Program-made: the position numbers and the translations under genes
Notes under the pieces: model-generated
Told to the model about the DNA's origin: nothing
Database searches by the model: none
What the model saw: the letters and a program-made list of their open reading frames with translations, nothing else
NCBI RefSeq assembly: GCF_001423125.1
Contig: NZ_LMNW01000001.1
Coordinates: 421,433 to 485,432 of the forward strand
Reading direction: 5' to 3'
Origin: Duganella sp. Leaf126
GTDB lineage: Bacteria; Pseudomonadota; Gammaproteobacteria; Burkholderiales; Burkholderiaceae_D
Length of the DNA: 64,000 nucleotides
Part shown: piece after piece, positions 1 through 64,000 of the stretch
Position numbering within the stretch: position 1 is the stretch's first letter
How the letters are laid out: each line of letters starts with the position of its first letter

Positions 1-84
1 GGCAGCGGCCACCTGGGCGATGCCGGCGCCCATGGCGCCGCTGCCGATGACGGCCACGATGCGATCGTGTGACAGTGCGGTCAT
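1..84 (-). CDS. paaH: 3-hydroxyacyl-CoA dehydrogenase PaaH, N-terminal fragment
   Basis: Only the first 28 codons lie in the window; the gene runs off the left edge. The peptide begins MTALSHDRIVAVIGSGAMG, and the GSGAMGAG stretch is the glycine-rich NAD-binding loop of a Rossmann fold. It starts 1 nt after the paaG stop, in the same direction as the rest of the paa operon. PaaH oxidises 3-hydroxyadipyl-CoA to 3-oxoadipyl-CoA in phenylacetate catabolism. The assignment rests on the NAD loop and on position in the operon. Confidence 0.75.
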   Translation of the reverse strand, partial: MTALSHDRIVAVIGSGAMGAGIAQVAAA

Positions 85-85
85 G

Positions 86-886
86 TCATTTCCCCGTGAA
101 TTGCGGCGCGCGCTTTTCCATGAAGGCTGCCACGCCCTCGCGGTAGTCGCTGGTGCGTCCGAGCTCGCTCATCATCGCGCATTCGAGCGTGAGCTGCTGC
201 TGCAGGGTGTTCTGGGCGCTGGCGTGGATGGCGCGCTTGGTAAAGGCCAGTCCCTGGGTCGGTGCGCTGGCGAAGTGGCGCGCCAGCCTGGCCGTTTCGG
301 CAGCCAGGTCGGCGTCGGGCACGGCCTTCCAGATCAGGCCCCACTGCTCGGCCTTCTCGGCCGTGAGCTTCTCGCCCAGCATGGCCAGGCCCATGGCGCG
401 CGCGGTGCCGACCAGGCGCGGTAAAAAATAGGTGCCGCCCGTGTCCGGGATCAGGCCCAGCTTGCAGAACACTTCCACGAACGTCGCGGAACTGGCGGCC
501 AGCACGATGTCGCAGGCCAGCGCCAGGTTGGCGCCGGCGCCGGCCGCCACGCCGTTGACGGCGCAGATCACCGGCATGGGCAGGGTGCGCAGCGCCAGCA
601 CCAGCGGCGCATAATTCTTTTCCACCGAGTCGCCCAGGTCCACCGGCCGCGTACCGGGCGCATTGGACACGGTGCGATCGGACAGGTCCTGGCCGGCGCA
701 GAAGCCGCGCCCGGCGCCGGTCAGCACCAGCACCCGCACGCTCTTGTCGGCGCCGACGCGGCGCAGCGCGTCGCGCACCTCTTCGTGCATGGCCTGGGTA
801 AAGCTGTTCAGTTTATCGGGGCGGTTCAGGGTCAGCGTGGCGACGCCGGCGTCGATCCCGAACACGATGTGTTGATAGACGTTCAT
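86..886 (-). CDS. paaG: Ring-1,2-epoxyphenylacetyl-CoA isomerase PaaG
   Basis: This is a 266-aa crotonase-fold protein. It isomerises ring-1,2-epoxyphenylacetyl-CoA to the seven-membered oxepin-CoA. The GAGRGFCAGQDL and NGVAAGAGANLAL segments form the CoA-binding and oxyanion-hole elements, and the C-terminus FMEKRAPQFTGK matches PaaG closely. These local sequences favour PaaG over the related hydratase PaaF. The start has an AGGAA upstream. It lies between paaE and paaH in one minus-strand run. Confidence 0.92.
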   Translation of the reverse strand: MNVYQHIVFGIDAGVATLTLNRPDKLNSFTQAMHEEVRDALRRVGADKSVRVLVLTGAGRGFCAGQDLSDRTVSNAPGTRPVDLGDSVEKNYAPLVLALRTLPMPVICAVNGVAAGAGANLALACDIVLAASSATFVEVFCKLGLIPDTGGTYFLPRLVGTARAMGLAMLGEKLTAEKAEQWGLIWKAVPDADLAAETARLARHFASAPTQGLAFTKRAIHASAQNTLQQQLTLECAMMSELGRTSDYREGVAAFMEKRAPQFTGK

Positions 887-904
887 GATGGATTCGTTCC
901 TTTC

Positions 905-1987
905 TTATTCGGCCTGGTCGAAGTCGATCACCACCTTGCCGGTGACAGGGAAGCTCTGGCAGCTGAGCACGAAGCCGCGCGCCACTTCGTAGTCTTCCAG
1001 TGCGTAGTTGATATCCATGTCCACCTGGCCTTCGACCAGCTTGCAGCGGCAGGTGGAGCACACGCCGCCCTTGCACGCATAGCGCATGTCGATGCCGGCG
1101 CGCAGGCCGGCGTCGAGCAGCGACTCCTGGTTCTGCGCCATGGTGAAACTGCTGGCACTGCCGTCCATGATGACGGTCACTTCGGTCTGCTGCGCACCGG
1201 CGTCCGTGGCCGCGTGGGCCCTGGCCTGGCGCGGGCCGTTGGCGCCGGTGGCGGCAAACAGTTCGACCTTGATCGCGTCTTTGGGCATGCCCGCCTGCTG
1301 CAGGGCGGCCGCGACGCCCAGCATCATGTCTTCCGGCCCGCAGATGAAGGCCACATCGACATCGGCCACGCGCACCCAGTAGCGCAGGAACTCGGCGCAT
1401 TTGTCCTGCGTGATGCGGCCGTTGAACAGGTCGATGTCCTGCTGCTCGCGGCTCATCACGTAGGCGATGCGCAGGCGGTCGAGGTAGCGGTCCTTGAGGT
1501 CGGACAGCTCGTCGCGGAAGATCACCGAGGAACTGGCGCGGTTACCGTAGAACAGCGTGAAGCGGCTGTGCGGCTCGACCGCCAGCGTGGTCTTGATGAT
1601 CGACAGGATGGGCGTGATGCCGCTGCCGGCTGCAAACGCCAGGTAGTGCTTGCGGTTGGCGGCATCGAGCGGCACGTTGAAGTGGCCCGACGGCGGCATC
1701 ACGTCGAGCACGGCGCCCGGCTGCAGGTGATCCACGGCCCACGACGAAAACACGCCGCCCGGGGTGCGCTTGATGGCAACGCGCAGCGTGTCGTCCTGCA
1801 CCGCCGAACAGATGGAATACGACCGTCGCACATCCTCGCCGTCGATCTGCGTGCGCAGGGTCAGGTGCTGGCCCTGCTGGTAGGCATAGCTGGCGCGCAG
1901 TTCGGGCGGCACGGCAAAGGTGACGGCAATGGTGTCGCGCGTCTCGTGGCGCACCTGGGCCACCGTCAGGGGATGGAATTGGCTCAT
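905..1987 (-). CDS. paaE: Phenylacetyl-CoA epoxidase reductase subunit PaaE
   Basis: This 360-aa flavo-iron-sulfur reductase passes electrons from NAD(P)H to the di-iron oxygenase PaaA. The N-terminal half is a ferredoxin-NADP reductase-type module with the FAD motif RRSYSIC and an NAD-binding GSGITPILS. The C-terminal half is a plant-type 2Fe-2S ferredoxin with CKGGVCSTC and a last ligand in LSCQSFP. The frame stays open further upstream, but MSQFHPLTV at 1987 fits family length and clears paaD, whose stop is at 1999. Confidence 0.93.
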   Translation of the reverse strand: MSQFHPLTVAQVRHETRDTIAVTFAVPPELRASYAYQQGQHLTLRTQIDGEDVRRSYSICSAVQDDTLRVAIKRTPGGVFSSWAVDHLQPGAVLDVMPPSGHFNVPLDAANRKHYLAFAAGSGITPILSIIKTTLAVEPHSRFTLFYGNRASSSVIFRDELSDLKDRYLDRLRIAYVMSREQQDIDLFNGRITQDKCAEFLRYWVRVADVDVAFICGPEDMMLGVAAALQQAGMPKDAIKVELFAATGANGPRQARAHAATDAGAQQTEVTVIMDGSASSFTMAQNQESLLDAGLRAGIDMRYACKGGVCSTCRCKLVEGQVDMDINYALEDYEVARGFVLSCQSFPVTGKVVIDFDQAE

Positions 1988-1998
1988 GGTCTTAGCGA

Positions 1999-2619
1999 TC
2001 AGTGACACTTGAAGTAATCGAACGGCTCGCGGCAGTCGAAGCAGCGGTACAGCGCCTTGCAGGGCGTGGAGCCGAACTGGCTGGTGACGGCAGTGTGGGT
2101 GGAGCCGCAGTGCGGGCAGGCGATGCGCGGTGGCGGCGCTCTGCGTGAAATGGCCGCGGCCGGGCCGAGGCCGAGCCGGCTGGTGTCGATCACCTGCTCG
2201 GCCGGCGGCGCGATGCCGTAATTGCGCAGCTTTTGCTTGCCCGTTTCGCTGATCCAGTCGGTGGTCCAAGCGGGACTGAGCTGGGTGTGCAGCACCACTT
2301 CGCGCACGCCGTGTGCATGCAGCGCCTCGGTGATGGCGGCGCCGATCACCTGCATGGCCGGGCAGCCGCTGTAGGTGGGCGTGATGGTGACGTGGCAGGC
2401 GCCATCGTCGGTCACCTGCGCGGCGCGCACGATGCCCAGGTCGATGATGCTGATGGGGGGGATTTCCGGGTCGGGGACGTCGTTGAGCCAGCCGAAGACG
2501 CGGTCGCTGTCGTAGCCGGCGCCTGCAGCGGCGCTGGAGCGCCCGGATGGGACTCCCGCCTGCGCGGGCATGACGGCGCGCGGGCTGCCGGTGGACGCCG
2601 ATGTCTTGGGGGTGTTCAT
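1999..2619 (-). CDS. paaD: Phenylacetyl-CoA epoxidase assembly protein PaaD, N-terminally extended
   Basis: This 206-aa protein is a PaaD/MIP18-type maturation factor thought to help insert the metal centre of the PaaABCE epoxidase. The core starts near VPDPEIPPISIIDLG and ends with a Cys-rich zinc-finger-like tail (CPHCGSTHT, CFDCREPFDYFKCH), both typical of PaaD. About 35 residues precede the core. They include AVMPAQAGVPSG, which is the translation of a REP-like palindrome at 2548-2574. That extension is absent from the E. coli protein as I remember it. It starts 7 nt after the paaC stop. Confidence 0.9.
   Translation of the reverse strand: MNTPKTSASTGSPRAVMPAQAGVPSGRSSAAAGAGYDSDRVFGWLNDVPDPEIPPISIIDLGIVRAAQVTDDGACHVTITPTYSGCPAMQVIGAAITEALHAHGVREVVLHTQLSPAWTTDWISETGKQKLRNYGIAPPAEQVIDTSRLGLGPAAAISRRAPPPRIACPHCGSTHTAVTSQFGSTPCKALYRCFDCREPFDYFKCH
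2548..2574. repeat. REP-like palindrome inside paaD
   Basis: The hairpin CCCGC-CTGC-GCGGG (2555-2568) is flanked by TGGGACT and ATGAC. This is the outline of short interspersed palindromes that translate as VMPAQAGIQ-like peptides in many beta- and gammaproteobacteria. Here it is read in frame within the N-terminal extension of paaD. I saw no second copy in the window. Confidence 0.6.
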
Positions 2620-2626
2620 GCGGGGC

Positions 2627-3379
2627 TCACCACTGCGCGTTCGGGTACGCGCGCTGCAGGAACTGCATCTCGGCCAGGATGTAGCCGAGGTGCTCGGTGT
2701 GGCGTCCCTGCTTGCCGCCGCTTTGCATCCAGGCGTCTGCCGGTGGCATGGTCAGGGTGGCCTCGGCAAAGATCTCGGCCACGTGCGCCAGCCATTGGCT
2801 GCGCAGCTGCGCGCCCGGTGGCGCGATGCCGGCGTCCACCATGGCCTGGTCCACCGCGTCGTAGGCGAACGCCTCGCCGCTGTACATCCATAGCGCATCG
2901 GCGGCGGCCTGGGTCTTGGCATGACTGACGGCCGTGCCGTCGCCCATGCGCACCACCAGGTCGCCGCTGCGGCGCAGGTGGTATGTCACTTCCTTGAGCG
3001 ACTTTTCGGCGATGGCGGCAATGCGGGCGTCGCTGGCGTGCGTGAGGGCGGCGATCAGGAAGTAGTGCCAGGTGTCGAAATAAAACTGCCGCATCATGGT
3101 GTCGGCGTAGTTGCCGTTCGGCTGTTCGAGCAGCAGGCAGTTCTTGAAGTCGTGGGCGTCGCGGTGATAGGCCAGGCGGTCTTCGTCGCGGCCGGCGCCT
3201 TCCAGTTCGGCCGCATACTCGTACCACAGGCGGGTCTGGCCCAGCAGGTCGAGCGCGACGTTGGACAGCGCCATGTCTTCTTCCAGCGCCGGGCCCTTGC
3301 CGCACAGGCGGCACAGTTGCTGGCTCAGGATCAGGGCATTGTCGCCCAGGCGCAGCAGGTAATTGACCTTGGTGTCCAT
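2627..3379 (-). CDS. paaC: Phenylacetyl-CoA epoxidase structural subunit PaaC
   Basis: This 250-aa ferritin-like subunit pairs with PaaA and lacks full di-iron ligation in the family. The N-terminus (NYLLRLGDNALILSQQL, LEEDMALSNVALDLLGQ) and the C-terminus (HTEHLGYILAEMQFLQRAYP) are diagnostic of PaaC. The start at 3379 lies 7 nt after the paaB stop, in line with a translationally linked operon. Confidence 0.93.
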   Translation of the reverse strand: MDTKVNYLLRLGDNALILSQQLCRLCGKGPALEEDMALSNVALDLLGQTRLWYEYAAELEGAGRDEDRLAYHRDAHDFKNCLLLEQPNGNYADTMMRQFYFDTWHYFLIAALTHASDARIAAIAEKSLKEVTYHLRRSGDLVVRMGDGTAVSHAKTQAAADALWMYSGEAFAYDAVDQAMVDAGIAPPGAQLRSQWLAHVAEIFAEATLTMPPADAWMQSGGKQGRHTEHLGYILAEMQFLQRAYPNAQW

Positions 3380-3386
3380 CGGCAGC

Positions 3387-3683
3387 TCACAGGTTCTTGA
3401 CTTCTTCCGGCATCGGGAAGAAGGTGGGGTGGCGATAGACCTTGCTGTTGGCCGGCTCGAACAGGGCGCCCTTGTCGGACGGGCTGCTGGCCACGATGTC
3501 GGCCGCGCGCACCACCCAGATGCTCATGCCCTCGTTGCGCCGCGTGTAGACGTCGCGCGCATTGTTGACCGCCATTTCGGCGTCGGGCGCATGCAGGCTG
3601 CCCACGTGTTTGTGCGCCAGGCCGTGCTGGCTGCGGATGAAGACTTCCCACAGCGGCCATTCCCTGCTGGTTGGCGATGTCAT
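3387..3683 (-). CDS. paaB: Phenylacetyl-CoA epoxidase subunit PaaB
   Basis: This is a small 98-aa subunit that bridges the PaaAC heterodimers in the epoxidase. The sequence [20 protein letters not shown], then [17 protein letters not shown], is typical of PaaB. The start MTSPTSREW at 3683 overlaps the paaA stop by the 4-nt ATGA, so the two genes are translationally coupled. The open frame extends further upstream inside paaA, but that part is not PaaB-like. Confidence 0.93.
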
Positions 3684-4681
3684 GCGGCCTCCGTGGTGCG
3701 TGGTTTTTTGTCGGCGTGCTTGTCGGCATGGACGACCAGCGCCTCGCGGAACCAGGCGCCCTGCTCCCAGGCGTCGACCCGGGTGCGCAGCCGTTCGCGG
3801 TTGCACGGGCCGTTACCCTTGAGGACATTCTGGAACTCGGTCCAGTCGATCGCGCCGAACTCGTAGTGGCCGGTCTGCGCATTGAAGCGCAGGTCGGGAT
3901 CGGGGATGGTCAGCCCGAGGAACTCGGCCTGCGGCACGGTCTGATCGACCATGCGCTGGCGCAGTTCGTCGTTGGAAAACAGCTTGATGCGCCACTGCGC
4001 CGACTGCGCGCTGTTGACCGATTCGGCGTCGGACGGGCCGAACATCATCAGCGACGGCCACCACCAGCGGTTCAGCGCATCCTGCGCCATGGCTTTCTGC
4101 TCGGGCGTGCCGCGCGCCAGCGACAGCATGATGTCGTAGCCCTGGCGCGCGTGGAACGACTCTTCCTTGCACACGCGCACCATGGCGCGCGCGTACGGCC
4201 CGTACGAGCAGCGGCACAGCGGGATCTGGTTGATGATGGCCGAACCGTCGACCAGCCAGCCGATGGCGCCCATGTCGGCCCACGACAGCGTCGGGTAGTT
4301 GAAGATGCTCGAATACTTGGCCTTGCCGCTGTGCAGGGCAGCGAGCAGCTCGTCGCGCGTGACGCCCAGGGTTTCGGCCGCGCTGTACAGGTACAGGCCG
4401 TGCCCGGCCTCGTCCTGGATCTTGGCCAGCAGGATCGATTTGCGCTTGAGCGTGGGAGCGCGCGTAACCCAGTTGCCCTCCGGCAGCTGGCCGACGATCT
4501 CCGAGTGCGCATGCTGGGAAATCTGGCGGATCAGGGTCTTGCGGTAGGCGTCCGGCATCCAGTCCTTGGCCTCGATGCGCACGCCGGCGTCAATGCGGGC
4601 CTGGAAGGCGCGCTCGTCGTCGGCCATGTCGTCAGCGCTGCGGACCGCGCTCAGGCCGGTCTCTACTTGTTGGGCGTACAT
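3680..4681 (-). CDS. paaA: Phenylacetyl-CoA epoxidase catalytic subunit PaaA
   Basis: This 333-aa di-iron monooxygenase subunit epoxidises the ring of phenylacetyl-CoA. Two ExxH-type iron-binding motifs are visible, [10 protein letters not shown] and EESFHARQG, with family blocks [18 protein letters not shown] and [14 protein letters not shown] place the start at MYAQQVETG (4681) because GAGGAGG sits just upstream. An in-frame ATG at 4717 lies beyond that site. This is the first gene of the paa operon, facing paaX. Confidence 0.93.
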
Positions 4682-4833
4682 CGTGGTCTCCTCCTCTGTA
4701 CTCGATGAAGTGATCATACGATACGAAATTATTTTATGCTACCGATTTTTTGAATCATATTGAAATCTTGCAGATATTTCCCTCGAACGACGTTTCAACC
4801 GGTAAACTGACGGTTTGCTTTCCGCTGGACTCC
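4682..4833. promoter_or_regulatory. paaA-paaX divergent control region
   Basis: This 152-nt AT-rich gap separates divergent paaA and paaX. TGATCA (4711-4716) and GAATCA (4752-4757) resemble the two halves of the E. coli PaaX operator TGATTC-N27-GAATCA, but here the spacing is 35 nt and one half carries a mismatch. A plausible sigma70 promoter for paaX is TTGAAT (4750-4755), 17 nt, GATATT (4773-4778); it overlaps the GAATCA half-site. Control by PaaX is inferred from position and these partial matches. Confidence 0.5.
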
Positions 4834-5757
4834 ATGGACTGTTCCGACTGGATCACCGACTTCCTCGCCCACGACCCGCCGCGCTCGAAATCGCTGGTGG
4901 TGACCATCTTCGGCGACGCCATCGTGCCGCACGGCGGCATGGTGTGGCTGGGCAGCCTGATCGAGCTGCTGGCGCCGTTCGGTGTCAACGACCGGCTGCT
5001 GCGCACGGCCGTGTTCCGCCTGGCGCAGGAGGGCTGGCTGGGCGCCCGCCGTGACGGCCGCCGCAGCGCCTACGCGATCACGCCCGACGCCATGGCGCGC
5101 TTCTCGCACGCCTACCGCCGCATCTACGCCGAACCGCACGCGCACTGGGATGGCCACTGGACCCTGGTGCTCAGCGGCGAACGCGCGCTGACGCCGGCCG
5201 AACGCACGGCCGTGCGCAAGGAACTGTTATGGGAAGGCTACAGCGTGATGGCGCCCGGCATCCTGGCCCACCCTGCGGCAGAACCGGCTGCACTGGCTGA
5301 CGTGCTGGGGCGCCTGGGCGTGAGCGGCAAGCTGTTCGTGGTGCGCGCGGCCACCGTGCCCGGCGTCGGCGCCCGGCCGCTGGGCGAACTGGTGGCGACC
5401 GGCTGGGACCTGCGCGCCGTGGCGGCCGCCTACGAACTGTTCATCGCCCGCTTTGCGCCGCTGCGCGATGCGCTGGGCGCGCGCGGGACCGGTCAGCCGA
5501 CGCCGCAGCAGGCGTTCGTGATCCGCACCCTGCTGATCCATGCCTACCGCCGCGTGCAACTGCACGACCCGCAACTGCCTGCCGACCTGCTGCCGTCTCC
5601 CTGGCCCGGCACCGACGCCTACGCGCTGGCGCGCCAGCTGTACCTGGCGGTCCACGTGGCGGCCGAGCAGCATATCGACACCGTGCTGCGCCGCGCAGAC
5701 CCGGCGGCGGCACCGGCAGAGGCGGCGTTTTATGCGCGGTTCGGGGGCTTGCGCTGA
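4834..5757 (+). CDS. paaX: Phenylacetic acid degradation repressor PaaX
   Basis: This 307-aa protein is a GntR-like winged-helix repressor that responds to phenylacetyl-CoA in characterised systems. The N-terminal helix-turn-helix reads LVVTIFGDAIVPHGGMVWLG then NDRLLRTAVFRLAQEGWL, followed by the central PaaX domain (HWTLVLSGERALTPAER) and a C-terminal domain. I chose the ATG at 4834 because MDCSDWITDFL matches the usual N-terminus. The frame opens earlier, at 4750. It is divergent from paaA. Confidence 0.9.
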   Translation: MDCSDWITDFLAHDPPRSKSLVVTIFGDAIVPHGGMVWLGSLIELLAPFGVNDRLLRTAVFRLAQEGWLGARRDGRRSAYAITPDAMARFSHAYRRIYAEPHAHWDGHWTLVLSGERALTPAERTAVRKELLWEGYSVMAPGILAHPAAEPAALADVLGRLGVSGKLFVVRAATVPGVGARPLGELVATGWDLRAVAAAYELFIARFAPLRDALGARGTGQPTPQQAFVIRTLLIHAYRRVQLHDPQLPADLLPSPWPGTDAYALARQLYLAVHVAAEQHIDTVLRRADPAAAPAEAAFYARFGGLR

Positions 5758-5870
5758 GGCGCCGAGAATTTCTTGACCACGACCGGCGTGTCGCCAAGCG
5801 CCACCACCCTGTATGATGTCGCCACTGCGCCACAAGCGCTCGACTCTGAATTTCAACGGGACCATTCACC

Positions 5871-7001
5871 ATGCCTATCAAAATCAGCCAGCAGTTCGAC
5901 GCCGGCGCCATCGACGTCATCAGCGCCGACAACCCGGCCGCGATCGACCTGCACATCCGCAAGGACTCGCACGCCGACATCACCCAGTGGTTCTACTTCC
6001 GCGTGCAGGGCGGTGCGTCCACGCCGCTGACACTGCGTTTCCTGAACGCCGGCAAGACTGCCTACCCGGACGGCTGGAAAGACTACCAGGCCGTGGCCAG
6101 CTACGACCGCGACACCTGGTTCCGCGTGCCGACCTCGTTCGACGGCGAGGTCATGACGATCAACCATACCCCGGAATACGACAGTGTTTACTACGCCTAT
6201 TTCGAACCGTATTCGTGGGAACGCCACCTGGCGCTGCTGGACAATGCGCAACTGTCGCCGCTGGTCAAGCAGGTCGACCTGGGCAGCACCATCGATGGCC
6301 GCGACCTGAACATGCTGGTCATCGGCGACCCGGAAGCGGAACAAAAAGTGTGGGTGATCGCGCGCCAGCACCCGGGCGAAACGATGGCCGAGTGGTTCGT
6401 GGAAGGCATGGTCGACGCGCTGCTCGATCCGGCCAACCCGTTCGGCCGCAACTGCCTGAAGGAAGCCGTGTTCTACGTGGTGCCGAACATGAACCCGGAC
6501 GGCTCGGTGCGCGGCAACCTGCGCACCAATGCCGCTGGCGCCAACCTCAACCGCGAGTGGCTGAACCCGACCATGGAGCGCAGCCCGGAAGTGTTCCTGG
6601 TCAAAAACAAGATGCTGGAAATCGGGTGCGACCTGTTCCTCGACATCCACGGCGACGAGGGTTTGCCGTACGTCTTCGTGGCGGGCAGCGAATCGCTGCC
6701 GACCTGGACCCCGGACCAGGCCGAAGGCCAGCAATACTTCATCGACAACTTCCTGATCGCCAGCCCCGACTTCCAGGACGAATACGGCTACGGCGAAACC
6801 CCGTACACGGACGAAACGCTGACCATGGGTTCGCCCCATATCACGCACCAGTTCGGTTGCCTGTCGCTGACGGTGGAACTGCCGTTCAAGGACAATGCCA
6901 ACGACCCGGACGCCGACACCGGCTGGAACGGCGCCCGCAGCGCCGAGCTGGGCAAAGCCGTGCTGCAGCCAATCTTGCAGACCCTGGTCGCGCAGCAGTA
7001 A
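5871..7001 (+). CDS. M14-family zinc carboxypeptidase, cytosolic carboxypeptidase-like
   Basis: This 376-aa protein has no signal peptide. An N-terminal beta-sandwich (about 1-115) precedes a carboxypeptidase catalytic domain, the arrangement of cytosolic carboxypeptidase/AGBL-like M14 proteins. Zinc ligands are visible as H167 and E170 (ARQHPGETMAEW) and H260 (LFLDIHGDEG). E336 in LTVELPFK is the likely general base. NPDGSVRGNLRTNAAGANLN is the substrate-binding block. It probably trims C-terminal residues from peptides or proteins; the substrate is unknown. Its stop codon sits inside an 11-nt tandem repeat. Confidence 0.85.
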   Translation: MPIKISQQFDAGAIDVISADNPAAIDLHIRKDSHADITQWFYFRVQGGASTPLTLRFLNAGKTAYPDGWKDYQAVASYDRDTWFRVPTSFDGEVMTINHTPEYDSVYYAYFEPYSWERHLALLDNAQLSPLVKQVDLGSTIDGRDLNMLVIGDPEAEQKVWVIARQHPGETMAEWFVEGMVDALLDPANPFGRNCLKEAVFYVVPNMNPDGSVRGNLRTNAAGANLNREWLNPTMERSPEVFLVKNKMLEIGCDLFLDIHGDEGLPYVFVAGSESLPTWTPDQAEGQQYFIDNFLIASPDFQDEYGYGETPYTDETLTMGSPHITHQFGCLSLTVELPFKDNANDPDADTGWNGARSAELGKAVLQPILQTLVAQQ

Positions 7002-7050
7002 CTGGGCAGTAACTGAGCAGTTACTCAGTAGTTATTCAGCAGTAGCTCGG
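6996..7050. repeat. Five 11-nt tandem repeats on a stop codon
   Basis: Five consecutive 11-nt units start with CAGTAACTGGG, CAGTAACTGAG and CAGTTACTCAG, then diverge. The first unit contains the TAA stop of the M14 carboxypeptidase gene (6999-7001). The unit length is not a multiple of three, so successive copies place TAA, TGA and TAG in other frames. Confidence 0.8.
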
Positions 7051-7060
7051 TCGTCAAGCC

Positions 7061-7099
7061 AGCCACCTTGTCCTGGCGCTGTGCCAGCACAAGGTGGCT
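7061..7099 (+). terminator. Strong hairpin after the M14 peptidase gene
   Basis: A long inverted repeat has arms AGCCACCTTGT and ACAAGGTGGCT, with an inner CTGGC/GCCAG extension. It has no clear T run after it on either strand (a short A run lies to the right). It may terminate or stabilise the upstream transcript. Confidence 0.5.
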
Positions 7100-7163
7100 G
7101 TCACCCGCAAAAATACACTGACCTCCAGCGGCGCCAGCGAGCGCCTTCTCCCTGGAGGATCAG

Positions 7164-8312
7164 ATGACCATCCGTTCACCCAAGCGCCGCCCGGCCGCCA
7201 CTCTTTTGCGTGCCGTACCGGGCGTGCTCGCCGGCCTGCTCCTGCTGGCCGCCTGCAGCACCCCTTACCGTCCTCCCGTGATACTCGAGCGCGACACGCG
7301 CTTCCCCGGCCTGGTCGATCTGCCCGCGCAGGCCCGGGGCCGCAGCGCCGAGGTGCTGCTGGTGCACGGCATCTGCACCCACGACGCGCGCTGGGCGCAG
7401 CAGGTGGTGGCGCAGCTGGGACGGTCGATCGACGGCGCCACCGTGTCCCCGGCAAGCATCGCCGGCGCAGACACGAATGACATCGAGATCGTGCCGTCCA
7501 CGGTGGACACGGCGGCCGGCCGCCTGCGCTTCCACGCCCTGATCTGGTCGCCGCTGACGACGCCGCTCAAGCGCCAGCTGTGCGACGACCAGACCGACAA
7601 ATCGGCAGCATGCACCGGCGCGCCGCCGTACCCGCACCGGCGCGCACTGTGGAACGCCCGTCTGAAAGATACGCTGATCGACGATTGCCTGCCCGACGCG
7701 CTGATCTACCAGGGCGTGGCGCGCGACACCATCCAGCTGCGCATGCGCGAGGCCATCCTGCGCGTGCTGGGCAGCGTTACGCCTTCTGATGAGGAGGCCG
7801 ACAAGCTGCCGCTGGTGGTGATCGCCCACAGCATGGGCAGCAAGATCATGTTCGATACGCTGCTGCGCATGGGCGAGGAGGCGCCTGGTTCGCGGGCGGC
7901 GGTCACCGCGCGGCGCACCATGGCCAGGCTGCGCATGCTGGTGATGGCGGCCAACCAGCTGCCGTTGCTGTCGCTGGCCGACCAGCCGCTCGACACCGGC
8001 AGCGCGCGCACCGCGCAGCCGGACAGCCTGCAACGGCTGCTGCACCAGCGCGCCGGCGACGGGCGGCGCACGGCGGCGACGCTGACCGTTGTGGCTTTTT
8101 CCGATCCCAACGACGCGCTGTCCTATACGCTGCCGGCACAGCGCTACGCCGGCCAGGGCGTCAGCGTCCACAACATCCTGGTCTCGAATGCACCGACGTG
8201 GCTGGGATTGCTGGAGCGGCCGGACCGCGCCCACCTCGACTACCTGAACAATCCGGACGTGGGCCGGCTGGTGGCCTGCGGCGTGCCGGCCAGCGCCTTG
8301 TGCGTCAAATAA
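7164..8312 (+). CDS. Alpha/beta-hydrolase lipoprotein
   Basis: This 382-aa protein has a lipoprotein signal peptide: a twin-arginine-containing positive N-region, a hydrophobic run, then the lipobox LLAAC with C31. VLLVHGICTHDARW provides the oxyanion-hole region and VVIAHSMGSK a GxSxG-like nucleophile elbow (S223, with Ala in the first glycine position). It is likely a membrane-anchored esterase or lipase of unknown substrate. The start is fixed by CTGGAGG seven nucleotides upstream. Nothing next to it suggests a pathway. Confidence 0.7.
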   Translation: MTIRSPKRRPAATLLRAVPGVLAGLLLLAACSTPYRPPVILERDTRFPGLVDLPAQARGRSAEVLLVHGICTHDARWAQQVVAQLGRSIDGATVSPASIAGADTNDIEIVPSTVDTAAGRLRFHALIWSPLTTPLKRQLCDDQTDKSAACTGAPPYPHRRALWNARLKDTLIDDCLPDALIYQGVARDTIQLRMREAILRVLGSVTPSDEEADKLPLVVIAHSMGSKIMFDTLLRMGEEAPGSRAAVTARRTMARLRMLVMAANQLPLLSLADQPLDTGSARTAQPDSLQRLLHQRAGDGRRTAATLTVVAFSDPNDALSYTLPAQRYAGQGVSVHNILVSNAPTWLGLLERPDRAHLDYLNNPDVGRLVACGVPASALCVK

Positions 8313-8325
8313 TGGCGTGACGAAG

Positions 8326-9702
8326 TCAGCTTCCGCCGACCACCATCTGCTCGAGCAGGATCGAGCCGGTGCGCTTGGTGCCGCGCACCATGGTGTCGGC
8401 GCCGACCGCCACGATCTGCGCCAGCATGTCCCGCATGTTGCCGGCAATCGTGATCTCTTCGACCGGGTACTGGATCTCGCCGCGCTCGACCCAGAAGCCC
8501 GAGGCGCCGCGCGAATAGTCGCCGGTAACGTAGTTGGTACCCTGCCCCATCAGCTCGGTGACCAGCAGGCCGGTGCCGAGCTTGCGCAGCATGGCGGACA
8601 AATCGTCGCCGGGTGCCGTCAGCGACGACGACAGCGTGAGGTTGTGCGAACCGCCCGCGTTGCCGGTGGTGCGCATGCCCAGCTTGCGCGCCGAATAGGT
8701 CGACAGGAAGTACCCCTGCACCACGCCGTCCCTGACCACGTCGCGCGCGCGCGTCGTCACGCCTTCGTCGTCGAACGGGGCCGAGCCCATGGCGCCGATC
8801 ACGTGCGGGTCTTCGTGGATCTGCACGTGCGACGGCAGCACCTGCTTGCCGAGGCTGTCGACGAAAAACGTCGACCTGCGGTACAGCGCCCCGCCCGACG
8901 TGGCCTGCACGTAGGCGCCCAGCAAACCGATGGCCAGCGGCGCCTCGAACAGCACCGGGCAGGTGCGCGTGCTCAGGCTGCGGGCACGCAGCCTCGCCAG
9001 GGCGCGCTCGGCAGCGTAACGGCCGATCGCCTCCGGCGACGCCATGCGCGCCGCATCGCGCACCGACACATACCAGTCGTCGCGCTGCATGCCGGCGCCG
9101 CGCCCGGCAATGGCCGCCATCGACACCGTGTGGCGCGAATACGGGTAGCCGCCGATGAAGCCGCGCGAATTGGCCGAGACGAATTGCGAGTGCTGCACGT
9201 GCACGCCCGCCCCCTCGCTGTTGGTCACGCGCGCATCGACCGCAAAGGCGGCCGCTTCGGCGCGCCGGGCCAGTTCCACGGCGCCGGCGGTGTCGATCTC
9301 CCACGGATAAAACAGTTGCAGGTCGGGCGGCGCCATTTCCAGCAGCTCGACGTCAGGCAGGCCGCCGCAGTCGTCTTCGGCGGTGAAGCGGGCGATGTTG
9401 TAGGCCGCTTCCACCGTGGCTTGCAGGGCGGCAGTGGAAAAATCGGAGGTGCTGGCATTGCCGCGCCGCCGGCCCAGATGGACGGTCACGCCCATGCCCT
9501 TGTCGCGGTTCTGCTCGATGGTCTCGATCTGGTTCCGGCGGACCGAGACCGACAGGCCGCTGCCCTCGCTGAAATCGACCTCGCAATCGGTGCCGCCCTG
9601 CGCTTTCGCGTAACCCAGCACGTCGCGGGCGAGCTGCTGCAGCTGTTCGTGCGTGTGGCTGAAGCTTAGGCTCAAGCTCGGGCTGGCGGGGCGGTCGGAC
9701 AT
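8326..9702 (-). CDS. pmbA: Metalloprotease PmbA/TldE
   Basis: This 458-aa protein is the TldE/PmbA partner of the TldD-TldE heterodimer, which degrades unfolded peptides and matures some RiPPs. Family blocks include GSGLSVSVRRNQIETIEQNRDKG split by the usual gaps, then PVLFEAPLAIGLLGA and GTNYVTGDYSRGASGFWVE. I start it at MSDRPASPS (9702) rather than an upstream ATG, which adds a non-conserved 13-residue tail. It faces darP across a 107-nt divergent gap. tldD is not in the window. Confidence 0.92.
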   Translation of the reverse strand: MSDRPASPSLSLSFSHTHEQLQQLARDVLGYAKAQGGTDCEVDFSEGSGLSVSVRRNQIETIEQNRDKGMGVTVHLGRRRGNASTSDFSTAALQATVEAAYNIARFTAEDDCGGLPDVELLEMAPPDLQLFYPWEIDTAGAVELARRAEAAAFAVDARVTNSEGAGVHVQHSQFVSANSRGFIGGYPYSRHTVSMAAIAGRGAGMQRDDWYVSVRDAARMASPEAIGRYAAERALARLRARSLSTRTCPVLFEAPLAIGLLGAYVQATSGGALYRRSTFFVDSLGKQVLPSHVQIHEDPHVIGAMGSAPFDDEGVTTRARDVVRDGVVQGYFLSTYSARKLGMRTTGNAGGSHNLTLSSSLTAPGDDLSAMLRKLGTGLLVTELMGQGTNYVTGDYSRGASGFWVERGEIQYPVEEITIAGNMRDMLAQIVAVGADTMVRGTKRTGSILLEQMVVGGS

Positions 9703-9809
9703 GGGCGGTTTTCGTCGGCAGGCAGCTAAACCGGGTATCATAGCAGTCGTTCACAGTTTACAGGGACGGCTGCACGCCGGACCACGAGTCTTTCCCGAGA
9801 GTTAATCAT

Positions 9810-10430
9810 ATGGTAAATCCAAACCGCGGCGCCGTCGGCTTCAGCTCCACCGAATTCGAACAGGAATACGAGCGCCCTTCCAAATCCGAGATGAAGCGCC
9901 AGGTCGACGCCCTGCAAAAGCTGGGCGAGGCGCTGGTCGCCGAGCCGCGCGACCGTGTCAAGCGCGTGCCGATGCCGGAGGACGTGCGCGACGCCATCCT
10001 CGAGTGCCAGACCATCACCAACCATGAAGGTCGCCGCCGCCAGATGCAGTTCGTCGGCAAGAAGATGCGCACGCTGGACGAAGCGGAAGTGGCTGCCATC
10101 CAGCAGGCCATCGACAGCTGGAAAGGCGCCTCGAAGGCCGACACCGCCGCCATGCACGCGCTCGAGCGCCGCCGCGACAAGCTGCTGGCCGACGACAAGG
10201 CGCTGACCGTGCTGTTGTCGGAGAACCCGGAACTGGACGTGCAGCACCTGCGCACGCTGATCCGCAATGCCCGCAAGGAGCAGGCCGAGAACAAGCCGCC
10301 CAAGGCGTACCGCGAAATCTTCCAGATCCTCAAGCAGGTCGAGGCCAAGAAGAAAAAGGCGGCAGCCGGCGCTGCCGACGACGACCTCGACGCCGCTCTC
10401 GACGCCGACAGCGAACACGATGACGAATAA
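9810..10430 (+). CDS. darP: Ribosome-associated protein DarP (YjgA)
   Basis: This 206-aa, highly charged, mostly helical protein matches the YjgA/DarP family, which acts in late 50S ribosomal subunit assembly. Diagnostic text includes PSKSEMKRQVDALQKLGEAL, RRRQMQFVGKKMR and ARKEQAENKPPKAYREIFQ. The C-terminus is a lysine run followed by an acidic tail. PmbA and YjgA are neighbours in many proteobacteria, which supports both calls. Its end overlaps the next gene by 11 nt. Confidence 0.92.
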   Translation: MVNPNRGAVGFSSTEFEQEYERPSKSEMKRQVDALQKLGEALVAEPRDRVKRVPMPEDVRDAILECQTITNHEGRRRQMQFVGKKMRTLDEAEVAAIQQAIDSWKGASKADTAAMHALERRRDKLLADDKALTVLLSENPELDVQHLRTLIRNARKEQAENKPPKAYREIFQILKQVEAKKKKAAAGAADDDLDAALDADSEHDDE

Positions 10431-11037
10431 GCCGGAACCGGTGCTGGTGATCGGCCTGGTCTCGGTCTCGGACCGCGCCAGCGGCGGCGTCTACCAGGAC
10501 CAGGGCATTCCCGCCCTGCAGGACTGGCTGGCGCGCGCCATCACCACGCCCTACCGCGTGGAGACGCGGCTGATCGCCGACGAGCGCGCCCGGATCGAGG
10601 CGACGCTGGTGGAACTGGTCGATATCGCACGCTGCCACCTGGTGCTGACCACGGGCGGCACCGGGCCGGCGCGGCGCGATGTCACGCCCGAAGCCACGCT
10701 GGCCGTGGCCACCAAGGAAATGCCGGGCTTCGGCGAGCAGATGCGCCAGATCAGCCTGCACTTCGTGCCGACCGCCATCCTGTCGCGCCAGACCGCCGTG
10801 ATCCGCGAGACGGCCGATCACGCGGCCCTGATCATGAACCTGCCGGGCCAGCCGAAGGCAATCGCCGAAACGCTGGGCGGCCTGAAAGACGCCGACGGCA
10901 ACACGGTCGCGGGCGGCATCTTTGCCGCAGTCCCCTATTGCATCGACCTGATCGGCGGACCGTATATGGAAACCGATGCGGCCCTCTGCAAGGCATTCCG
11001 GCCCAAATCGGCGCTGCGGCCTGCGCCTGCTGCGTGA
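10420..11037 (+). CDS. mog: MogA-type molybdopterin adenylyltransferase
   Basis: This 205-aa MoCF-domain protein adenylylates molybdopterin before molybdate insertion. Signature segments are GLVSVSDRASGGVYQDQG, LVLTTGGTGPARRDVTPEA and NLPGQPKAIAETL; GGTGP is the molybdopterin-binding loop. The start ATG at 10420 lies inside the end of darP, giving an 11-nt overlap. The reading frame is open upstream but unrelated there. Its stop overlaps a possible GTG start of the next gene in a GTGA. Confidence 0.9.
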   Translation: MTNKPEPVLVIGLVSVSDRASGGVYQDQGIPALQDWLARAITTPYRVETRLIADERARIEATLVELVDIARCHLVLTTGGTGPARRDVTPEATLAVATKEMPGFGEQMRQISLHFVPTAILSRQTAVIRETADHAALIMNLPGQPKAIAETLGGLKDADGNTVAGGIFAAVPYCIDLIGGPYMETDAALCKAFRPKSALRPAPAA

Positions 11038-11162
11038 ACCTGGCTGCCGACGCCGGGCGGCGCCGCCTGGTGCGCGCTGCCGCGTTGTCGGCGGCGCTGG
11101 CGCCGATCGCTGCCCTGATCCCTGTGTTGCCTGCCACGGCAACCGCCACTCCGAGGAAAACT

Positions 11163-11837
11163 ATGAGCCTGCTGCAAACCATCGAAAAAGAAACCGGCGC
11201 CAACCCGACTGTCGCCATCATCTGGATGCACGGCCTGGGCGCCGACGCCAACGACTTCGTGCCGATGCTGCAGGAACTCGACCTGCGCGGCCTGCCGGCG
11301 ATCCGCTTCGTGTTCCCGAATGCCGACACCATGCCGGTCACCGTCAACGGCGGCTACGTGATGCGCTCGTGGTATGACATCGTCGCCACCGACCTTGGTC
11401 GCCAGGAAGACGAAACGGGCCTGCGCGCCTCGCAGGCCAAGGTCGAGGCCCTGATCGCCCGCGAAAAGGCGCGCGGCATCGCTGCCGACAGGATCATCCT
11501 GGCCGGCTTCTCGCAGGGCTGCGCGATGACGCTGCAGACCGGCCTGCGCCAGAAGGAAAAGCTGGCCGGCATGATGTGCCTGTCCGGCTACCTGCCGATC
11601 GCCCCCAAGGCCGCCACCGAGTTCACCCAGGAGAGCCTGGCCACGCCCGTGTTCATGGCCCACGGCCGCATGGACCCGGTAGTCCCCGTCACCCGCGCCA
11701 CCGCCTCGCGCGACCTGCTGCAACAGTGGGGCTACCAGGTGGAATGGCACGATTACCCGATGCAGCACTCGCTGTGCCAGCAGGAGGTCGATGATATCGG
11801 TGCGTGGTTGAAGCGGGTGCTGGTTCAGGCCAGCTGA
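11163..11837 (+). CDS. Carboxylesterase/phospholipase, alpha/beta hydrolase
   Basis: This 224-aa serine esterase belongs to the carboxylesterase-2/acyl-protein thioesterase group. The catalytic triad is visible as S117 (AGFSQGCAM), D171 (HGRMDPVVP) and H202 (YPMQHSLC); WMHGLGADANDF is the oxyanion loop. The ATG at 11163 has GAGGAAA upstream, so I use it. The frame is open back to a GTG at 11034 and would add a 43-residue leader with RRR and a hydrophobic run, so an exported isoform is possible. Confidence 0.88.
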   Translation: MSLLQTIEKETGANPTVAIIWMHGLGADANDFVPMLQELDLRGLPAIRFVFPNADTMPVTVNGGYVMRSWYDIVATDLGRQEDETGLRASQAKVEALIAREKARGIAADRIILAGFSQGCAMTLQTGLRQKEKLAGMMCLSGYLPIAPKAATEFTQESLATPVFMAHGRMDPVVPVTRATASRDLLQQWGYQVEWHDYPMQHSLCQQEVDDIGAWLKRVLVQAS

Positions 11838-11850
11838 GGCCTTAGGTCCG

Positions 11851-12405
11851 TTAATCCGGCAACGCCGGCGCATCCGTCGGCGGCACGGCCGTCTGCGCTG
11901 CATTCATCACCATCGCCAGAAACGTGTAGTAGCCGTTGATGCCCATCAGGTCCACCACGCCATGCTCGCCGAAGGCGGCCAGTGCGGCGGCGTAGGTGGC
12001 GTCGTCCACCCGTTGCTGGCGGTGCAGCTGCTGGCAGAAGGTCAGCACCAGTGCCTCGTCGGCCGGCAGGTCCGGCGGCTGGCGCCGTTCGGCAATCGCT
12101 GCGATCGTCGTCTCGGCGATGCCGTATTCGCGCGCGATCGGGGCGTGGATCGCCCACTCCACCTGCTGGCTCCACTGGCGCGCCGTGACCAGGATGGCCA
12201 GCTCCGTCAGGCGCGTGCCGATGGCGCTGCGGTAGCGCAGGTATTCGCCCATGCGCTGGGCAGCTGCCATCAGTTCCGGACTGCGGATCAGCGGCACGAA
12301 CGGTCCGTACAGGGCGCCGCGCGGGCCGTCGATCACCGCTTGCGCTGCCACCTGCTGGCTGGCGGTCATGTGGGCAAACGGTATCGGTCCCAGGCGATCG
12401 GTCAT
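11851..12405 (-). CDS. AhpD-like carboxymuconolactone decarboxylase-family protein
   Basis: This 184-aa helical protein resembles the CMD/AhpD fold, with FVPLIRSPELMAAAQRMGEY, then LTELAILVTARQW and EWAIHAPIAREYG. The usual redox CxxC is not seen (EWAIHAP lies where AhpD has ExxxCxxC), so a peroxidase-partner role is unlikely. The start MTDRLGPI at 12405 follows GAGAGGAG. It is divergent from the aminotransferase gene. Its substrate cannot be read from the sequence. Confidence 0.75.
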   Translation of the reverse strand: MTDRLGPIPFAHMTASQQVAAQAVIDGPRGALYGPFVPLIRSPELMAAAQRMGEYLRYRSAIGTRLTELAILVTARQWSQQVEWAIHAPIAREYGIAETTIAAIAERRQPPDLPADEALVLTFCQQLHRQQRVDDATYAAALAAFGEHGVVDLMGINGYYTFLAMVMNAAQTAVPPTDAPALPD

Positions 12406-12521
12406 CTTGTCACTCCTCTCAAATTTCTGCCCATGGTGCGGCATGGATCAACAGAAAACAAGCTGAACGCGGATATTGTCTGCTGGCAATCACACGTCGC
12501 CACCTGCCCGAAAGGACCTCC

Positions 12522-13871
12522 ATGAACCGCCCCCGCCCTGCCAGCCACCTGATCCACCGTCATCTGCGCCAGACGCCGCCCGTCGTCGGCGCGGCCGCCG
12601 GCATGGTCGTGCACGACCGCGAAGGCCGCCGCTACCTCGATGCCAGCGGTGGCGCGGCCGTGTCGTCGCTCGGTCATGCGCACCCCGAGGTGCTGGCGGC
12701 CATGCATGCCCAGATCGACCGCAATGCCTACGCCCACACGGCCTTCTTCACGTGCGAGGCGGCCGAGGAACTGGCGGCGCGGCTGGCCGCCGATGCGCCG
12801 GGCGACCTCGATCAGGTGTACCTGGTCTCGGGCGGTTCCGAGGCGATGGAGACGGCGCTGAAACTGGCGCGCCAGTATTTCGTCGAGGCGGGCGAAACGC
12901 AGCGCAGCGTCTTCATCGCCCGCCGCCAGAGCTACCACGGCAATACGCTCGGTGCGCTGGCCATCGGCGGCAACGAGTGGCGCCGCCGGCCGTTCGCGCC
13001 GCTGCTGATGGACGTGGCGCGGGTGGCGCCGTGCTTCGAGTACCGCGAGCGCGCGCCGGACCAGAGCCTCGAGGCCTACACTGCGTCCCTGCTGCGCGAA
13101 CTGGAAGACACCATCATCGCAACGGGGCCGCAGCGCATCATCGGCTTTTGCGCCGAAACCGTGGTGGGCGCCACGGCCGGCGCCGTGCCGCCCACGCCCG
13201 GCTACTTTCGCGGCGTGCGCAGCCTGTGCGACAAGTACGGCATCCTGTGGATTGCCGACGAGGTGATGTGCGGCATGGGGCGTACCGGCACGCTGTACGC
13301 GTTCGAGCAGGAAGGCGTGCTGCCGGACCTGGTGGTGCTCGGCAAGGGGCTCGGTGCCGGTTACCAGCCGATCGGCGCGGTGCTGGCACGCGCGCCGGTG
13401 GTCGAGCGGCTGCGCCAGGGCAGCGGCATCTTCATGCACGGTCACACGTACATGGGCCACCCGGTGGCTGCCGCCGCCGCGCTGGCGGTGCAACAGGTGA
13501 TCCGGCGCGACAACCTGCTGGGCGCTGTGACCGGCCGCGGCGCCGTGCTGCGCACCATGTTGCGCGAAGCGCTGGGCGGCCATCCGCACGTCGGCGACAT
13601 CCGCGGCCGGGGCTTGCTGATCGGGGTGGAACTGGTGCGCGACCGCGCGACCAGGGAGCCGTTCGATCCCGCGCTGGCGCTGCACGCGGCGATCAAGCGC
13701 GAGGCGATGGCCTGCGGCCTGATGGTCTATCCGATGGGCGGCACCATCGATGGCGTGCGCGGCGACCATGTCCTGCTGGCGCCGCCGTTCATCGCCAGCG
13801 ACGCCGACCTGGCCGAGATCACCGACCGCCTGGCGCAGGCGGTCAAGCGGGCGATCGCCGGCGCGTCCTGA
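12522..13871 (+). CDS. Class III PLP-dependent aminotransferase
   Basis: This 449-aa fold-type I transaminase belongs to the omega-aminotransferase/aspartate aminotransferase-like group. PLP contacts are visible: GGSEAMETALKLAR for the phosphate, D246 in WIADEVMCGMGRTG for the pyridine nitrogen, and K275 in LVVLGKGLGAGYQPIG for the Schiff base. The start has AGGACCTCC just upstream. The substrate is unclear; candidates include diamines, beta-alanine or an amino-sugar. No neighbour fixes its pathway. Confidence 0.85.
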   Translation: MNRPRPASHLIHRHLRQTPPVVGAAAGMVVHDREGRRYLDASGGAAVSSLGHAHPEVLAAMHAQIDRNAYAHTAFFTCEAAEELAARLAADAPGDLDQVYLVSGGSEAMETALKLARQYFVEAGETQRSVFIARRQSYHGNTLGALAIGGNEWRRRPFAPLLMDVARVAPCFEYRERAPDQSLEAYTASLLRELEDTIIATGPQRIIGFCAETVVGATAGAVPPTPGYFRGVRSLCDKYGILWIADEVMCGMGRTGTLYAFEQEGVLPDLVVLGKGLGAGYQPIGAVLARAPVVERLRQGSGIFMHGHTYMGHPVAAAAALAVQQVIRRDNLLGAVTGRGAVLRTMLREALGGHPHVGDIRGRGLLIGVELVRDRATREPFDPALALHAAIKREAMACGLMVYPMGGTIDGVRGDHVLLAPPFIASDADLAEITDRLAQAVKRAIAGAS

Positions 13872-13908
13872 CCGCAACGACCGGAGCGCCCGGAGCGCCC
13901 GGGGGCGG

Positions 13909-14763
13909 CTATTTGCGCGGCCGCCAGTCGATCACTTCCTGCTGCTGCTCGCCGAGGCCGGGAATGCCCAGGCGCAGCTGGTCGCCCTTTTTCAGGAAGC
14001 GCGGCTTGGCCAGTCCCATGCCCACGCCCGGCGGCGTGCCGGTGGCGATCACGTCGCCCGGCTCCAGCGTCATGAACTGCGACAGGTAGCTGACGATCTG
14101 CGCCACCGTGAAAATCATGGTGGACGTATTCCCGGTCTGCATGCGCTTGCCGTTTACTTCGAGGTACAGGTCGAGGTCCTGGACGTCGCCGATGTGCTCG
14201 GGCGTGACCAGCCACGGACCGACCGGGCCGAACGTATCGCAGCCCTTGCCCTTGTCCCATTGCGGGCCGCGCTCGAGCTGATACGAGCGTTCCGACACGT
14301 CGTTGACCACCGTGTAGCCGGCCACGTATTTAAGCGCCTCGTCTTCGGTCACGTATTGCGCGCGCGTGCCGATGATGACGCCCAGCTCCACCTCCCAGTC
14401 GGTCTTCTTGGAGCCCTTGGGCAGCATGATCGGATCGTCCGGGCCGCTCAACGCGGTATTCGCTTTCAGGAACACGATCGGCTCCTTGGGCGGCGCCATC
14501 TTCGCTTCGGCCGCGTGGTCCGAGTAATTGAGGCCGATGCAGACGAACTTGCCCACGTGCTTGACCGGCACGCCGAAACGCGGGTTGCCGCGCACCACCG
14601 GCAGCGTGGCGGGATCGATCTTTTCCAGCTTGCGCAGGGCCTTGGGGGCCAGCTGGGCGGCGTCGATATCGTCGATCACGCCCGACAGCGCACGCAGCTT
14701 GCCTTCGTCGTCGATCAGGCCAGGTTGTTCTTTGCCGGGACGGCCATAGCGCACAAGTCTCAT
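13909..14763 (-). CDS. Fumarylacetoacetate hydrolase-family protein
   Basis: This 284-aa protein has the FAH C-terminal fold. Metal ligands are expected from DWEVELGVIIG and the nearby ISR-like NDVSERSYQL. KFVCIGLNYSDHAAE and VIATGTPPGVGMG are the conserved active-site blocks. The family cleaves or isomerises 2-keto-acids, decarboxylates oxaloacetate, or acts on ureidoglycolate; sequence alone does not choose. It follows the 2OG-Fe(II) dioxygenase gene by 44 nt on the same strand, so it could be the last gene of that operon. Confidence 0.85.
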   Translation of the reverse strand: MRLVRYGRPGKEQPGLIDDEGKLRALSGVIDDIDAAQLAPKALRKLEKIDPATLPVVRGNPRFGVPVKHVGKFVCIGLNYSDHAAEAKMAPPKEPIVFLKANTALSGPDDPIMLPKGSKKTDWEVELGVIIGTRAQYVTEDEALKYVAGYTVVNDVSERSYQLERGPQWDKGKGCDTFGPVGPWLVTPEHIGDVQDLDLYLEVNGKRMQTGNTSTMIFTVAQIVSYLSQFMTLEPGDVIATGTPPGVGMGLAKPRFLKKGDQLRLGIPGLGEQQQEVIDWRPRK

Positions 14764-14807
14764 GGTTTGCTCTCAAAGGGTACGGAAGCCCGCATTTTAC
14801 CTCTGGC

Positions 14808-15698
14808 TCAGCCGTAGCGCGCCTGGCGCAGCCATTTGTTGGCGATGATCTTGGTGCCCTGGACCACCGGCGCGCCGCCGTGCAGGGTCTGGTGGTCGGG
14901 ATGGTGATGCGGGTCGGTGTTGAGGAACCACAGCGCACTGCCCTTTTTCGGATAGACCTCGAGGCCCAGGCCCGGAAACACGGTGCCGCCGCCCTGCTCC
15001 ACGTCGGTCAGGTACAGGATGAAGGTGGCCAGGCGCTGGCCGCCGCGCGCCAGGTGGCTGCGGTGGCCGCTGGCGTCGGGATCAAGCCAGTCGTAGTGCG
15101 GCCGGTACTCCTGCGTGCTGGCGTACCGTTGCAGCTGGAACGGCTCGCCGCGGTCGGCCGGCCAGTGCGACAGCAGCGCCAGCCGGCGCTCGATGCGATC
15201 GGCAATCGCGGCCTCGCCCCGGGCGATGAAGGCCATGTCGCTGGTGCGGCCCTCGTGCACCACGCTCGCACCGTCTTCGGCGCCGGTGACGGTGGAGCGC
15301 GTGTAGCGCGAGGAGGAATCAGCCCCGGCATCGCAGTGCGCGACGAGGGCGTCGCACTCGCCGCTGTCGAGTACATTGCCGAGCAAGATCACCTGTGGGC
15401 TTTTCAGCACGAACAGCACGTCGATGGCGCGCTGGTCCACCATGATGCGGTTGCGCGTGGTGTCGATGAAAGGCATGGCCTGGTCCGGCGCGTGCACGTT
15501 GGCGCCGGGTCCGATCGCGCGTGCGTGCACCGCTTCGTCGAGGGCCGCGCGCGCCACGTCCAGCGTGTACTGGCCCGAGCGCGCCATGCTGTTGACCATG
15601 TCGAGCGGGCTGCAGCCGCGCGCCAGGTTGTCGGCGATCCAGTCCTGCCACGACTGCGGCAGCGAAGCGAGCACGGGAGAGGTGGCGGCATCGGTCAT
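14808..15698 (-). CDS. 2-oxoglutarate/Fe(II)-dependent prolyl 4-hydroxylase-type dioxygenase
   Basis: This 296-aa protein has a C-terminal P4H/SM-20-like double-stranded beta helix. Iron ligands are H201 and D203 (EYRPHYDWLD) and H273 (HHPDHQTLHGG); K283 in GTKIIANKW should bind 2-oxoglutarate. The first 100 residues are family-variable. Its ATG overlaps the MFS transporter stop by ATGA, so it is coupled to that gene and to kamA. Substrate could be a peptidyl proline or a free amino acid; neither is proven. Confidence 0.88.
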   Translation of the reverse strand: MTDAATSPVLASLPQSWQDWIADNLARGCSPLDMVNSMARSGQYTLDVARAALDEAVHARAIGPGANVHAPDQAMPFIDTTRNRIMVDQRAIDVLFVLKSPQVILLGNVLDSGECDALVAHCDAGADSSSRYTRSTVTGAEDGASVVHEGRTSDMAFIARGEAAIADRIERRLALLSHWPADRGEPFQLQRYASTQEYRPHYDWLDPDASGHRSHLARGGQRLATFILYLTDVEQGGGTVFPGLGLEVYPKKGSALWFLNTDPHHHPDHQTLHGGAPVVQGTKIIANKWLRQARYG

Positions 15699-17287
15699 GG
15701 ACTGGTGGGAACCTTATCGGAAGCGGGTGTGATGTCCATTCTACCGGAAGCGTCGTCCGTCTCGCACCGGCGCTGCCAGCAGCGCCAGCCATACCACGCC
15801 AGCCCCGGCGCCTGCAGCGCCAGCAGCAGGGCGAAACCTGCCTGATAGGCCTGCGCCGGATAATGGCCGCCGCCGTCGGGCCGCCAGCAATCGAGCACCA
15901 GCCCGAAGCCCGCCTGCACCGCGAACGCGCCCAGAAAGATCAGCAGGTTCAGGCAGGTGGCCGCACGTCCGGTCAGCCGGCCCGGCAGGCCCTGCGCCAC
16001 CATCGTGTACTCGATGCCGGTCACCGTGCCCACCAGCGTGAACAGCACCGCCAGCACGGCCAGTGCCGCCACGCCCGGCTGCCAGCCGCAGACCAGGCCC
16101 GCCTGCACCAGCAAGAACAGCGCCACGCCGGCAGCGGCCACGCGCACCGTCGGCACGCCACGGCGTGCGGCCCACTCGGTGATCATGCCCACGGCGATGG
16201 CGCCGGCGATCACTGCACCCATGGCCACGTACAGCAGCCAGCTCACGCGGTCCTCGGCATAGCCGGCCACGTCGCCGAGCCAGCGGCCGATCCACAAGCC
16301 CTGGATGCCGAAGAACACCATGTGCGGCACCAGCACCAGCTGCGCCGCCTCGCGGAACGCCGGGTGGCGCAGGATCTCGGCCATGGCCGCGCGCAGCGGC
16401 TGGTGCTGCACGGTGGCCGGCTGCGGCGGCACCAGCAGCCGGATCAGCACGCCGGTCAGCATCAGCGCCGAAGCCAGCCCCACGAACAGGCTGCGCCAGT
16501 CGGTGTAATCGAGTGCGATGCGCACCGGCAGCGTGGCCGATGCGGCGCCCAGGCCGCCGACGGCGATCAGGTAGCCCTGCATCGACGGCAACCGCGCCGG
16601 CGTGAGCCAGGTCGACAGCGCCTTGACCGCCGCCATGAAGCAGCCGCCCACGCCGAACCCGATCACCGCGCGCGCCACCAGCAGCTGGGCAAAATCATGG
16701 CCGCCCGCAAATGCCAGCGCTCCCAGTGCAGCGATGACCAGCAGCGGCAGCTGCACCCGCGCCGGCCCCCAGCGGTCGAGCGCCACCCCCACCGGCAGCT
16801 GCGCCAGCGCGAAGGCGAAAAAGAAGGCGCTGGTGAGCAAGCCCAGTTGCCCGGGTGTGAGCGCCAGCGCCGCCGTTAGCGCCGGCGCCAGCGTGGCGTT
16901 AATCATGCGCAGCAGCGTGGACAGATAATGGCCCAATGCGAACGGCAGAAAGACCATCAGCACCACCATGCGTCGCGACAGCGCCGGGGCGATACCGGCA
17001 GCGCCGTCTGCGTCGGCAGCCGGCGGGACCGCGGGCAAGCGGCCAGCTTCCGCGCACGCTGCGCAGTCGGCGCCATCGGCGTAACAAGCATGCTCGGCGC
17101 AAGCTACGCAGTCTGTGCCACCGGCGCAACGAGCACGGTCGGCGCACGCTACGCAGTCGGCACCATCGACGCAACGAGCGCGGCCAGCGCACGTCGCACG
17201 GTCGGCATCATTGGCCCAACAAGCGCGGTCAGCGCAGGCTGCACGCTCGGCGCGGTCAGCGCGATGGACAGGACCGGTGGTCAGCAT
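15695..17287 (-). CDS. MFS transporter with Cys-rich 15-residue-repeat N-terminal extension
   Basis: Residues 107-530 form a normal 12-helix major facilitator, starting MVVLMVFLPFALGHYLSTLL with the loop motif GVALDRWGPARVQL. The first 106 residues are unusual: five 15-residue repeats with 12 cysteines, including three CxxC pairs (45/48, 60/63, 75/78). A start at 17287 is 3 nt after the kamA stop; a start at 16969 would give a standard 424-aa transporter. Neither start has a clear ribosome-binding site. The substrate is unknown, and the dioxygenase gene is coupled downstream. Confidence 0.75.
   Translation of the reverse strand: MLTTGPVHRADRAERAACADRACWANDADRATCAGRARCVDGADCVACADRARCAGGTDCVACAEHACYADGADCAACAEAGRLPAVPPAADADGAAGIAPALSRRMVVLMVFLPFALGHYLSTLLRMINATLAPALTAALALTPGQLGLLTSAFFFAFALAQLPVGVALDRWGPARVQLPLLVIAALGALAFAGGHDFAQLLVARAVIGFGVGGCFMAAVKALSTWLTPARLPSMQGYLIAVGGLGAASATLPVRIALDYTDWRSLFVGLASALMLTGVLIRLLVPPQPATVQHQPLRAAMAEILRHPAFREAAQLVLVPHMVFFGIQGLWIGRWLGDVAGYAEDRVSWLLYVAMGAVIAGAIAVGMITEWAARRGVPTVRVAAAGVALFLLVQAGLVCGWQPGVAALAVLAVLFTLVGTVTGIEYTMVAQGLPGRLTGRAATCLNLLIFLGAFAVQAGFGLVLDCWRPDGGGHYPAQAYQAGFALLLALQAPGLAWYGWRCWQRRCETDDASGRMDITPASDKVPTSP
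17053..17277. repeat. 45-nt tandem repeat, five copies
   Basis: Five head-to-tail 45-nt units begin at 17053, 17098, 17143, 17188 and 17233, most with CGCACGCT or a close variant. The middle three are most alike; the last is degenerate. On the minus strand they encode 15-residue repeats with DCxxC in the later units, as part of the MFS gene. Confidence 0.85.
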
Positions 17288-17290
17288 CGT

Positions 17291-18739
17291 TCAGGCGGCG
17301 CTGGGGGTGACGGGCATGGCGGGGCCGGCCGACGCGCCGCAGCCGTTGGCGGCGCGGGCGCTGCCGGCGGGCACCAGCTGGATCACCTTGCGCTCGCCGG
17401 CCGGCGCCGGCGCGTGGTCATGGCCGCTGCGGCTGCCGCCGTCCTCCTCGAAGAAGAACCGGTCCGCGCCGAATGCCGGTTGCAGCTCGTCGAGCCAGGT
17501 GGCGTGCGGGTCGAACCTGGCGTAGAACGGCCTGCGCACCCAGTCCGGGTTGCGCGCCTGCAGAAACTGCAGCGCAAACACCTTTTCGCCGCCGATGGTG
17601 ACCACGCCGTCCACCACCACCTTGCCCGGGAAGGCGCTCATCGACGGGCCGCGCACGGTGCGCGCCAGGCCGGACACCATCTGGTACGCCGCCTGGAAAA
17701 TCTCGTGCGCCCGCGCCAGCGGCAGCTGGAAGTAGTCGTGCGGACCGGTGTCGCGCTCGACGAACATATAGTAGGGAATCGCCCCCAGGCGCACGCCGGT
17801 CTGCCACAGCTCGGCCCAGCTTTTCGGGTCTTCGTTGATGTGGCGGATCAGGGGGCCCTGCATGCGCAAGGTGGCGCCGGTGCCGACGATGCGTTTGACG
17901 GCCTGCCGGGCGATTTCCTGGCGTAGCTCCACCGCGTGGTTGTAATGGCCCATCAGGGCCAGGTTCTTGCCCGCCGCGACCACCCGCTCGAACAGGCACA
18001 GCAGATCGTCGGCGTCGCGGTCGGTGACGAAGCGCTGCGGCCAATACGCCACCGACTTGGTGCCGATGCGGATGTTCTGGATGTGCGCGAGTTCGGGGGC
18101 GAGCAACGGTTCGATATAGGCTTCGAGCGAACGGGTATTCATCACCAGCGGATCGCCGCCGGTGATCAAGACATCGGTCACCTGCGGCTGCGTCTTCAGG
18201 TAGGCGGCCAGCTCGGTCGATGCGCGGGCATCGAACTTGAGGTCGTCCATGCCGACGAACTGCGGCCAGCGGAAGCAGAAGGTGCAGTAGGCGTGGCAGG
18301 TCTGGCCGGCACTCGGAAAGAACAGTACCGTCTCCTGGTACTTGTGCTGCAGGCCGCGCAGCGGCACGCCGTCCATGTGCGGCACGTTGTGCGTCATCTG
18401 CCCGGCCGGATGCGGATTCATCTGCAAGCGGATCCTGCGCACCAGCGCGGCCAGCGCCTCCGGCCTGGCGTTGCCCAGCACCAGCGCGCGCAGCTGGGCG
18501 TAGTCGTCCGGCGCCAGCATGTCGCGGTGCGGGAACACCAGCCGGTAAATCGGATCGTCGGGGATGTTGTTCCAGTCGATCAGCTGGTCGAGCACATAGT
18601 CGTTGGTGCGGAACGGCAGCACCTGCGATACCACCTGCACGGCTTCCTGCAGCTCGGGCGTGAGCCACTGCCACTGGCGCGCCTCGGTAATCGTCTGTCG
18701 GGTATAGGGTTTGAACTTGGCGGGGGCGGGAACGGTCAT
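17291..18739 (-). CDS. kamA: KamA-family radical SAM protein (lysine 2,3-aminomutase-like)
   Basis: This 482-aa radical SAM protein has the cluster motif CHAYCTFCF (C148, C152, C155), a GGDPL SAM-binding loop, and a likely PLP lysine K373 in SAFPGKVVVDG. It should move an amino group between C2 and C3 of an amino acid. By eye, R329 stands where lysine aminomutase has Asp293, and the Asp330 region is replaced, so lysine may not be the substrate. It is longer than EpmB (about 340 aa). The start MTVPAPAKF follows AGGAG; the open frame upstream is not homologous. Confidence 0.85.
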   Translation of the reverse strand: MTVPAPAKFKPYTRQTITEARQWQWLTPELQEAVQVVSQVLPFRTNDYVLDQLIDWNNIPDDPIYRLVFPHRDMLAPDDYAQLRALVLGNARPEALAALVRRIRLQMNPHPAGQMTHNVPHMDGVPLRGLQHKYQETVLFFPSAGQTCHAYCTFCFRWPQFVGMDDLKFDARASTELAAYLKTQPQVTDVLITGGDPLVMNTRSLEAYIEPLLAPELAHIQNIRIGTKSVAYWPQRFVTDRDADDLLCLFERVVAAGKNLALMGHYNHAVELRQEIARQAVKRIVGTGATLRMQGPLIRHINEDPKSWAELWQTGVRLGAIPYYMFVERDTGPHDYFQLPLARAHEIFQAAYQMVSGLARTVRGPSMSAFPGKVVVDGVVTIGGEKVFALQFLQARNPDWVRRPFYARFDPHATWLDELQPAFGADRFFFEEDGGSRSGHDHAPAPAGERKVIQLVPAGSARAANGCGASAGPAMPVTPSAA

Positions 18740-18978
18740 GAGGACTCCTGTCACAGTCGAAGGGCGGAGACTGGATGCTAGGGGCCACGTCCAGGTTCGT
18801 AGTTGCCAGATATCAACGCCACGATTAAATGACCATAGGAAATAAATCAGGCCTTGAAGCAAGTTGGCTGACTGCCACACCAGGAATTTCCATGCGGCCA
18901 TTACTTGCGTCATCGCAATTTCTCCCGTGCCCCGCGCCGGTACAGTTCACAGCTCCCTCCCCCTGTAAGGACCTCGTC
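18740..18978. promoter_or_regulatory. Divergent gap between kamA and the Cache gene
   Basis: This 239-nt gap separates two divergent genes and must hold both promoters. It has an AT-richer centre around 18820-18850. I could not pick out a convincing promoter pair, hairpin or operator, and I see no small gene with a ribosome-binding site. Confidence 0.4.
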
Positions 18979-19446
18979 ATGAAACTGCACCCCGTCATCA
19001 CCAGCGTTGCTGCTGCCGCCCTGTTGTCGTGCTACGCCGTGCCGGCACTGGCTGCCGAGCCGACCGAAAAAGACGCCATCGCCATGGCCGAACGCGGCGC
19101 CGCCTTCATCAAGGCCCACGGCAAGGACGAGATGATCCGCAAGGTGGCCGCGCGCGACCCGGGCTTCATCCAGGGCTCGCTGTACGTGGACATCCGCGAC
19201 CTGAAGACCGGCATCGTGCTGGCGCACCCGGTCAACCCGTCCATCGTCGGCAAGGACCTGACCGATGTGCCCGACGCCAGCGGCAAGAAATACCGCCGCG
19301 AGATCATCGACCTGGCCGCCAAAAAAGGCAGCGGCTGGGTCGATTACCAGTACAAGAATCCCGCCACCGGCAAGCTGGAACAGAAGACCACCTACATCCT
19401 GCGCGTGGACGACGTGGTGCTCGAAGCCGGCATTTACAAGAAATAA
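18979..19446 (+). CDS. Secreted single-Cache-domain protein
   Basis: This 155-aa protein has a Sec signal peptide ending near PALAAEP. The rest is one Cache_2-like sensor domain: GSLYVDIRDLKTGIVLAHP, IVGKDLTDVPDASGKKY, then GSGWVDYQYKNP and the closing YILRVDDVVLEAGIYK. It carries no membrane or signalling domain, so it is probably a periplasmic ligand-binding protein. The chemoreceptor gene follows after 27 nt, which suggests the two work together. The start ATG follows AAGGA. Confidence 0.82.
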   Translation: MKLHPVITSVAAAALLSCYAVPALAAEPTEKDAIAMAERGAAFIKAHGKDEMIRKVAARDPGFIQGSLYVDIRDLKTGIVLAHPVNPSIVGKDLTDVPDASGKKYRREIIDLAAKKGSGWVDYQYKNPATGKLEQKTTYILRVDDVVLEAGIYKK

Positions 19447-19473
19447 CACCATTGACACGCACGGGAGAGCACC

Positions 19474-21183
19474 ATGCTGAACAAACTACGGATCGGTCCC
19501 AAACTGCTGCTCGCGCCCGGCCTGGTGCTGCTCCTGCTGATCGTCACGGCAGGCGCGGCGTCGGTCGGCATGGTGCGCCAGAACGCCTCGCTGGAGAACC
19601 TGGTGCAGATCAGGGCCGCGCGCCTGAAAACCACGGCCGACGTGGCCGGCGAAGCGCGCTATGCCCATGCCCAGATCTACCAGCTGCTGGCGTGGGTCAA
19701 CGGCAGCTTTGCGCAAAGCCGCCTGGACCAACTGGGGCTGCAGATCAAGACCCGCCACGCCGGCATCGAGGATGCTTTGCGGCGCCTGGCCGGCGCCGCC
19801 ATCCAGGGCGAGGAGCGGCGCTACGTCGAGCAGTCGCTGGTCGCCCTGGCCGAGTACCGCAAGGCGGTGCTGGAGACCATGGACATGGCGCAGATGGACC
19901 AGAGCATCGCCACCAACGCCATGTCCAAGGCCGAAAAGCAGTTCCTGGTGCTCAACGATCAGCTGGCGCAGCTGTCCGATCTGGAAAAGCGCCTGAGCGA
20001 ACGGGCGCACGCCCGCGCCACGGCCGACTTCCACGCGCTGGCCGGCACCATGGGGCTGCTGGTGCTGCTCTCGATCGTGCTGTCGCTGGGTGTGACCATG
20101 GCCGTGCGGCGCGCCATGCTGCGCGATATCCGGGGCATCGGCGAGGTCGTGATGGCGCTGGCCGAGGGCCGGCTCAGCGCCGGCCGCAGCCCGCAGGGGC
20201 GCGACGAAATCGCCGACACCGCGCGCCTGCTCGACCAGAGCATGGGCAACCTGACCGGCACCATCGCCACCATCCTGGGCGCGGTGCGCTCGATCGACAC
20301 GGCTGCCCACGAAATCGCCAGCGGCAACCAGGACCTGTCCACCCGCACCGAGATGCAGGCCAGTTCGCTGGAACAGACCGCCAGCGCGATGGACAGCCTG
20401 ACCCAGGCCGTCCAGCAGACAGCCGCCAACGCGCGCCAGGCCTGCCAGCTGGCGGCCGACGCCAGCGACATGGCGCAGCGCGGCGGCGCCGCCGTGCAGC
20501 AGGCCGTGCAGACCATGGCGACCATCCGCGGCAGTTCGCGCCAGATCGTCGACATCATCGGCGTGATCGACAGCATCTCGTTCCAGACCAATATCCTGGC
20601 GCTGAACGCGGCGGTGGAAGCGGCGCGCGCCGGCGAACAGGGACGCGGCTTTGCGGTGGTGGCGGCCGAAGTGCGCACGCTGGCCCAGCGCTCGGCAGCG
20701 GCAGCCAAGGAGATCGACGCCCTGATCTCGGCGTCGGTGGCCACCATCGACAGCGGCAGCGCATCGGTACACCAGGCCGGCGAGCGGATGGTCGATATCG
20801 TGGCGTCGGTGCAGCAGGTCAACGACATCATCGCCCGCATCAGCGCCGCCAGCGCCGAGCAGGCCCAGGGCATCGCAGAAGTCAACCAGGCCGTGGGCCA
20901 GATGGACGACGTGACCCAGCAGAACGCGGCGCTGGTGGAGCAGGCGGCAGCGGCGGCAGAAAGCCTGCAGGAGCAGGCGGTGCAGCTGTCGCAGGCGGTG
21001 TCGGTGTTCCAGGTGGGCGAGGTGGCGGCCGATGCGGCAGCAGCCGGGACGACGCTGGCCGACGTGTCGGCTGCGGCGGCGCCGTCACTGGCGGAACGGC
21101 TTGCTCAGAAAGCGCGAGCTCGCCAGGCCAAAGCGCCACGGCAGCTCAACGGCTTTGGAAATGCCGATGCGCGGGCCGGCTAA
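19474..21183 (+). CDS. Methyl-accepting chemotaxis protein
   Basis: This 569-aa chemoreceptor has TM1 at about 11-33, a four-helix periplasmic domain, TM2 at about 190-212, HAMP, and a cytoplasmic coiled coil. The conserved tip is at 369-400 ([34 protein letters not shown]). The last 32 residues are antisense to mpg, whose coding sequence overlaps the gene from 21085. The final sequence is basic and lacks a CheR-binding pentapeptide. The preceding Cache protein may feed it a ligand. Confidence 0.92.
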
Positions 21184-21687
21184 CACTTCCATGGCCAGCA
21201 CCTCGGTGGCTGCGCCGGGGTCGGCGCCTGGCGCCGGCGCCAGCAGCTGAAACGGCGCAGCGTCGAGCGGCAGATTGTTGTCGGCGCGGGTTATGCCCAG
21301 CGCCTGGCACAACCGCCCCGGACCTGAACACAGCAGCCGCTCGTCTTCCAGGCCGCGCCGTTCGCGCATCTGCGCCAGTCCCGCCAGCGGCTCGATCGCG
21401 CGCAGCAGCACGCCGGCGCCGTGGCCGTTCTCGCGGCAGACGAAGTTCAGGCACCAGTGGATGCCGTGCGAGCGGTAGACATAGCTGCGGCCCGGCGGGC
21501 CGAACATGGAAAAATTGCGCGGCGTCTCGCCGATATAGCAATGCGACGCCGGCTCCTCGCGGTCGTAGGCCTCGGTCTCGACGATACGCCCGCCCACCCC
21601 GTTGACCAGCACCGTGACGCCGATCAGCTGGCGCGCCACGATGTGCGATGGCGCCTCGAAATCGATTCCGGCAATGATTTTGCTCAT
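21085..21687 (-). CDS. mpg: 3-methyladenine DNA glycosylase (AAG/MPG type)
   Basis: This 200-aa base-excision repair enzyme removes alkylated purines. [19 protein letters not shown] holds the catalytic Glu, followed by [20 protein letters not shown] and [11 protein letters not shown]. The C-terminus ends [12 protein letters not shown], close to the family end, so the 99-nt overlap with the chemoreceptor gene is probably caused by extension of the latter. A promoter-like TTGTTA and TACAAT lie upstream, with long spacing. Confidence 0.92.
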
Positions 21688-21888
21688 GGCTACATTGTAA
21701 GGGATGCCACAAAAATGCTAACAAAACATCACCAAACGTGCGCGTGCGAAACACTCTTTTTTAAAAATATAGCCTCATAGCAATAAAAAAGCCAGAAAAT
21801 CGCTCAGCGAGGCAGCGCTTGCGGCGATAATACCGGGTTACGCGTGCGCCTCTTTTGCGCCTCCCACCAGCTTTTGACGATACGCACC

Positions 21889-22755
21889 ATGAACACAGTT
21901 TCATCCCCAGCCCTGCCAGTAGAAAACGCGGTCGAAGAAGCGCTGATGCGTTCCATCCGGATTCCGCCCCGTCCCAGCCTGCTGGTGGACCTGCAGCACG
22001 AGCTGGCCAAGCCCGATCCGTCGCCGCGCAGCATCGCCCGCATCATCGGCAGCGACGTCGGCATGTCCGGCGCGCTGCTCAAGCTGGCCAATTCGCCATT
22101 CTTCGGCGCTGCCCGCAAGGCCAAGTCGGTCGAGCAGGCCATCAATTTCCTCGGCGTCGACCTGTGCGCGTCCACCCTGACCGGCTTGCTGGCGCGGCGC
22201 GCCATCGACGGCCAGGGCGCCGACCTGAGCGCGTTCTGGGAAGTGTCGATGCGCCGCGCCCAGGCGCTGGTATTCACCTCGCGCAAGCTGCGCATCGCGC
22301 CGTCCGACATCGCCCACACGTTCGGGCTGTTCTGCGATATCGGCGTGCCGCTGCTGATGGACCGTTTCGCCGACTATGCCGCCACCTACGACGACGCCTG
22401 CGACGATACCGCGCGCCGCTTCACCGACATCGAGGATGCGCGCTACAGCACCAACCACGCGGCCGTCGGCTGCCTGCTGGCACGTAACTGGGGCCTGTCG
22501 CCGGACGTCTCGTGGGCCATCCTGCTGCACCACGACTACCGCGTGCTCGACGACCCCGCCACCGACGACGCCGTGCGCTCGCTGGTGGCGCTGACGCTGC
22601 TGGCCGAGAAAGGCATCGAGCGCTTTTTCGGCCGTCCGCTGTCGCGCGAGTGGGACAAAGGCGGCACGCTGGCATGCCAGCACCTGGGTCTGACCGAAGA
22701 CGAAGTGGCCGACCTGCTCGACGAATTGCACGAAGCCTTCCATAACGAACGATAA
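21889..22755 (+). CDS. HDOD-domain signalling protein
   Basis: This 288-aa protein is one HDOD domain, a non-catalytic relative of HD hydrolases often found in signalling and stress proteins. RPSLLVDLQHEL, then ARIIGSDVGMSGALLKLANSPFFG and SVEQAINFLGVD are the hallmark blocks. I start at MNTVSSPALP (21889), since residues before that do not fit. Its stop lies in a 10-nt tandem duplication. The next gene starts 25 nt on. Confidence 0.88.
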   Translation: MNTVSSPALPVENAVEEALMRSIRIPPRPSLLVDLQHELAKPDPSPRSIARIIGSDVGMSGALLKLANSPFFGAARKAKSVEQAINFLGVDLCASTLTGLLARRAIDGQGADLSAFWEVSMRRAQALVFTSRKLRIAPSDIAHTFGLFCDIGVPLLMDRFADYAATYDDACDDTARRFTDIEDARYSTNHAAVGCLLARNWGLSPDVSWAILLHHDYRVLDDPATDDAVRSLVALTLLAEKGIERFFGRPLSREWDKGGTLACQHLGLTEDEVADLLDELHEAFHNER

Positions 22756-22765
22756 CGAACGATAA
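22742..22765. repeat. 10-nt tandem duplication at the HDOD stop codon
   Basis: ATAACGAACG occurs twice head to tail (22742-22751, 22752-22761), followed by ATAA. The stop TAA (22753-22755) falls at the start of the second copy, and another TAA lies 10 nt later in a different frame. Confidence 0.75.
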
Positions 22766-22780
22766 AGTAGCCCGATCCGC

Positions 22781-24001
22781 ATGCCCAAAAATAAGCGCCC
22801 CGTCCCCCGCAAATCCGCCAACTCGCCTGAAGTCAAGGACGAGCAGAACACCACCGAACTGTGCGCGCTGGCGCTGGACCTGTCGGACGGCGAGGCCAAT
22901 CCCGACATCGTTGCTGCCGCCACCCGCGAAGACCTGGCGCAGAAAGCCATCGCCTTCCAGCGCCTGCTGCGCCGCCTGCTCACGCAAGGCAAGGACGAGG
23001 TGCTGTACGGCGCGGTGGAACTGGCCCGCGACGAATCGGTGGACGGCTACCGCTACCTGAAAAACGCCATCGAGGAAGGCGCGGCCAACCTGATCCTGCG
23101 CCGCGAAGGCGCGGCCGACATCGAGATCGACGCGTTCGCCATTCCCGTCTTCGTGCACAGCCAGGGCGGCCTCGATCCGGCGCACGATTTCCAGGACAGC
23201 GCCGCCTACGACGCGGTGCTGGCCAGCCTGACGGCCGCCGGCCTGGAAAGCCCGAAAGCGAAGGTGGTGCTGGTCAGCCACGCCTACGACCTCGCTGAAA
23301 TCGAACGCATCACCTATGGCCAGTTGCACGCCATGCTGCGCGAAGCGGCCACCTCGCTGACCGAGAAAAAACTGACAGCTGCGCCGGCGCTCGAGCGCAG
23401 CATGGCGCAAGGCTGGGCACCGGTCACGTTCGGCCGCGCAGACAGCGCGGTCGAAGCGCGTTTCCTGGTCGGCTTTGCCCTGAAGCGCGCCGACGACCCG
23501 TTCTACCAGGTGCCGAAAAGCGAAAAGGCCGCCGATGCCTACTTCGCCAAACGCGCTGCGGCCTACCAGCAGTGGACCGCCGATTTCGCGCCGCTGGTCG
23601 CGCGCTGCCTGGGCCGCGGACGCGGCGCCGACGGCGCGCTCACGCTCAATTTCCAGTACCAGGACCTGTTCTTCGGCGCGCGCGAACAGGCGCAGGCCGA
23701 ATACGCGACCCTGCAAATCCTCGCCACCATGAACGCCGCCATGGCCGGCCACGCGCCGGACCAGCTGTCGGCCATCATCGCGCCCACCGACATCGACGAC
23801 GACATGCTGCTGCGCGTGCAGCTGTGCGCCGGCGACACGGTGCTGGCCACGGCCGACAAGCCGCTCGACCTGACCGCCGACCTCGAAGTGGAAGTGGACG
23901 ACCTGCGCGACGCCCTGGCCAGCATCGGCCTGACCGACATCGCGGTCGCACTGCGTTTCGATGCCGACGGCAAGCCGGTGCAGGTGCGGCCGCTGGCTTG
24001 A
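22781..24001 (+). CDS. Conserved hypothetical protein, possibly DUF2863-like
   Basis: This 406-aa soluble protein has no signal peptide or membrane segment. A basic N-terminus precedes a helical region (EDLAQKAIAFQRLLRRLLTQG), then mixed alpha/beta segments and an acidic C-terminal stretch. It recalls DUF2863 proteins of betaproteobacteria in size and layout, but I am not certain. No catalytic motif stands out. It follows the HDOD gene by 25 nt and may share its transcript. Confidence 0.65.
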   Translation: MPKNKRPVPRKSANSPEVKDEQNTTELCALALDLSDGEANPDIVAAATREDLAQKAIAFQRLLRRLLTQGKDEVLYGAVELARDESVDGYRYLKNAIEEGAANLILRREGAADIEIDAFAIPVFVHSQGGLDPAHDFQDSAAYDAVLASLTAAGLESPKAKVVLVSHAYDLAEIERITYGQLHAMLREAATSLTEKKLTAAPALERSMAQGWAPVTFGRADSAVEARFLVGFALKRADDPFYQVPKSEKAADAYFAKRAAAYQQWTADFAPLVARCLGRGRGADGALTLNFQYQDLFFGAREQAQAEYATLQILATMNAAMAGHAPDQLSAIIAPTDIDDDMLLRVQLCAGDTVLATADKPLDLTADLEVEVDDLRDALASIGLTDIAVALRFDADGKPVQVRPLA

Positions 24002-24024
24002 GGTTCCCCTGAGCGGCCGCGCGG

Positions 24025-24534
24025 TCAGTATGCGGCCGGTGGCGCCAGCAAATCTTTCAGTTGACTCCACCGCGCCAGCTTTTCCCCATACGCCAGCGTA
24101 TAGGCCGGGCTGCTCGAGGGCAGCGCCGCGATGCGGTAGCGCGTGGCGTGTTCGCCCAGCACCTTCAGGCCCAGCTTGTAGGCCGTGCCGCCGTTGAAGG
24201 CGATCGCGGTGATGGCAGGATGGCGGGCCAGCAGCGCTGGCAGGTCGTTGTCGTCGCGCTGGCGGATGGCGCTGTCCAGGCTGCCGTGGCGGTGGGCTTC
24301 GGCCACCACGTCCCACAGGCCGACGCCGTGGCGCAGCAGCGTTTGCAGGCGCTGGTCATACGGCAGCGGCACCAGGTCTTCGCCGATCACGGCCGAGATC
24401 AGCATCCAGAACCGGTTCTGTTTATGAGCGTAATACTGCGCGTGGGCCAGCGATTGTTCACCGGGCAGGCTGCCCAGCACCAGCAGCCGGGTATTGGCAT
24501 CCACCACCGGGGGGAAGCACTGCTTTCGTTCCAT
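24025..24534 (-). CDS. DNA-deoxyinosine glycosylase (uracil-DNA glycosylase superfamily)
   Basis: This 169-aa protein has the UDG fold of the hypoxanthine glycosylase family. RLLVLGSLPGEQSLAHAQYY is the active-site loop, followed by NRFWMLISAV and the C-terminal LPSSSPAYT. These enzymes excise hypoxanthine from deaminated adenine. It ends 24 nt from the convergent hypothetical gene. It is the second glycosylase in this stretch after mpg. Confidence 0.88.
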   Translation of the reverse strand: MERKQCFPPVVDANTRLLVLGSLPGEQSLAHAQYYAHKQNRFWMLISAVIGEDLVPLPYDQRLQTLLRHGVGLWDVVAEAHRHGSLDSAIRQRDDNDLPALLARHPAITAIAFNGGTAYKLGLKVLGEHATRYRIAALPSSSPAYTLAYGEKLARWSQLKDLLAPPAAY

Positions 24535-24576
24535 TGCGCCATCCTGCGGTATCGAAGATGGCGGCCATTGTACCGG

Positions 24577-24714
24577 TCAGCGGAACAGCGAGTGGCCGAA
24601 CAGGGTCTGGACGGCGCTCTGCATCGGTTCGACCGACAGCATCAGCACCAGGCTGGTGGCCACAGCGACATACAAGACCACGGAAACAACTTTAATTTGC
24701 AATGCGGTGTTCAT
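24577..24714 (-). CDS. Small single-pass membrane protein
   Basis: This 45-aa protein, MNTALQIKVVSVVLYVA onward, has one hydrophobic helix at about 7-26 and an amphipathic tail. GGAGG lies 8 nt before the ATG. It stands alone between the deoxyinosine glycosylase gene (same strand, upstream end 42 nt away) and an intergenic region. I do not recognise the family; function unknown. Confidence 0.5.
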   Translation of the reverse strand: MNTALQIKVVSVVLYVAVATSLVLMLSVEPMQSAVQTLFGHSLFR

Positions 24715-24884
24715 GACCGCCTCCGGTTCAAATAGGACATGCACGGGGTATCGGTGCATAAACCATCATAGTTCGTTTTCGCTATTTTTCTTTTGTCTTT
24801 ACATAATTTAATCAGGCCAGCCGACAGCACCGGGCAAAAAATAGCAGCTAGGCAAGTTACTGCCCGGACAGCTATACTGGTCCG

Positions 24885-25793
24885 ATGTCAACACCGCTGC
24901 TCTTCATCACCGCCTGCCTGATCTGGGGCTCCACGTTCTTTGCCATCACGCTGCAGCTGGGCGATGTGGCGCCGGCCGCGTCGGTGGCCTACCGTTTCGG
25001 GCTGGCCGCCGCGGTGCTGTTTGCCTGGTGCGCGCTGCGCGGCGACCGGCTCTGGCTGCCGTGGCGCGCGCAGCGCTGGCTGTTCGCACAGGGCCTCGCC
25101 ACCTTCGCGCTCAGCTACATCTGCACCTACACGTCCGAGCAGTACCTGGTGTCGGGCCTGGTGGCGGTGCTGTTCGCCCTGATGGTGTTCTGGAACCCGC
25201 TATTCAACCGCTACGCCTTCGGCACTGCGGTCAGCCGCCGCACGCTGGCCGCCGGCAGCGTCGCCATCCTCGGCGTGGTGCTGCTGTTCTCGCAGTCGAT
25301 CGCCGGCGCCTGGCGCGACCTGGCGGCCGGCGGCAGCGGCCATTTCCTGCTGGGCCTGGTGCTGGCGCTGCTGGCCACCATCGCCAGCACGGTCGGCAAC
25401 CTCCTGGTGATCAAGGTGCGCCAACAGTCATCCAATGTCCTGCTCGGCATGGCGTGGGCCATGGCCTGGGGCAGCCTGCTGGTGGCCGCGTGGGTGCTGG
25501 TCAGCGGCCAGCAGTTCACGCTGTCCGCCGCGCCGCGCTACTGGGCCGGCCTGCTCTACCTTTCGCTGTTCGGCTCGGTGATCGCGTTTGCCGCGTATTT
25601 CACGCTGATCCACCGCATCGGCTCGGACAAGGCCGTGTATGTCGGCGTGGTGACGCCGGTGATCTCGGTCCTGCTGTCGATCCGGCTCGAGCACTACCGT
25701 CCCGGCGCGGTCGAATGGGCAGGCATGGTATTGTGTCTGTCCAGCGTCGCCTGGGCGTTGCAACCTCCTTCTGTTACCGTTAAAACGACATGA
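24885..25793 (+). CDS. EamA/DMT-family transporter
   Basis: This 302-aa inner-membrane protein has about ten helices in two EamA halves, starting LFITACLIWGSTFFAITLQLG. It is of the RhaT/YdcZ-like DMT type that exports amino acids or metabolites. Substrate unknown. The end overlaps the GNAT gene by ATGA, so the two are co-translated. Confidence 0.85.
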   Translation: MSTPLLFITACLIWGSTFFAITLQLGDVAPAASVAYRFGLAAAVLFAWCALRGDRLWLPWRAQRWLFAQGLATFALSYICTYTSEQYLVSGLVAVLFALMVFWNPLFNRYAFGTAVSRRTLAAGSVAILGVVLLFSQSIAGAWRDLAAGGSGHFLLGLVLALLATIASTVGNLLVIKVRQQSSNVLLGMAWAMAWGSLLVAAWVLVSGQQFTLSAAPRYWAGLLYLSLFGSVIAFAAYFTLIHRIGSDKAVYVGVVTPVISVLLSIRLEHYRPGAVEWAGMVLCLSSVAWALQPPSVTVKTT

Positions 25794-26281
25794 GTCCTTC
25801 AGAACTGATCATCCGCCCGGCCGAGCCGGCCGATATTCCCGCCATCTTCGGCATGATTTTCGAACTGGCCGTCTTCGAAAAGCTCGAGCACATGGTCGTC
25901 GCCGACGAAGCGATGCTGCACGAGGCGCTGTTCTGCGACAAGCCCGCCTGCGAGGCCATCGTCGGCGAGGCCGATGGCGAAGTGGTCACCTTCGCGCTGT
26001 TCTTCCATAATTTTTCCACCTTCCTGTGCAAGAAAGGCCTGTACCTGGAAGACCTGTACGTCAAGCAGTCGATGCGCGGCCGCGGTTACGGCAAGCAGAT
26101 GCTGGTCGCGCTGGCGCAGATCGCCACCGAGCGCGATTGCGGCCGCTTCGAATGGTCGGTGCTGGACTGGAACGCCAGCGCCATCTCGTTCTACGAAGGC
26201 ATGGGCGCCACCATCATGCCCGACTGGCGCATCTGCCGTGTCACCGGCGACGCCCTCACCCAGCTCTCGGCCCAGCGCTAA
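25790..26281 (+). CDS. GNAT-family N-acetyltransferase
   Basis: This 163-aa acetyltransferase resembles diamine/thialysine N-acetyltransferases: IRPAEPADIPAIFGMIFELA, FFHNFSTFLCKKGLYLEDLYV, and the acetyl-CoA loop RGRGYGKQM. WSVLDWNASAISFYE is the usual substrate-side motif. Overlap with the EamA gene suggests acetylation linked to export of an amine. The substrate is inferred only. Confidence 0.88.
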   Translation: MSPSELIIRPAEPADIPAIFGMIFELAVFEKLEHMVVADEAMLHEALFCDKPACEAIVGEADGEVVTFALFFHNFSTFLCKKGLYLEDLYVKQSMRGRGYGKQMLVALAQIATERDCGRFEWSVLDWNASAISFYEGMGATIMPDWRICRVTGDALTQLSAQR

Positions 26282-26303
26282 AAAAATTCCCGCGACACGG
26301 GAA
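26281..26303 (-). terminator. Rho-independent terminator for the hut/ABC transcript
   Basis: Read on the minus strand, TTCCCG-TGTCG-CGGGAA is followed by a run of Ts. It lies 173 nt beyond the stop of the ABC fusion gene and should end the long hut transcript. Confidence 0.7.
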
Positions 26304-26341
26304 GTGATCGCGGGACCGAACCTGTGTCAGAGGAGAGGGAG

Positions 26342-26440
26342 ATGTTTCGACGCCCTCACTATAGCTGCGTCGTTCGTGCCCGTGACGCCGGCTTACAAAC
26401 ACTTACGCCCGAGAGCATTCGCTTACATCGCTTTACATGA
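26342..26440 (+). other. Possible 32-codon ORF with strong ribosome-binding site
   Basis: An AGGAGAGGGAG directly precedes an ATG, opening a 32-codon frame (MFRRPHYSCVVRARDAGLQ onward) that ends at 26440. Upstream, two hairpins compete for the same bases: 26287-26303 and 26289-26314. This could be a leader peptide or chance. No same-strand gene follows, which argues against attenuation of a downstream gene. Confidence 0.25.
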
Positions 26441-26475
26441 ACGGCACCTGGACCGGCAGGGTGACGGCGCCGCTG

Positions 26476-28233
26476 TTACGTGCGCGTGGCAGGCGCCCTG
26501 CCGGCCACCCGTTCGAGCAGCTCGAACGCGGCCTGGGTGAGCAGTGCCAGCACCGCTGCCGGGATCGCGCCGGCCAGCAGCATCTGGTTGTCGTTCAGTG
26601 CCAGGCCGATGGTGATCCGTTCGCCGAAGCCGCCGGCGCCGATGAAGGCGGCAATGGTGGCCGTCCCCACGCTCATCACGGCGGCCGTCTTGACGCCGGC
26701 CAGGATCACCGGCAGGGCCAGCGGCAGCTCGATCAGCCACAGGCGCTGGGCAGGGCGCAGGCCCAGCGCCTGTGCGGCCATGCGCAGGCCCGGCGCCACC
26801 TGCAGCAGACCGGTGCAGGTGTTGCGCACGATCGGCAGCAGCGCATACACGACCAGCGCGATCAGGGCCGGCACCGTGCCGATCATGCCCAGCAGCGGAA
26901 TCAGCAAGGCCAGCAGCGCCAGCGACGGCACCGTTTGCAGCATGCCCGTGGCGCCCAGCACCACCTGCCGCAGGCGCGGATAGCGCGCCGCCAGCACACC
27001 GAGCGGCACCCCGATCAGGCAGGCCAGCCCCACTGCCACCAGCACCAGCGTCAGGTGCTGGCGCGTCAGGCGGCCCAGGTTGTCGTCGAAGATCTTGTCG
27101 GCCAGGGTGCGCCACGACGACGCTGGGCCGGTGGCGGCCGGGGCTGCTGCACCGGTAGTCGAAGCACCGTTCGTCGCTGCACCGGTGGTCGAAGCACCGG
27201 TGGTCGCTGCGCCGGTAGTCGGAGCACCGTTAGCCGCTGCTCTGCTGGCTGGCGTCGCGGTGCCTGCGGTGCCGGGGGTTGCTGCGCCGGAAGTCCCTGC
27301 GTTCGCGGCGCCAGCGCCCGGTGCGGCCGGAGTCGGCGTTTCCGCAGTTGCTGCCCCTTCGGCCTTGGCCGGCCCCAGGCCACCGGCGGCGAGCCACGTG
27401 CGCGCCACCTGGCTGAACGGCTTGCCGTCGATTTCAGCGGCGGCGTTCATGGCGATCATGGCGTCGGCGCCGATGCGCCCTTCCAGCTTGCCGATCGCCT
27501 GCCACGCCGCCGGGAAGCGCTGCGCCGCGTCGAGCCGGTACAGCAGCACGGCGTCGTAGCGGGGGAAGTAGCCGCGGTCGTCGTGCAGCACGCGCAAGCC
27601 GTACTGGCGGATCTTGGCGTCGGTGGAATAGATGTCGATGACATCGGTCTGGCGCTGGCGCAGCGCCTCGTAGGCCAGGCCATGGTCCAGTCCCTGCGGG
27701 CGCTGCGGCAGGCCGTAGCGCGCGGCCAGTCCCGGCCAGCCGTCGGCGCGGCCGATGAATTCGTGAGAGAGGCCCAAGCGCAGCGCCGGCTGGCTGGCCA
27801 GTTCGGTGATGGCGGTGCTGGCCGCATCGGCGCGCATGGCCAGCGCATAGGTGTTGTTGAAGCCGAGCGGCACGGCCACGCCCAGGCCCAGGGGGGCGAG
27901 CTCCCTGCGGATCTGTTCGAGCGACGTGGGCTTGGGATGGCGCAGGATCTCGAGATCGATGGTGCCCAGGTATTCGGCATACACGTCGATGCGTCCCGCC
28001 CGCAGCGCGGCCAGCACGATGGCGGTGTTGCCCAGACCTTGCAGGTGCACGACCCGCGCATGCGGCGCAGCGACCTGCGTAATCACTTCACCGAGGATGT
28101 AGGACTCGGTGAAGCGCTTGGAGCCGACGTACAGCGTGTCGCCTGCCGCCCGGGCGGCGCCGCCGGCCAACAACAGCGAGAACAGCATCAGCCAGGCTGG
28201 CAGGCGTGCCCGGGCAAACGGCCAGCCGGTCAT
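26476..28233 (-). CDS. ABC transporter fusion: periplasmic binding protein plus permease
   Basis: This 585-aa protein has a Sec signal peptide (cleavage near AARAAGD, residue 30), an OpuC/ProX-like solute-binding domain (31-285; [25 protein letters not shown]), a low-complexity linker (285-373) with pentapeptide repeats at 336-363, and a permease domain with the EAA-type loop [16 protein letters not shown]. It overlaps the hutI stop by ATGA, so it probably imports histidine or a related compound for hut. No ATPase gene is adjacent. Glycine betaine or choline remain possible substrates. Confidence 0.82.
27146..27240. repeat. 15-nt repeats encoding the Ala/Thr linker
   Basis: Repeated 15-nt units such as GCACCGGTGGTCGAA encode GASTT and GAATT pentapeptides in the linker of the ABC fusion. 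About six imperfect copies are present. Confidence 0.75.
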
Positions 28234-29462
28234 CGACGCACGACCGGCGTCGGCGCACGCCATACCCCGCCATTGACCACGCCCTGGCAGGGATTGAAGC
28301 CGATCGCGTAGGCCAGTTCGCCCGGCTGGGCGATGCGCCACAGCGCGAAGTCGGCGCGCTTGCCCACCGCCAGCGTGCCCACCTGCTGCTGCAGACCGAG
28401 CGCGCGCGCCGCGTGCACGGTGCAGCCGGCCAGCGCTTCCTGCGGCGTCAGGCGCCACAGCGTGCACGCCATATTCATCGCCAGCAGCAGCGAGGTCAGC
28501 GGCGAGGTGCCGGGGTTGCAGTCGGTGGAGACGGCCATCGGCACTTCGAGCGCGCGCAATGCGCTGACCGGCGGCGCATTGGTATCGCGTAAAAAATAGT
28601 AGGCGCCCGGCAGCAGCACGGCCACGGTGCCGGCAGCGGCCATGGCGGCGATGCCTTCCGAGCTCAGATGCTCGAGGTGGTCGGCCGACAGGCCATCGTA
28701 GCGCGCCACCAGTTCGGCGCCGCGCTGGTCGGACAGCTGCTCGGCGTGCAGCTTGACCGGCAGGCCATGGGCTTGCGCGGCCTGGAACACGCGCTCGGTC
28801 TGCGCAGGCGAAAAGCCGATGCGCTCGCAGAACGCATCGACCGCATCGACCAAGCCCTCCGCGGCCAGCGGCGCGATCATCGCGCACACGGCGTCGATGT
28901 AGTCGTCGGCGCGGTCGGCGTATTCGGGCGGCAGCGCGTGGGCGCCGAGGAAGGTGGTTGCCACCTGCACCGGCAATTCGCGCCCGAGGCGGCGCGCCAC
29001 GCGCAGCATCTTCGCTTCCGTCGCCAGGTCGAGCCCATAGCCGGACTTGATTTCGAGCGTGGTCACCCCCTCGGCCAGCAGGCTGCGCACGCGCGGCAGG
29101 CTGTGCGCCAGCAATTGGTCCTCGCTGGCGGCGCGGGTGGCGCGCACGGTGGCCATGATGCCGCCGCCGGCGCGGGCGATGTCCTCGTAGCGCGCGCCAT
29201 TGAGGCGCGCCTCGAATTCGCCGCTGCGGTTGCCGGCATAGACGATATGGGTGTGACAGTCGATCAGGCCGGGGGTGAGCCAGCAGCCGTCGCCATCATG
29301 CACGCTGGCGGCAGCGCTGTCGGCCGGCAGCGCTGCCCGTGGTCCGAGCCAGGCGATGCGGCCGTCGCGCACCGCGATCGCTGCATCGGCAATCTCGCCG
29401 TAACCGTCGTCCGCAGCCATGGTGGCCAGGTGCACATTGGTAAACAACACGTCCCACGCCAT
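28230..29462 (-). CDS. hutI: Imidazolonepropionase HutI
   Basis: This 410-aa amidohydrolase opens 4-imidazolone-5-propionate to N-formimino-L-glutamate. The metal-binding HxH is in [15 protein letters not shown]; further ligands are in [21 protein letters not shown] and [11 protein letters not shown]. Length fits the family. It lies between hutD and the ABC fusion gene and is coupled to the latter by ATGA. Confidence 0.95.
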
Positions 29463-29471
29463 GGGCGGCCC

Positions 29472-29493
29472 TTCAGTTGTTGTTCAGTTGTTG
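29472..29493. repeat. 11-nt tandem duplication at the hutD stop codon
   Basis: Two exact 11-nt units, TTCAGTTGTTG twice on the plus strand, cover the hutD stop (29484-29486) and the gap to hutI. On the hutD strand this repeats the sense text CAACAACTGAA, and the second TGA lies in another frame. Confidence 0.8.
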
Positions 29494-30068
29494 ATCAGGT
29501 CGACCACGAACACCGTGGCCTGCGCCGCTTCCAGGGTCCAGGCCTGTTCGCCATCGAGGACCAGCAGATCGTAGCGCACCAGCGCCAGCCGCTCGCGCGC
29601 GCTGCACACCGACAGCGCTTCGCCGTCGGCCAGAAACACCAGCGTGGTGCCGCTGCGCCGGGGCAGCGCCACCGTGCCGCGCACGATGAACGGTTCGATC
29701 CGGTGCCGCCAGCGGCCGCGCCGGGTCATCACGTTGAAGTCGAGCGTGGGCTGGCCGGCCGGCCCGCTCAGCGTCGCATGGACCACATCTTCGCCGGCAA
29801 ATTCCACCAGCGGTTCGCTGGGGCTGAGCACGATGCGCTCGTCGCCGAAGTCCAGCAGCACGCCGTCGCCGGCCACCAGCGCCAGCGAACGGTCGACGCC
29901 GGGAAAGCGGGAAAATGGCCCATCGGCGGCGATGCTGGCCAGGCTCACGCGCCAGTCGAAATCGTCCATGCTGGCGCCCGGCGGCGACACCGCCAGCTCG
30001 GTGGTGGTGCCGCCGCCGTTTTTCCACGGCGTGGGCCGCAGGCTTGCGTACTGAATCAGCCGGTTCAT
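29484..30068 (-). CDS. hutD: HutD/Ves-family cupin protein
   Basis: This 194-aa cupin belongs to the HutD/Ves family. Typical text is PTPWKNGGGTTTELAVSPPG, then DFDWRVSLASIAADGPFSRFPGVDR. HutD is thought to limit hut expression or flux in Pseudomonas; its chemistry is unsettled. Its start overlaps the hutF stop by ATGA. An 11-nt duplication covers its stop codon. Confidence 0.92.
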   Translation of the reverse strand: MNRLIQYASLRPTPWKNGGGTTTELAVSPPGASMDDFDWRVSLASIAADGPFSRFPGVDRSLALVAGDGVLLDFGDERIVLSPSEPLVEFAGEDVVHATLSGPAGQPTLDFNVMTRRGRWRHRIEPFIVRGTVALPRRSGTTLVFLADGEALSVCSARERLALVRYDLLVLDGEQAWTLEAAQATVFVVDLINN

Positions 30069-31438
30069 CGGAATTCCCTCAGTTCTGCCATCGTCTGCCT
30101 GAAGCGCGCGGCGATCGCCTGCTGCGCCACATGTTGTGCATTGCGTACCACCCAGCGGCCACCGACCATCACGTCGCGCACCAGGTTGTCGTTACCACTG
30201 AAGACCAGGCTCCCCAGCACCTCGGACAGCGCCAGGCCGCACAGAACCGGATGCGCATCGTCGAGCACCAGCACGTCGGCCCGCCGGCCCGGCGCCAGCG
30301 CGCCCACCGGCCGTCCTGCCGCCTGCGCCCCGCCCTGCAAGGCGCCCTGCCATAAAAAGTCGCCGACCTGGCGCTGCCCCGTCGACACCGCGATATTGCG
30401 GCGCTGGTGGTGCAGGCGCTGGCCGTACTCGAGCCAGCGCAATTCCTCCACCGGACTGTGCGACACGTGACTGTCGCTGCCGATGCCGAAGCGCCCGCCC
30501 GCCGCCAGGAACGCCTGCAGCGGGAACACCCCGTCGCCGAGGTTGGCCTCGGTGGTCGGACACAGGCCCGCCACCGCGCCGCTGGCGGCGATGCTGCGCA
30601 CCTCGCCCGGCGTCAGGTGCGTGGCGTGAACCAGGCACCAGCGACCATCGACCGGCACCTGGTCGTACAGCAGTTCCACCGGCCGCCGCCCCGTCTGCGC
30701 GAGCGACTGGCGCACCTCGGCCTGCTGCTCGGCGATGTGCAGATGCACGGGCCGCCCGGGCGGCAGCGCCGCCACCACCGCCCCGATCTGCGCCAGCGAC
30801 GCTGCGCGCAGCGAGTGCGGCGCCACGCCCACCTCGGTCTGGCCGTCGCGCAAACCGGCCAACGCCTCGATCACGCGCAGCACGTCGTCGGCGTCGGTGC
30901 GGAAGCGCTGCTGCGCCGGCGTCAGCGGACTTTCGTTAAAACCTGAATAACTATACAACACCGGCAGCATGGTGACGCCGATTCCCGCCAACCGTGCGGC
31001 AGCAATCACGCGCTCGGCCGTTTCGGCCGGCCGGTCGTACCAGTTGCCGTCGGGTTGGCGTTGCACATAGTGGAACTCGCACACCGAGGTGTAGCCGTGG
31101 CGCAGGCAGTCGGCAAACAGCTGGGCGGCAATCGCCTCGATCTGGTCCGGCGTGATGTTGCGCGCGAACCGGTACATCAGGTCGCGCCAGGTCCAGAAAC
31201 TGTCGTCGCTGTCGGCGCCCGCGCACTCGGTGCGCCCCGCGAGCGCGCGCTGGAAGCTGTGCGAATGCAGGTTGATCATGCCGGGCAGCGCGTAGGTGAC
31301 GCACGCGATGTTCTCGCCTGGCGGCGCCGGCGCGTCGGGCGTGACGGCGGTCAGGGTGCCGCCGGCATCCCAGGTCAGCAGCACGTCGTCGCGCCAGCCC
31401 CCGGGCAGCAGCGCGTGGCGGGCCAGCAGCCGGTTCAC
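30065..31438 (-). CDS. hutF: Formimidoylglutamate deiminase HutF
   Basis: This 457-aa amidohydrolase converts N-formimino-L-glutamate to N-formyl-L-glutamate and ammonia. Metal ligands are in MINLHSHSFQRAL, further His in CEFHYVQ and HLHIAEQ, and the late Asp in GIGSDSHVSHS. The start is GTG at 31438, overlapping the hutG stop as GTGA. Its presence with hutG defines the five-enzyme hut route. Confidence 0.93.
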   Translation of the reverse strand: MNRLLARHALLPGGWRDDVLLTWDAGGTLTAVTPDAPAPPGENIACVTYALPGMINLHSHSFQRALAGRTECAGADSDDSFWTWRDLMYRFARNITPDQIEAIAAQLFADCLRHGYTSVCEFHYVQRQPDGNWYDRPAETAERVIAAARLAGIGVTMLPVLYSYSGFNESPLTPAQQRFRTDADDVLRVIEALAGLRDGQTEVGVAPHSLRAASLAQIGAVVAALPPGRPVHLHIAEQQAEVRQSLAQTGRRPVELLYDQVPVDGRWCLVHATHLTPGEVRSIAASGAVAGLCPTTEANLGDGVFPLQAFLAAGGRFGIGSDSHVSHSPVEELRWLEYGQRLHHQRRNIAVSTGQRQVGDFLWQGALQGGAQAAGRPVGALAPGRRADVLVLDDAHPVLCGLALSEVLGSLVFSGNDNLVRDVMVGGRWVVRNAQHVAQQAIAARFRQTMAELREFR

Positions 31439-32223
31439 GCGCGCACCCAGTCGGCGGCTGCCTGCGTCATCTGGTGCAGCAGGCCCTGCACCTGGGCCGC
31501 CAGGTCGGTGCGGTAGCCGTACGGCGCCTGCTCGTCCATGTAGGTGGACTGGCACATCTCGAGCTGGATCGCGTGCACGCCGGTTTCGGGGCGGCCGTAA
31601 TGACGCGTGATGTGGCCGCCCTTGAAGCGGCCATTGACGGCCACGCTGTAGCGGTCCTGCACCAGCGCGCACGACACCACCGCGTGCGCCAGGTCCGGTG
31701 CGCAGCTGGCGCCGTCGGCGGTGCCGAAGTTCAGGTCGGGCAGCTTGCCCGTGAAGAAGCGCGGCACGTGCGACGCAATCGAATGCGCGTCCCACAGCAC
31801 CACCCGGCCGTGGATGGCCAGCAGGCGGTCGAGCTCCGCCCGCAGCCGGGCGTGGTACGGCTGCCAGTAGCACTGCAGGCGCCGCTCCACTTCGGCCTGG
31901 TCCGGCGCCTGGCCGTCCAGGTAGAGCGGCTCGCGGTGGAAGGTATCGACCGGGCACAGGCCGGTGGTGTCCTGGCCCGGGTACAGGTTGGTGTCTTCGG
32001 GCGGCCGGTTGAGGTCGATCGCGTAGCGCGACCAGCGCGCCGACAGGGTCGAGGCGCCCATCTGCTGCAAGAAGCCGTACAGGCGCGCCAGATGCCAGTC
32101 GGTATCCTGGCGCGCGGTGGCGGCGGCGGTCATGGTGGCGGCGATCTCGTCAGGGATGTCGGTGCCCACGTGGGGCATGGACACCAGCAAGGGGATGGTG
32201 CCGGCCTGGAACTGGTAATCCAT
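31435..32223 (-). CDS. hutG: N-formylglutamate deformylase HutG
   Basis: This 262-aa FGase-family zinc amidohydrolase makes glutamate and formate from N-formylglutamate. Key text is PLLVSMPHVGTDIP at the N-terminus, RYAIDLNRPPEDTNLYPG, and LWDAHSIASHVPRFF. I place the start at MDYQFQAGT (32223), 23 nt after hutH; the longer upstream frame lies within hutH. hutF is coupled downstream. Confidence 0.94.
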   Translation of the reverse strand: MDYQFQAGTIPLLVSMPHVGTDIPDEIAATMTAAATARQDTDWHLARLYGFLQQMGASTLSARWSRYAIDLNRPPEDTNLYPGQDTTGLCPVDTFHREPLYLDGQAPDQAEVERRLQCYWQPYHARLRAELDRLLAIHGRVVLWDAHSIASHVPRFFTGKLPDLNFGTADGASCAPDLAHAVVSCALVQDRYSVAVNGRFKGGHITRHYGRPETGVHAIQLEMCQSTYMDEQAPYGYRTDLAAQVQGLLHQMTQAAADWVRA

Positions 32224-32246
32224 GGTGTCTCCGGTAAGCGCTGCGG

Positions 32247-33791
32247 TCAAGGGTGCAGCGGGGCGAACAGGTCGCGGCAGGCGGCGCTCAGTTCTCCGCG
32301 CAGCACCATGTCCTTGGCAGCCGCGATATCGGGCGCAAAGAAGCGGTCGGCGTCGAAGAACGGCACCGAGCGCCGCAGCTGCGCATGCACATGTTCGAGG
32401 TGCGGCGCGGTGGTAAGCGGACGGTGGAAGTCGATGCCCTGCGCCGCCGCCATCAGCTCGATGCCGATGATGACCGCCGTGTTCTGCGCCATGTCGTCGA
32501 GCCGGCGCGCCGCGTAGGTCGCCATGCTGACGTGGTCCTCCTGGTTGGCCGAAGTGGGAATCGTATCGACGCTGCCCGGGTGCGCCAGCGACTTGTTTTC
32601 CGACGCCAGCGCGGCAGCGGTGACGTGGGCGATCATGAAACCGGAATTGACGCCCGGCTCGGGCACCAGGAACGGCGGCAGGCCGGACAGGGTGGCGTCG
32701 ATCAGCAGTGCGATGCGGCGCTCGGCGATGCTGCCGATTTCGGCGATCGCCAGCGCCAGCGTGTCGGCGGCAAACGCCACCGGCTCGGCGTGGAAATTGC
32801 CACCCGAAACCACCACCGACAGATCGCCATCCTTGAACAGCAGCGGATTGTCGGTGACGGCATTGGCCTCGATCAGCAGCGTGCGGGCAGCGTTGCCGAT
32901 GATGTCCCAGCAGGCTCCCATCACCTGCGGCTGGCAGCGCAGGCAGTACGGATCCTGCACCCGCTCGTCGCCGACCAGGTGCGAGGCGCGGATCGCGCTG
33001 CCGGCCACCAGCTGGCGGTAGATGGCAGCGGCGGCGATCTGGCCCGGCTGGCCGCGCACTTCGTGCACGCGGGCGTCGAACGGGGCGTCGCTGCCCTTGG
33101 CGGCGTCGAGCGACAGCGCGCCGGCAACAAAACCCGCTTCCAGCAGCCGCTCGGCCATGAACAGGCCGTGCAGCGCCAGCGCGGTCGATACCTGGGTGCC
33201 GTTGATCAGCGCCAGGCCCTCTTTCGCCGCCAGCACCACCGGCGCAATGCCGGCCGCCTGCAGCGCCGCACCGGCGTCGGTCAGGATACCGTGCACGCGC
33301 ACCTGCCCTACCCCCAGCATGGCCAGCGTCATGTGCGACAGCGGCGCCAGGTCGCCCGAGGCGCCCACCGAGCCCTTGGCCGGGATGGCCGGCATGATGC
33401 CGGCGTTGTACAGCGCGATCAGGGTGTCGATGATCAGCGGACGCACGCCCGAGTAGCCGCGTGCCAGGCTGCCGATCTTCATCAGCATGATCAGGCGGCA
33501 CACGGCGTCCGACAGCAGTTCGCCGGTGCCCACCGAGTGCGACAGGATCAGGTTGCGCTGCAGCTGTTCGAGCTGGTCGTCCGGGATGCGGGTCTTGGCC
33601 AGCAGGCCGAAGCCGGTGTTGATGCCGTAGGCGGCGTCGCCCTGGGCGACGATGGCGCGCACGGCGGCGGCCGAGGCGTCGATCACGGGATAGGCGTCGC
33701 GGTCCAGCGCCAGCGGCGCGGCGTGGTTCCAGACCTGGCGCAGGTCGGACAGCGTCAGGGCGCCGGGTTTCAGGGTGAGGGAGAAGGTCAT
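32247..33791 (-). CDS. hutH: Histidine ammonia-lyase HutH
   Basis: This 514-aa enzyme deaminates histidine to urocanate. The A144-S145-G146 triad that cyclises to the MIO electrophile is seen in [14 protein letters not shown]. The catalytic Tyr lies in [12 protein letters not shown]. Length matches the family. The gene starts 3 nt after the hutU stop and is second in the operon. Confidence 0.97.
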
Positions 33792-33794
33792 GAT

Positions 33795-35495
<1,701 letters not shown>

Positions 35496-35530
35496 GGTCG
35501 CTCCTGCTCCTGGCGGTGGAATAGACGCCC

Positions 35531-35559
35531 AGCATAGGTTGTCTATACAACCAAGTCAA
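35531..35559 (-). promoter_or_regulatory. hutU promoter with HutC-type operator in the spacer
   Basis: On the minus strand the -35 TTGACT (35554-35559) and -10 TATGCT (35531-35536) are separated by exactly 17 nt. The spacer contains GGTTGTATAGACAACC (35537-35552), with perfect arms GGTTGT/ACAACC. HutC repressors bind similar TTGT-n-ACAA palindromes, so bound HutC would block RNA polymerase directly. Confidence 0.8.
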
Positions 35560-35590
35560 CCGCCTTCGCCGGTTTTCACTGATCTAGTTT

Positions 35591-37288
35591 TCACTTATCT
35601 TTCACCGCCGCGCTTTTATACACGCGCTTGCCGCCCATCCAGGTTTGCAGCACCTCCACCTTGCCCAGCTGCGCCGGTGGCACCGCGAAAATGTCGCGGT
35701 CGATCACGACGAAATCGGCCCACTTGCCCGGCTCGAGCGAGCCGATCACGTTTTCCTGGCGCGCCGCATAGGCCGCATCGAGCGTGAAGCAGCGCAGCGC
35801 CTCGTTCAGCGTCATGGCCTGGTGCTTGTACCAGCCGCCGACCGGCACGCCGGCCGCGCTCTGGCGCGTGACTGCCGCATGCAGGCCTTCGAACGGGTCG
35901 GGCGGCTCCACCGGAAAATCGGATCCGCAGGCGATGCGCGAGCCCTGGTCGAGGAAGGTGCGCCACGCGTAAGCGCTCTTGATGCGCTCATGTCCCACGC
36001 GCTGCTCGGCCATGTTCTGGTCGGACGTGGCGTGGGTGGGCTGCATCGACGGAATGATGCCGAGCGTCTTGAAGCGCGGGATATCGTCGGGCAGCACCAC
36101 CTGGGCGTGCTCGATGCGGTGGCGCAGCGCGGCCGCCTGGTAGCGGGGAATCAGCTGCGCGTAGGCGTCGAGGATCTGGTGGTTGCCGGCGTCGCCGATG
36201 GCGTGCACATTGACCTGGTAGCCGGCCTTCATGGCCTTGTCCATCTTGGCGCGCATCTCCGCGTCCGGGTAGAACAGCAGCCCCCTGGTCGACGGCAGGT
36301 CCGAGTACGGCGCCATCAGCGCGGCACCGCGGCTGCCCAGCGCACCGTCCGCGTACAGCTTGACGGCGGCCAGTGCATAGGTGTCGTTGGCGTAGCCGGT
36401 CAGCGGCCCGTTCTTGGCCAGCTGGTCGAAGTCGGCGCCGGTGTCGCCGATCATCGCGTACACGCGGGCGGTCAGCTTGCCATGGTCGGCGTAGTCGCGG
36501 TAGATGCTGTCCTGGGCGGCCGTGATGCCGGCGTCGTGCACGCTGGTCAGGCCCGCTTTGGCCAGCAGCGCCAGCGCGTTGTCGAGCATGGCCCGGGCCT
36601 GGGCCGGCGTGGGCAGCGGCACCACCTTGTCGGCCAGCGCCATGGCGCTGTCGACCAGCACCCCGGTCGGTTTGCTCCTGGCGTCGCGCTCGATCTTGCC
36701 GCCGGCCGGATCGGGCGTGTCGCCGGTGATGCCGGCCATGGCCAGTGCCGTGCTATTGAGCCAGCTGGCGTGGCCGTCCACGCGGTGCAGCAGCACCGGC
36801 CGGTCGGCCACCACCGCGTCCAGGTCGGCCGCAGTGGGAAAGCGGCCCAGCTTCCACGCTTCCTGGTTCCAGCCATAGCCGATGATCCAGGCATTGTCCG
36901 GGTGGGCGCGGGCAAAGTCGGCCACTGCGCGCAGCGCGGCCGGCAGCGAGGCCGGCGCAAACAGGTCCACGCCCGAGGCGATTTCGCCGAGCCCGAACAC
37001 GTGGCCGTGGGCGTCGATCAGCCCGGGCAGCACGGTTTTGCCGTGCACATCGACATGGCGCGCGCCGGGCAGGCGCGCCGCCGTTTCCGCCTCGCTGCCC
37101 ACTGCCACCACCCTGCCCTGGGCGTCGAAGGCCAGCGACGTGAAACGCTGCAGCGGGCCGGCAGCGGTCAGCGTGTAGCCGTTGGCGTGGTCGATGATGG
37201 TCTGGGCATGCGCAGCGGGGACGGCGGCGGCGCCCAGCGCAATGGTCAGGGCCAGGGTCGGCAGGGGGCGCGTCAAGGGGGTGAGCAT
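35591..37288 (-). CDS. Secreted amidohydrolase, YtcJ-like
   Basis: This 565-aa protein has a signal peptide ending near PAAHAQT and an amidohydrolase TIM barrel: GLIDAHGHVFGL for the first two metal His, AAVKLYADGALGSRG with the probable bridging Lys, HRIEHAQVV, and the late Asp in IACGSDFPVEPPDPFEG. Proteins of this group act on unknown amides or imides in the periplasm. An ATG with GGAGA upstream fixes the start. It follows the hut operon region but has its own promoter side, facing msbA. Confidence 0.87.
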   Translation of the reverse strand: MLTPLTRPLPTLALTIALGAAAVPAAHAQTIIDHANGYTLTAAGPLQRFTSLAFDAQGRVVAVGSEAETAARLPGARHVDVHGKTVLPGLIDAHGHVFGLGEIASGVDLFAPASLPAALRAVADFARAHPDNAWIIGYGWNQEAWKLGRFPTAADLDAVVADRPVLLHRVDGHASWLNSTALAMAGITGDTPDPAGGKIERDARSKPTGVLVDSAMALADKVVPLPTPAQARAMLDNALALLAKAGLTSVHDAGITAAQDSIYRDYADHGKLTARVYAMIGDTGADFDQLAKNGPLTGYANDTYALAAVKLYADGALGSRGAALMAPYSDLPSTRGLLFYPDAEMRAKMDKAMKAGYQVNVHAIGDAGNHQILDAYAQLIPRYQAAALRHRIEHAQVVLPDDIPRFKTLGIIPSMQPTHATSDQNMAEQRVGHERIKSAYAWRTFLDQGSRIACGSDFPVEPPDPFEGLHAAVTRQSAAGVPVGGWYKHQAMTLNEALRCFTLDAAYAARQENVIGSLEPGKWADFVVIDRDIFAVPPAQLGKVEVLQTWMGGKRVYKSAAVKDK

Positions 37289-37384
37289 GGTTTTCTCCGG
37301 TCGGAAGCCAGCTGGCAGTGTAGCGAAGTTTGCATCGTGGCAGGACGGGTACAATGGCGGTTTCGCCGAAATCACCACACCCCA

Positions 37385-39229
37385 GTGAACAGCCGCCAAC
37401 TCTATCACCGCCTGCTCAAGGAATTCCGCCCCTACCTGTGGATCGGGTTCTTCACCCTGTTCGCAGTCGGCGTGGCCGCCGCCACCGACGTGGTCCTGAT
37501 CCGCCAGCTGCAAAGCGTGATCGATGCGCTGGCGCCGTCGCACGCGGTGGGCGGCATGCGCCCGCCGGCGTCCGGCATGCTGGCCATGGTGCAGAACTGG
37601 CTGTCCGACCTCCTGCCCGCCAGTGACAATGCCGCGCTGTGGAGCATTCCGGCCGTGATTTTCGGCCTGGCGCTGGTGCGCATGGGCTCCAGTTTCGTCG
37701 GCGAATACGGCGCCGCGTGGCTCAGCAGCCGGGTCCAGGCCAACCTGCGCGAATCGATGTTCGCCCGCATCATGCGCCTGCCGACCGGTTATTTCGACCA
37801 GTCGTCCACCGGCACCACGCTCTCGCGCGTGGCGTTCGACGCGGCCCAGGTGGCGCAGGCCGGCCTGACCGTGGTCAACGTGGCCGTGCGCGACTCGGTG
37901 CTCACCATCGGCTACCTGATCACGATGTTCATCGCGGACTGGCAGCTGGCCTTGTTCTGCCTGATCCTGATGCCGCTGGTGGCGGCCGTGGTCACCTTTG
38001 CCGGCCGCCGCATGCGCAAGCTGAGCCAGAGCGCCCAGGCCGCCATGGGGGATCTGACCAATGTGCTCGACGAGAGCATCAGCGGCCAGCGTGTCGTGAA
38101 AATCTTCGGCGGCCAGCATTACGAGCAGACCCGCTTCGACCGCGTGGTCAAGCTCAATCGCCAGCTGGCCGTCAAGCACGCGGCCACCTCGGCGCTGAAC
38201 TCGGGCGTGATCATGCTGCTGATCGGGATCACGCTGTCGTCGGTGATTTATTTCTCGCTGTTGCGCCACCAGGCCGGCGCCCTGACGGCCGGCGACTTCG
38301 TCTCGTTCATCGTGGCGCTGATGGCAATGCAGTCGCCGATCAAGAACCTGACCAAGATTAACGAGCCGCTGCAGCGCGGCCTGGCCGCCGCCGACTCGGT
38401 GTACGGCCTGATCGACACCGCCACCGAGGCCGACACCGGCCGGCACGACACCGTGCGCGCACGCGGCCAGCTCACGCTCGACAATGTCAGCTTCCAGTAC
38501 CTGGGCGCCGACGGCAAGCCGCTGGTGGCCGAGGCCAGGCCGGCGCTGGACCGGGTGTCGCTCGAGATCCGCGCCGGCGAAACGGTGGCGCTGGTGGGCA
38601 GCTCGGGCAGCGGCAAGACCACGCTGGCCAGCCTGCTGCCGCGGTTTTACGACGTCAGCGGCGGCGCCATCGCGCTCGACGGCGTGGACCTGCGCGACTA
38701 TTCGCTGGTCGCGCTGCGCCGGCAGATCGCGCTGGTCAGCCAGGACGTGGTGCTGTTCAACGACACGCTGGCGGCCAATATCGCCTACGGCGACCCGGCG
38801 CCGTCGCAGGAGCGCATCGAAGCGGCCGCGCGTGCCGCCCATGCCCACGAATTCATCGTGCGCCAGCCGCACGGCTACCTGTCGCCGGTCGGCGAAAACG
38901 GCCTGCGGCTGTCGGGCGGCCAGCGCCAGCGGCTGGCAATCGCCCGCGCCATCTATAAGGATGCGCCGATCCTGATCCTGGACGAGGCCACTAGCGCGCT
39001 CGACACCGAGTCCGAACGACTGGTGCAACAGGCGCTCGAGCGCCTGATGGACGGCCGCACCACGGTGGTGATCGCCCACCGCCTGTCCACCATCGAGAAT
39101 GCCGACCGCATCGTGGTGCTCGACGGCGGCAGGATCCGCGAGGTGGGCAGCCACGACCAGCTGCTGGCCAATAACGACATGTACGCGCGGCTGTACCACA
39201 CGCAAAAAATCACCCAGGTGGCGCCGTAA
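37385..39229 (+). CDS. msbA: Lipid A export ATP-binding/permease MsbA
   Basis: This 614-aa half-transporter has six membrane helices and a C-terminal ATPase. It flips lipid A core across the inner membrane. The nucleotide domain shows Walker A GSSGSGKT (405-412), signature LRLSGGQRQR, Walker B PILILDEAT and the H-loop IAHRLST. The likely start is GTG at 37385 (VNSRQLYHRLLKEF); the upstream open frame is antisense to the amidohydrolase gene and not MsbA-like. Confidence 0.9.
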   Translation: MNSRQLYHRLLKEFRPYLWIGFFTLFAVGVAAATDVVLIRQLQSVIDALAPSHAVGGMRPPASGMLAMVQNWLSDLLPASDNAALWSIPAVIFGLALVRMGSSFVGEYGAAWLSSRVQANLRESMFARIMRLPTGYFDQSSTGTTLSRVAFDAAQVAQAGLTVVNVAVRDSVLTIGYLITMFIADWQLALFCLILMPLVAAVVTFAGRRMRKLSQSAQAAMGDLTNVLDESISGQRVVKIFGGQHYEQTRFDRVVKLNRQLAVKHAATSALNSGVIMLLIGITLSSVIYFSLLRHQAGALTAGDFVSFIVALMAMQSPIKNLTKINEPLQRGLAAADSVYGLIDTATEADTGRHDTVRARGQLTLDNVSFQYLGADGKPLVAEARPALDRVSLEIRAGETVALVGSSGSGKTTLASLLPRFYDVSGGAIALDGVDLRDYSLVALRRQIALVSQDVVLFNDTLAANIAYGDPAPSQERIEAAARAAHAHEFIVRQPHGYLSPVGENGLRLSGGQRQRLAIARAIYKDAPILILDEATSALDTESERLVQQALERLMDGRTTVVIAHRLSTIENADRIVVLDGGRIREVGSHDQLLANNDMYARLYHTQKITQVAP

Positions 39230-39248
39230 CGGCGCTGCCGCCTGCGGT

Positions 39249-40340
39249 TCACGGCTCCCGTTCGCGGTCGAGCAGCGCCGCCTTGCGATCGACACCCCAG
39301 CGGTAGCCGGACAGCGCGCCGTCGTTGCGCACCACGCGATGACACGGAATCGCCACCGCCAGGACATTGGCGGCGCAGGCCCCGGCCACCGCGCGCGCAC
39401 CCTTGGGCAAGCCCACCAGCTCGGCCAGTTCGGCGTAGCTGACCGTGCGCCCGGCGGGAATCGCGCGCAGCGCCTGCCATACGCGCTGCTGGAACGCGGT
39501 GCCGCGCACGTCGAGCGGCAGGTCCAGGCCCAGCGCCGGGTGCTCGACCAGGCCCACCACGCGCGACACCACCTGCTCGTAGCCGGCCTCGGCGCCGATC
39601 AGTTCCGCCTGCGGAAAGCGGTCCTGCAGATCGCGCAGCAGAAAATCGGGATCGTCGTCGATCAGGATGGCGCACACGCCATGGTCCGTGCTGGCGACCA
39701 GGATGGCGCCGAGCGAACAGGCGGCAATCGCAAAGCGGATCTGCGCGCCCTGCCCGCCCTTACGAAATGCAGTGGGCGTCATGCCCAGCACGGCCGGCGC
39801 CTGCGCGTAAAAGCGGCCGCTGGAATTGAAACCGGCCGCATAGATGGTGCCGGTGACCGACGCCTGCTGCGCCAGCGCGTCCTGCACCCGCCGTGCGCGG
39901 CCCGCACTGGCATAGGCCTTGGGCGTGATGCCGGTGGCCGCCTTGAACAGTCGGTGGAAGTGGAAACGGCTCACGCCGACGGCCGCCGCCAGCGCGTCGA
40001 GGTCGGGCACATCCTCGCCGGCACGGGCAGCGGCGTCGATCAGGGCGCAGGCGCGCGCCGCCAGCGCCGCCTGGCGCACGGCCAGCGGCGGCTGGTCGGG
40101 TTTGCACCGCAGGCACGGTCGAAAGCCGGCCTGCTCGGCTGCCTGGCGGCTGGCGTGGAAGGCGACATTGCGGCGCAGGGCCGGACGCGCCGCGCACGAC
40201 GGCCGGCAGTACACCCCGGTGCTGCGCACTGAATACCAGAACACGTCGTCGGCGCGGCCATCGCGCGCCTGCACGGCGGCCCAGCGGGTTTCGTCATCGG
40301 CATAGGCCGGTGCGCAAGTGTCCAACAAAGCGGTCTCCAT
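39249..40340 (-). CDS. ada: Adaptive-response methyltransferase/transcription factor Ada
   Basis: This 363-aa protein has the three Ada parts: a Zn-Cys4 phosphotriester acceptor domain (STGVYCRPSC, later CLRC), an AraC-type helix-turn-helix (DALAAAVGVSRFHFHRLFKA), and a C-terminal O6-methylguanine methyltransferase with acceptor Cys in AIPCHRVV. Methylation of the N-terminal Cys turns it into an activator. An Ada-box match (AAT-N6-GCAA) lies 70 nt upstream of its start, so it is likely autoregulated. Confidence 0.95.
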   Translation of the reverse strand: METALLDTCAPAYADDETRWAAVQARDGRADDVFWYSVRSTGVYCRPSCAARPALRRNVAFHASRQAAEQAGFRPCLRCKPDQPPLAVRQAALAARACALIDAAARAGEDVPDLDALAAAVGVSRFHFHRLFKAATGITPKAYASAGRARRVQDALAQQASVTGTIYAAGFNSSGRFYAQAPAVLGMTPTAFRKGGQGAQIRFAIAACSLGAILVASTDHGVCAILIDDDPDFLLRDLQDRFPQAELIGAEAGYEQVVSRVVGLVEHPALGLDLPLDVRGTAFQQRVWQALRAIPAGRTVSYAELAELVGLPKGARAVAGACAANVLAVAIPCHRVVRNDGALSGYRWGVDRKAALLDREREP

Positions 40341-40409
40341 CTGGTTCTCCCTGCATGAATCGCAATACCGTCATCGTAGCCGGCAGCCCGCGCGCGCGCA
40401 CTCCGGCGC

Positions 40410-40422
40410 TTGCTTTCGAATT
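40410..40422 (-). promoter_or_regulatory. Ada-box upstream of ada
   Basis: Read toward ada, the sequence is AATTCGAAAGCAA, an exact fit to the AAT-N6-GCAA consensus known for E. coli Ada targets. It overlaps the probable -35 of hutC on the other strand. Confidence 0.6.
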
Positions 40423-40440
40423 GTATGTCGATGCTAGAAT
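40410..40440 (+). promoter_or_regulatory. Probable hutC promoter
   Basis: TTGCTT (40410-40415), 19 nt, TAGAAT (40435-40440) form a plausible sigma70 promoter 45 nt before hutC. TTGTATGT (40421-40428) inside the spacer resembles one arm of the hutU operator, so weak autoregulation is possible. Confidence 0.45.
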
Positions 40441-40482
40441 GCCGGTCAGCCGCCTGTCCGGGCGCGCCCACGGAGACCCGGT

Positions 40483-41214
40483 TTGGACCAGCAAGCACAC
40501 AATCGAGCACCCGACCATACCCCGATTTTTCAGCGGATCAAGGATTATTTATTGGCGCAGATCGGCGCCGGTGTGTGGAAGGAAGGCGATGTCATCCCTT
40601 CCGAGCAGGCGCTGGTCAAGCAGTTCGGCGTCTCGCGCATGACGGTCAACCGCGCCGTGCGCGAACTGACCGCCGAGCAGGTGCTCACGCGGCGCCAGGG
40701 GTCGGGCACATACGTGGCCCAGCAAAAATACCAGTCCACGCTGCTGCAGATCAAGTCGATCGCCGAGGAAGTGCGCGCCCGCGGCCACGTCCACCGCAGC
40801 AGCCTGCAACACCTCGAGCAGCTCAAGGCCAGCGAGCTGATGGCCCGGCAATTCGATCTGCCGGCCGGCCACCCGCTGTTCCACTCGGTGATCATCCATT
40901 TCGAGAACGGCGTGCCGATCCAAGTGGAAGACCGCTGGGTCAACCCCGACTGCGCGCCCGACTACATGGCGCAGGACTTCGGCGCCGTCACCCCCAACGA
41001 ATACCTGATGCAGGCCGCGCCGCTGCAGGGCGCCAGCTACAGCATCGAGGCGCTGCCGGCGCCGCGCGAGATCGCCGACATGCTGGCCATCGAGGTGCGC
41101 CAGGCCTGCCTGGTGCTGCGCCGCCAGACCCTGTCGGGAGGACGCATCGCCAGCATCGCCACCATGTGGCATCCCGGTCACCGCTACCAGTTCGCCGGCA
41201 GCGTCAGCCAGTAA
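40483..41214 (+). CDS. hutC: Histidine utilization repressor HutC
   Basis: This 243-aa GntR-family protein has an N-terminal winged helix ([28 protein letters not shown]) and a C-terminal UTRA effector domain. [18 protein letters not shown] is typical of HutC, which senses urocanate. The start codon is TTG with GGAG eight nucleotides before it. It sits 5 kb from the hut operon, behind amidohydrolase, msbA and ada, on the other strand. Confidence 0.92.
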
Positions 41215-41467
41215 GCCCGCCTCTGCGCGGCACACCTCGGCCGCGCCCGTCAAAGTTACTGAAGTTACTTTCAAGCAACAAGAAGCGGCCCGCGCCGGAC
41301 GCCTGCACAATCTCACCCATTGTCACGAAAATGCCCGGAAAACCGTGGTTTTATGCGGTCGTTTTCGTGTCCGCGCAACAGATGGTGGGCGAGATCACGC
41401 GGCGGTTATGGCAGGCGTTAAAGCTGATATAGTTTCCTGCAGACACAACCGCCCCGAAAGGCCGACC
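41215..41467. other. Intergenic region hutC to hybrid kinase
   Basis: This 253-nt stretch has no convincing gene. The frame of the downstream kinase is open from 41345, with an alternative ATG at 41408, so part may be coding. No clear promoter or terminator stands out. Confidence 0.35.
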
Positions 41468-44400
41468 TTGTTCCGCACGCGCTCCCGCACCGCTTTGCCG
41501 TCCTGGCGCCCGCTGGCGCGCCGGTGGGCCGCGTGCGTGCTGCTGGGCGGCCTGCTGGTTTGCGCCGGCGCGGCAGCGGCCGAACAAGTCGCCATCCAGC
41601 TCAAGTGGCAGCACCAGTTCCAGTTCGCCGGCTACTATGCGGCCCAGGACCAGGGTTATTACCGCGACGCCGGGCTCGATGTCACCCTGCGCGAAGCAAC
41701 CCCGGGCCGCGACCCGGTGCAGGAAGTGACTGATGGCCGCGCCCAGTATGGCGTGGGCAACACCACGCTGCTGCTGTCGCGCGCGCTGGGCCAGCCGGTC
41801 GTGGTACTGGCGTCGGTATTCCAGCATTCCGCCGCCGCGCTGCTGGTGCGCCTGGGGCCCGACGGCAAGCCGCGTCCATGGCCCGGCAGCCGGATCATGC
41901 TGGCGCCCAATAACGAAGAGCTGAAGGTATACCTGAAAAAGTCCGGCGTGCGCTACGACAGCGTCTACCAGCTCGATCACACCTATCAATTCGACGACTT
42001 CATCGCCGGTCGGGTGGACGCCATGTCGTACTACACGACCCAGGCGCTGTTCGCGCTCGAACGCAGCCGGGTGCCGTTTGCGGTGCGCTCGCCGCGCAGC
42101 GAGGGGCTCGATTTCTACGGCGACGTGCTGTTTACCACCGAGAGCGAGCTGCGCGAACACCCTGCCCGCGCCGAGGCGCTGCGCCGGGCCACGCTGCAGG
42201 GATGGCGCTACGCCATGGCCCATCCGGCAGAGGTGGCAGACCTGATCCGCGCCCGCTATCCGCAGCGCCGCAGCCGCGAACAGCTGATGTTCGAAGCGGC
42301 GCAAATGGCGCCGCTGCTACAGCAGGACCTGGTGGAACTGGGCTACAGCCATCCCGACCGCTGGCAATCGATCGTGCGCGCCTACCGCGAGCAGGGCATG
42401 CTGCCGGCCGACTTTCGGCTCGACGGCTTCCTGTACCAGCCGCGCGTGGTGCCTGCGCTGCTGCGCTACGGCCTGCCGCTGCTGGGCGCTGCGCTGGTGC
42501 TGGCGGCAGGCCTGGTCATCTGGCGCCTGCGCCGCCAGGCTGCAGCGCTGCACCAGGCCCGCCGCGAACTGGCGCGCTCGGAAAACATGGCCATGCTGGC
42601 GCTGGAAGGCTCGGGCGTCGGCATGTGGGAGTGGCAGATCGAGGCCGGCAGGCTGATCCTGTCGGACCGCTCGCGCGAACTGCTCGGGCACGATGCCGAC
42701 GAGGGTACGGCCCCCTACCCGTCCGACCTCCGGCAATGGCGCGCCGACATCCATCCCGACGACCTGGGGCGCGTGGACCGCAACGTGGAAGAATACCTGG
42801 CCGCCAGCGCCGTGGAAGACGCCCGCTTCGTCGTCGAGCACCGCATGCGCTGCCGCGACGGCAGCTGGACGTGGCTGCTGGCGCGCGGCACCGTGGTCGA
42901 ACGCGCGGCCGACGGCCGGCCGCTGCGCGCCATGGGGACGTTTGCCGACATCACCGAGCGCGCCAACGACGAGCAAACGCGGCTGCACGCCGTGCTCGAC
43001 GCCACGCCCGGCGCCATGCTGATCGCCGACCGCAGCGGTCGCATCCATTACGCCAATCCGGCCTGCCTGCGCGCCTTCGGCGTCGAGGGCAGCCTGGCCG
43101 GACGCAGCATGGCGCAACTGGCGCCGGAGAGCATGCGCAGCAACGGCTCCACGCGCGAACTGTTCGCCCGCCCCGGCCTGCCGGGCCGGGTCATGCCCGC
43201 TTACCGCGCCGACGGCGACACCTTCCCGGCGATGGTGCACCTGGCGCCGCTGGACCTGGGCGGCCAGCAGCTGGTGGTGGTCAGCCTGCGCGACATGACC
43301 CGGCGCCAGCGCGCCGCAGAAGCGATGCACGCCAATTCCGAGCGCTACCGCCTGATCGTGCAGACCGCCGCCGAAGGCATCTGGATGACCGACGCCGAGG
43401 ACCGCACCACCTTCGTCAATCCCGCCATGGCCGCCATGCTGGGCGTGGACGCGGACCAGGTGCTGGGGCGCGCCATGGCCGAATTCATGGACGACGCCGG
43501 CCGCGTGCTGCTCGGGCAGCGCCTGCAGCGCCAGCGCGCCGGCGAAGCGGTGCAGGGCGACATCCGCCTGCGCCGCGCCGATGGCAGTGCGCTGTGGTGC
43601 GTGCTGTCGACCACCGTGATCACTTCCGACGCCGGGCATTATGCCGGCACGCTGGCCATGCTCACCGATATCACCGCGCGCCGCGCCGCCGAAGAGGCGT
43701 TGCGGGCCACTGGCCAGCGGCTGTCGTCGATCTTCAACGCCGTCACCAACGGCCTGGTCATGGTCGATGGCGGTGGCGCCATCCTCGAGAGCAACGCTGC
43801 CGCCGCGCGCATGCTGGCGCATGCCTTGGCCACCGAACCGCAGCCGCACGGCGAGTGCGACGGCCTGTGGTGCGGCGTGCGCGAGGACGGCAGCCGGTTC
43901 GACAGCGTCAGCCACCCGGTGCGCCTGGCCCTCGTCACCGGCATGCCGGTACGCGACGTGGTGATGGGAATCGCCCAGGCCGATGGCGCCATGCGCTGGC
44001 TCTCGATCAACGCCGAGCCGATTCCGGACGCCAGCGGCGCCGTGCCGCTGGCGGTGGTGAGCCTGACCGACATCAGCGACCGCAAGCGCGGCGCCGACGC
44101 ACTGCGCGAATGGAACGAGCACCTCGAGGAACGGGTGATGCTGCGCACGCGCGAACTGGAACAGGCGCGGCGCCAGGCCGAGGAAGCGAGCCAGTCGAAA
44201 GGCCAGTTCCTGGCCCACATGAGCCACGAGATCCGCACCCCGATGAATGGCGTGATCGGCATGGCCTACCTGGCGCTCAAGACCGACCTCGACCCGCGCC
44301 AGCGCGACTACCTGGAAAAAATCCGCTTCGCCGGCGAGCACCTGCTGGGCATCATCGACGACATCCTCGACATCTCGAAGATCGAGGCCGGCCGGCTCGA

Positions 44401-45784
44401 TATCGAACAGGTCGATTTCGCGCTCGACCAAGTGATCCAGACCGTGACCACGGTGGTGGCGCCCAAGGCGGCCAGCCGCGAACTGGAACTGGTGTTCGAT
44501 CTCGATCCGGCGCTGCCGCGCGTGCTGCGCGGCGATCCGCTGCGCCTGGGCCAGGTGCTGATCAATTACACCAACAACGCCATCAAGTTCAGCGAAAAGG
44601 GCCGAATCGACGTCCGGGTGCGCCAGGTGGTGGCCGACGCCCACGGCTGCCTGCTGCGCTTCGAGGTGAGCGACTGCGGCATCGGCCTGTCCGAGCTGGA
44701 AATCGAGCGCCTGTTCCAGTCGTTCCAGCAGGCCGACACCTCGATCACGCGCGAGCATGGCGGCACCGGCCTCGGTCTGGCGATCTGCAAGCAGCTGGCG
44801 CAGCTGATGGGCGGCGAGGTAGGCGTGCGCAGCCAGCCCGGCGTGGGCAGCACCTTCTGGTTCACCGCGCGCCTCGGCATTTCCGACGCCAGCATGCCGC
44901 AGGTGCTCGACCGCATGCAGGACACGGCTGCCGAGCTGCAGGCCGCCAGTGCGGGCGCCGCCGTGATGACCGCGCTGCAGGGCGCCCGCATCCTGCTGGT
45001 CGAAGACAACACCTTCAACCAGCAGATCGCGCTTGAAATGCTGGAAGACGTGGGCGCCTCGGTATGCCTGGCGGCCAATGGCCAGGAAGCGCTCGACCTG
45101 CTGCGCCAGGCCACGTTCGACTGCGTGCTGATGGACGTGCAGATGCCGCTGATGGACGGCCTGGAAGCGACCCGCCACATCCGCGCCGACCCGCGCCTGG
45201 CCGACCTGCGGGTGCTGGCCATGACCGCCACCGCCACCAGCGACGACCGCGCCCGCTGCATTGCCGCCGGCATGGACGACTTCATCTCCAAGCCGATCCA
45301 GCCGGCGCTGATGTACCGCACCATCGCCCAGTGGCTGCCGGCGCAGCGCAGCGACGTGGCGCCGGCAGGCGAGCCGCGCCCGGCCCCGCGGTCCGCCTTC
45401 AAGACCACGCTGGCCGGCGATCCGGCCGTGATCGACCTGTCGATCCTGGCCAAGCTGCTCGGCTACCACCCGGAGAAGGTGCGCAAGTTCGCCTTCAAGT
45501 TCCTGCACAACGCCCAGGAGGGCCTGTCGGCCATGGAGGCGGCCATCCGGCGCGGCGACCTGGCGCAGGTGCGCGAACTGGGGCACCGCCTGAAATCGCC
45601 GGCGCGCACGGTGGGGGCGCTGGGCATGGGCGACATGCTGGCCAGCCTGGAACTGCTGCCCACCGGCGCCAGCGACGCCGCCAACCTGGCCGCCGCCCGC
45701 GTCTGCCTGACGCGCCTGTGGCCGCTGCTGGAACTGATCACCGAGCAGATCATGCAGAACACCACGTTTGCCGACGAAAATTGA
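41468..45784 (+). CDS. Hybrid sensor histidine kinase with NMT1/THI5-like periplasmic sensor
   Basis: This 1438-aa protein starts with a signal/anchor helix, then an NMT1-like solute-binding domain ([19 protein letters not shown]), a membrane helix near residue 335-350, four PAS/PAC modules, HisKA with phospho-His about 920 ([14 protein letters not shown]), HATPase, REC with Asp about 1223, and an Hpt domain with His about 1373 ([13 protein letters not shown]). It is a full phosphorelay in one chain. I use TTG at 41468 behind GAAAGG; ATG 41408 or 41345 are alternatives. The sensor domain suggests a pyrimidine- or amine-like ligand. Confidence 0.88.
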
Positions 45785-45982
45785 CGTGGAAACTCAATCC
45801 CCGCGCAGTTTGAAAAAATGGGTTATTATTTGATCCATCCCGCCTGCCGACCGTTGTTGTCTTCCAAATCCCGGACATTGAATTCGCGCATATCGTCGCA
45901 AAGTATTCTTTGTAGCTGGCTTAACGGCAACCCTGGCATCGTCCCCAGGCGTTATTGATCCCACACCTCGACTGAGGAAACT
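45785..45982. other. Intergenic region upstream of trxA
   Basis: 198 nt without a gene. TTGAAA and TATTAT occur near 45810-45831, but too close together for a normal promoter. The trxA ribosome-binding site TGAGGAAA lies at the right end. Confidence 0.35.
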
Positions 45983-46309
45983 ATGAGCGAAAATATCAAA
46001 CACATCACCGATACTTCTTTTGATGCCGACGTGCTGAAATCCGACCGTCCGGTACTGGTCGACTTCTGGGCCGAATGGTGCGGTCCCTGCAAGAGCATCG
46101 CCCCGATCCTGGAAGAAGTGGCCAAGGAATACGGTGGTAAGATCACCATCGCCAAGATGGACGTCGATTCGAACCAGGCCGTACCGGCCAAGTTCGGCAT
46201 CCGCGGCATTCCGACCCTGATCCTGTTCAAGAACGGCGTGCCGGCAGCACAAAAAGTCGGCGCCATGGCCAAAGGCCAGTTGACCAGTTTCATCGACAGC
46301 AATATCTAA
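45983..46309 (+). CDS. trxA: Thioredoxin TrxA
   Basis: This 108-aa protein is a classical thioredoxin with the redox motif WCGPC (C33, C36) in [16 protein letters not shown], the cis-Pro in [11 protein letters not shown], and the closing FIDSNI. It reduces disulfides in the cytoplasm using thioredoxin reductase. TGAGGAAA lies before the ATG. rho follows after 170 nt, the common trxA-rho order. Confidence 0.97.
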
Positions 46310-46330
46310 GTAAGATAGTATGACGGACAG

Positions 46331-46362
46331 GCGGTTGTTTCTGCGCTCGCAAAAGCAGCCGC
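46331..46362 (+). other. Hairpin between trxA and rho
   Basis: GCGGTTGTTTCTGCG pairs with CGCAAAAGCAGCCGC through G-U pairs and one mismatch, giving a long stem with a tiny loop. No T run follows, so it may be a processing or stability element, or part of the rho leader. Confidence 0.4.
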
Positions 46363-46479
46363 TTCAGATCCGGAAAACGGCGCCCGGCCCGACCGCAGCG
46401 CGTTTTATATAAATAACAGACAACACCACGCAGTTCCCTCCCCTACCTTTACGTTCCCGTCACGGGACACTCAACACAT

Positions 46480-47742
46480 ATGCATCTATCTGAATTAAAG
46501 GCCTTACACGTCTCGGCGTTGCTGGAGATGGCCATCGGTCTTGATATCGACAACGCGGCCCGCCTGCGCAAGCAGGAGCTGATGTTCGCGATCCTGAAAA
46601 AACGCGCCAAATCGGGCGAGCAGATTTTCGGCGATGGCGCCCTCGAAGTGCTGCCCGACGGCTTCGGCTTCCTGCGCTCGCCCGACGCCAGCTACATGGC
46701 CTCGACCGACGACATCTATATTTCGCCCTCCCAGATCCGCCGCTTCAACCTGCACACCGGCGACTCGATCGAAGGCGAAGTGCGCACCCCGAAAGACGGC
46801 GAACGCTATTTCGCCCTGGTCAAGGTAGACAAGGTCAACGGCGAATCGCCGGAAGCCTCGAAACACCGCATATTGTTCGAGAACCTGACGCCGCTGCACC
46901 CGAACGAGCCGCTGCGCCTCGAGCGCGACATCAACGGCACCGAGAACATCACCGGCCGCATCGTCGACCTGATCGCGCCGATCGGCAAGGGCCAGCGCGG
47001 CCTGCTGGTGGCCTCGCCGAAGTCCGGTAAATCGGTCATGCTGCAGCACATCGCCCACGCGATCACGGCCAACCACCCCGACGTGACCCTGATCGTGCTG
47101 CTGATCGACGAACGTCCCGAAGAAGTGACCGAAATGCAGCGCTCGGTGCGCGGCGAAGTGGTCGCCTCCACCTTCGACGAGCCGGCCACCCGCCACGTGC
47201 AGGTCGCCGAGATGGTGATGGAAAAAGCCAAGCGCTTGGTCGAAATGAAAAAAGACGTGGTGATCCTGCTCGACTCGATTACCCGCCTGGCCCGCGCCTA
47301 CAACACCGTGATCCCGGCCTCGGGCAAGGTGCTGACCGGTGGTGTGGACGCCAACGCGCTGCAGCGCCCGAAACGCTTCTTCGGCGCCGCCCGCAATATC
47401 GAGGAAGGCGGTTCGCTGACCATCATCGCCACCGCGCTGATCGAAACCGGCTCGCGCATGGATGACGTGATCTACGAAGAATTCAAGGGTACCGGCAACA
47501 TGGAGGTGCACCTGGAGCGCCGCCTGGCCGAGAAGCGCGTGTACCCGGCCATCAACCTGAACAAGTCGGGCACCCGCCGCGAAGAACTGCTGATCAAGCC
47601 GGACCAGCTGCAAAAAATCTGGATCCTGCGCAAGCTGCTGTACTCGATGGACGAGATCGAGGCGATGGAGTTCATCCTCGACAAGATGCGCGCCACCAAG
47701 ACGAACACTGAGTTCTTCGACATGATGCGCAGAGGCGGCTAA
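46480..47742 (+). CDS. rho: Transcription termination factor Rho
   Basis: This 420-aa protein is a standard-length Rho hexamer subunit. The N-terminal RNA-binding fold contains [15 protein letters not shown]; the ATPase domain has Walker A SPKSGKS, Walker [17 protein letters not shown], and the Q/R-loop region [20 protein letters not shown]. The 170-nt leader is consistent with Rho autoregulation. The end, RRGG-stop, is duplicated 99 nt downstream. Confidence 0.98.
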
Positions 47743-47849
47743 AGCCGCAATGCGCAAGGAGCCTGGCCCTGCAGGGCCAAGCCGTTGCGCAGGCGTGGGG
47801 CATGCCCCACGAATTCCCTGCTCCACCGCAGAGGCGGCTAAAGCCGCAA
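47729..47849. repeat. 22-nt direct repeat of the rho 3' end
   Basis: GCAGAGGCGGCTAAAGCCGC, plus AA, occurs at 47729-47750, spanning the rho stop, and again at 47828-47849. The 77 nt between hold two perfect 16-nt palindromes. Confidence 0.85.
47764..47810. repeat. Two perfect 16-nt palindromes after rho
   Basis: TGGCCCTGCAGGGCCA (47764-47779) and GTGGGGCATGCCCCAC (47795-47810) lie 15 nt apart. The pair resembles an intergenic palindromic repeat element; they may also form hairpins in the rho 3' UTR. Confidence 0.6.
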
Positions 47850-47880
47850 AGGCGGCTAGGCTGTCAATCTTCGCCGCAAA

Positions 47881-47913
47881 ACAGGCAACCGCTCCAGGTT
47901 GCCTGTGTTGGTT
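47881..47913 (+). terminator. Likely rho terminator
   Basis: ACAGGCAACC and GGTTGCCTGT form a perfect 10-bp stem with a 6-nt loop, followed by GTTGGTTT. The right arm also holds the -35 of the rpmE2 promoter. Confidence 0.65.
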
Positions 47914-47927
47914 TACCGCTGTATAAT
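47899..47927 (+). promoter_or_regulatory. rpmE2 promoter
   Basis: TTGCCT (47899-47904), 17 nt, TATAAT (47922-47927) form a strong sigma70 promoter about 100 nt before rpmE2. Confidence 0.75.
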
Positions 47928-48034
47928 CGGCGGTTGCACTATTTTTAATCACTGGCAAGTGATCAGCAATCGGGTCAAGAGGCAGGACAGACCGACGAAG
48001 TGCTGTTTGGCTACCAAACTTACCGAGGCTATAC

Positions 48035-48304
48035 ATGAAAGTCGATACCCATCCAGAATACCGCGAAGTTGTTTTCCACGACCTGTCGTGCGATTTCAAG
48101 TTCATCACCCGCTCGACCATCGGCACCCGCGAAACGATCAACCACGAAGGTAAAGACTACCCGCTGGTCAAGATCGAGGTGTCGGCTGAATCGCACCCGT
48201 TCTACACCGGCAAGCACAAGATCGTCGACACCGCCGGTCGCGTCGAGAAGTTCCGTCAGAAGTTCGGTACCGTCGGTTCGAAAACCGCTGTTGCAGCAGG
48301 TTGA
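48035..48304 (+). CDS. rpmE2: 50S ribosomal protein L31 type B
   Basis: This 89-aa ribosomal protein is the type B (YkgM-like) form: [19 protein letters not shown], then [21 protein letters not shown]. It lacks the zinc-binding CxxC pairs of type A, keeping one Cys. Type B forms usually replace type A under zinc limitation, but in some betaproteobacteria they are the only copy. A clear terminator follows. No Zur box was recognised upstream. Confidence 0.96.
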
Positions 48305-48321
48305 TTCCCGCGATACCAGTG

Positions 48322-48349
48322 AAAAAAGCAGCCTCTGGCTGCTTTTTTT
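48322..48349 (+). terminator. Rho-independent terminator of rpmE2
   Basis: AAAAAGCAGCC-TCT-GGCTGCTTTTTTT forms a stem with a T run, 18 nt after the stop. Confidence 0.9.
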
Positions 48350-48419
48350 ATTTCGGGGGCGCCGCCGGCTGTCCGCTTTTCCTTCATACTCCCGTCTACC
48401 TCAATTTGCACTCTGATCG

Positions 48420-50144
48420 ATGAAGCCCGTCCGTCTTCCCGCCGCTGCCACGCTGGCCCTGCCGCGCCTGGCCCTGTTTGCCCTCGGCCTGCTCTACATC
48501 CTGCCCGGACTGATCGGCCGCGAGCCGTGGAAGAACGACGACGCCGCCAGCTTCGGCATCATGTGGACCATGGCCCACGGCACCTGGCAGGACTGGCTGG
48601 TGCCCAATATCGCCGGCCTGGCCATTCCCGATGACGGTCCGCTGGCGTTCTGGATCGGCGCGCTCGGCATCAAGCTGTTCGGCTGGCTGCTGGGCGACGT
48701 GCTGGCGGCCCGCGTGGGCACCGTGATCATCTTCCTGTCCGGCGTGCTGTCGCTGTGGTTTGCCACCTTTAACCTGGGCCGGCGCCAGGATGCGCAGCCG
48801 CTGCGCCTGGCCTTCGGCGGCCAGCCAGAACCCGACGATTTCGGCCGCACCCTGGCCGACGCTGCGGTCCTGATCTACCTCGGCTGCCTGGGGCTGCTGG
48901 TCCACAGCCACGAAACCACGGCCGACGCGCTGCGGGTCGCGCTGACCGCCTTCATGTTGTACCGCACCGTGCGCTACGTGGAAGCGCCGTCGCTGCGCAA
49001 CGCAGCCCTGAGCGGCCTGGCCATCGGCCTGCTGACGCTGACCCACGGCTGGGTGACGCCGGTGTGCTTTATGCTGGCCGTTTTCGCCTGTACCCGCCTG
49101 CTGGCCCAGCCCGTGGGCCGCGCGCTGCGCGACCTGGGCCTGGCGTTCCTGGTGGCGGCCGCCGTGGCCGCGCTGTGGATCGCGCCGGCCATGCTGCTGC
49201 AACCGTACCATCAGCAGCCGGTCCAGGACTGGAGCGCGCTGCATCTGGCGCAGTTCGGCCTGCCGACGGTGGCTGCCCTGACTTTCTTTTTCCGCGTGGG
49301 CGTCTGGTTCTTCTGGCCGGCCTGGCCGTTTGCCGGCTGGGCCATCTGGGCCTGGCGCCGCCAGCGCCTGGCGCTGCACATCGTGGTGCCGCTGGCCTTT
49401 GTCACCACCGGCGCCGTGATGGCGCTGTGCGCCACCGCGCCCGAGCAGGGGCAGCTGCTGATCCTGCTGCCGCCGCTGGCCGTGATGGCCGCATTCGGCC
49501 TGCTGACGATGAAGCGCGGCGCCATCAACGCCATCGACTGGTTCTCGGTGATGGCGCTGACCTTGTGCGCGGCCGTGATCTGGGTATTCTGGGTCGCCAA
49601 GCTCACCGGCTGGCCGGCGCAGGCCGCCAAGAACGCGTTGCGGCTGGTGCCGGGCTTTACGCCCGAGGTGGGCGCGGTGGCGTTTCCGGTGGCGGCACTG
49701 GCCACGGCCGGCTGGTTCGCGCTGGTGTACTGGCGCGTGACGCGCCGCCCTGCCGTACTGTGGCGCGCCGTGGTGCTGTCGTCGGGCGGCCTGATCCTGA
49801 TCTGGATCCTGATGATGACGCTGTTCCTGCCGGACCTCAATTACAGCAAGAGCTACGCCAGCGTGGCGCGCCAGATTGCGCTCAATCTGCCGCCGGACGC
49901 GGACTGCATCGAAACCAATGCCGGTCCGGCCCAGCGCGCCTCGTTTGCGTTTTATGCGCAACTGCCGTTCACCGGCGTCGAGGGCGGTCGCTGCAGCCTG
50001 TTGCTGCTCCAGGAAAGCAATCGCGCACGCGACCGCCGCGATGTCGAACCCCACCATCGCGGCAAGCAGTGGAGGCTGCTGTGGGAAGGACGGCGTCCGG
50101 CCGACCGCGACGAACGCTTCCGCCTGTACCGGCGCGTTGACTGA
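48420..50144 (+). CDS. GT-C-type membrane glycosyltransferase, ArnT-like
   Basis: This 574-aa protein has about 11-12 membrane helices and a C-terminal soluble part. The first loop holds REPWKNDDAASFGIMWTMA, where the acidic pair matches the DD/ED catalytic motif of ArnT/PMT-type GT-C enzymes using polyprenyl-linked sugars. It may modify lipid A or a surface glycan. The acceptor and sugar are unknown, and no arn genes are nearby. The ribosome-binding site is weak. Confidence 0.78.
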   Translation: MKPVRLPAAATLALPRLALFALGLLYILPGLIGREPWKNDDAASFGIMWTMAHGTWQDWLVPNIAGLAIPDDGPLAFWIGALGIKLFGWLLGDVLAARVGTVIIFLSGVLSLWFATFNLGRRQDAQPLRLAFGGQPEPDDFGRTLADAAVLIYLGCLGLLVHSHETTADALRVALTAFMLYRTVRYVEAPSLRNAALSGLAIGLLTLTHGWVTPVCFMLAVFACTRLLAQPVGRALRDLGLAFLVAAAVAALWIAPAMLLQPYHQQPVQDWSALHLAQFGLPTVAALTFFFRVGVWFFWPAWPFAGWAIWAWRRQRLALHIVVPLAFVTTGAVMALCATAPEQGQLLILLPPLAVMAAFGLLTMKRGAINAIDWFSVMALTLCAAVIWVFWVAKLTGWPAQAAKNALRLVPGFTPEVGAVAFPVAALATAGWFALVYWRVTRRPAVLWRAVVLSSGGLILIWILMMTLFLPDLNYSKSYASVARQIALNLPPDADCIETNAGPAQRASFAFYAQLPFTGVEGGRCSLLLLQESNRARDRRDVEPHHRGKQWRLLWEGRRPADRDERFRLYRRVD

Positions 50145-50168
50145 AACGGCGGCTGGCGTGGTGATCGC

Positions 50169-50555
50169 TTAACGCCGCGCCATGACGATGGTGTTGGCAG
50201 GCAGCGCCTGCGCCATCGGCAGCTTCTCGAAATTGCTGATGCCGACTTCGTCACCGGACTCGCGGAACACGATGCGCGTGCCTTGCGCGGTAATAAACTC
50301 CTTGGTGGACACAGGAATGATACGCACGCGCTTGCCGTGATCGACCTGGGTAAAGAAATGGTTGCCGCTCTGGGTGAACTGCACCACCTGGCCATTGCTG
50401 AGGCGGTAGAGGTTGGCATAATCGCGGAACTGGTCAGGTGCCAGATAGACGCTGCCGGCGCTGACGTTTACTTGCGGCATATTGTCCTGGGCCTGGGCGG
50501 CAGGCACAGCGGAAAAAGCGAGGGCGGCGGCGACGGCGATCAAGATGGTTTTCAT
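50169..50555 (-). CDS. Small secreted protein of unknown function
   Basis: This 128-aa protein has a signal peptide ending at AQAQDNMP. The mature part, with VYLAPDQFRDYANLYRLSNG and ITAQGTRIVFRESGDEVG, looks beta-rich. I do not recognise the family. It converges on the glycosyltransferase gene 24 nt away. The start MKTILIAVAA (50555) is clear. Confidence 0.7.
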   Translation of the reverse strand: MKTILIAVAAALAFSAVPAAQAQDNMPQVNVSAGSVYLAPDQFRDYANLYRLSNGQVVQFTQSGNHFFTQVDHGKRVRIIPVSTKEFITAQGTRIVFRESGDEVGISNFEKLPMAQALPANTIVMARR

Positions 50556-51056
50556 GGTGTACTCCGTGAGTAAGGTGGCGATGAACGTTGCAGACTGGGG
50601 TGCTGGCATCGCCGCTGTGCTTCGTGTTTGCAGCGGCTGATGTCAACACCTTAACAAGCGGCGCCGCAAAAATCCGGCGTTTGCGACCGACGGCCGAACG
50701 GCCGGTATCAACGGCAAAATCGCGCGATGAACTGCCGCGCCCAGCAATGTCGACAAGTTGCTAACGAAGCGCCCGCCCCTGCCGGGAAATACTTGCAAGC
50801 CCTGCCACGAAAGGCGCCGTTGCTGTTGCCGGCGCCATTTTTTTTCGCCGCAGTGCGATACAAATGGCGTCAAGCCAGCTATAGTGCTGAACAGGACGAG
50901 TTGCCGTAGGGCATATAATTTTCATAATATCCGTCCAGAAATGCGATTCCGGCAGCGCCACACTGCGCGCCGGCCCTTGGCGGCCTCGGCTGCTGCGCCC
51001 TATCCCTGCGCCCAGCCCGACACTCAGACCAGCTGCCCACACTGGATAGCGCTCAT
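50556..51056. other. Gene-free 501-nt region before the FtsH-like gene
   Basis: No convincing gene lies here; the small frames lack ribosome-binding sites and family features. A CGGCCG-AA-CGGCCG inverted repeat lies near 50690. The FtsH-like promoter is at 50901-50928. Confidence 0.5.
50901..50928 (+). promoter_or_regulatory. Probable promoter of the FtsH-like gene
   Basis: TTGCCG (50901-50906), 16 nt, CATAAT (50923-50928); a second TATAAT (50914-50919) lies inside the spacer. The gene starts 128 nt further on, leaving a long leader. Confidence 0.45.
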
Positions 51057-52976
51057 ATGTTTACACTGCACAAACTTCAAACTGCTTTACGCAACACCTA
51101 CGTCCGTATCGCCCTGCTGCTTGCCGTGATCGGCATCGCCGTGGTCGTGGGCTGGCGCAAGGAAGTGCCGCAAGACAGCAGCCCGCTGTTGCGCACGCAA
51201 GATATCTCGCTGATCACCGCACTGGCCCATCAGCGCGACAAGCTCGAATACCTGATGATCGCCGCGCCGCTGTCGGACGCGCCGCGTTACATCATCAAGC
51301 TCAAGGGTGATCCGCTGCTGCGCGTGGTGAAGGTGCCGGGCACGTCGCACCTGAGCCTCGAGCGTGAGGTTCTGCTGCGCAATAACATCCCTTATGCGAT
51401 CGCCCGCGAAGACTACCTGGCCTCGCACAAGGCCGTGCTGGTCGACGAAGACGACAGCACCATGGCGCGCGCCGGCGCCTTCCTCAAGCGCCACGCGATC
51501 GACATCCTGCTGGTGTGCGTGGTGCTGTTCCTGCTGCGCCATGGCCTGCCCGGCACCGGCATCAACGCGACCGTGCTCAACCCCGACCAGCTGACCGGCA
51601 GCATGGACGACCTGATCGGCATGGAAGACATCAAGCAGGAAGTGCTGCACCTGGAAGACATGATCCGCAACCGCGCCATCTACCGCGAACACGATATCGA
51701 CAAGCCGTTCAACGTCATGCTGACCGGCCCGGCCGGCACCGGCAAGACCAAGCTGGCCGGCTACCTGGCCAAGCGGCTCGACATCCCGCTGATCCAGGCC
51801 TCGGGCTCGGCGCTGGAATCGGGTTACATCGGCGGCGGCTCCAAGGCGCTGCACGCGCTGCACCGCAAGGCTTGCGCGCGCGGCAACTGCATCATCTTCC
51901 TCGACGAAGCGCAGGGCCTGTTCATGCCGCGCGGCCGCGGTGAAAAGAAATGGGAAGACGACACTGCCAACACCCTGCTCGGCCTGCTCGACGGCGTACG
52001 CAGCGACAAGGGCGCCGGCGTGATCTGGGTAGTCGCCTCCAACTTCGACGATGCCTCGACCAAGATGGACGAAGCGATGCTGCGCCGCTTCTCGGTCAAG
52101 ATCAATTTCCGCCTGCCCAACAAGACCGAGCGCAGCGAACTGCTGCGCTCGTTCCTGGCGCGCAAGGCCGAGGGCTGCGTCGACTGGGACCACCTCAAGC
52201 TCGACCACGTGGCCGAGATCACCGCCAACCTCAGCCCGGCGCTGCTGCAGACCGTGGTCGAACGGGCCAGCATGATCGCCATCCAGGAAAACAAGGTCAT
52301 CGATACCGACCTGATGTTCCGCGCCTTCGAGCGCGCCACCATCGGCCTCACCGACCGCGCCACCACGGCCGAAAAGACACGCCAGCGCGAGCGCGTGGCG
52401 CTGCACGAACTCGGTCACTTCTTCATGCAGATCGATCCCTGGCTGCGCGAAGGCATGTCGCTGGCCGAGGTCAAGGAACGCTCGCCGTTCCTCAAGATCA
52501 GTACCGAATCGGTATCCAAACTGGGCGCGCTCGGCTACGTGCTGTCCGCGGCGGACGATGTTGCGCTGCGCACGCTCGAAGAGCTCGAACGCGACGTGAT
52601 CCAGCTGTACGGCGGCGTGGCGGCGGAAGAGCTGTTCTACGGTGCGCGCGGCATTTCGGTCGGCAGCCAGAACGATATCCAGAAAGCCACCTCGATGCTC
52701 GACATGATGGTCAACCAGCTGTCGATGTACTCGCGCTCCAAGCTCGACTACACCCAGTTCAAGCACCGCGATACCGACCTCGACCAGGTGCAGGCCAAGG
52801 CCGACGAACTGTACACCTACACCCTGCAGGCGATCGCCGACTACCGCGACCAGATCATGGAACTCAAGGACGTGCTGATGGACCAGTACGTGTTATCGAA
52901 AGACGCCATCTTCAGCCTGCTCGAAGCCCAGCAACAACGGCTGTCGCGCCAGCCGGTCCTGGTCGCGCTTGCCTGA
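51057..52976 (+). CDS. Diverged FtsH-like AAA+ membrane metalloprotease
   Basis: This 639-aa protein has the FtsH plan with large sequence change. Two membrane helices (about 15-33 and 147-160) flank a 110-residue periplasmic domain. The AAA module has Walker A GPAGTGKT (224-231), Walker B IIFLDEA and an arginine pair R343/R344; the pore loop reads GYIGGGS. The protease domain keeps HELGH (H450, E451, H454) and D540 in QNDIQKATSML, so it should be active. A canonical ftsH presumably lies elsewhere. Confidence 0.83.
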   Translation: MFTLHKLQTALRNTYVRIALLLAVIGIAVVVGWRKEVPQDSSPLLRTQDISLITALAHQRDKLEYLMIAAPLSDAPRYIIKLKGDPLLRVVKVPGTSHLSLEREVLLRNNIPYAIAREDYLASHKAVLVDEDDSTMARAGAFLKRHAIDILLVCVVLFLLRHGLPGTGINATVLNPDQLTGSMDDLIGMEDIKQEVLHLEDMIRNRAIYREHDIDKPFNVMLTGPAGTGKTKLAGYLAKRLDIPLIQASGSALESGYIGGGSKALHALHRKACARGNCIIFLDEAQGLFMPRGRGEKKWEDDTANTLLGLLDGVRSDKGAGVIWVVASNFDDASTKMDEAMLRRFSVKINFRLPNKTERSELLRSFLARKAEGCVDWDHLKLDHVAEITANLSPALLQTVVERASMIAIQENKVIDTDLMFRAFERATIGLTDRATTAEKTRQRERVALHELGHFFMQIDPWLREGMSLAEVKERSPFLKISTESVSKLGALGYVLSAADDVALRTLEELERDVIQLYGGVAAEELFYGARGISVGSQNDIQKATSMLDMMVNQLSMYSRSKLDYTQFKHRDTDLDQVQAKADELYTYTLQAIADYRDQIMELKDVLMDQYVLSKDAIFSLLEAQQQRLSRQPVLVALA

Positions 52977-53021
52977 GCCTGGCGGCGCTTGCCGCAGCAT
53001 CGAATTTTCCAGCCCCCAGCC

Positions 53022-53050
53022 TTGCGGCGGGGGGGCAAATCAGTGATAAT
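53022..53050 (+). promoter_or_regulatory. tRNA-Leu promoter
   Basis: TTGCGG (53022-53027), 17 nt, GATAAT (53045-53050) lie 25 nt before the tRNA. Confidence 0.65.
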
Positions 53051-53074
53051 ACGGCTCGCATTGCATGCAGACCT

Positions 53075-53159
53075 GCCTCGGTGGTGGAATTGGTAGACGC
53101 AGCGGACTCAAAATCCGCCGCCGCAAGGCGTGCCGGTTCGATTCCGGCCCGGGGCACCA
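53075..53159 (+). tRNA. tRNA-Leu (anticodon CAA)
   Basis: An 85-nt class II tRNA with acceptor arms GCCTCGG/CCGGGGC, a D-arm with GGTAGAC, anticodon stem GCGGA/TCCGC around loop CTCAAAA (anticodon CAA at 53109-53111), a long variable arm, T-arm GCCGG-TTCGATT-CCGGC, and an encoded CCA end (53157-53159). It reads UUG. No integrase or att duplication is seen beside it. Confidence 0.97.
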
Positions 53160-53203
53160 ACAGGTCATCCAGCACAACAAGTAAGCGCAACAGTCACAGT
53201 CAG

Positions 53204-53238
53204 AAACCCGCCCATCTCCCATGACGGCGGGTTTTTTG
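53204..53238 (+). terminator. tRNA-Leu terminator
   Basis: AAACCCGCC and GGCGGGTTT enclose a loop and are followed by a T run. Confidence 0.85.
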
Positions 53239-53395
53239 TTTTCCACGCCCACCACACCACCGCCCCAGCCGGCATCGCATAACCTTGCCAATTTGTAATG
53301 ATGCATTCATTGACGTCGTCCTGGCGTTTGCCTAGCATGGATTGCAACTGCGGCCACCCGCCCGCATCCCGAGGACTTCACACAACGATCCGTCC

Positions 53396-53959
53396 ATGCG
53401 CTCCTTCGATCTTCCGCGCCTGCTGGCGCATGCCGTTGCCGCCTGCCTGCTCACTGCCGTTCTCCCATCTGCCGTGACGGCCAACGCGGCCACTGCCGCC
53501 AGCCGCAGCGGCGCCAGGGACGATCCCGCGCCGCCCGCGTCGCGGGCCGAGGGCGACCGGGCCGGTCTTCACGCGGGCAGGCACGGTGTCAGGACGCCAC
53601 CGGGCTGGATGGCGATGGCGCTGCCCGGGGTGCGCGGCCACATCCAGGCGGCCGACAGCGACGACAGTGTCCAATTCATGTACAACGACGAGCGCAAGCT
53701 GGGCGGGCTGGTGATGGTCACGGTCACGCCCGGCGGCGGCTACGCCAGCGTGATCAAGACTTTCACGCTGGACCAGGCGAATCCGCCGCAGTTGCGGTTG
53801 CTGGCGCCCGGCGCCTACACGCCGCTGTGCCACCCGGGCCATGCCTGCAGCGCCATCCACGCCGAGCACCAGGTGATCAGCCTGTGCTTCGGCGAAGCGG
53901 CGTGCCGCATCCTGTACTACGAGAACCAACAATTGCGGGAAGCGGTCATGACCGACTAG
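53396..53959 (+). CDS. Secreted protein of unknown function
   Basis: This 187-aa protein has a signal peptide (LAHAVAACLLTAVLPSAVTA) followed by a disordered Ala/Arg/Pro-rich segment and a C-terminal domain of about 110 residues. That domain has four Cys (LCHPGHAC, CFGEAAC) that could form two disulfides. I do not recognise the family. The start MRSFDLPR at 53396 is chosen for the signal peptide; it lies downstream of the tRNA terminator. Confidence 0.65.
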   Translation: MRSFDLPRLLAHAVAACLLTAVLPSAVTANAATAASRSGARDDPAPPASRAEGDRAGLHAGRHGVRTPPGWMAMALPGVRGHIQAADSDDSVQFMYNDERKLGGLVMVTVTPGGGYASVIKTFTLDQANPPQLRLLAPGAYTPLCHPGHACSAIHAEHQVISLCFGEAACRILYYENQQLREAVMTD

Positions 53960-54063
53960 CAGCCAACGGCCGCGCGCGGCTGCCGCCCGGCCTCGGTGTG
54001 TACGCGAACAGACCTTCGCGCGCCGGCCGACTATGCTGACGCTTTTTCACTCCGGGAGTTGCC

Positions 54064-54570
54064 ATGGGATTCGATCTGCAAACTTTATTGCAACAACATG
54101 CTGGCCACGTCACCGCCGCCGATCCCGACGGTGTTGCGCAGGCCTTCAAGCACATCGTCGGCGAACACCCGCCCCCTACGGTGGCTAGCGGCATCGCCCA
54201 TGCCTTGCTGTCCGATCAAACGCCAGCGTTCTCCCAGATCGTCAGCCAGCTGTTCCTGCGCAGCGATACCGGCCTGCGCACTGAACTGCTGAATCTGCTT
54301 CTCGACAACGTCAGCCCGACCATGTTGTCGGCGCTGGCCGGCAGCGTCGGCGCCTTGTTCACGGAAAATGGCCACCCACATCTTTCCGCAGAGCAAATAG
54401 CTGATATCACGCCACCGCAGGTTGCAGAAATAGCCGTTGTAGCGCAACAACATAACGTCGGTATCGTGGAGCGCGTGGCCGCGCTGTTTGCCCGCCATGC
54501 CGAGGTATTTAACGGACTCGACAGCAGCATTCTCAAGGTAGCGCTGGGCGCGATGGCGCAGCAGCACTAG
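54064..54570 (+). CDS. Hypothetical cytoplasmic protein
   Basis: This 168-aa all-helical protein starts MGFDLQTLLQQHAGHV behind a GGGAG ribosome-binding site. It has no signal peptide or membrane helix. TPAFSQIVSQLFLRSD and TMLSALAGSVGALF recall proteins of the YidB neighbourhood, but the match is too weak for a name. Codon use at the third position is less GC-rich than in neighbours. Confidence 0.7.
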   Translation: MGFDLQTLLQQHAGHVTAADPDGVAQAFKHIVGEHPPPTVASGIAHALLSDQTPAFSQIVSQLFLRSDTGLRTELLNLLLDNVSPTMLSALAGSVGALFTENGHPHLSAEQIADITPPQVAEIAVVAQQHNVGIVERVAALFARHAEVFNGLDSSILKVALGAMAQQH

Positions 54571-54749
54571 TTTGCGCCACAAAACCTGCTTCAAGCGAAC
54601 CCATCCTTAAGGTGCGACAAAGCTTTACTGTGTGAAATATAATCGAACCGTCACAAAAGTTGCTGTATGTTTCATTTCGTTTCACGCAGTATTCAAACTT
54701 TGACATTCAGCACTAGCTGAATCACAACTACATGGGATGGAGGTTAGAA

Positions 54750-55481
54750 ATGGCTGTTTCGTTTAAATCCGCAGTAACGCCGCTGATCGTGGCCGCCGCG
54801 CTGTCGTTCGGCGCCGCCGGCACCGCCTCGGCAGACGCATTGACCGAGAATTTCGACGGCGGCCTGCCGTCCGGCTGGACTGTTGTCAACAACAGCGCCC
54901 CGCAGGGCGCCATCAACTGGTTTACCGGCGATACGTCGGTATTCGACGCCTACGAAGGCGCAGCGAATTCCTATCTTGGCAGCAATTTCAATGCGGTAGC
55001 CAACAGCGGTACCATCAGCAACTGGCTGATCCTGCCAACCTCCACCTATCGGAACGGCGACACGCTGTCGTTCTACACCCGCACCGATACCGCGTCGTTC
55101 TTCCCCGATAACCTCGAAGTGCGCTTCAGCACCAGCGGCGGTGTCGATGTCGGCAATACTGCAGACAGCGTCGGCACCTTCAACACCCTGCTGCTGACCA
55201 TCAACCCGACCCAGGCCATCGGCGGCTATCCGGAATCGTGGACCCAGTACAATGTGTCGCTGAGCGGATTGACAGGCGCGACCAACGGCGCTTTCGCCCT
55301 GCGCTACCTCGTCACCGACGCCGGCGTCAGCGGCAACAACGGCAACTACATCGGCATCGACAGCCTCAATATCACCGCCACCGCCGTGACCGCCGTACCG
55401 GAACTGGAAACCTACCTGATGATGGCTGCCGGCCTGGGCCTGGTTGGCTGGATGCGCAAGCGCAAGTCGCGTTCTGCCTGA
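54750..55481 (+). CDS. PEP-CTERM surface protein with choice-of-anchor J-like domain
   Basis: This 243-aa exported protein has a signal peptide ending near ASADAL, a beta-sandwich with LTENFDGGLPSGWTVVN and SNWLILPTS typical of choice-of-anchor J domains, and a C-terminal PEP-CTERM sorting tail: VPELETYLMM, hydrophobic helix, then MRKRKSRS. The signal reads PEL rather than the usual PEP. An exosortase (EpsH) should process it. GGAGG before the ATG at 54750 sets the start. The upstream 180 nt are AT-rich. Confidence 0.88.
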   Translation: MAVSFKSAVTPLIVAAALSFGAAGTASADALTENFDGGLPSGWTVVNNSAPQGAINWFTGDTSVFDAYEGAANSYLGSNFNAVANSGTISNWLILPTSTYRNGDTLSFYTRTDTASFFPDNLEVRFSTSGGVDVGNTADSVGTFNTLLLTINPTQAIGGYPESWTQYNVSLSGLTGATNGAFALRYLVTDAGVSGNNGNYIGIDSLNITATAVTAVPELETYLMMAAGLGLVGWMRKRKSRSA

Positions 55482-55503
55482 TCAGTACCTGTTTTACCGC
55501 AGC

Positions 55504-55537
55504 AGGCGGTCCGTCATCATGGCATGACGGGCCGCCT
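55504..55537 (+). terminator. Hairpin after the PEP-CTERM gene
   Basis: AGGCGGTCCGTCAT pairs with ATGACGGGCCGCCT (one G-U) around CATGGC, 22 nt after the stop. No T run follows. Confidence 0.55.
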
Positions 55538-55671
55538 GGCGTTGACGGCCACCTCCCGCCACGGCATGCCATCGCGGCAATGTATCTGCTCTGATATTTT
55601 AATTTCCTCATGGTAAATGTGCGATAATCGGCAATCTGCTTTCTCCGATAACACGCCTACCTTACCGCGCC

Positions 55672-56118
55672 ATGAGCACCGACAGTTCCGCCTCCGTCCT
55701 GCCTGAGCATCCCCTGGAATTCTGGGAAGATCGCGTCAAAGCCACCCGCTGGATGCTGACCAAGACCGTGTTGCTTGGAGTACTGGCGGCGGTGCTGGCC
55801 ATCCTGGGCCAGGGCTGGCTGGAACGGGCCGCGCCGCTGCTGCCCATCATCAGCCAGAACTACGGCATCTGGCAGCTGTGCTACCTGGCGACACTGCTGC
55901 TCACCTTCGTGATCTGGGCGCTGGCCATGCGCCAGAAAATGGCGCTGCTCGAAAACAGCAAGCGCGGCATGCATACCCAGCAGCGGATCGCCCAGCACAA
56001 TGCACGTCGCAAGCAGGCGGCCGCCGAAGCGCGCCAGCGCCGGGCGGAACGGGAGCGCGCGCAGGCGCGCGAAATCGCTGCCAAGCGCGGCGCCCGGAGC
56101 AACAAGTTCGACTACTGA
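55672..56118 (+). CDS. Hypothetical membrane protein with basic coiled-coil tail
   Basis: This 148-aa protein has two membrane helices (about 28-48 and 68-86) and a long Arg/Ala/Gln-rich C-terminal helix (ARRKQAAAEARQRRAERERA) facing the cytoplasm. I do not recognise the family. A 14-nt palindrome CGATGGATCCATCG (56127-56140) follows and may end its transcript. Confidence 0.65.
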   Translation: MSTDSSASVLPEHPLEFWEDRVKATRWMLTKTVLLGVLAAVLAILGQGWLERAAPLLPIISQNYGIWQLCYLATLLLTFVIWALAMRQKMALLENSKRGMHTQQRIAQHNARRKQAAAEARQRRAERERAQAREIAAKRGARSNKFDY

Positions 56119-56288
56119 TCGATCGGCGATGGATCCATCGGTGACGGGCTGCTGAGCACCGGTGCGCGGCGGCCGCCCGACTGGTTTTCGCACCACATTC
56201 AAATCCGCCGCGCAACACTCTGCGGGGCTTGCAACAGTCCTTTTGTGATATGGTTTCTGCTCCAGATCGGCGCACAGACCACTATCAT

Positions 56289-59200
56289 ATGACTACCGCC
56301 ACGCTGCTTCATCTGTTCTCGCCGCCGGCCGATCCGTCGTTGCTGCAGTACGGCGTCTATACCCCCTCGCTGGTGGTGCTGTCGGTCCTGGTGGCGGTTT
56401 TTTCATCATGGATGGGGTTGCAAGTGGTGGACCAGGCCAAGGCGGCCACCACGCGCGGGCTGCGCGCCACCATGCTGGCCAGCGGCAGTCTGGCGCTCGG
56501 GTGCGGCGTGTGGGCCATGCACTTCATCGGCATGCTGGCCTTCGACCTGTGCACGGAGGTCGATTACGCTCCCGGCGTGACCATCCTGTCGGTGCTGCCC
56601 AGCCTGGGCGCGTCCTGGGTGGCGCTGCACATCATCGGCCGCCGCGAACTGACCAGCGGGGCCCTGCTGACCGGCGGCGTGCTCACCGGCGCCGGTATCG
56701 GCGCCATGCATTACACCGGCATGGCTGCGATGCGCACCAGTCTCGATCTGCAGTACGACCCGGCCATGTTCGCGCTGTCGATCGTGGTGGCCGTGGGCCT
56801 GGCCACGCTGGCGATCTGGATTCGCTTCGGCGTGCGCACCTTGCGCGGCCACGTACATCCGGTCCTGCCTGGCCTGCTCGCGGCCATCGTGATGGGCTGC
56901 GCCATCGCCGGCATGCACTATACCGGCATGGCGGCAGCGCGCTTCAGCGGCGTGCCGGTGGCCGCCGGCGGCGCAGCGCAGCACACCAGCTTCCTGGCGC
57001 TGTCGATCGCGGTGATCACCGTCGCCATCACGGTCTTCGTCCTGGCCGCCAATGGCTTGCTGCGCTACCGCGACCTGTACCGCCAGTTGAGCGAGAGCGA
57101 GCGCTGGATGCGCGCCCTGCTCACCACCACCATCGACGGCGTGGTGACGGTGGACCGCGACGGCGTGATCCACGAATTCAATGCCTCGGCCGAACGCATT
57201 TTCGGCTGGCGCCGCGATGAAATCGTCGGCCGCAATATCCGCCTCCTGATGACCGATGCCGACGTGTCCGACGACGACGGCCTGCCCGGCTTCCTGCGCC
57301 ATTCGGCGGCCGGCGCGGCTGGCACGGACGCCACCGCGCCTGCGGACGCAGGCGCGGTCAGCGAAGTGATGGCGCTGCGCAAGGACGGCAGCGCCGTACC
57401 GATCCGGCGCGCCATCGGCCATGCCCGGCTCGCGCAGCGCGAACTGTTCGCGCTGTTCATCACCGACATCAGCGACCGGCGCGCCATCATGCAGGCGCTG
57501 CGCGCCAGCGAACAGCAGTTCCGCTCCCTGATCCGCAACATTCCCGGCATCTCGTTCCGCAGCAGCATGGCCTACGATATGCCGCCGGTGTTCGTCAGCG
57601 ACGGCATCGAGCGCCTGGCCGGCTTCCCTGCCAGCGACTTCGTCGGCCCGCAGCGCGCGCGCACCCTTGGTACGCTGGTGTTACCGGACGACCGCGCGTA
57701 CGTGGAGGCGGCCATCAGCCGCAGCGTCGCCCAGCTGACCGCCTACCAGGTCGAATACCGGATCCGCCACGCCGACGGCAGCATCCGCTCGATGTGGGAA
57801 CATGGCGCCGCCACCCGCGATGAAGACGATGCCGCCACCGTGTGGATCGACGGCGTCATCCTTGACATCAGTGAGCGGCGCCGGATGGAAGAGGAACTGC
57901 GCCAGGCCAAGGAGACCGCCGAACAGGCAGCCGCCGCACGTGCCAGCTTCCTGGCCAATATGAGCCATGAAATCCGCACGCCGATGAACGCCATACTCGG
58001 CTTTACCGACGTGCTGCTCGATACCGAACTCGATCCGGCCCAGCGCCGCCACCTGGGCACCGTGCGCAAGGAAGGCCGTGCGCTGCTGCGCCTGCTCAAC
58101 GAGGTGCTGGACACCGCCAAGCTCGATAAAGGCGCGGTGGAACTGGAGCCGGTCGACTACAGTTTGCTGGCCCTGATCGACGAACTGGCGTCCACCTTCG
58201 GCAGCAATGCCCGCGCCAAGGGATTGACCATCGATGTCGAGTACGACCCGTCGCTGCCGGTCTGGCTGCACGGCGACGAGTTGCGCATGCGGCAAATCCT
58301 CGGCAACCTGCTCGACAACGCGATCAAGTTCACCAGCGCCGGCAAGGTGACGCTGCGCGCCGGTGCGCGCCACGGCCAGCTGCAGATCGCGGTGCAGGAT
58401 ACCGGCATCGGCATCGCGCCCGAACGCCAGGCCGCCATCTTCGATCCGTTCACCCAGGCCGACGCCTCGATGACGCGGCGCTTCGGCGGCACCGGTCTCG
58501 GCACCACCATCAGCCGCCAGCTGGTCACGCTGATGGGCGGCACCATCACCGTCACCAGCGTGGCCGGCGAAGGCGCCACCTTTACCGTGCTGCTGCCGCT
58601 CGAGCCGGCCCATACCCGCGACGGCGCGGGCCGCGAGGCGGAACGCAGCGACTACGCCCTGCCGCCGCTGCGCATTTTGGCCGTGGACGATGTACCGCAA
58701 AACCTGGAACTGCTGACGCTGATGCTGACCAGGCGCGGTCATGCCGTGCACACCGCCAGCGACGGCGCCATCGCCGTCCAGCTCACCGGCGACCACAGTT
58801 TCGACGTGGTGCTGATGGACGTGCAGATGCCGATGATGGACGGCCTGACGGCCACCCGCGCCATCCGCGCCCGCGAAGACGAAAGCGCCAGGCTGGCCGG
58901 CGCAGCGCCGGTCCGGGTGCCGGTCGTGGCCATGACCGCCAGCGTGCTGGCGACGCACCGGCAAGCCACGGCCGATGCCGGCATGGACGGCTTTGCCTCC
59001 AAGCCGGTCGACTGGTTTGCCCTGTCGCACGAGATCGCACGGGTGCTGCACCTGCCCGCGGCAGCGCATGGCACGGCGACCGACGCACCGGCGCAGCAGC
59101 GGGTCCTCAATCACAAGGCCGGCCTGCAGCGCTGGTCCGGCAAGGAGGCCGTCTACCAGCAGGCCCTGGCGCGCTTTGCCGCCGACTACAACGACGGCGC

Positions 59201-59879
59201 CGCCACGCTGGCCACGCTGCTGGCCGGCCCCGCCTCTTCGCGCCTGACGGACGCCCAGGCATGGTGCCACCGGGTGCGGGGCGTGGCCGCCAACCTGGGC
59301 CTGGAACAGCTGGTGGCCACGCTGGGCCGCATCGAAACGCTGTGCAGCGCGCCAGCCGATGCCGCCGACGCACCGCGCGAAGAAGCACTGGCGCAGCAGC
59401 AGCGGCAACTGGCCAGCCAGCTGGAAGCAGCGCTGGAAGCCATCCACGCCATGCAGGCGATTACCACCCGGCGCGACGCCGCCCAGGCGCGGCTGCGCGA
59501 AGACGACGTCGGTGATGGCGCCGGCCAGGCGCAAGCCTCCGGTGCGGCGCCGGCCGGTATGGCAGCAGGTGCCGGTGCCACCGCGGCCATCGCGCCCCCG
59601 TCATCCGGCGCAGCCACGACGGCGAGCGAGGCCACGCCGGCCGCCTTCGACCCGGCGCCGGCACGCGCCCGTGCGGCGGCGCTGCTGCCGTCGCTGCAGC
59701 GCGGCGCGCTCGACGACGCCGCGCTGGCGGCGCTGGCCGCGAGCCTGGCCGGTGCGCCGGCAGCGCCGCGCGGCCACCTGGCGACACTGCACGCCGCGCT
59801 CGACGATTTCGACTTCGCGCGGGCGGTCGCGACGCTGAACCTGCTGGTGGACAGCCTGCCGGAGAGCGGCGATGCCTGA
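56289..59879 (+). CDS. MHYT-domain hybrid sensor histidine kinase
   Basis: This 1196-aa membrane kinase begins with a seven-helix MHYT domain; its motifs are at 77-81 (MHFIG), 140-144 (MHYTG) and 209-213 (MHYTG), which may bind copper and sense a gas. Then come two PAS regions, HisKA with H560 ([12 protein letters not shown]), HATPase, REC with D844 (VVLMDVQMP) and a C-terminal Hpt with H994 (CHRVRGVAANLG). The tail is Ala-rich. Its end overlaps the next response-regulator gene by 8 nt, so that protein is its likely partner. Confidence 0.9.
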   Translation: MTTATLLHLFSPPADPSLLQYGVYTPSLVVLSVLVAVFSSWMGLQVVDQAKAATTRGLRATMLASGSLALGCGVWAMHFIGMLAFDLCTEVDYAPGVTILSVLPSLGASWVALHIIGRRELTSGALLTGGVLTGAGIGAMHYTGMAAMRTSLDLQYDPAMFALSIVVAVGLATLAIWIRFGVRTLRGHVHPVLPGLLAAIVMGCAIAGMHYTGMAAARFSGVPVAAGGAAQHTSFLALSIAVITVAITVFVLAANGLLRYRDLYRQLSESERWMRALLTTTIDGVVTVDRDGVIHEFNASAERIFGWRRDEIVGRNIRLLMTDADVSDDDGLPGFLRHSAAGAAGTDATAPADAGAVSEVMALRKDGSAVPIRRAIGHARLAQRELFALFITDISDRRAIMQALRASEQQFRSLIRNIPGISFRSSMAYDMPPVFVSDGIERLAGFPASDFVGPQRARTLGTLVLPDDRAYVEAAISRSVAQLTAYQVEYRIRHADGSIRSMWEHGAATRDEDDAATVWIDGVILDISERRRMEEELRQAKETAEQAAAARASFLANMSHEIRTPMNAILGFTDVLLDTELDPAQRRHLGTVRKEGRALLRLLNEVLDTAKLDKGAVELEPVDYSLLALIDELASTFGSNARAKGLTIDVEYDPSLPVWLHGDELRMRQILGNLLDNAIKFTSAGKVTLRAGARHGQLQIAVQDTGIGIAPERQAAIFDPFTQADASMTRRFGGTGLGTTISRQLVTLMGGTITVTSVAGEGATFTVLLPLEPAHTRDGAGREAERSDYALPPLRILAVDDVPQNLELLTLMLTRRGHAVHTASDGAIAVQLTGDHSFDVVLMDVQMPMMDGLTATRAIRAREDESARLAGAAPVRVPVVAMTASVLATHRQATADAGMDGFASKPVDWFALSHEIARVLHLPAAAHGTATDAPAQQRVLNHKAGLQRWSGKEAVYQQALARFAADYNDGAATLATLLAGPASSRLTDAQAWCHRVRGVAANLGLEQLVATLGRIETLCSAPADAADAPREEALAQQQRQLASQLEAALEAIHAMQAITTRRDAAQARLREDDVGDGAGQAQASGAAPAGMAAGAGATAAIAPPSSGAATTASEATPAAFDPAPARARAAALLPSLQRGALDDAALAALAASLAGAPAAPRGHLATLHAALDDFDFARAVATLNLLVDSLPESGDA

Positions 59880-60741
59880 GAACGCGCCCTTGCTGCCGCT
59901 GCTGCTGCTGGTCGATGACGAGGCGAGCAACCTGCAACTGCTGCGCCACATCCTGCAAGACCATTACCGCCTGCTGTACGCCAAGGACGGTCCGCGCGCA
60001 CTGGCACTGGCGCAGCAGGAGCTGCCGCAACTGGTGCTGCTGGACGTGATGATGCCGGAGATGACCGGCTATCAGGTCTGCCGCCTGCTCAAGCGCGATC
60101 CCGTCACCCACGACATCCCGGTGATTTTCGTCACCGCCCTGTCCGACGCCGCCGACGAGGTGGTCGGCTTCGAGGCCGGCGCGGTCGATTACATCACCAA
60201 GCCGGTCAGCCCGCCCATCGTGCGCGCGCGGGTACGCACCCACCTGGCCCTGGCGCGCGCGCGCGAACGCCAGCGCACCAGCGAAGGTATCGTCGAGCGC
60301 CTCGGCCTGCACGTCGCGCAAACGGACAAGGACATCGAACACGCCAGGGATCACGCGGCCGGTCTGCACGTGATCCGCACCAGCCAGTACGCGCACATCC
60401 TGGGACTGGCGCTGGGCATGGACCAGCAAGCGCTGGACGACCTGCTGGGCGTGGCCTACCTGCTGGCGCTCACGCACCACGAGAAATGGGATGGCAGCGG
60501 CAGCCCGCACGGCTTGCGCGCAGAGGCGATTCCGCTGGGACAGCGCATCGTGGCGATCGCCCACGGGTTCGACACGCTCACGTCGGCGCGCCCCGGCCGG
60601 CAGGCCTGGTCCGTCGAACAGGCGGTGGCGTATCTGCAGCAGCAGCGCGGGCTGCACTTCGAGCCACGGCTGGTCGATCTCTTCATTGAACAGATGCCCG
60701 CGCTGCTCGAGATCAAGCAGCGCTGGGCAGAGCATACGTAG
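59872..60741 (+). CDS. Response regulator with degenerate HD-GYP output domain
   Basis: This 289-aa protein has a REC domain with D58 (LVLLDVMMP) and K109 (YITKP), then a shortened HD-GYP. The C-terminal half is plain (HHEKWDGSGSP, QRIVAIAHGFDTLTS), but the HDIGK segment and about 55 residues that should precede HHE are missing, GYP reads GSP, and the usual ADVFD reads AHGFD. Cyclic-di-GMP cleavage is therefore unlikely; it may act as a phosphorylation-driven binding protein for the MHYT kinase. Confidence 0.87.
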   Translation: MPENAPLLPLLLLVDDEASNLQLLRHILQDHYRLLYAKDGPRALALAQQELPQLVLLDVMMPEMTGYQVCRLLKRDPVTHDIPVIFVTALSDAADEVVGFEAGAVDYITKPVSPPIVRARVRTHLALARARERQRTSEGIVERLGLHVAQTDKDIEHARDHAAGLHVIRTSQYAHILGLALGMDQQALDDLLGVAYLLALTHHEKWDGSGSPHGLRAEAIPLGQRIVAIAHGFDTLTSARPGRQAWSVEQAVAYLQQQRGLHFEPRLVDLFIEQMPALLEIKQRWAEHT

Positions 60742-60755
60742 TCAGGCCACGGCGC

Positions 60756-61976
60756 TTACGCCACCAGCCTGACCTGGCGTCCGGCCAGACGCGCCATCAC
60801 GGCCACCAGGTGATCGATCTGGGCCACGGTGTGGCCGGCGTTCATCATGAAGCGCAGGCGCGCCTGGCCTACCGGCGCGGCCGGGAACTGGATCGCATCG
60901 ACGTGGATGCCTTCGCGCCGCAGTTCGATGGCATAGCGCTGGCAGGTTTCGGCGTCGCCGATCAGCACCGGCAGGATCGGGGTGTCGGTCGAGATGATGG
61001 TGTAGCCCAGCGGCGCCATCTGCTCGATGAAATAGCGCTGGTTGTCCCACAGGCGTTGGCGCCGCTGCGGTTCCTCTTCCAGCAGGTCGAGCGCAGCCAG
61101 CAGCGCTGCTGCCTGGTCCGGTGGCGGCGGGCAGGTGAAGCCGTAGGCGGAGCTGGTCAGGCGGATCACGTCGGCCACGTCGCGCTCGACGGCCACGAAG
61201 CCGCCGATCGAGCCGAGCGCCTTGCTCAGGGTACCCATCTGCATGATGTTCTGGCTGTAGCAGCCGAAGTGCTCCGAGGTGCCGCCGCCGTTGGCGCCGA
61301 GGATGCCGGTGGCATGGGCATCGTCGATGTACAGCAGCGCGCCGAAGCGCTCGGCCAGCGCCACCAGGTCCGGCAGCGGTGCGATCGTGCCTTCCATGCT
61401 GAACACGCCGTCGCTGACGATGATCGGCGTCGTGCCTTCCTGGGCGCCCGCCTGCAGCAGCGACTCCAGGTGGTTCATGTCGCAGTGGCGGTAGTTGTAG
61501 CGCAGCGCGCCCGACATCTGGATGCCTTCGCGGATGCTGATGTGGTTGTACTCGTCCGAGTAGTACGCATATTTGTGGCGCTTGCGGGCGCGGAAACCGT
61601 GCAGGCGCGCCAGCGTGGCCGCCTTGACGATCGACGACAGCACGCCGATATTGGTCATGTAGCCGGTCACGAACAGCACCGCGTCGCTCTTGTGCTTGAG
61701 GGCGCCCAGGCGCGCTTCGAGCTCGCGGTACACTTCCAGGTCGCCGCCGAGCAGGCGCGATTCGCAGTTGCCCACGCCGTAGCGGTCCAGGCCGCGCTTG
61801 GCGGCCGCCACCAGCCGCGGGTGGTTGGCCAGCGCCAGGTAGTTGTTGGTACTGAAGGACACCACTTCCTGACCGCCGCTGATGAAGGTGGGGTCCGGCA
61901 GCGTGGCGTGGACGGCGGAGTCGTGGTGCACCGGGTGGTGCTGCAGCCAATGGGCGATGTCGGTCAAGTCATGCAT
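60756..61976 (-). CDS. Alpha-oxoamine synthase family PLP enzyme (BioF/KBL-like)
   Basis: This 406-aa enzyme condenses an amino acid with an acyl-CoA or acyl carrier thioester, with decarboxylation. PLP features are FSTNNYLALANHP, DEYNHISIREG, the Asp/His in YIDDAHATGILG and the Schiff-base lysine K252 in MGTLSKALGSIGG. It could be an AONS-, KBL- or SPT-type enzyme. No bio, acyl-carrier or threonine genes are adjacent. The start at MHDLTDIAHW is chosen for family fit; the open frame reaches further up. Confidence 0.82.
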   Translation of the reverse strand: MHDLTDIAHWLQHHPVHHDSAVHATLPDPTFISGGQEVVSFSTNNYLALANHPRLVAAAKRGLDRYGVGNCESRLLGGDLEVYRELEARLGALKHKSDAVLFVTGYMTNIGVLSSIVKAATLARLHGFRARKRHKYAYYSDEYNHISIREGIQMSGALRYNYRHCDMNHLESLLQAGAQEGTTPIIVSDGVFSMEGTIAPLPDLVALAERFGALLYIDDAHATGILGANGGGTSEHFGCYSQNIMQMGTLSKALGSIGGFVAVERDVADVIRLTSSAYGFTCPPPPDQAAALLAALDLLEEEPQRRQRLWDNQRYFIEQMAPLGYTIISTDTPILPVLIGDAETCQRYAIELRREGIHVDAIQFPAAPVGQARLRFMMNAGHTVAQIDHLVAVMARLAGRQVRLVA

Positions 61977-62082
61977 GATGGAGTAGGGTTCAGTGAGTGT
62001 GAAACCATCATAGAACCGGGCGACTCTCCACAAGCTTGCGGTGACATTACAAACAGGAAAGCTAGTTACACGCCAGCGTGCG

Positions 62083-63489
62083 CTAGTTCGTGGCCAGCGG
62101 CAGCACCAGCCGCGCCACCAGGCCCGGCGCATTGTCTTCCAGCGCCAGCCGGCCGCCGTGCGAGGTGGCGGTGGCGCTGACGATCGACAGCCCCAGGCCG
62201 TTGCCCGGCAGGTGGCGGCTCTTGTCGAGGCGGTAGAAGCGCTGGGTCACCTTGTCCAGCTCCTCGGGCGGGATGCCGGGGCCGTTGTCGCTCACGGCGA
62301 TCGACGCCATGCCGTGATGCAGGCCGGCGCGCACCCGCACCGCCGATCCCGGTCCCGCATACTTGAAGGCGTTTTCCAGCAGGCTGGCAATCGCGCTGGC
62401 GAGCAGGTTGCGGTCGCCATCCACGTACAGCGACTCGGGCGCTTCCACGGTCAGCGCGATGTTGTCGTCTTCCGCGATGGCTTCGTACATCTCGCCGATG
62501 TCGGCCACCACGCGGCCCAGGTCGAGCCGCTCGAACATGCTGGTGCGCATGCCCGACTCTACCTCGGCGATCTGCAGCAGGCGTTCGAACAGGCGGATCA
62601 GGTCGTCGATGTCGTCGATGGCGTCGTGCGAGGCGCCCGACAGCCGTTCGACGCTGGCATCGTGGCGCAGCGCGTCGTCGAGCCGGCCGCGGATGCGCGA
62701 GAGCGGCGTGCGCAGGTCGTGGGCGATGGCGTTGGAGACGTGGCGGATACCTTCCATCAGCAGCTCGATGCGGTCGAGCATGCGGTTGATGTCGCGGTTC
62801 AGGCGCGCGAATTCGTCGTCGCCGCTGATGGTGATGCGGTGACTGAGGTCGCCCGCCTCGATGCGGGCGGCGGTGCCGCGTATCTCGCCCAGCTTGCCCT
62901 CGATGGTGCGCCGGAACAGCAAGGCGCCCGCCACCGTCAGCAGCAGCGACACGCCGGCGCCGGCCAGCAGCGCATCCCAGATCAGCTCGCGCACTGCTTC
63001 CTGCTCGCTCAGGTCGCGGCCGACGATCAGCACGCCGCCGCCGGCCAGCGGCAGCAGGTACAGGCGCGCCGGTTTCAGGTGGCCTTCGCGCACCACGTCG
63101 GCGCTGAGCATGGTGGCGCGCGGTGCGGTCTTGCCGGCGATGGTCCCTTCGGCCAGCGGCCACGAGCCGAGGTTGCCCGCCAGCGCCTTGCCGCCGCTGT
63201 CGAGCAGCTGGTAGATTTCGCGGTCGCTGTCGATGCCGTCGTTGAGCAGGCGCCGGACTTCCTCGATCAGGCTTTCATGGCCGCCGGTGGCCGCGCGGTG
63301 CAGCAGGCGCCGGGCCTGGGCGACGATCTTGCCATCGAGGTTTTGATCGAGCACGCCGATGGTGCCGGTGTAAAACACCAGCGACACCACCGCGATCGAC
63401 AGGGTGCCCAGCAAGCCGTAACCGAGCACCAGCTTGGCGGCGATCGATGCGCCCCACAGCCGCGAGGCGGACCGCAGCCGGTCAGCCAA
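62083..63489 (-). CDS. Two-component sensor histidine kinase
   Basis: This 468-aa kinase has two membrane helices (about 20-42 and 173-193) around a 130-residue periplasmic domain, HAMP, HisKA with H257 (AIAHDLRTPLSR), and HATPase (LLENAFKYAGPG, DNGPGIPPEE). The start is TTG at 63489, overlapping the regulator stop by 8 nt, with GGGGAG before it. Together they form a QseBC/PmrAB-like OmpR-type pair; the signal is unknown. Confidence 0.9.
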   Translation of the reverse strand: MADRLRSASRLWGASIAAKLVLGYGLLGTLSIAVVSLVFYTGTIGVLDQNLDGKIVAQARRLLHRAATGGHESLIEEVRRLLNDGIDSDREIYQLLDSGGKALAGNLGSWPLAEGTIAGKTAPRATMLSADVVREGHLKPARLYLLPLAGGGVLIVGRDLSEQEAVRELIWDALLAGAGVSLLLTVAGALLFRRTIEGKLGEIRGTAARIEAGDLSHRITISGDDEFARLNRDINRMLDRIELLMEGIRHVSNAIAHDLRTPLSRIRGRLDDALRHDASVERLSGASHDAIDDIDDLIRLFERLLQIAEVESGMRTSMFERLDLGRVVADIGEMYEAIAEDDNIALTVEAPESLYVDGDRNLLASAIASLLENAFKYAGPGSAVRVRAGLHHGMASIAVSDNGPGIPPEELDKVTQRFYRLDKSRHLPGNGLGLSIVSATATSHGGRLALEDNAPGLVARLVLPLATN

Positions 63490-64000
63490 GCGGATACTCC
63501 CCGTCCGCCGGCGCCGTGGCGCCCATGCGGTAACCGACGCCGCGCAGGGTGTGGATCAGCATCACCGGGAAGTCCTTGTCCACCTTGGCGCGCAGGCGGC
63601 TGATCTGGACATCGATCACGTTGGTTTGCGGGTCGAAGTGATAGTCCCATACCGATTCGAGCAGCATGGTGCGGGTGACCACCTGGTTCTCGTTGCGCAT
63701 CAGGTATTCGAGCAGCCGGTACTCGCGCGGCTGCAGCGTGATGACCTTGGTGCCGCGCGTGACGCGCATGGTGCGCAGGTCGAGCCGCAGGTCGGCCACC
63801 TGCAGCTGGGTGCTGTCGGCGCCGGGGGCGCTGCGCCGCAGCAGCGCCTCCACCCGCGCCAGCAGTTCGGAAAACGCGAACGGTTTCGGCAGGTAGTCGT
63901 CGGCGCCGCCGCGCAGGCCCGTCACGCGGGCGTCGATGGTGGACAGGGCGCTGACGATGATGACCGGCGTGTGCTTGCCCAGCGCGCGCAGTTTGTCGAC
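63482..64000 (-). CDS. OmpR-family response regulator, C-terminal part
   Basis: The gene continues past the right edge; 172 C-terminal residues are visible. They include the end of the REC domain (ALSTIDARVTGLRGGADDYLPKPFAFSEL, split here by reading, with the conserved Lys in LPKPF) and a winged-helix DNA-binding domain (LQPREYRLLEYLMRNENQ, VDVQISRLRAKVD). It activates genes after phosphorylation by the adjacent kinase. Confidence 0.92.
   Translation of the reverse strand, partial: VDKLRALGKHTPVIIVSALSTIDARVTGLRGGADDYLPKPFAFSELLARVEALLRRSAPGADSTQLQVADLRLDLRTMRVTRGTKVITLQPREYRLLEYLMRNENQVVTRTMLLESVWDYHFDPQTNVIDVQISRLRAKVDKDFPVMLIHTLRGVGYRMGATAPADGEYPLG

Follow-up and report, generated by a model that had tools for sequence, protein, structure and literature searches.

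The window, that is, the whole 64,000-nucleotide stretch of Duganella sp. DNA analysed here, carries a kamA-like gene, a transporter gene and a dioxygenase gene on the minus strand, surrounded by the following features:

12522..13871, plus strand: class-III (PRK07483-type) aminotransferase, candidate metabolic partner of kamA
13909..14763, minus strand: FAH-family hydrolase, a neighbour and not a constant member
14808..15698, minus strand: prolyl-4-hydroxylase-like 2OG-Fe(II) dioxygenase (P4H), 296 aa, catalytic motif kept
15695..16969, minus strand: conserved core of the MFS transporter, 424 aa, PF07690, probable start Met at 16969
16970..17290, minus strand: 106 codons, either a spacer or part of the MFS gene when read from the long start, with a 45-bp tandem array, not conserved
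17291..18739, minus strand: kamA-like radical SAM/PLP aminomutase, 482 aa, predicted acidic-substrate subfamily
18981..19446, plus strand: sCache_2 single-Cache sensor protein, divergent from kamA, the divergent position being conserved
19474-21183: MCP, after the sCache_2 sensor gene

The placement of the three minus-strand genes and their assignment, together with the hydrolase, to the KamA, MFS, dioxygenase and FAH families had been proposed in a sequence-only reading and were upheld by profile and PDB matches. Profile searches matched the transporter to MFS_1 (E 6e-29), the hydrolase to FAA_hydrolase (E 4e-74) and the dioxygenase to 2OG-FeII_Oxy_3 (E 3e-14). The closest solved relative of the transporter was a weak NorA match. 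The coordinates also bear out the ATGA overlap between the MFS stop and the P4H start, as well as the beginning of the FAH gene 44 nt beyond P4H. The 3-nt gap described between kamA and the MFS gene exists with the long MFS start at 17287, the only start that gives it, but this start is not conserved and lies in the region of the 45-bp repeat array. It adds 106 Cys/Ala-rich low-complexity residues, encoded by the tandem array at 17052-17251, and no ribosome site was evident for it. In relatives, the conserved MFS start mostly lies 20-200 nt past kamA; here the distance is 322 nt, to Met 16969. A promoter scan found no sigma-70-like site, and an Rfam scan of the 64-kb window identified no riboswitch upstream of kamA, the sole match being one tRNA. 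Terminator-like matches numbered 9, compared with 2.3 in shuffled sequence, and two of them were located inside or beside the repeat spacer.

By its motif, its Lys and Arg residues and its predicted fold, KamA is a member of the KamA-type radical SAM aminomutase superfamily. It matched KamA/TIGR00238 with an E-value of 8e-36, below the model cut-off, and its sole PDB sequence match was 2a5h (E 8e-22). The same structure was the top Foldseek hit of the predicted fold (AF2, pLDDT 83; E 1.6e-17), with moderate TM-scores of 0.55-0.65. We found that the CxxxCxxC motif (C148/C152/C155), R157 (the carboxylate Arg, R134 in lysine 2,3-aminomutase, LAM) and K373 (the PLP Lys, LAM K337) were invariant in 49/49 subfamily members. 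However, the models for the named activities scored far below their cut-offs, at 104.6 against 525.4 bits for TIGR03820 (AblA), 89 against 369 bits for TIGR03821 (EpmB) and 83.5 against 650 bits for TIGR04368 (glutamate 2,3-aminomutase). Because the TIGR04368 match is only weak, KamA is not a Clostridioides-type glutamate 2,3-aminomutase, though it may catalyse the same reaction. The subfamily was monophyletic and formed a clade (support 100/100) separate from both lysine 2,3-aminomutase and EpmB.

In LAM, Asp293 and Asp330 bind the epsilon-amine of the substrate lysine. The Asp293 position was occupied by Arg (R329 here) in 49/49 subfamily members, and by Asp in 5/5 AblA and 10/10 EpmB sequences, while the Asp330 position (366 here) was Ser, Val or Ile in the subfamily, Asp in AblA and Glu in EpmB. 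The alignment with AblA was ungapped around both pocket sites. Since an Arg replaces an Asp at the epsilon-amine site, an acidic substrate is predicted. The pocket thus suggests beta-glutamate rather than beta-lysine as the product, and its Arg would also fit acidic substrates other than glutamate. A beta-amino acid product, as first proposed for this gene, is still the best reading of the enzyme.

The same residues bear on the earlier idea that the locus echoes EpmB/EpmC action on EF-P. EpmB shares the KamA superfamily and has Asp in its pocket where KamA has Arg; with this difference and the low TIGR03821 score, EpmB was ruled out as the identity of KamA. Moreover, EF-P of this organism has Arg32 instead of the modified Lys of the EpmB type, and its gene adjoins that of the rhamnosyltransferase EarP. 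A search of the genome for a second KamA-family gene found none, kamA at the locus being the only match. With an Arg32 EF-P, EarP, no EpmB and a reversed pocket charge, the EF-P idea is abandoned for this organism.

Of the 78 full loci, 74 had kamA next to the MFS gene, and these were all 74 Oxalobacteraceae loci; the four others were from Paraburkholderia and Trinickia. Among the 196 family genomes examined, the MFS gene was present in 43 of the 44 with kamA and occurred without it in one of the 152 kamA-less genomes, counts that are phylogenetically non-independent. These results show that kamA-MFS is a real conserved two-gene unit in Oxalobacteraceae, above chance. A literature search found no paper on this pair in Oxalobacteraceae. 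The locus had been read as a coupled three-gene system, and of this the pair stood, whereas P4H was not constant (18/78 loci); synteny outside this genome likewise holds for the pair, and for the trio only within one genus group.

Altogether, we propose, with middling confidence, that in the kamA-MFS unit KamA converts L-glutamate to beta-glutamate and the MFS protein moves the product, with the aminotransferase maybe linked and P4H separate. KamA is most likely a radical SAM 2,3-aminomutase that depends on PLP and acts on an acidic amino acid; most probably it turns L-glutamate into beta-glutamate (3-aminoglutarate). SAM would be cleaved by a [4Fe-4S] cluster at C148/C152/C155 and PLP held by K373; R157 is predicted to bind the alpha-carboxylate, and R329, in place of the lysine-binding Asp, the side-chain carboxylate. 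The MFS protein would then move the product, probably outward, and the nearby class-III aminotransferase may interconvert beta-glutamate and 3-oxoglutarate.

The aminotransferase lies about 4 kb from kamA and was found in 44/44 kamA genomes, compared with 9/152 others of the same family, and it was kept in kamA genomes even when unlinked. In genome G027, it follows 3 nt downstream of kamA. In genome G171, kamA and the aminotransferase are both missing and the MFS gene is kept. These observations would also fit a glutamate side path, in which KamA and the aminotransferase take L-glutamate through beta-glutamate to 3-oxoglutarate, or the reverse, and the MFS protein serves as an uptake or overflow carrier. 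However, kamA in Gammaproteobacteria usually occurs without the aminotransferase and the correlation is absent there, and common ancestry of the Oxalobacteraceae could account for most of the count. We consider the side path rather unlikely, and the aminotransferase a possible partner of kamA.

About equally doubtful is that beta-glutamate is a compatible solute or building block, with the MFS gene a chance neighbour frozen by synteny. The whole kamA neighbourhood is indeed syntenic across Oxalobacteraceae, and kamA stands alone in 11 parsed gammaproteobacterial loci outside gene clusters. However, the kamA-MFS adjacency persists while FAH, aminotransferase, CMD and P4H vary, which argues against a frozen neighbourhood. 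The FAH gene in particular is movable, being next in line in 47/78 loci, and its closest solved relative is L-2,4-diketo-3-deoxyrhamnonate hydrolase; with this distribution and its likeness to a rhamnonate-pathway hydrolase, it was ruled out as a pathway member.

A further proposal was that a beta-amino acid formed by KamA is hydroxylated by P4H and then exported in this form by the MFS protein. The gene order and ATGA overlap here favour it, as does the same order in the 18 of 78 loci that carry P4H, all from the Duganella/Rugamonas group, 8 of which have the exact overlap. However, P4H is at the locus in 7/44 kamA genomes and missing there in 37/44, and homologues with 46-54% identity lie beside unrelated genes in genomes without kamA. 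By sequence, P4H keeps the iron triad H201/D203/H273 and the 2OG-binding K283, and it shares the catalytic domain and HxD...H/Lys motif with Bacillus prolyl 4-hydroxylase (5hv0; E 4e-34), from which it differs by a ~75-residue extra N-terminal region; it thus resembles peptide or protein prolyl hydroxylases, not free amino-acid hydroxylases. This three-step scheme is improbable, and the distribution rules out P4H as a fixed member of a three-gene system. P4H is a lineage-specific local addition to kamA-MFS; it was inserted later between MFS and FAH in Duganella/Rugamonas and probably acts independently, hydroxylating a peptide or protein. Elsewhere its homologues, with no kamA there, often had genes of sugar metabolism close by, judged by eye to be glucokinase-like or trehalose-type.

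It is quite improbable that KamA is genuinely a lysine 2,3-aminomutase and that the pair makes and exports beta-lysine: subfamily members are usually annotated 'lysine 2,3-aminomutase', also in plasmid records, and LAM is the sole solved relative, but both amine-binding Asp residues are replaced, the AblA model reaches 105 of 525 bits and the clade is separate.

Relatives of KamA occur in other settings. A 58%-identical member lies within a macrolactam-type cluster from Streptomyces, where its neighbours comprise a PLP enzyme, two AMP-binding enzymes, an acyltransferase, a peptidase and a free ACP; the Streptomyces NBC_00334 member also has Arg at the R329 position. Further members adjoin NRPS/PKS genes. 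Distant gammaproteobacterial loci (12 of 20 parsed) had no common neighbour, and one of them, L167, lies in an NRPS cluster. We tentatively suggest a dedicated beta-glutamate system: an unrecognised subfamily widespread in Beta- and Gammaproteobacteria and Actinomycetes, to which Oxalobacteraceae would add their own exporter and a beta-amino-acid transaminase, releasing or cycling beta-glutamate outside peptide and polyketide pathways. If so, many 'lysine 2,3-aminomutase' proteins would be misnamed, and they could be told apart by one residue, the Arg found where LAM has Asp293. It would also suggest that common soil bacteria make free beta-glutamate and carry a dedicated transporter for it, and the subfamily would offer an accessible, highly conserved family for glutamate 2,3-aminomutase assays, an activity not demonstrable for IdnL4 in vitro.

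Among known systems, the glutamate 2,3-aminomutase of Clostridioides difficile reportedly has a charge change at the substrate pocket (attributed to Ruzicka and Frey 2007); the pocket change here would be alike, and the TIGR04368 match is weak. Clostridial AblA/KamA (2a5h) has the fold, the CxxxCxxC motif, the carboxylate Arg and the PLP Lys in common with our protein. It differs in the two amine-binding Asp residues (here Arg and Ser/Val/Ile), in clade and in its partner, which is the acetyltransferase AblB there and an MFS protein here. IdnL4 is a putative glutamate 2,3-aminomutase that showed no activity in vitro; beta-glutamate is an intermediate in IdnL4/IdnL3 incednine-type clusters, and disruption of idnL4 supports its role (PMC11284099). 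The 58%-identical Streptomyces member fills the matching slot in its incednine-type cluster, a likeness of cluster layout, and the reaction predicted for IdnL4, L-glutamate to beta-glutamate, is the one proposed here. The locus here differs in having no polyketide or peptide synthase nearby, and we propose a free product and a transporter.

Four consecutive genes on the minus strand of the window begin with kamA, and a class-III aminotransferase gene lies near this locus:

18739-17291, minus strand: kamA, radical SAM and PLP aminomutase-like, first of the four
ending at 15695, minus strand: MFS transporter gene, directly after kamA
15698-14808, minus strand: prolyl-4-hydroxylase-like 2OG dioxygenase (P4H), after the MFS gene
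14763-13909, minus strand: FAH-family hydrolase, after P4H
12522-13871: class-III aminotransferase

The domain assignments of the four genes are sound; KamA scored under every curated cut-off in the family profile search and had no Pfam match. The sequence-only reading had proposed a coupled kamA-MFS-P4H operon. We found that the ATGA overlap of the MFS stop and the P4H start is real, and that kamA and MFS are 3 nt apart only if MFS starts at 17287. This start adds 106 codons of low complexity, read from a 45-bp tandem array (17052-17251; ~3-4 copies, 80% alike). The array sits after kamA, ahead of the conserved MFS start, and the MFS frame is open across it, giving Cys/Ala-rich repeats. The conserved start, Met 16969, is 322 nt from the kamA stop; in 74 loci this distance is mostly <200 nt, commonly 39-84 nt. 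In the closest relative (G106), only ~33 nt separate kamA from the MFS match.

To place these genes, 80 related loci were fetched from named genomes, 78 loci, counting the window, were of sufficient length to judge, and each gene was searched in the same 196 family genomes. MFS lay directly downstream of kamA in 74/78 loci, the four exceptions being Paraburkholderia and Trinickia, and FAH was next in line in 47/78. Full-length kamA was identified in 44 of the 196 genomes; an MFS orthologue was present in 43 of these versus only 1 of the 152 genomes without kamA, with Fisher values that ignore shared ancestry and are not readable as probabilities. P4H, in contrast, was sparse (18/78 loci, in the Duganella/Rugamonas group; at the locus in 7/44 kamA genomes). 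Therefore, the unit is kamA-MFS, a real, conserved enzyme-transporter pair inside a known superfamily, and the trio is a local arrangement in which P4H was apparently inserted between MFS and FAH at a later stage. One syntenic locus (L253, genome G171) retains MFS and lacks kamA; this genome also lacks the class-III aminotransferase.

The predicted KamA structure best matched, among solved structures, the C. subterminale lysine 2,3-aminomutase (LAM; 2a5h). From a 32-member alignment and a 68-protein tree, KamA was placed in a subfamily (support 100/100) apart from the AblA lysine 2,3-aminomutases and EpmB, which spans Betaproteobacteria, Gammaproteobacteria (30 of the 273 other genomes of this class at E<=1e-30, with identities mostly ~50-58%) and Actinomycetes. 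In LAM, R134 binds the carboxylate, K337 is the PLP lysine, and D293 and D330 bind the epsilon-amine of lysine. The cluster cysteines, R157 (LAM R134) and K373 (LAM K337) were invariant in 49/49 members, as in AblA, whereas the D293 position was Arg in all 49 and the D330 position Ser (41), Val (7) or Ile (1); both positions stayed acidic in AblA and EpmB in the alignment computed here. The Clostridioides glutamate 2,3-aminomutase carries a replacement similar to the subfamily's at this pocket. The fixed positive charge at the lysine-amine site predicts an acidic side chain, and an acidic amino acid is a well-supported, probable substrate. The specificity signature of the KamA pair is clear and testable. 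Two relatives outside the subfamily, from the same phylum (L211, L212), also carry Arg at the Asp293 position and are possibly another acidic-substrate group.

Most likely, KamA would isomerise L-glutamate to beta-glutamate, which the MFS protein would then move. Glutamate in particular is an evenly balanced choice of substrate, and export by the MFS protein is more tentative still. Hydroxylation of the free beta-amino acid by P4H, as first suggested, is less likely than an independent substrate, since the iron/2OG motif of P4H is intact and the enzyme is similar to hydroxylases that act on peptides and proteins. The proposed EpmB/EpmC logic does not apply to EF-P here, because the host EF-P (...NGSSR32TG) carries R32 and is encoded directly after EarP, and the search of the host genome turned up no KamA-family protein besides that of the window.

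The class-III aminotransferase was present in 44/44 kamA genomes versus 9/152 others. In G027, it lies 3 nt after kamA (59% identical to the window's enzyme); in the kamA-bearing genus g6 it is elsewhere in the genome, and in the four kamA-carrying Paraburkholderia/Trinickia genomes it lies outside the 8 kb flanks of kamA. The correlation was absent in Gammaproteobacteria. This enzyme is possibly a third member of the kamA unit, and we regard it as a lead. A divergent single-Cache gene was upstream of kamA in 73/78 loci; in the window, a single-Cache protein and MCP gene occupies 18829-21183, divergent from kamA. A second single-Cache gene (L112) or match (L103) lies between kamA and MFS in two loci. 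By eye, Paraburkholderia, Trinickia and G027 (L107, L109, L116, L117, L254) have a LysR-type regulator gene that diverges from kamA, and in Paraburkholderia kamA is followed by a ferredoxin-like gene, possibly for an electron donor.

Elsewhere, of the gammaproteobacterial loci that could be drawn, most have a solitary kamA, and in Mycetohabitans, Streptomyces and a gammaproteobacterium further members adjoin NRPS or PKS genes. In L167, kamA directly follows a large NRPS gene and precedes 2OG dioxygenase-like and ABC transporter genes. In Trinickia soli (L109), kamA is convergent with MFS, IucA/IucC-like synthetase and opine-dehydrogenase-like genes (by eye), gene content that suggests a metallophore cluster. 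On Rhodococcus sp. DK176 pDK3 (L218), it clusters with cupin, luciferase-like monooxygenase, SidA-type monooxygenase, tRNA-ligase-like and ATP-grasp genes. In incednine biosynthesis, IdnL4 is a putative glutamate 2,3-aminomutase, and beta-glutamate is decarboxylated by IdnL3 (PMC11284099; PMC9230918; PMC10662134); idnL4 disruption backs this role, but no activity was seen in vitro (PMC11284099). In Streptomyces sp. NBC_00334, the gene for a member sharing 58% identity with the window's KamA lies among type I PKS genes, together with a PLP aminotransferase-like enzyme, two AMP-binding enzymes, a free ACP, an ACP acyltransferase and a proline iminopeptidase-family hydrolase; this gene set matches the published set for beta-amino-acid macrolactams such as incednine (PMC11284099; PMC9230918; PMC10662134).
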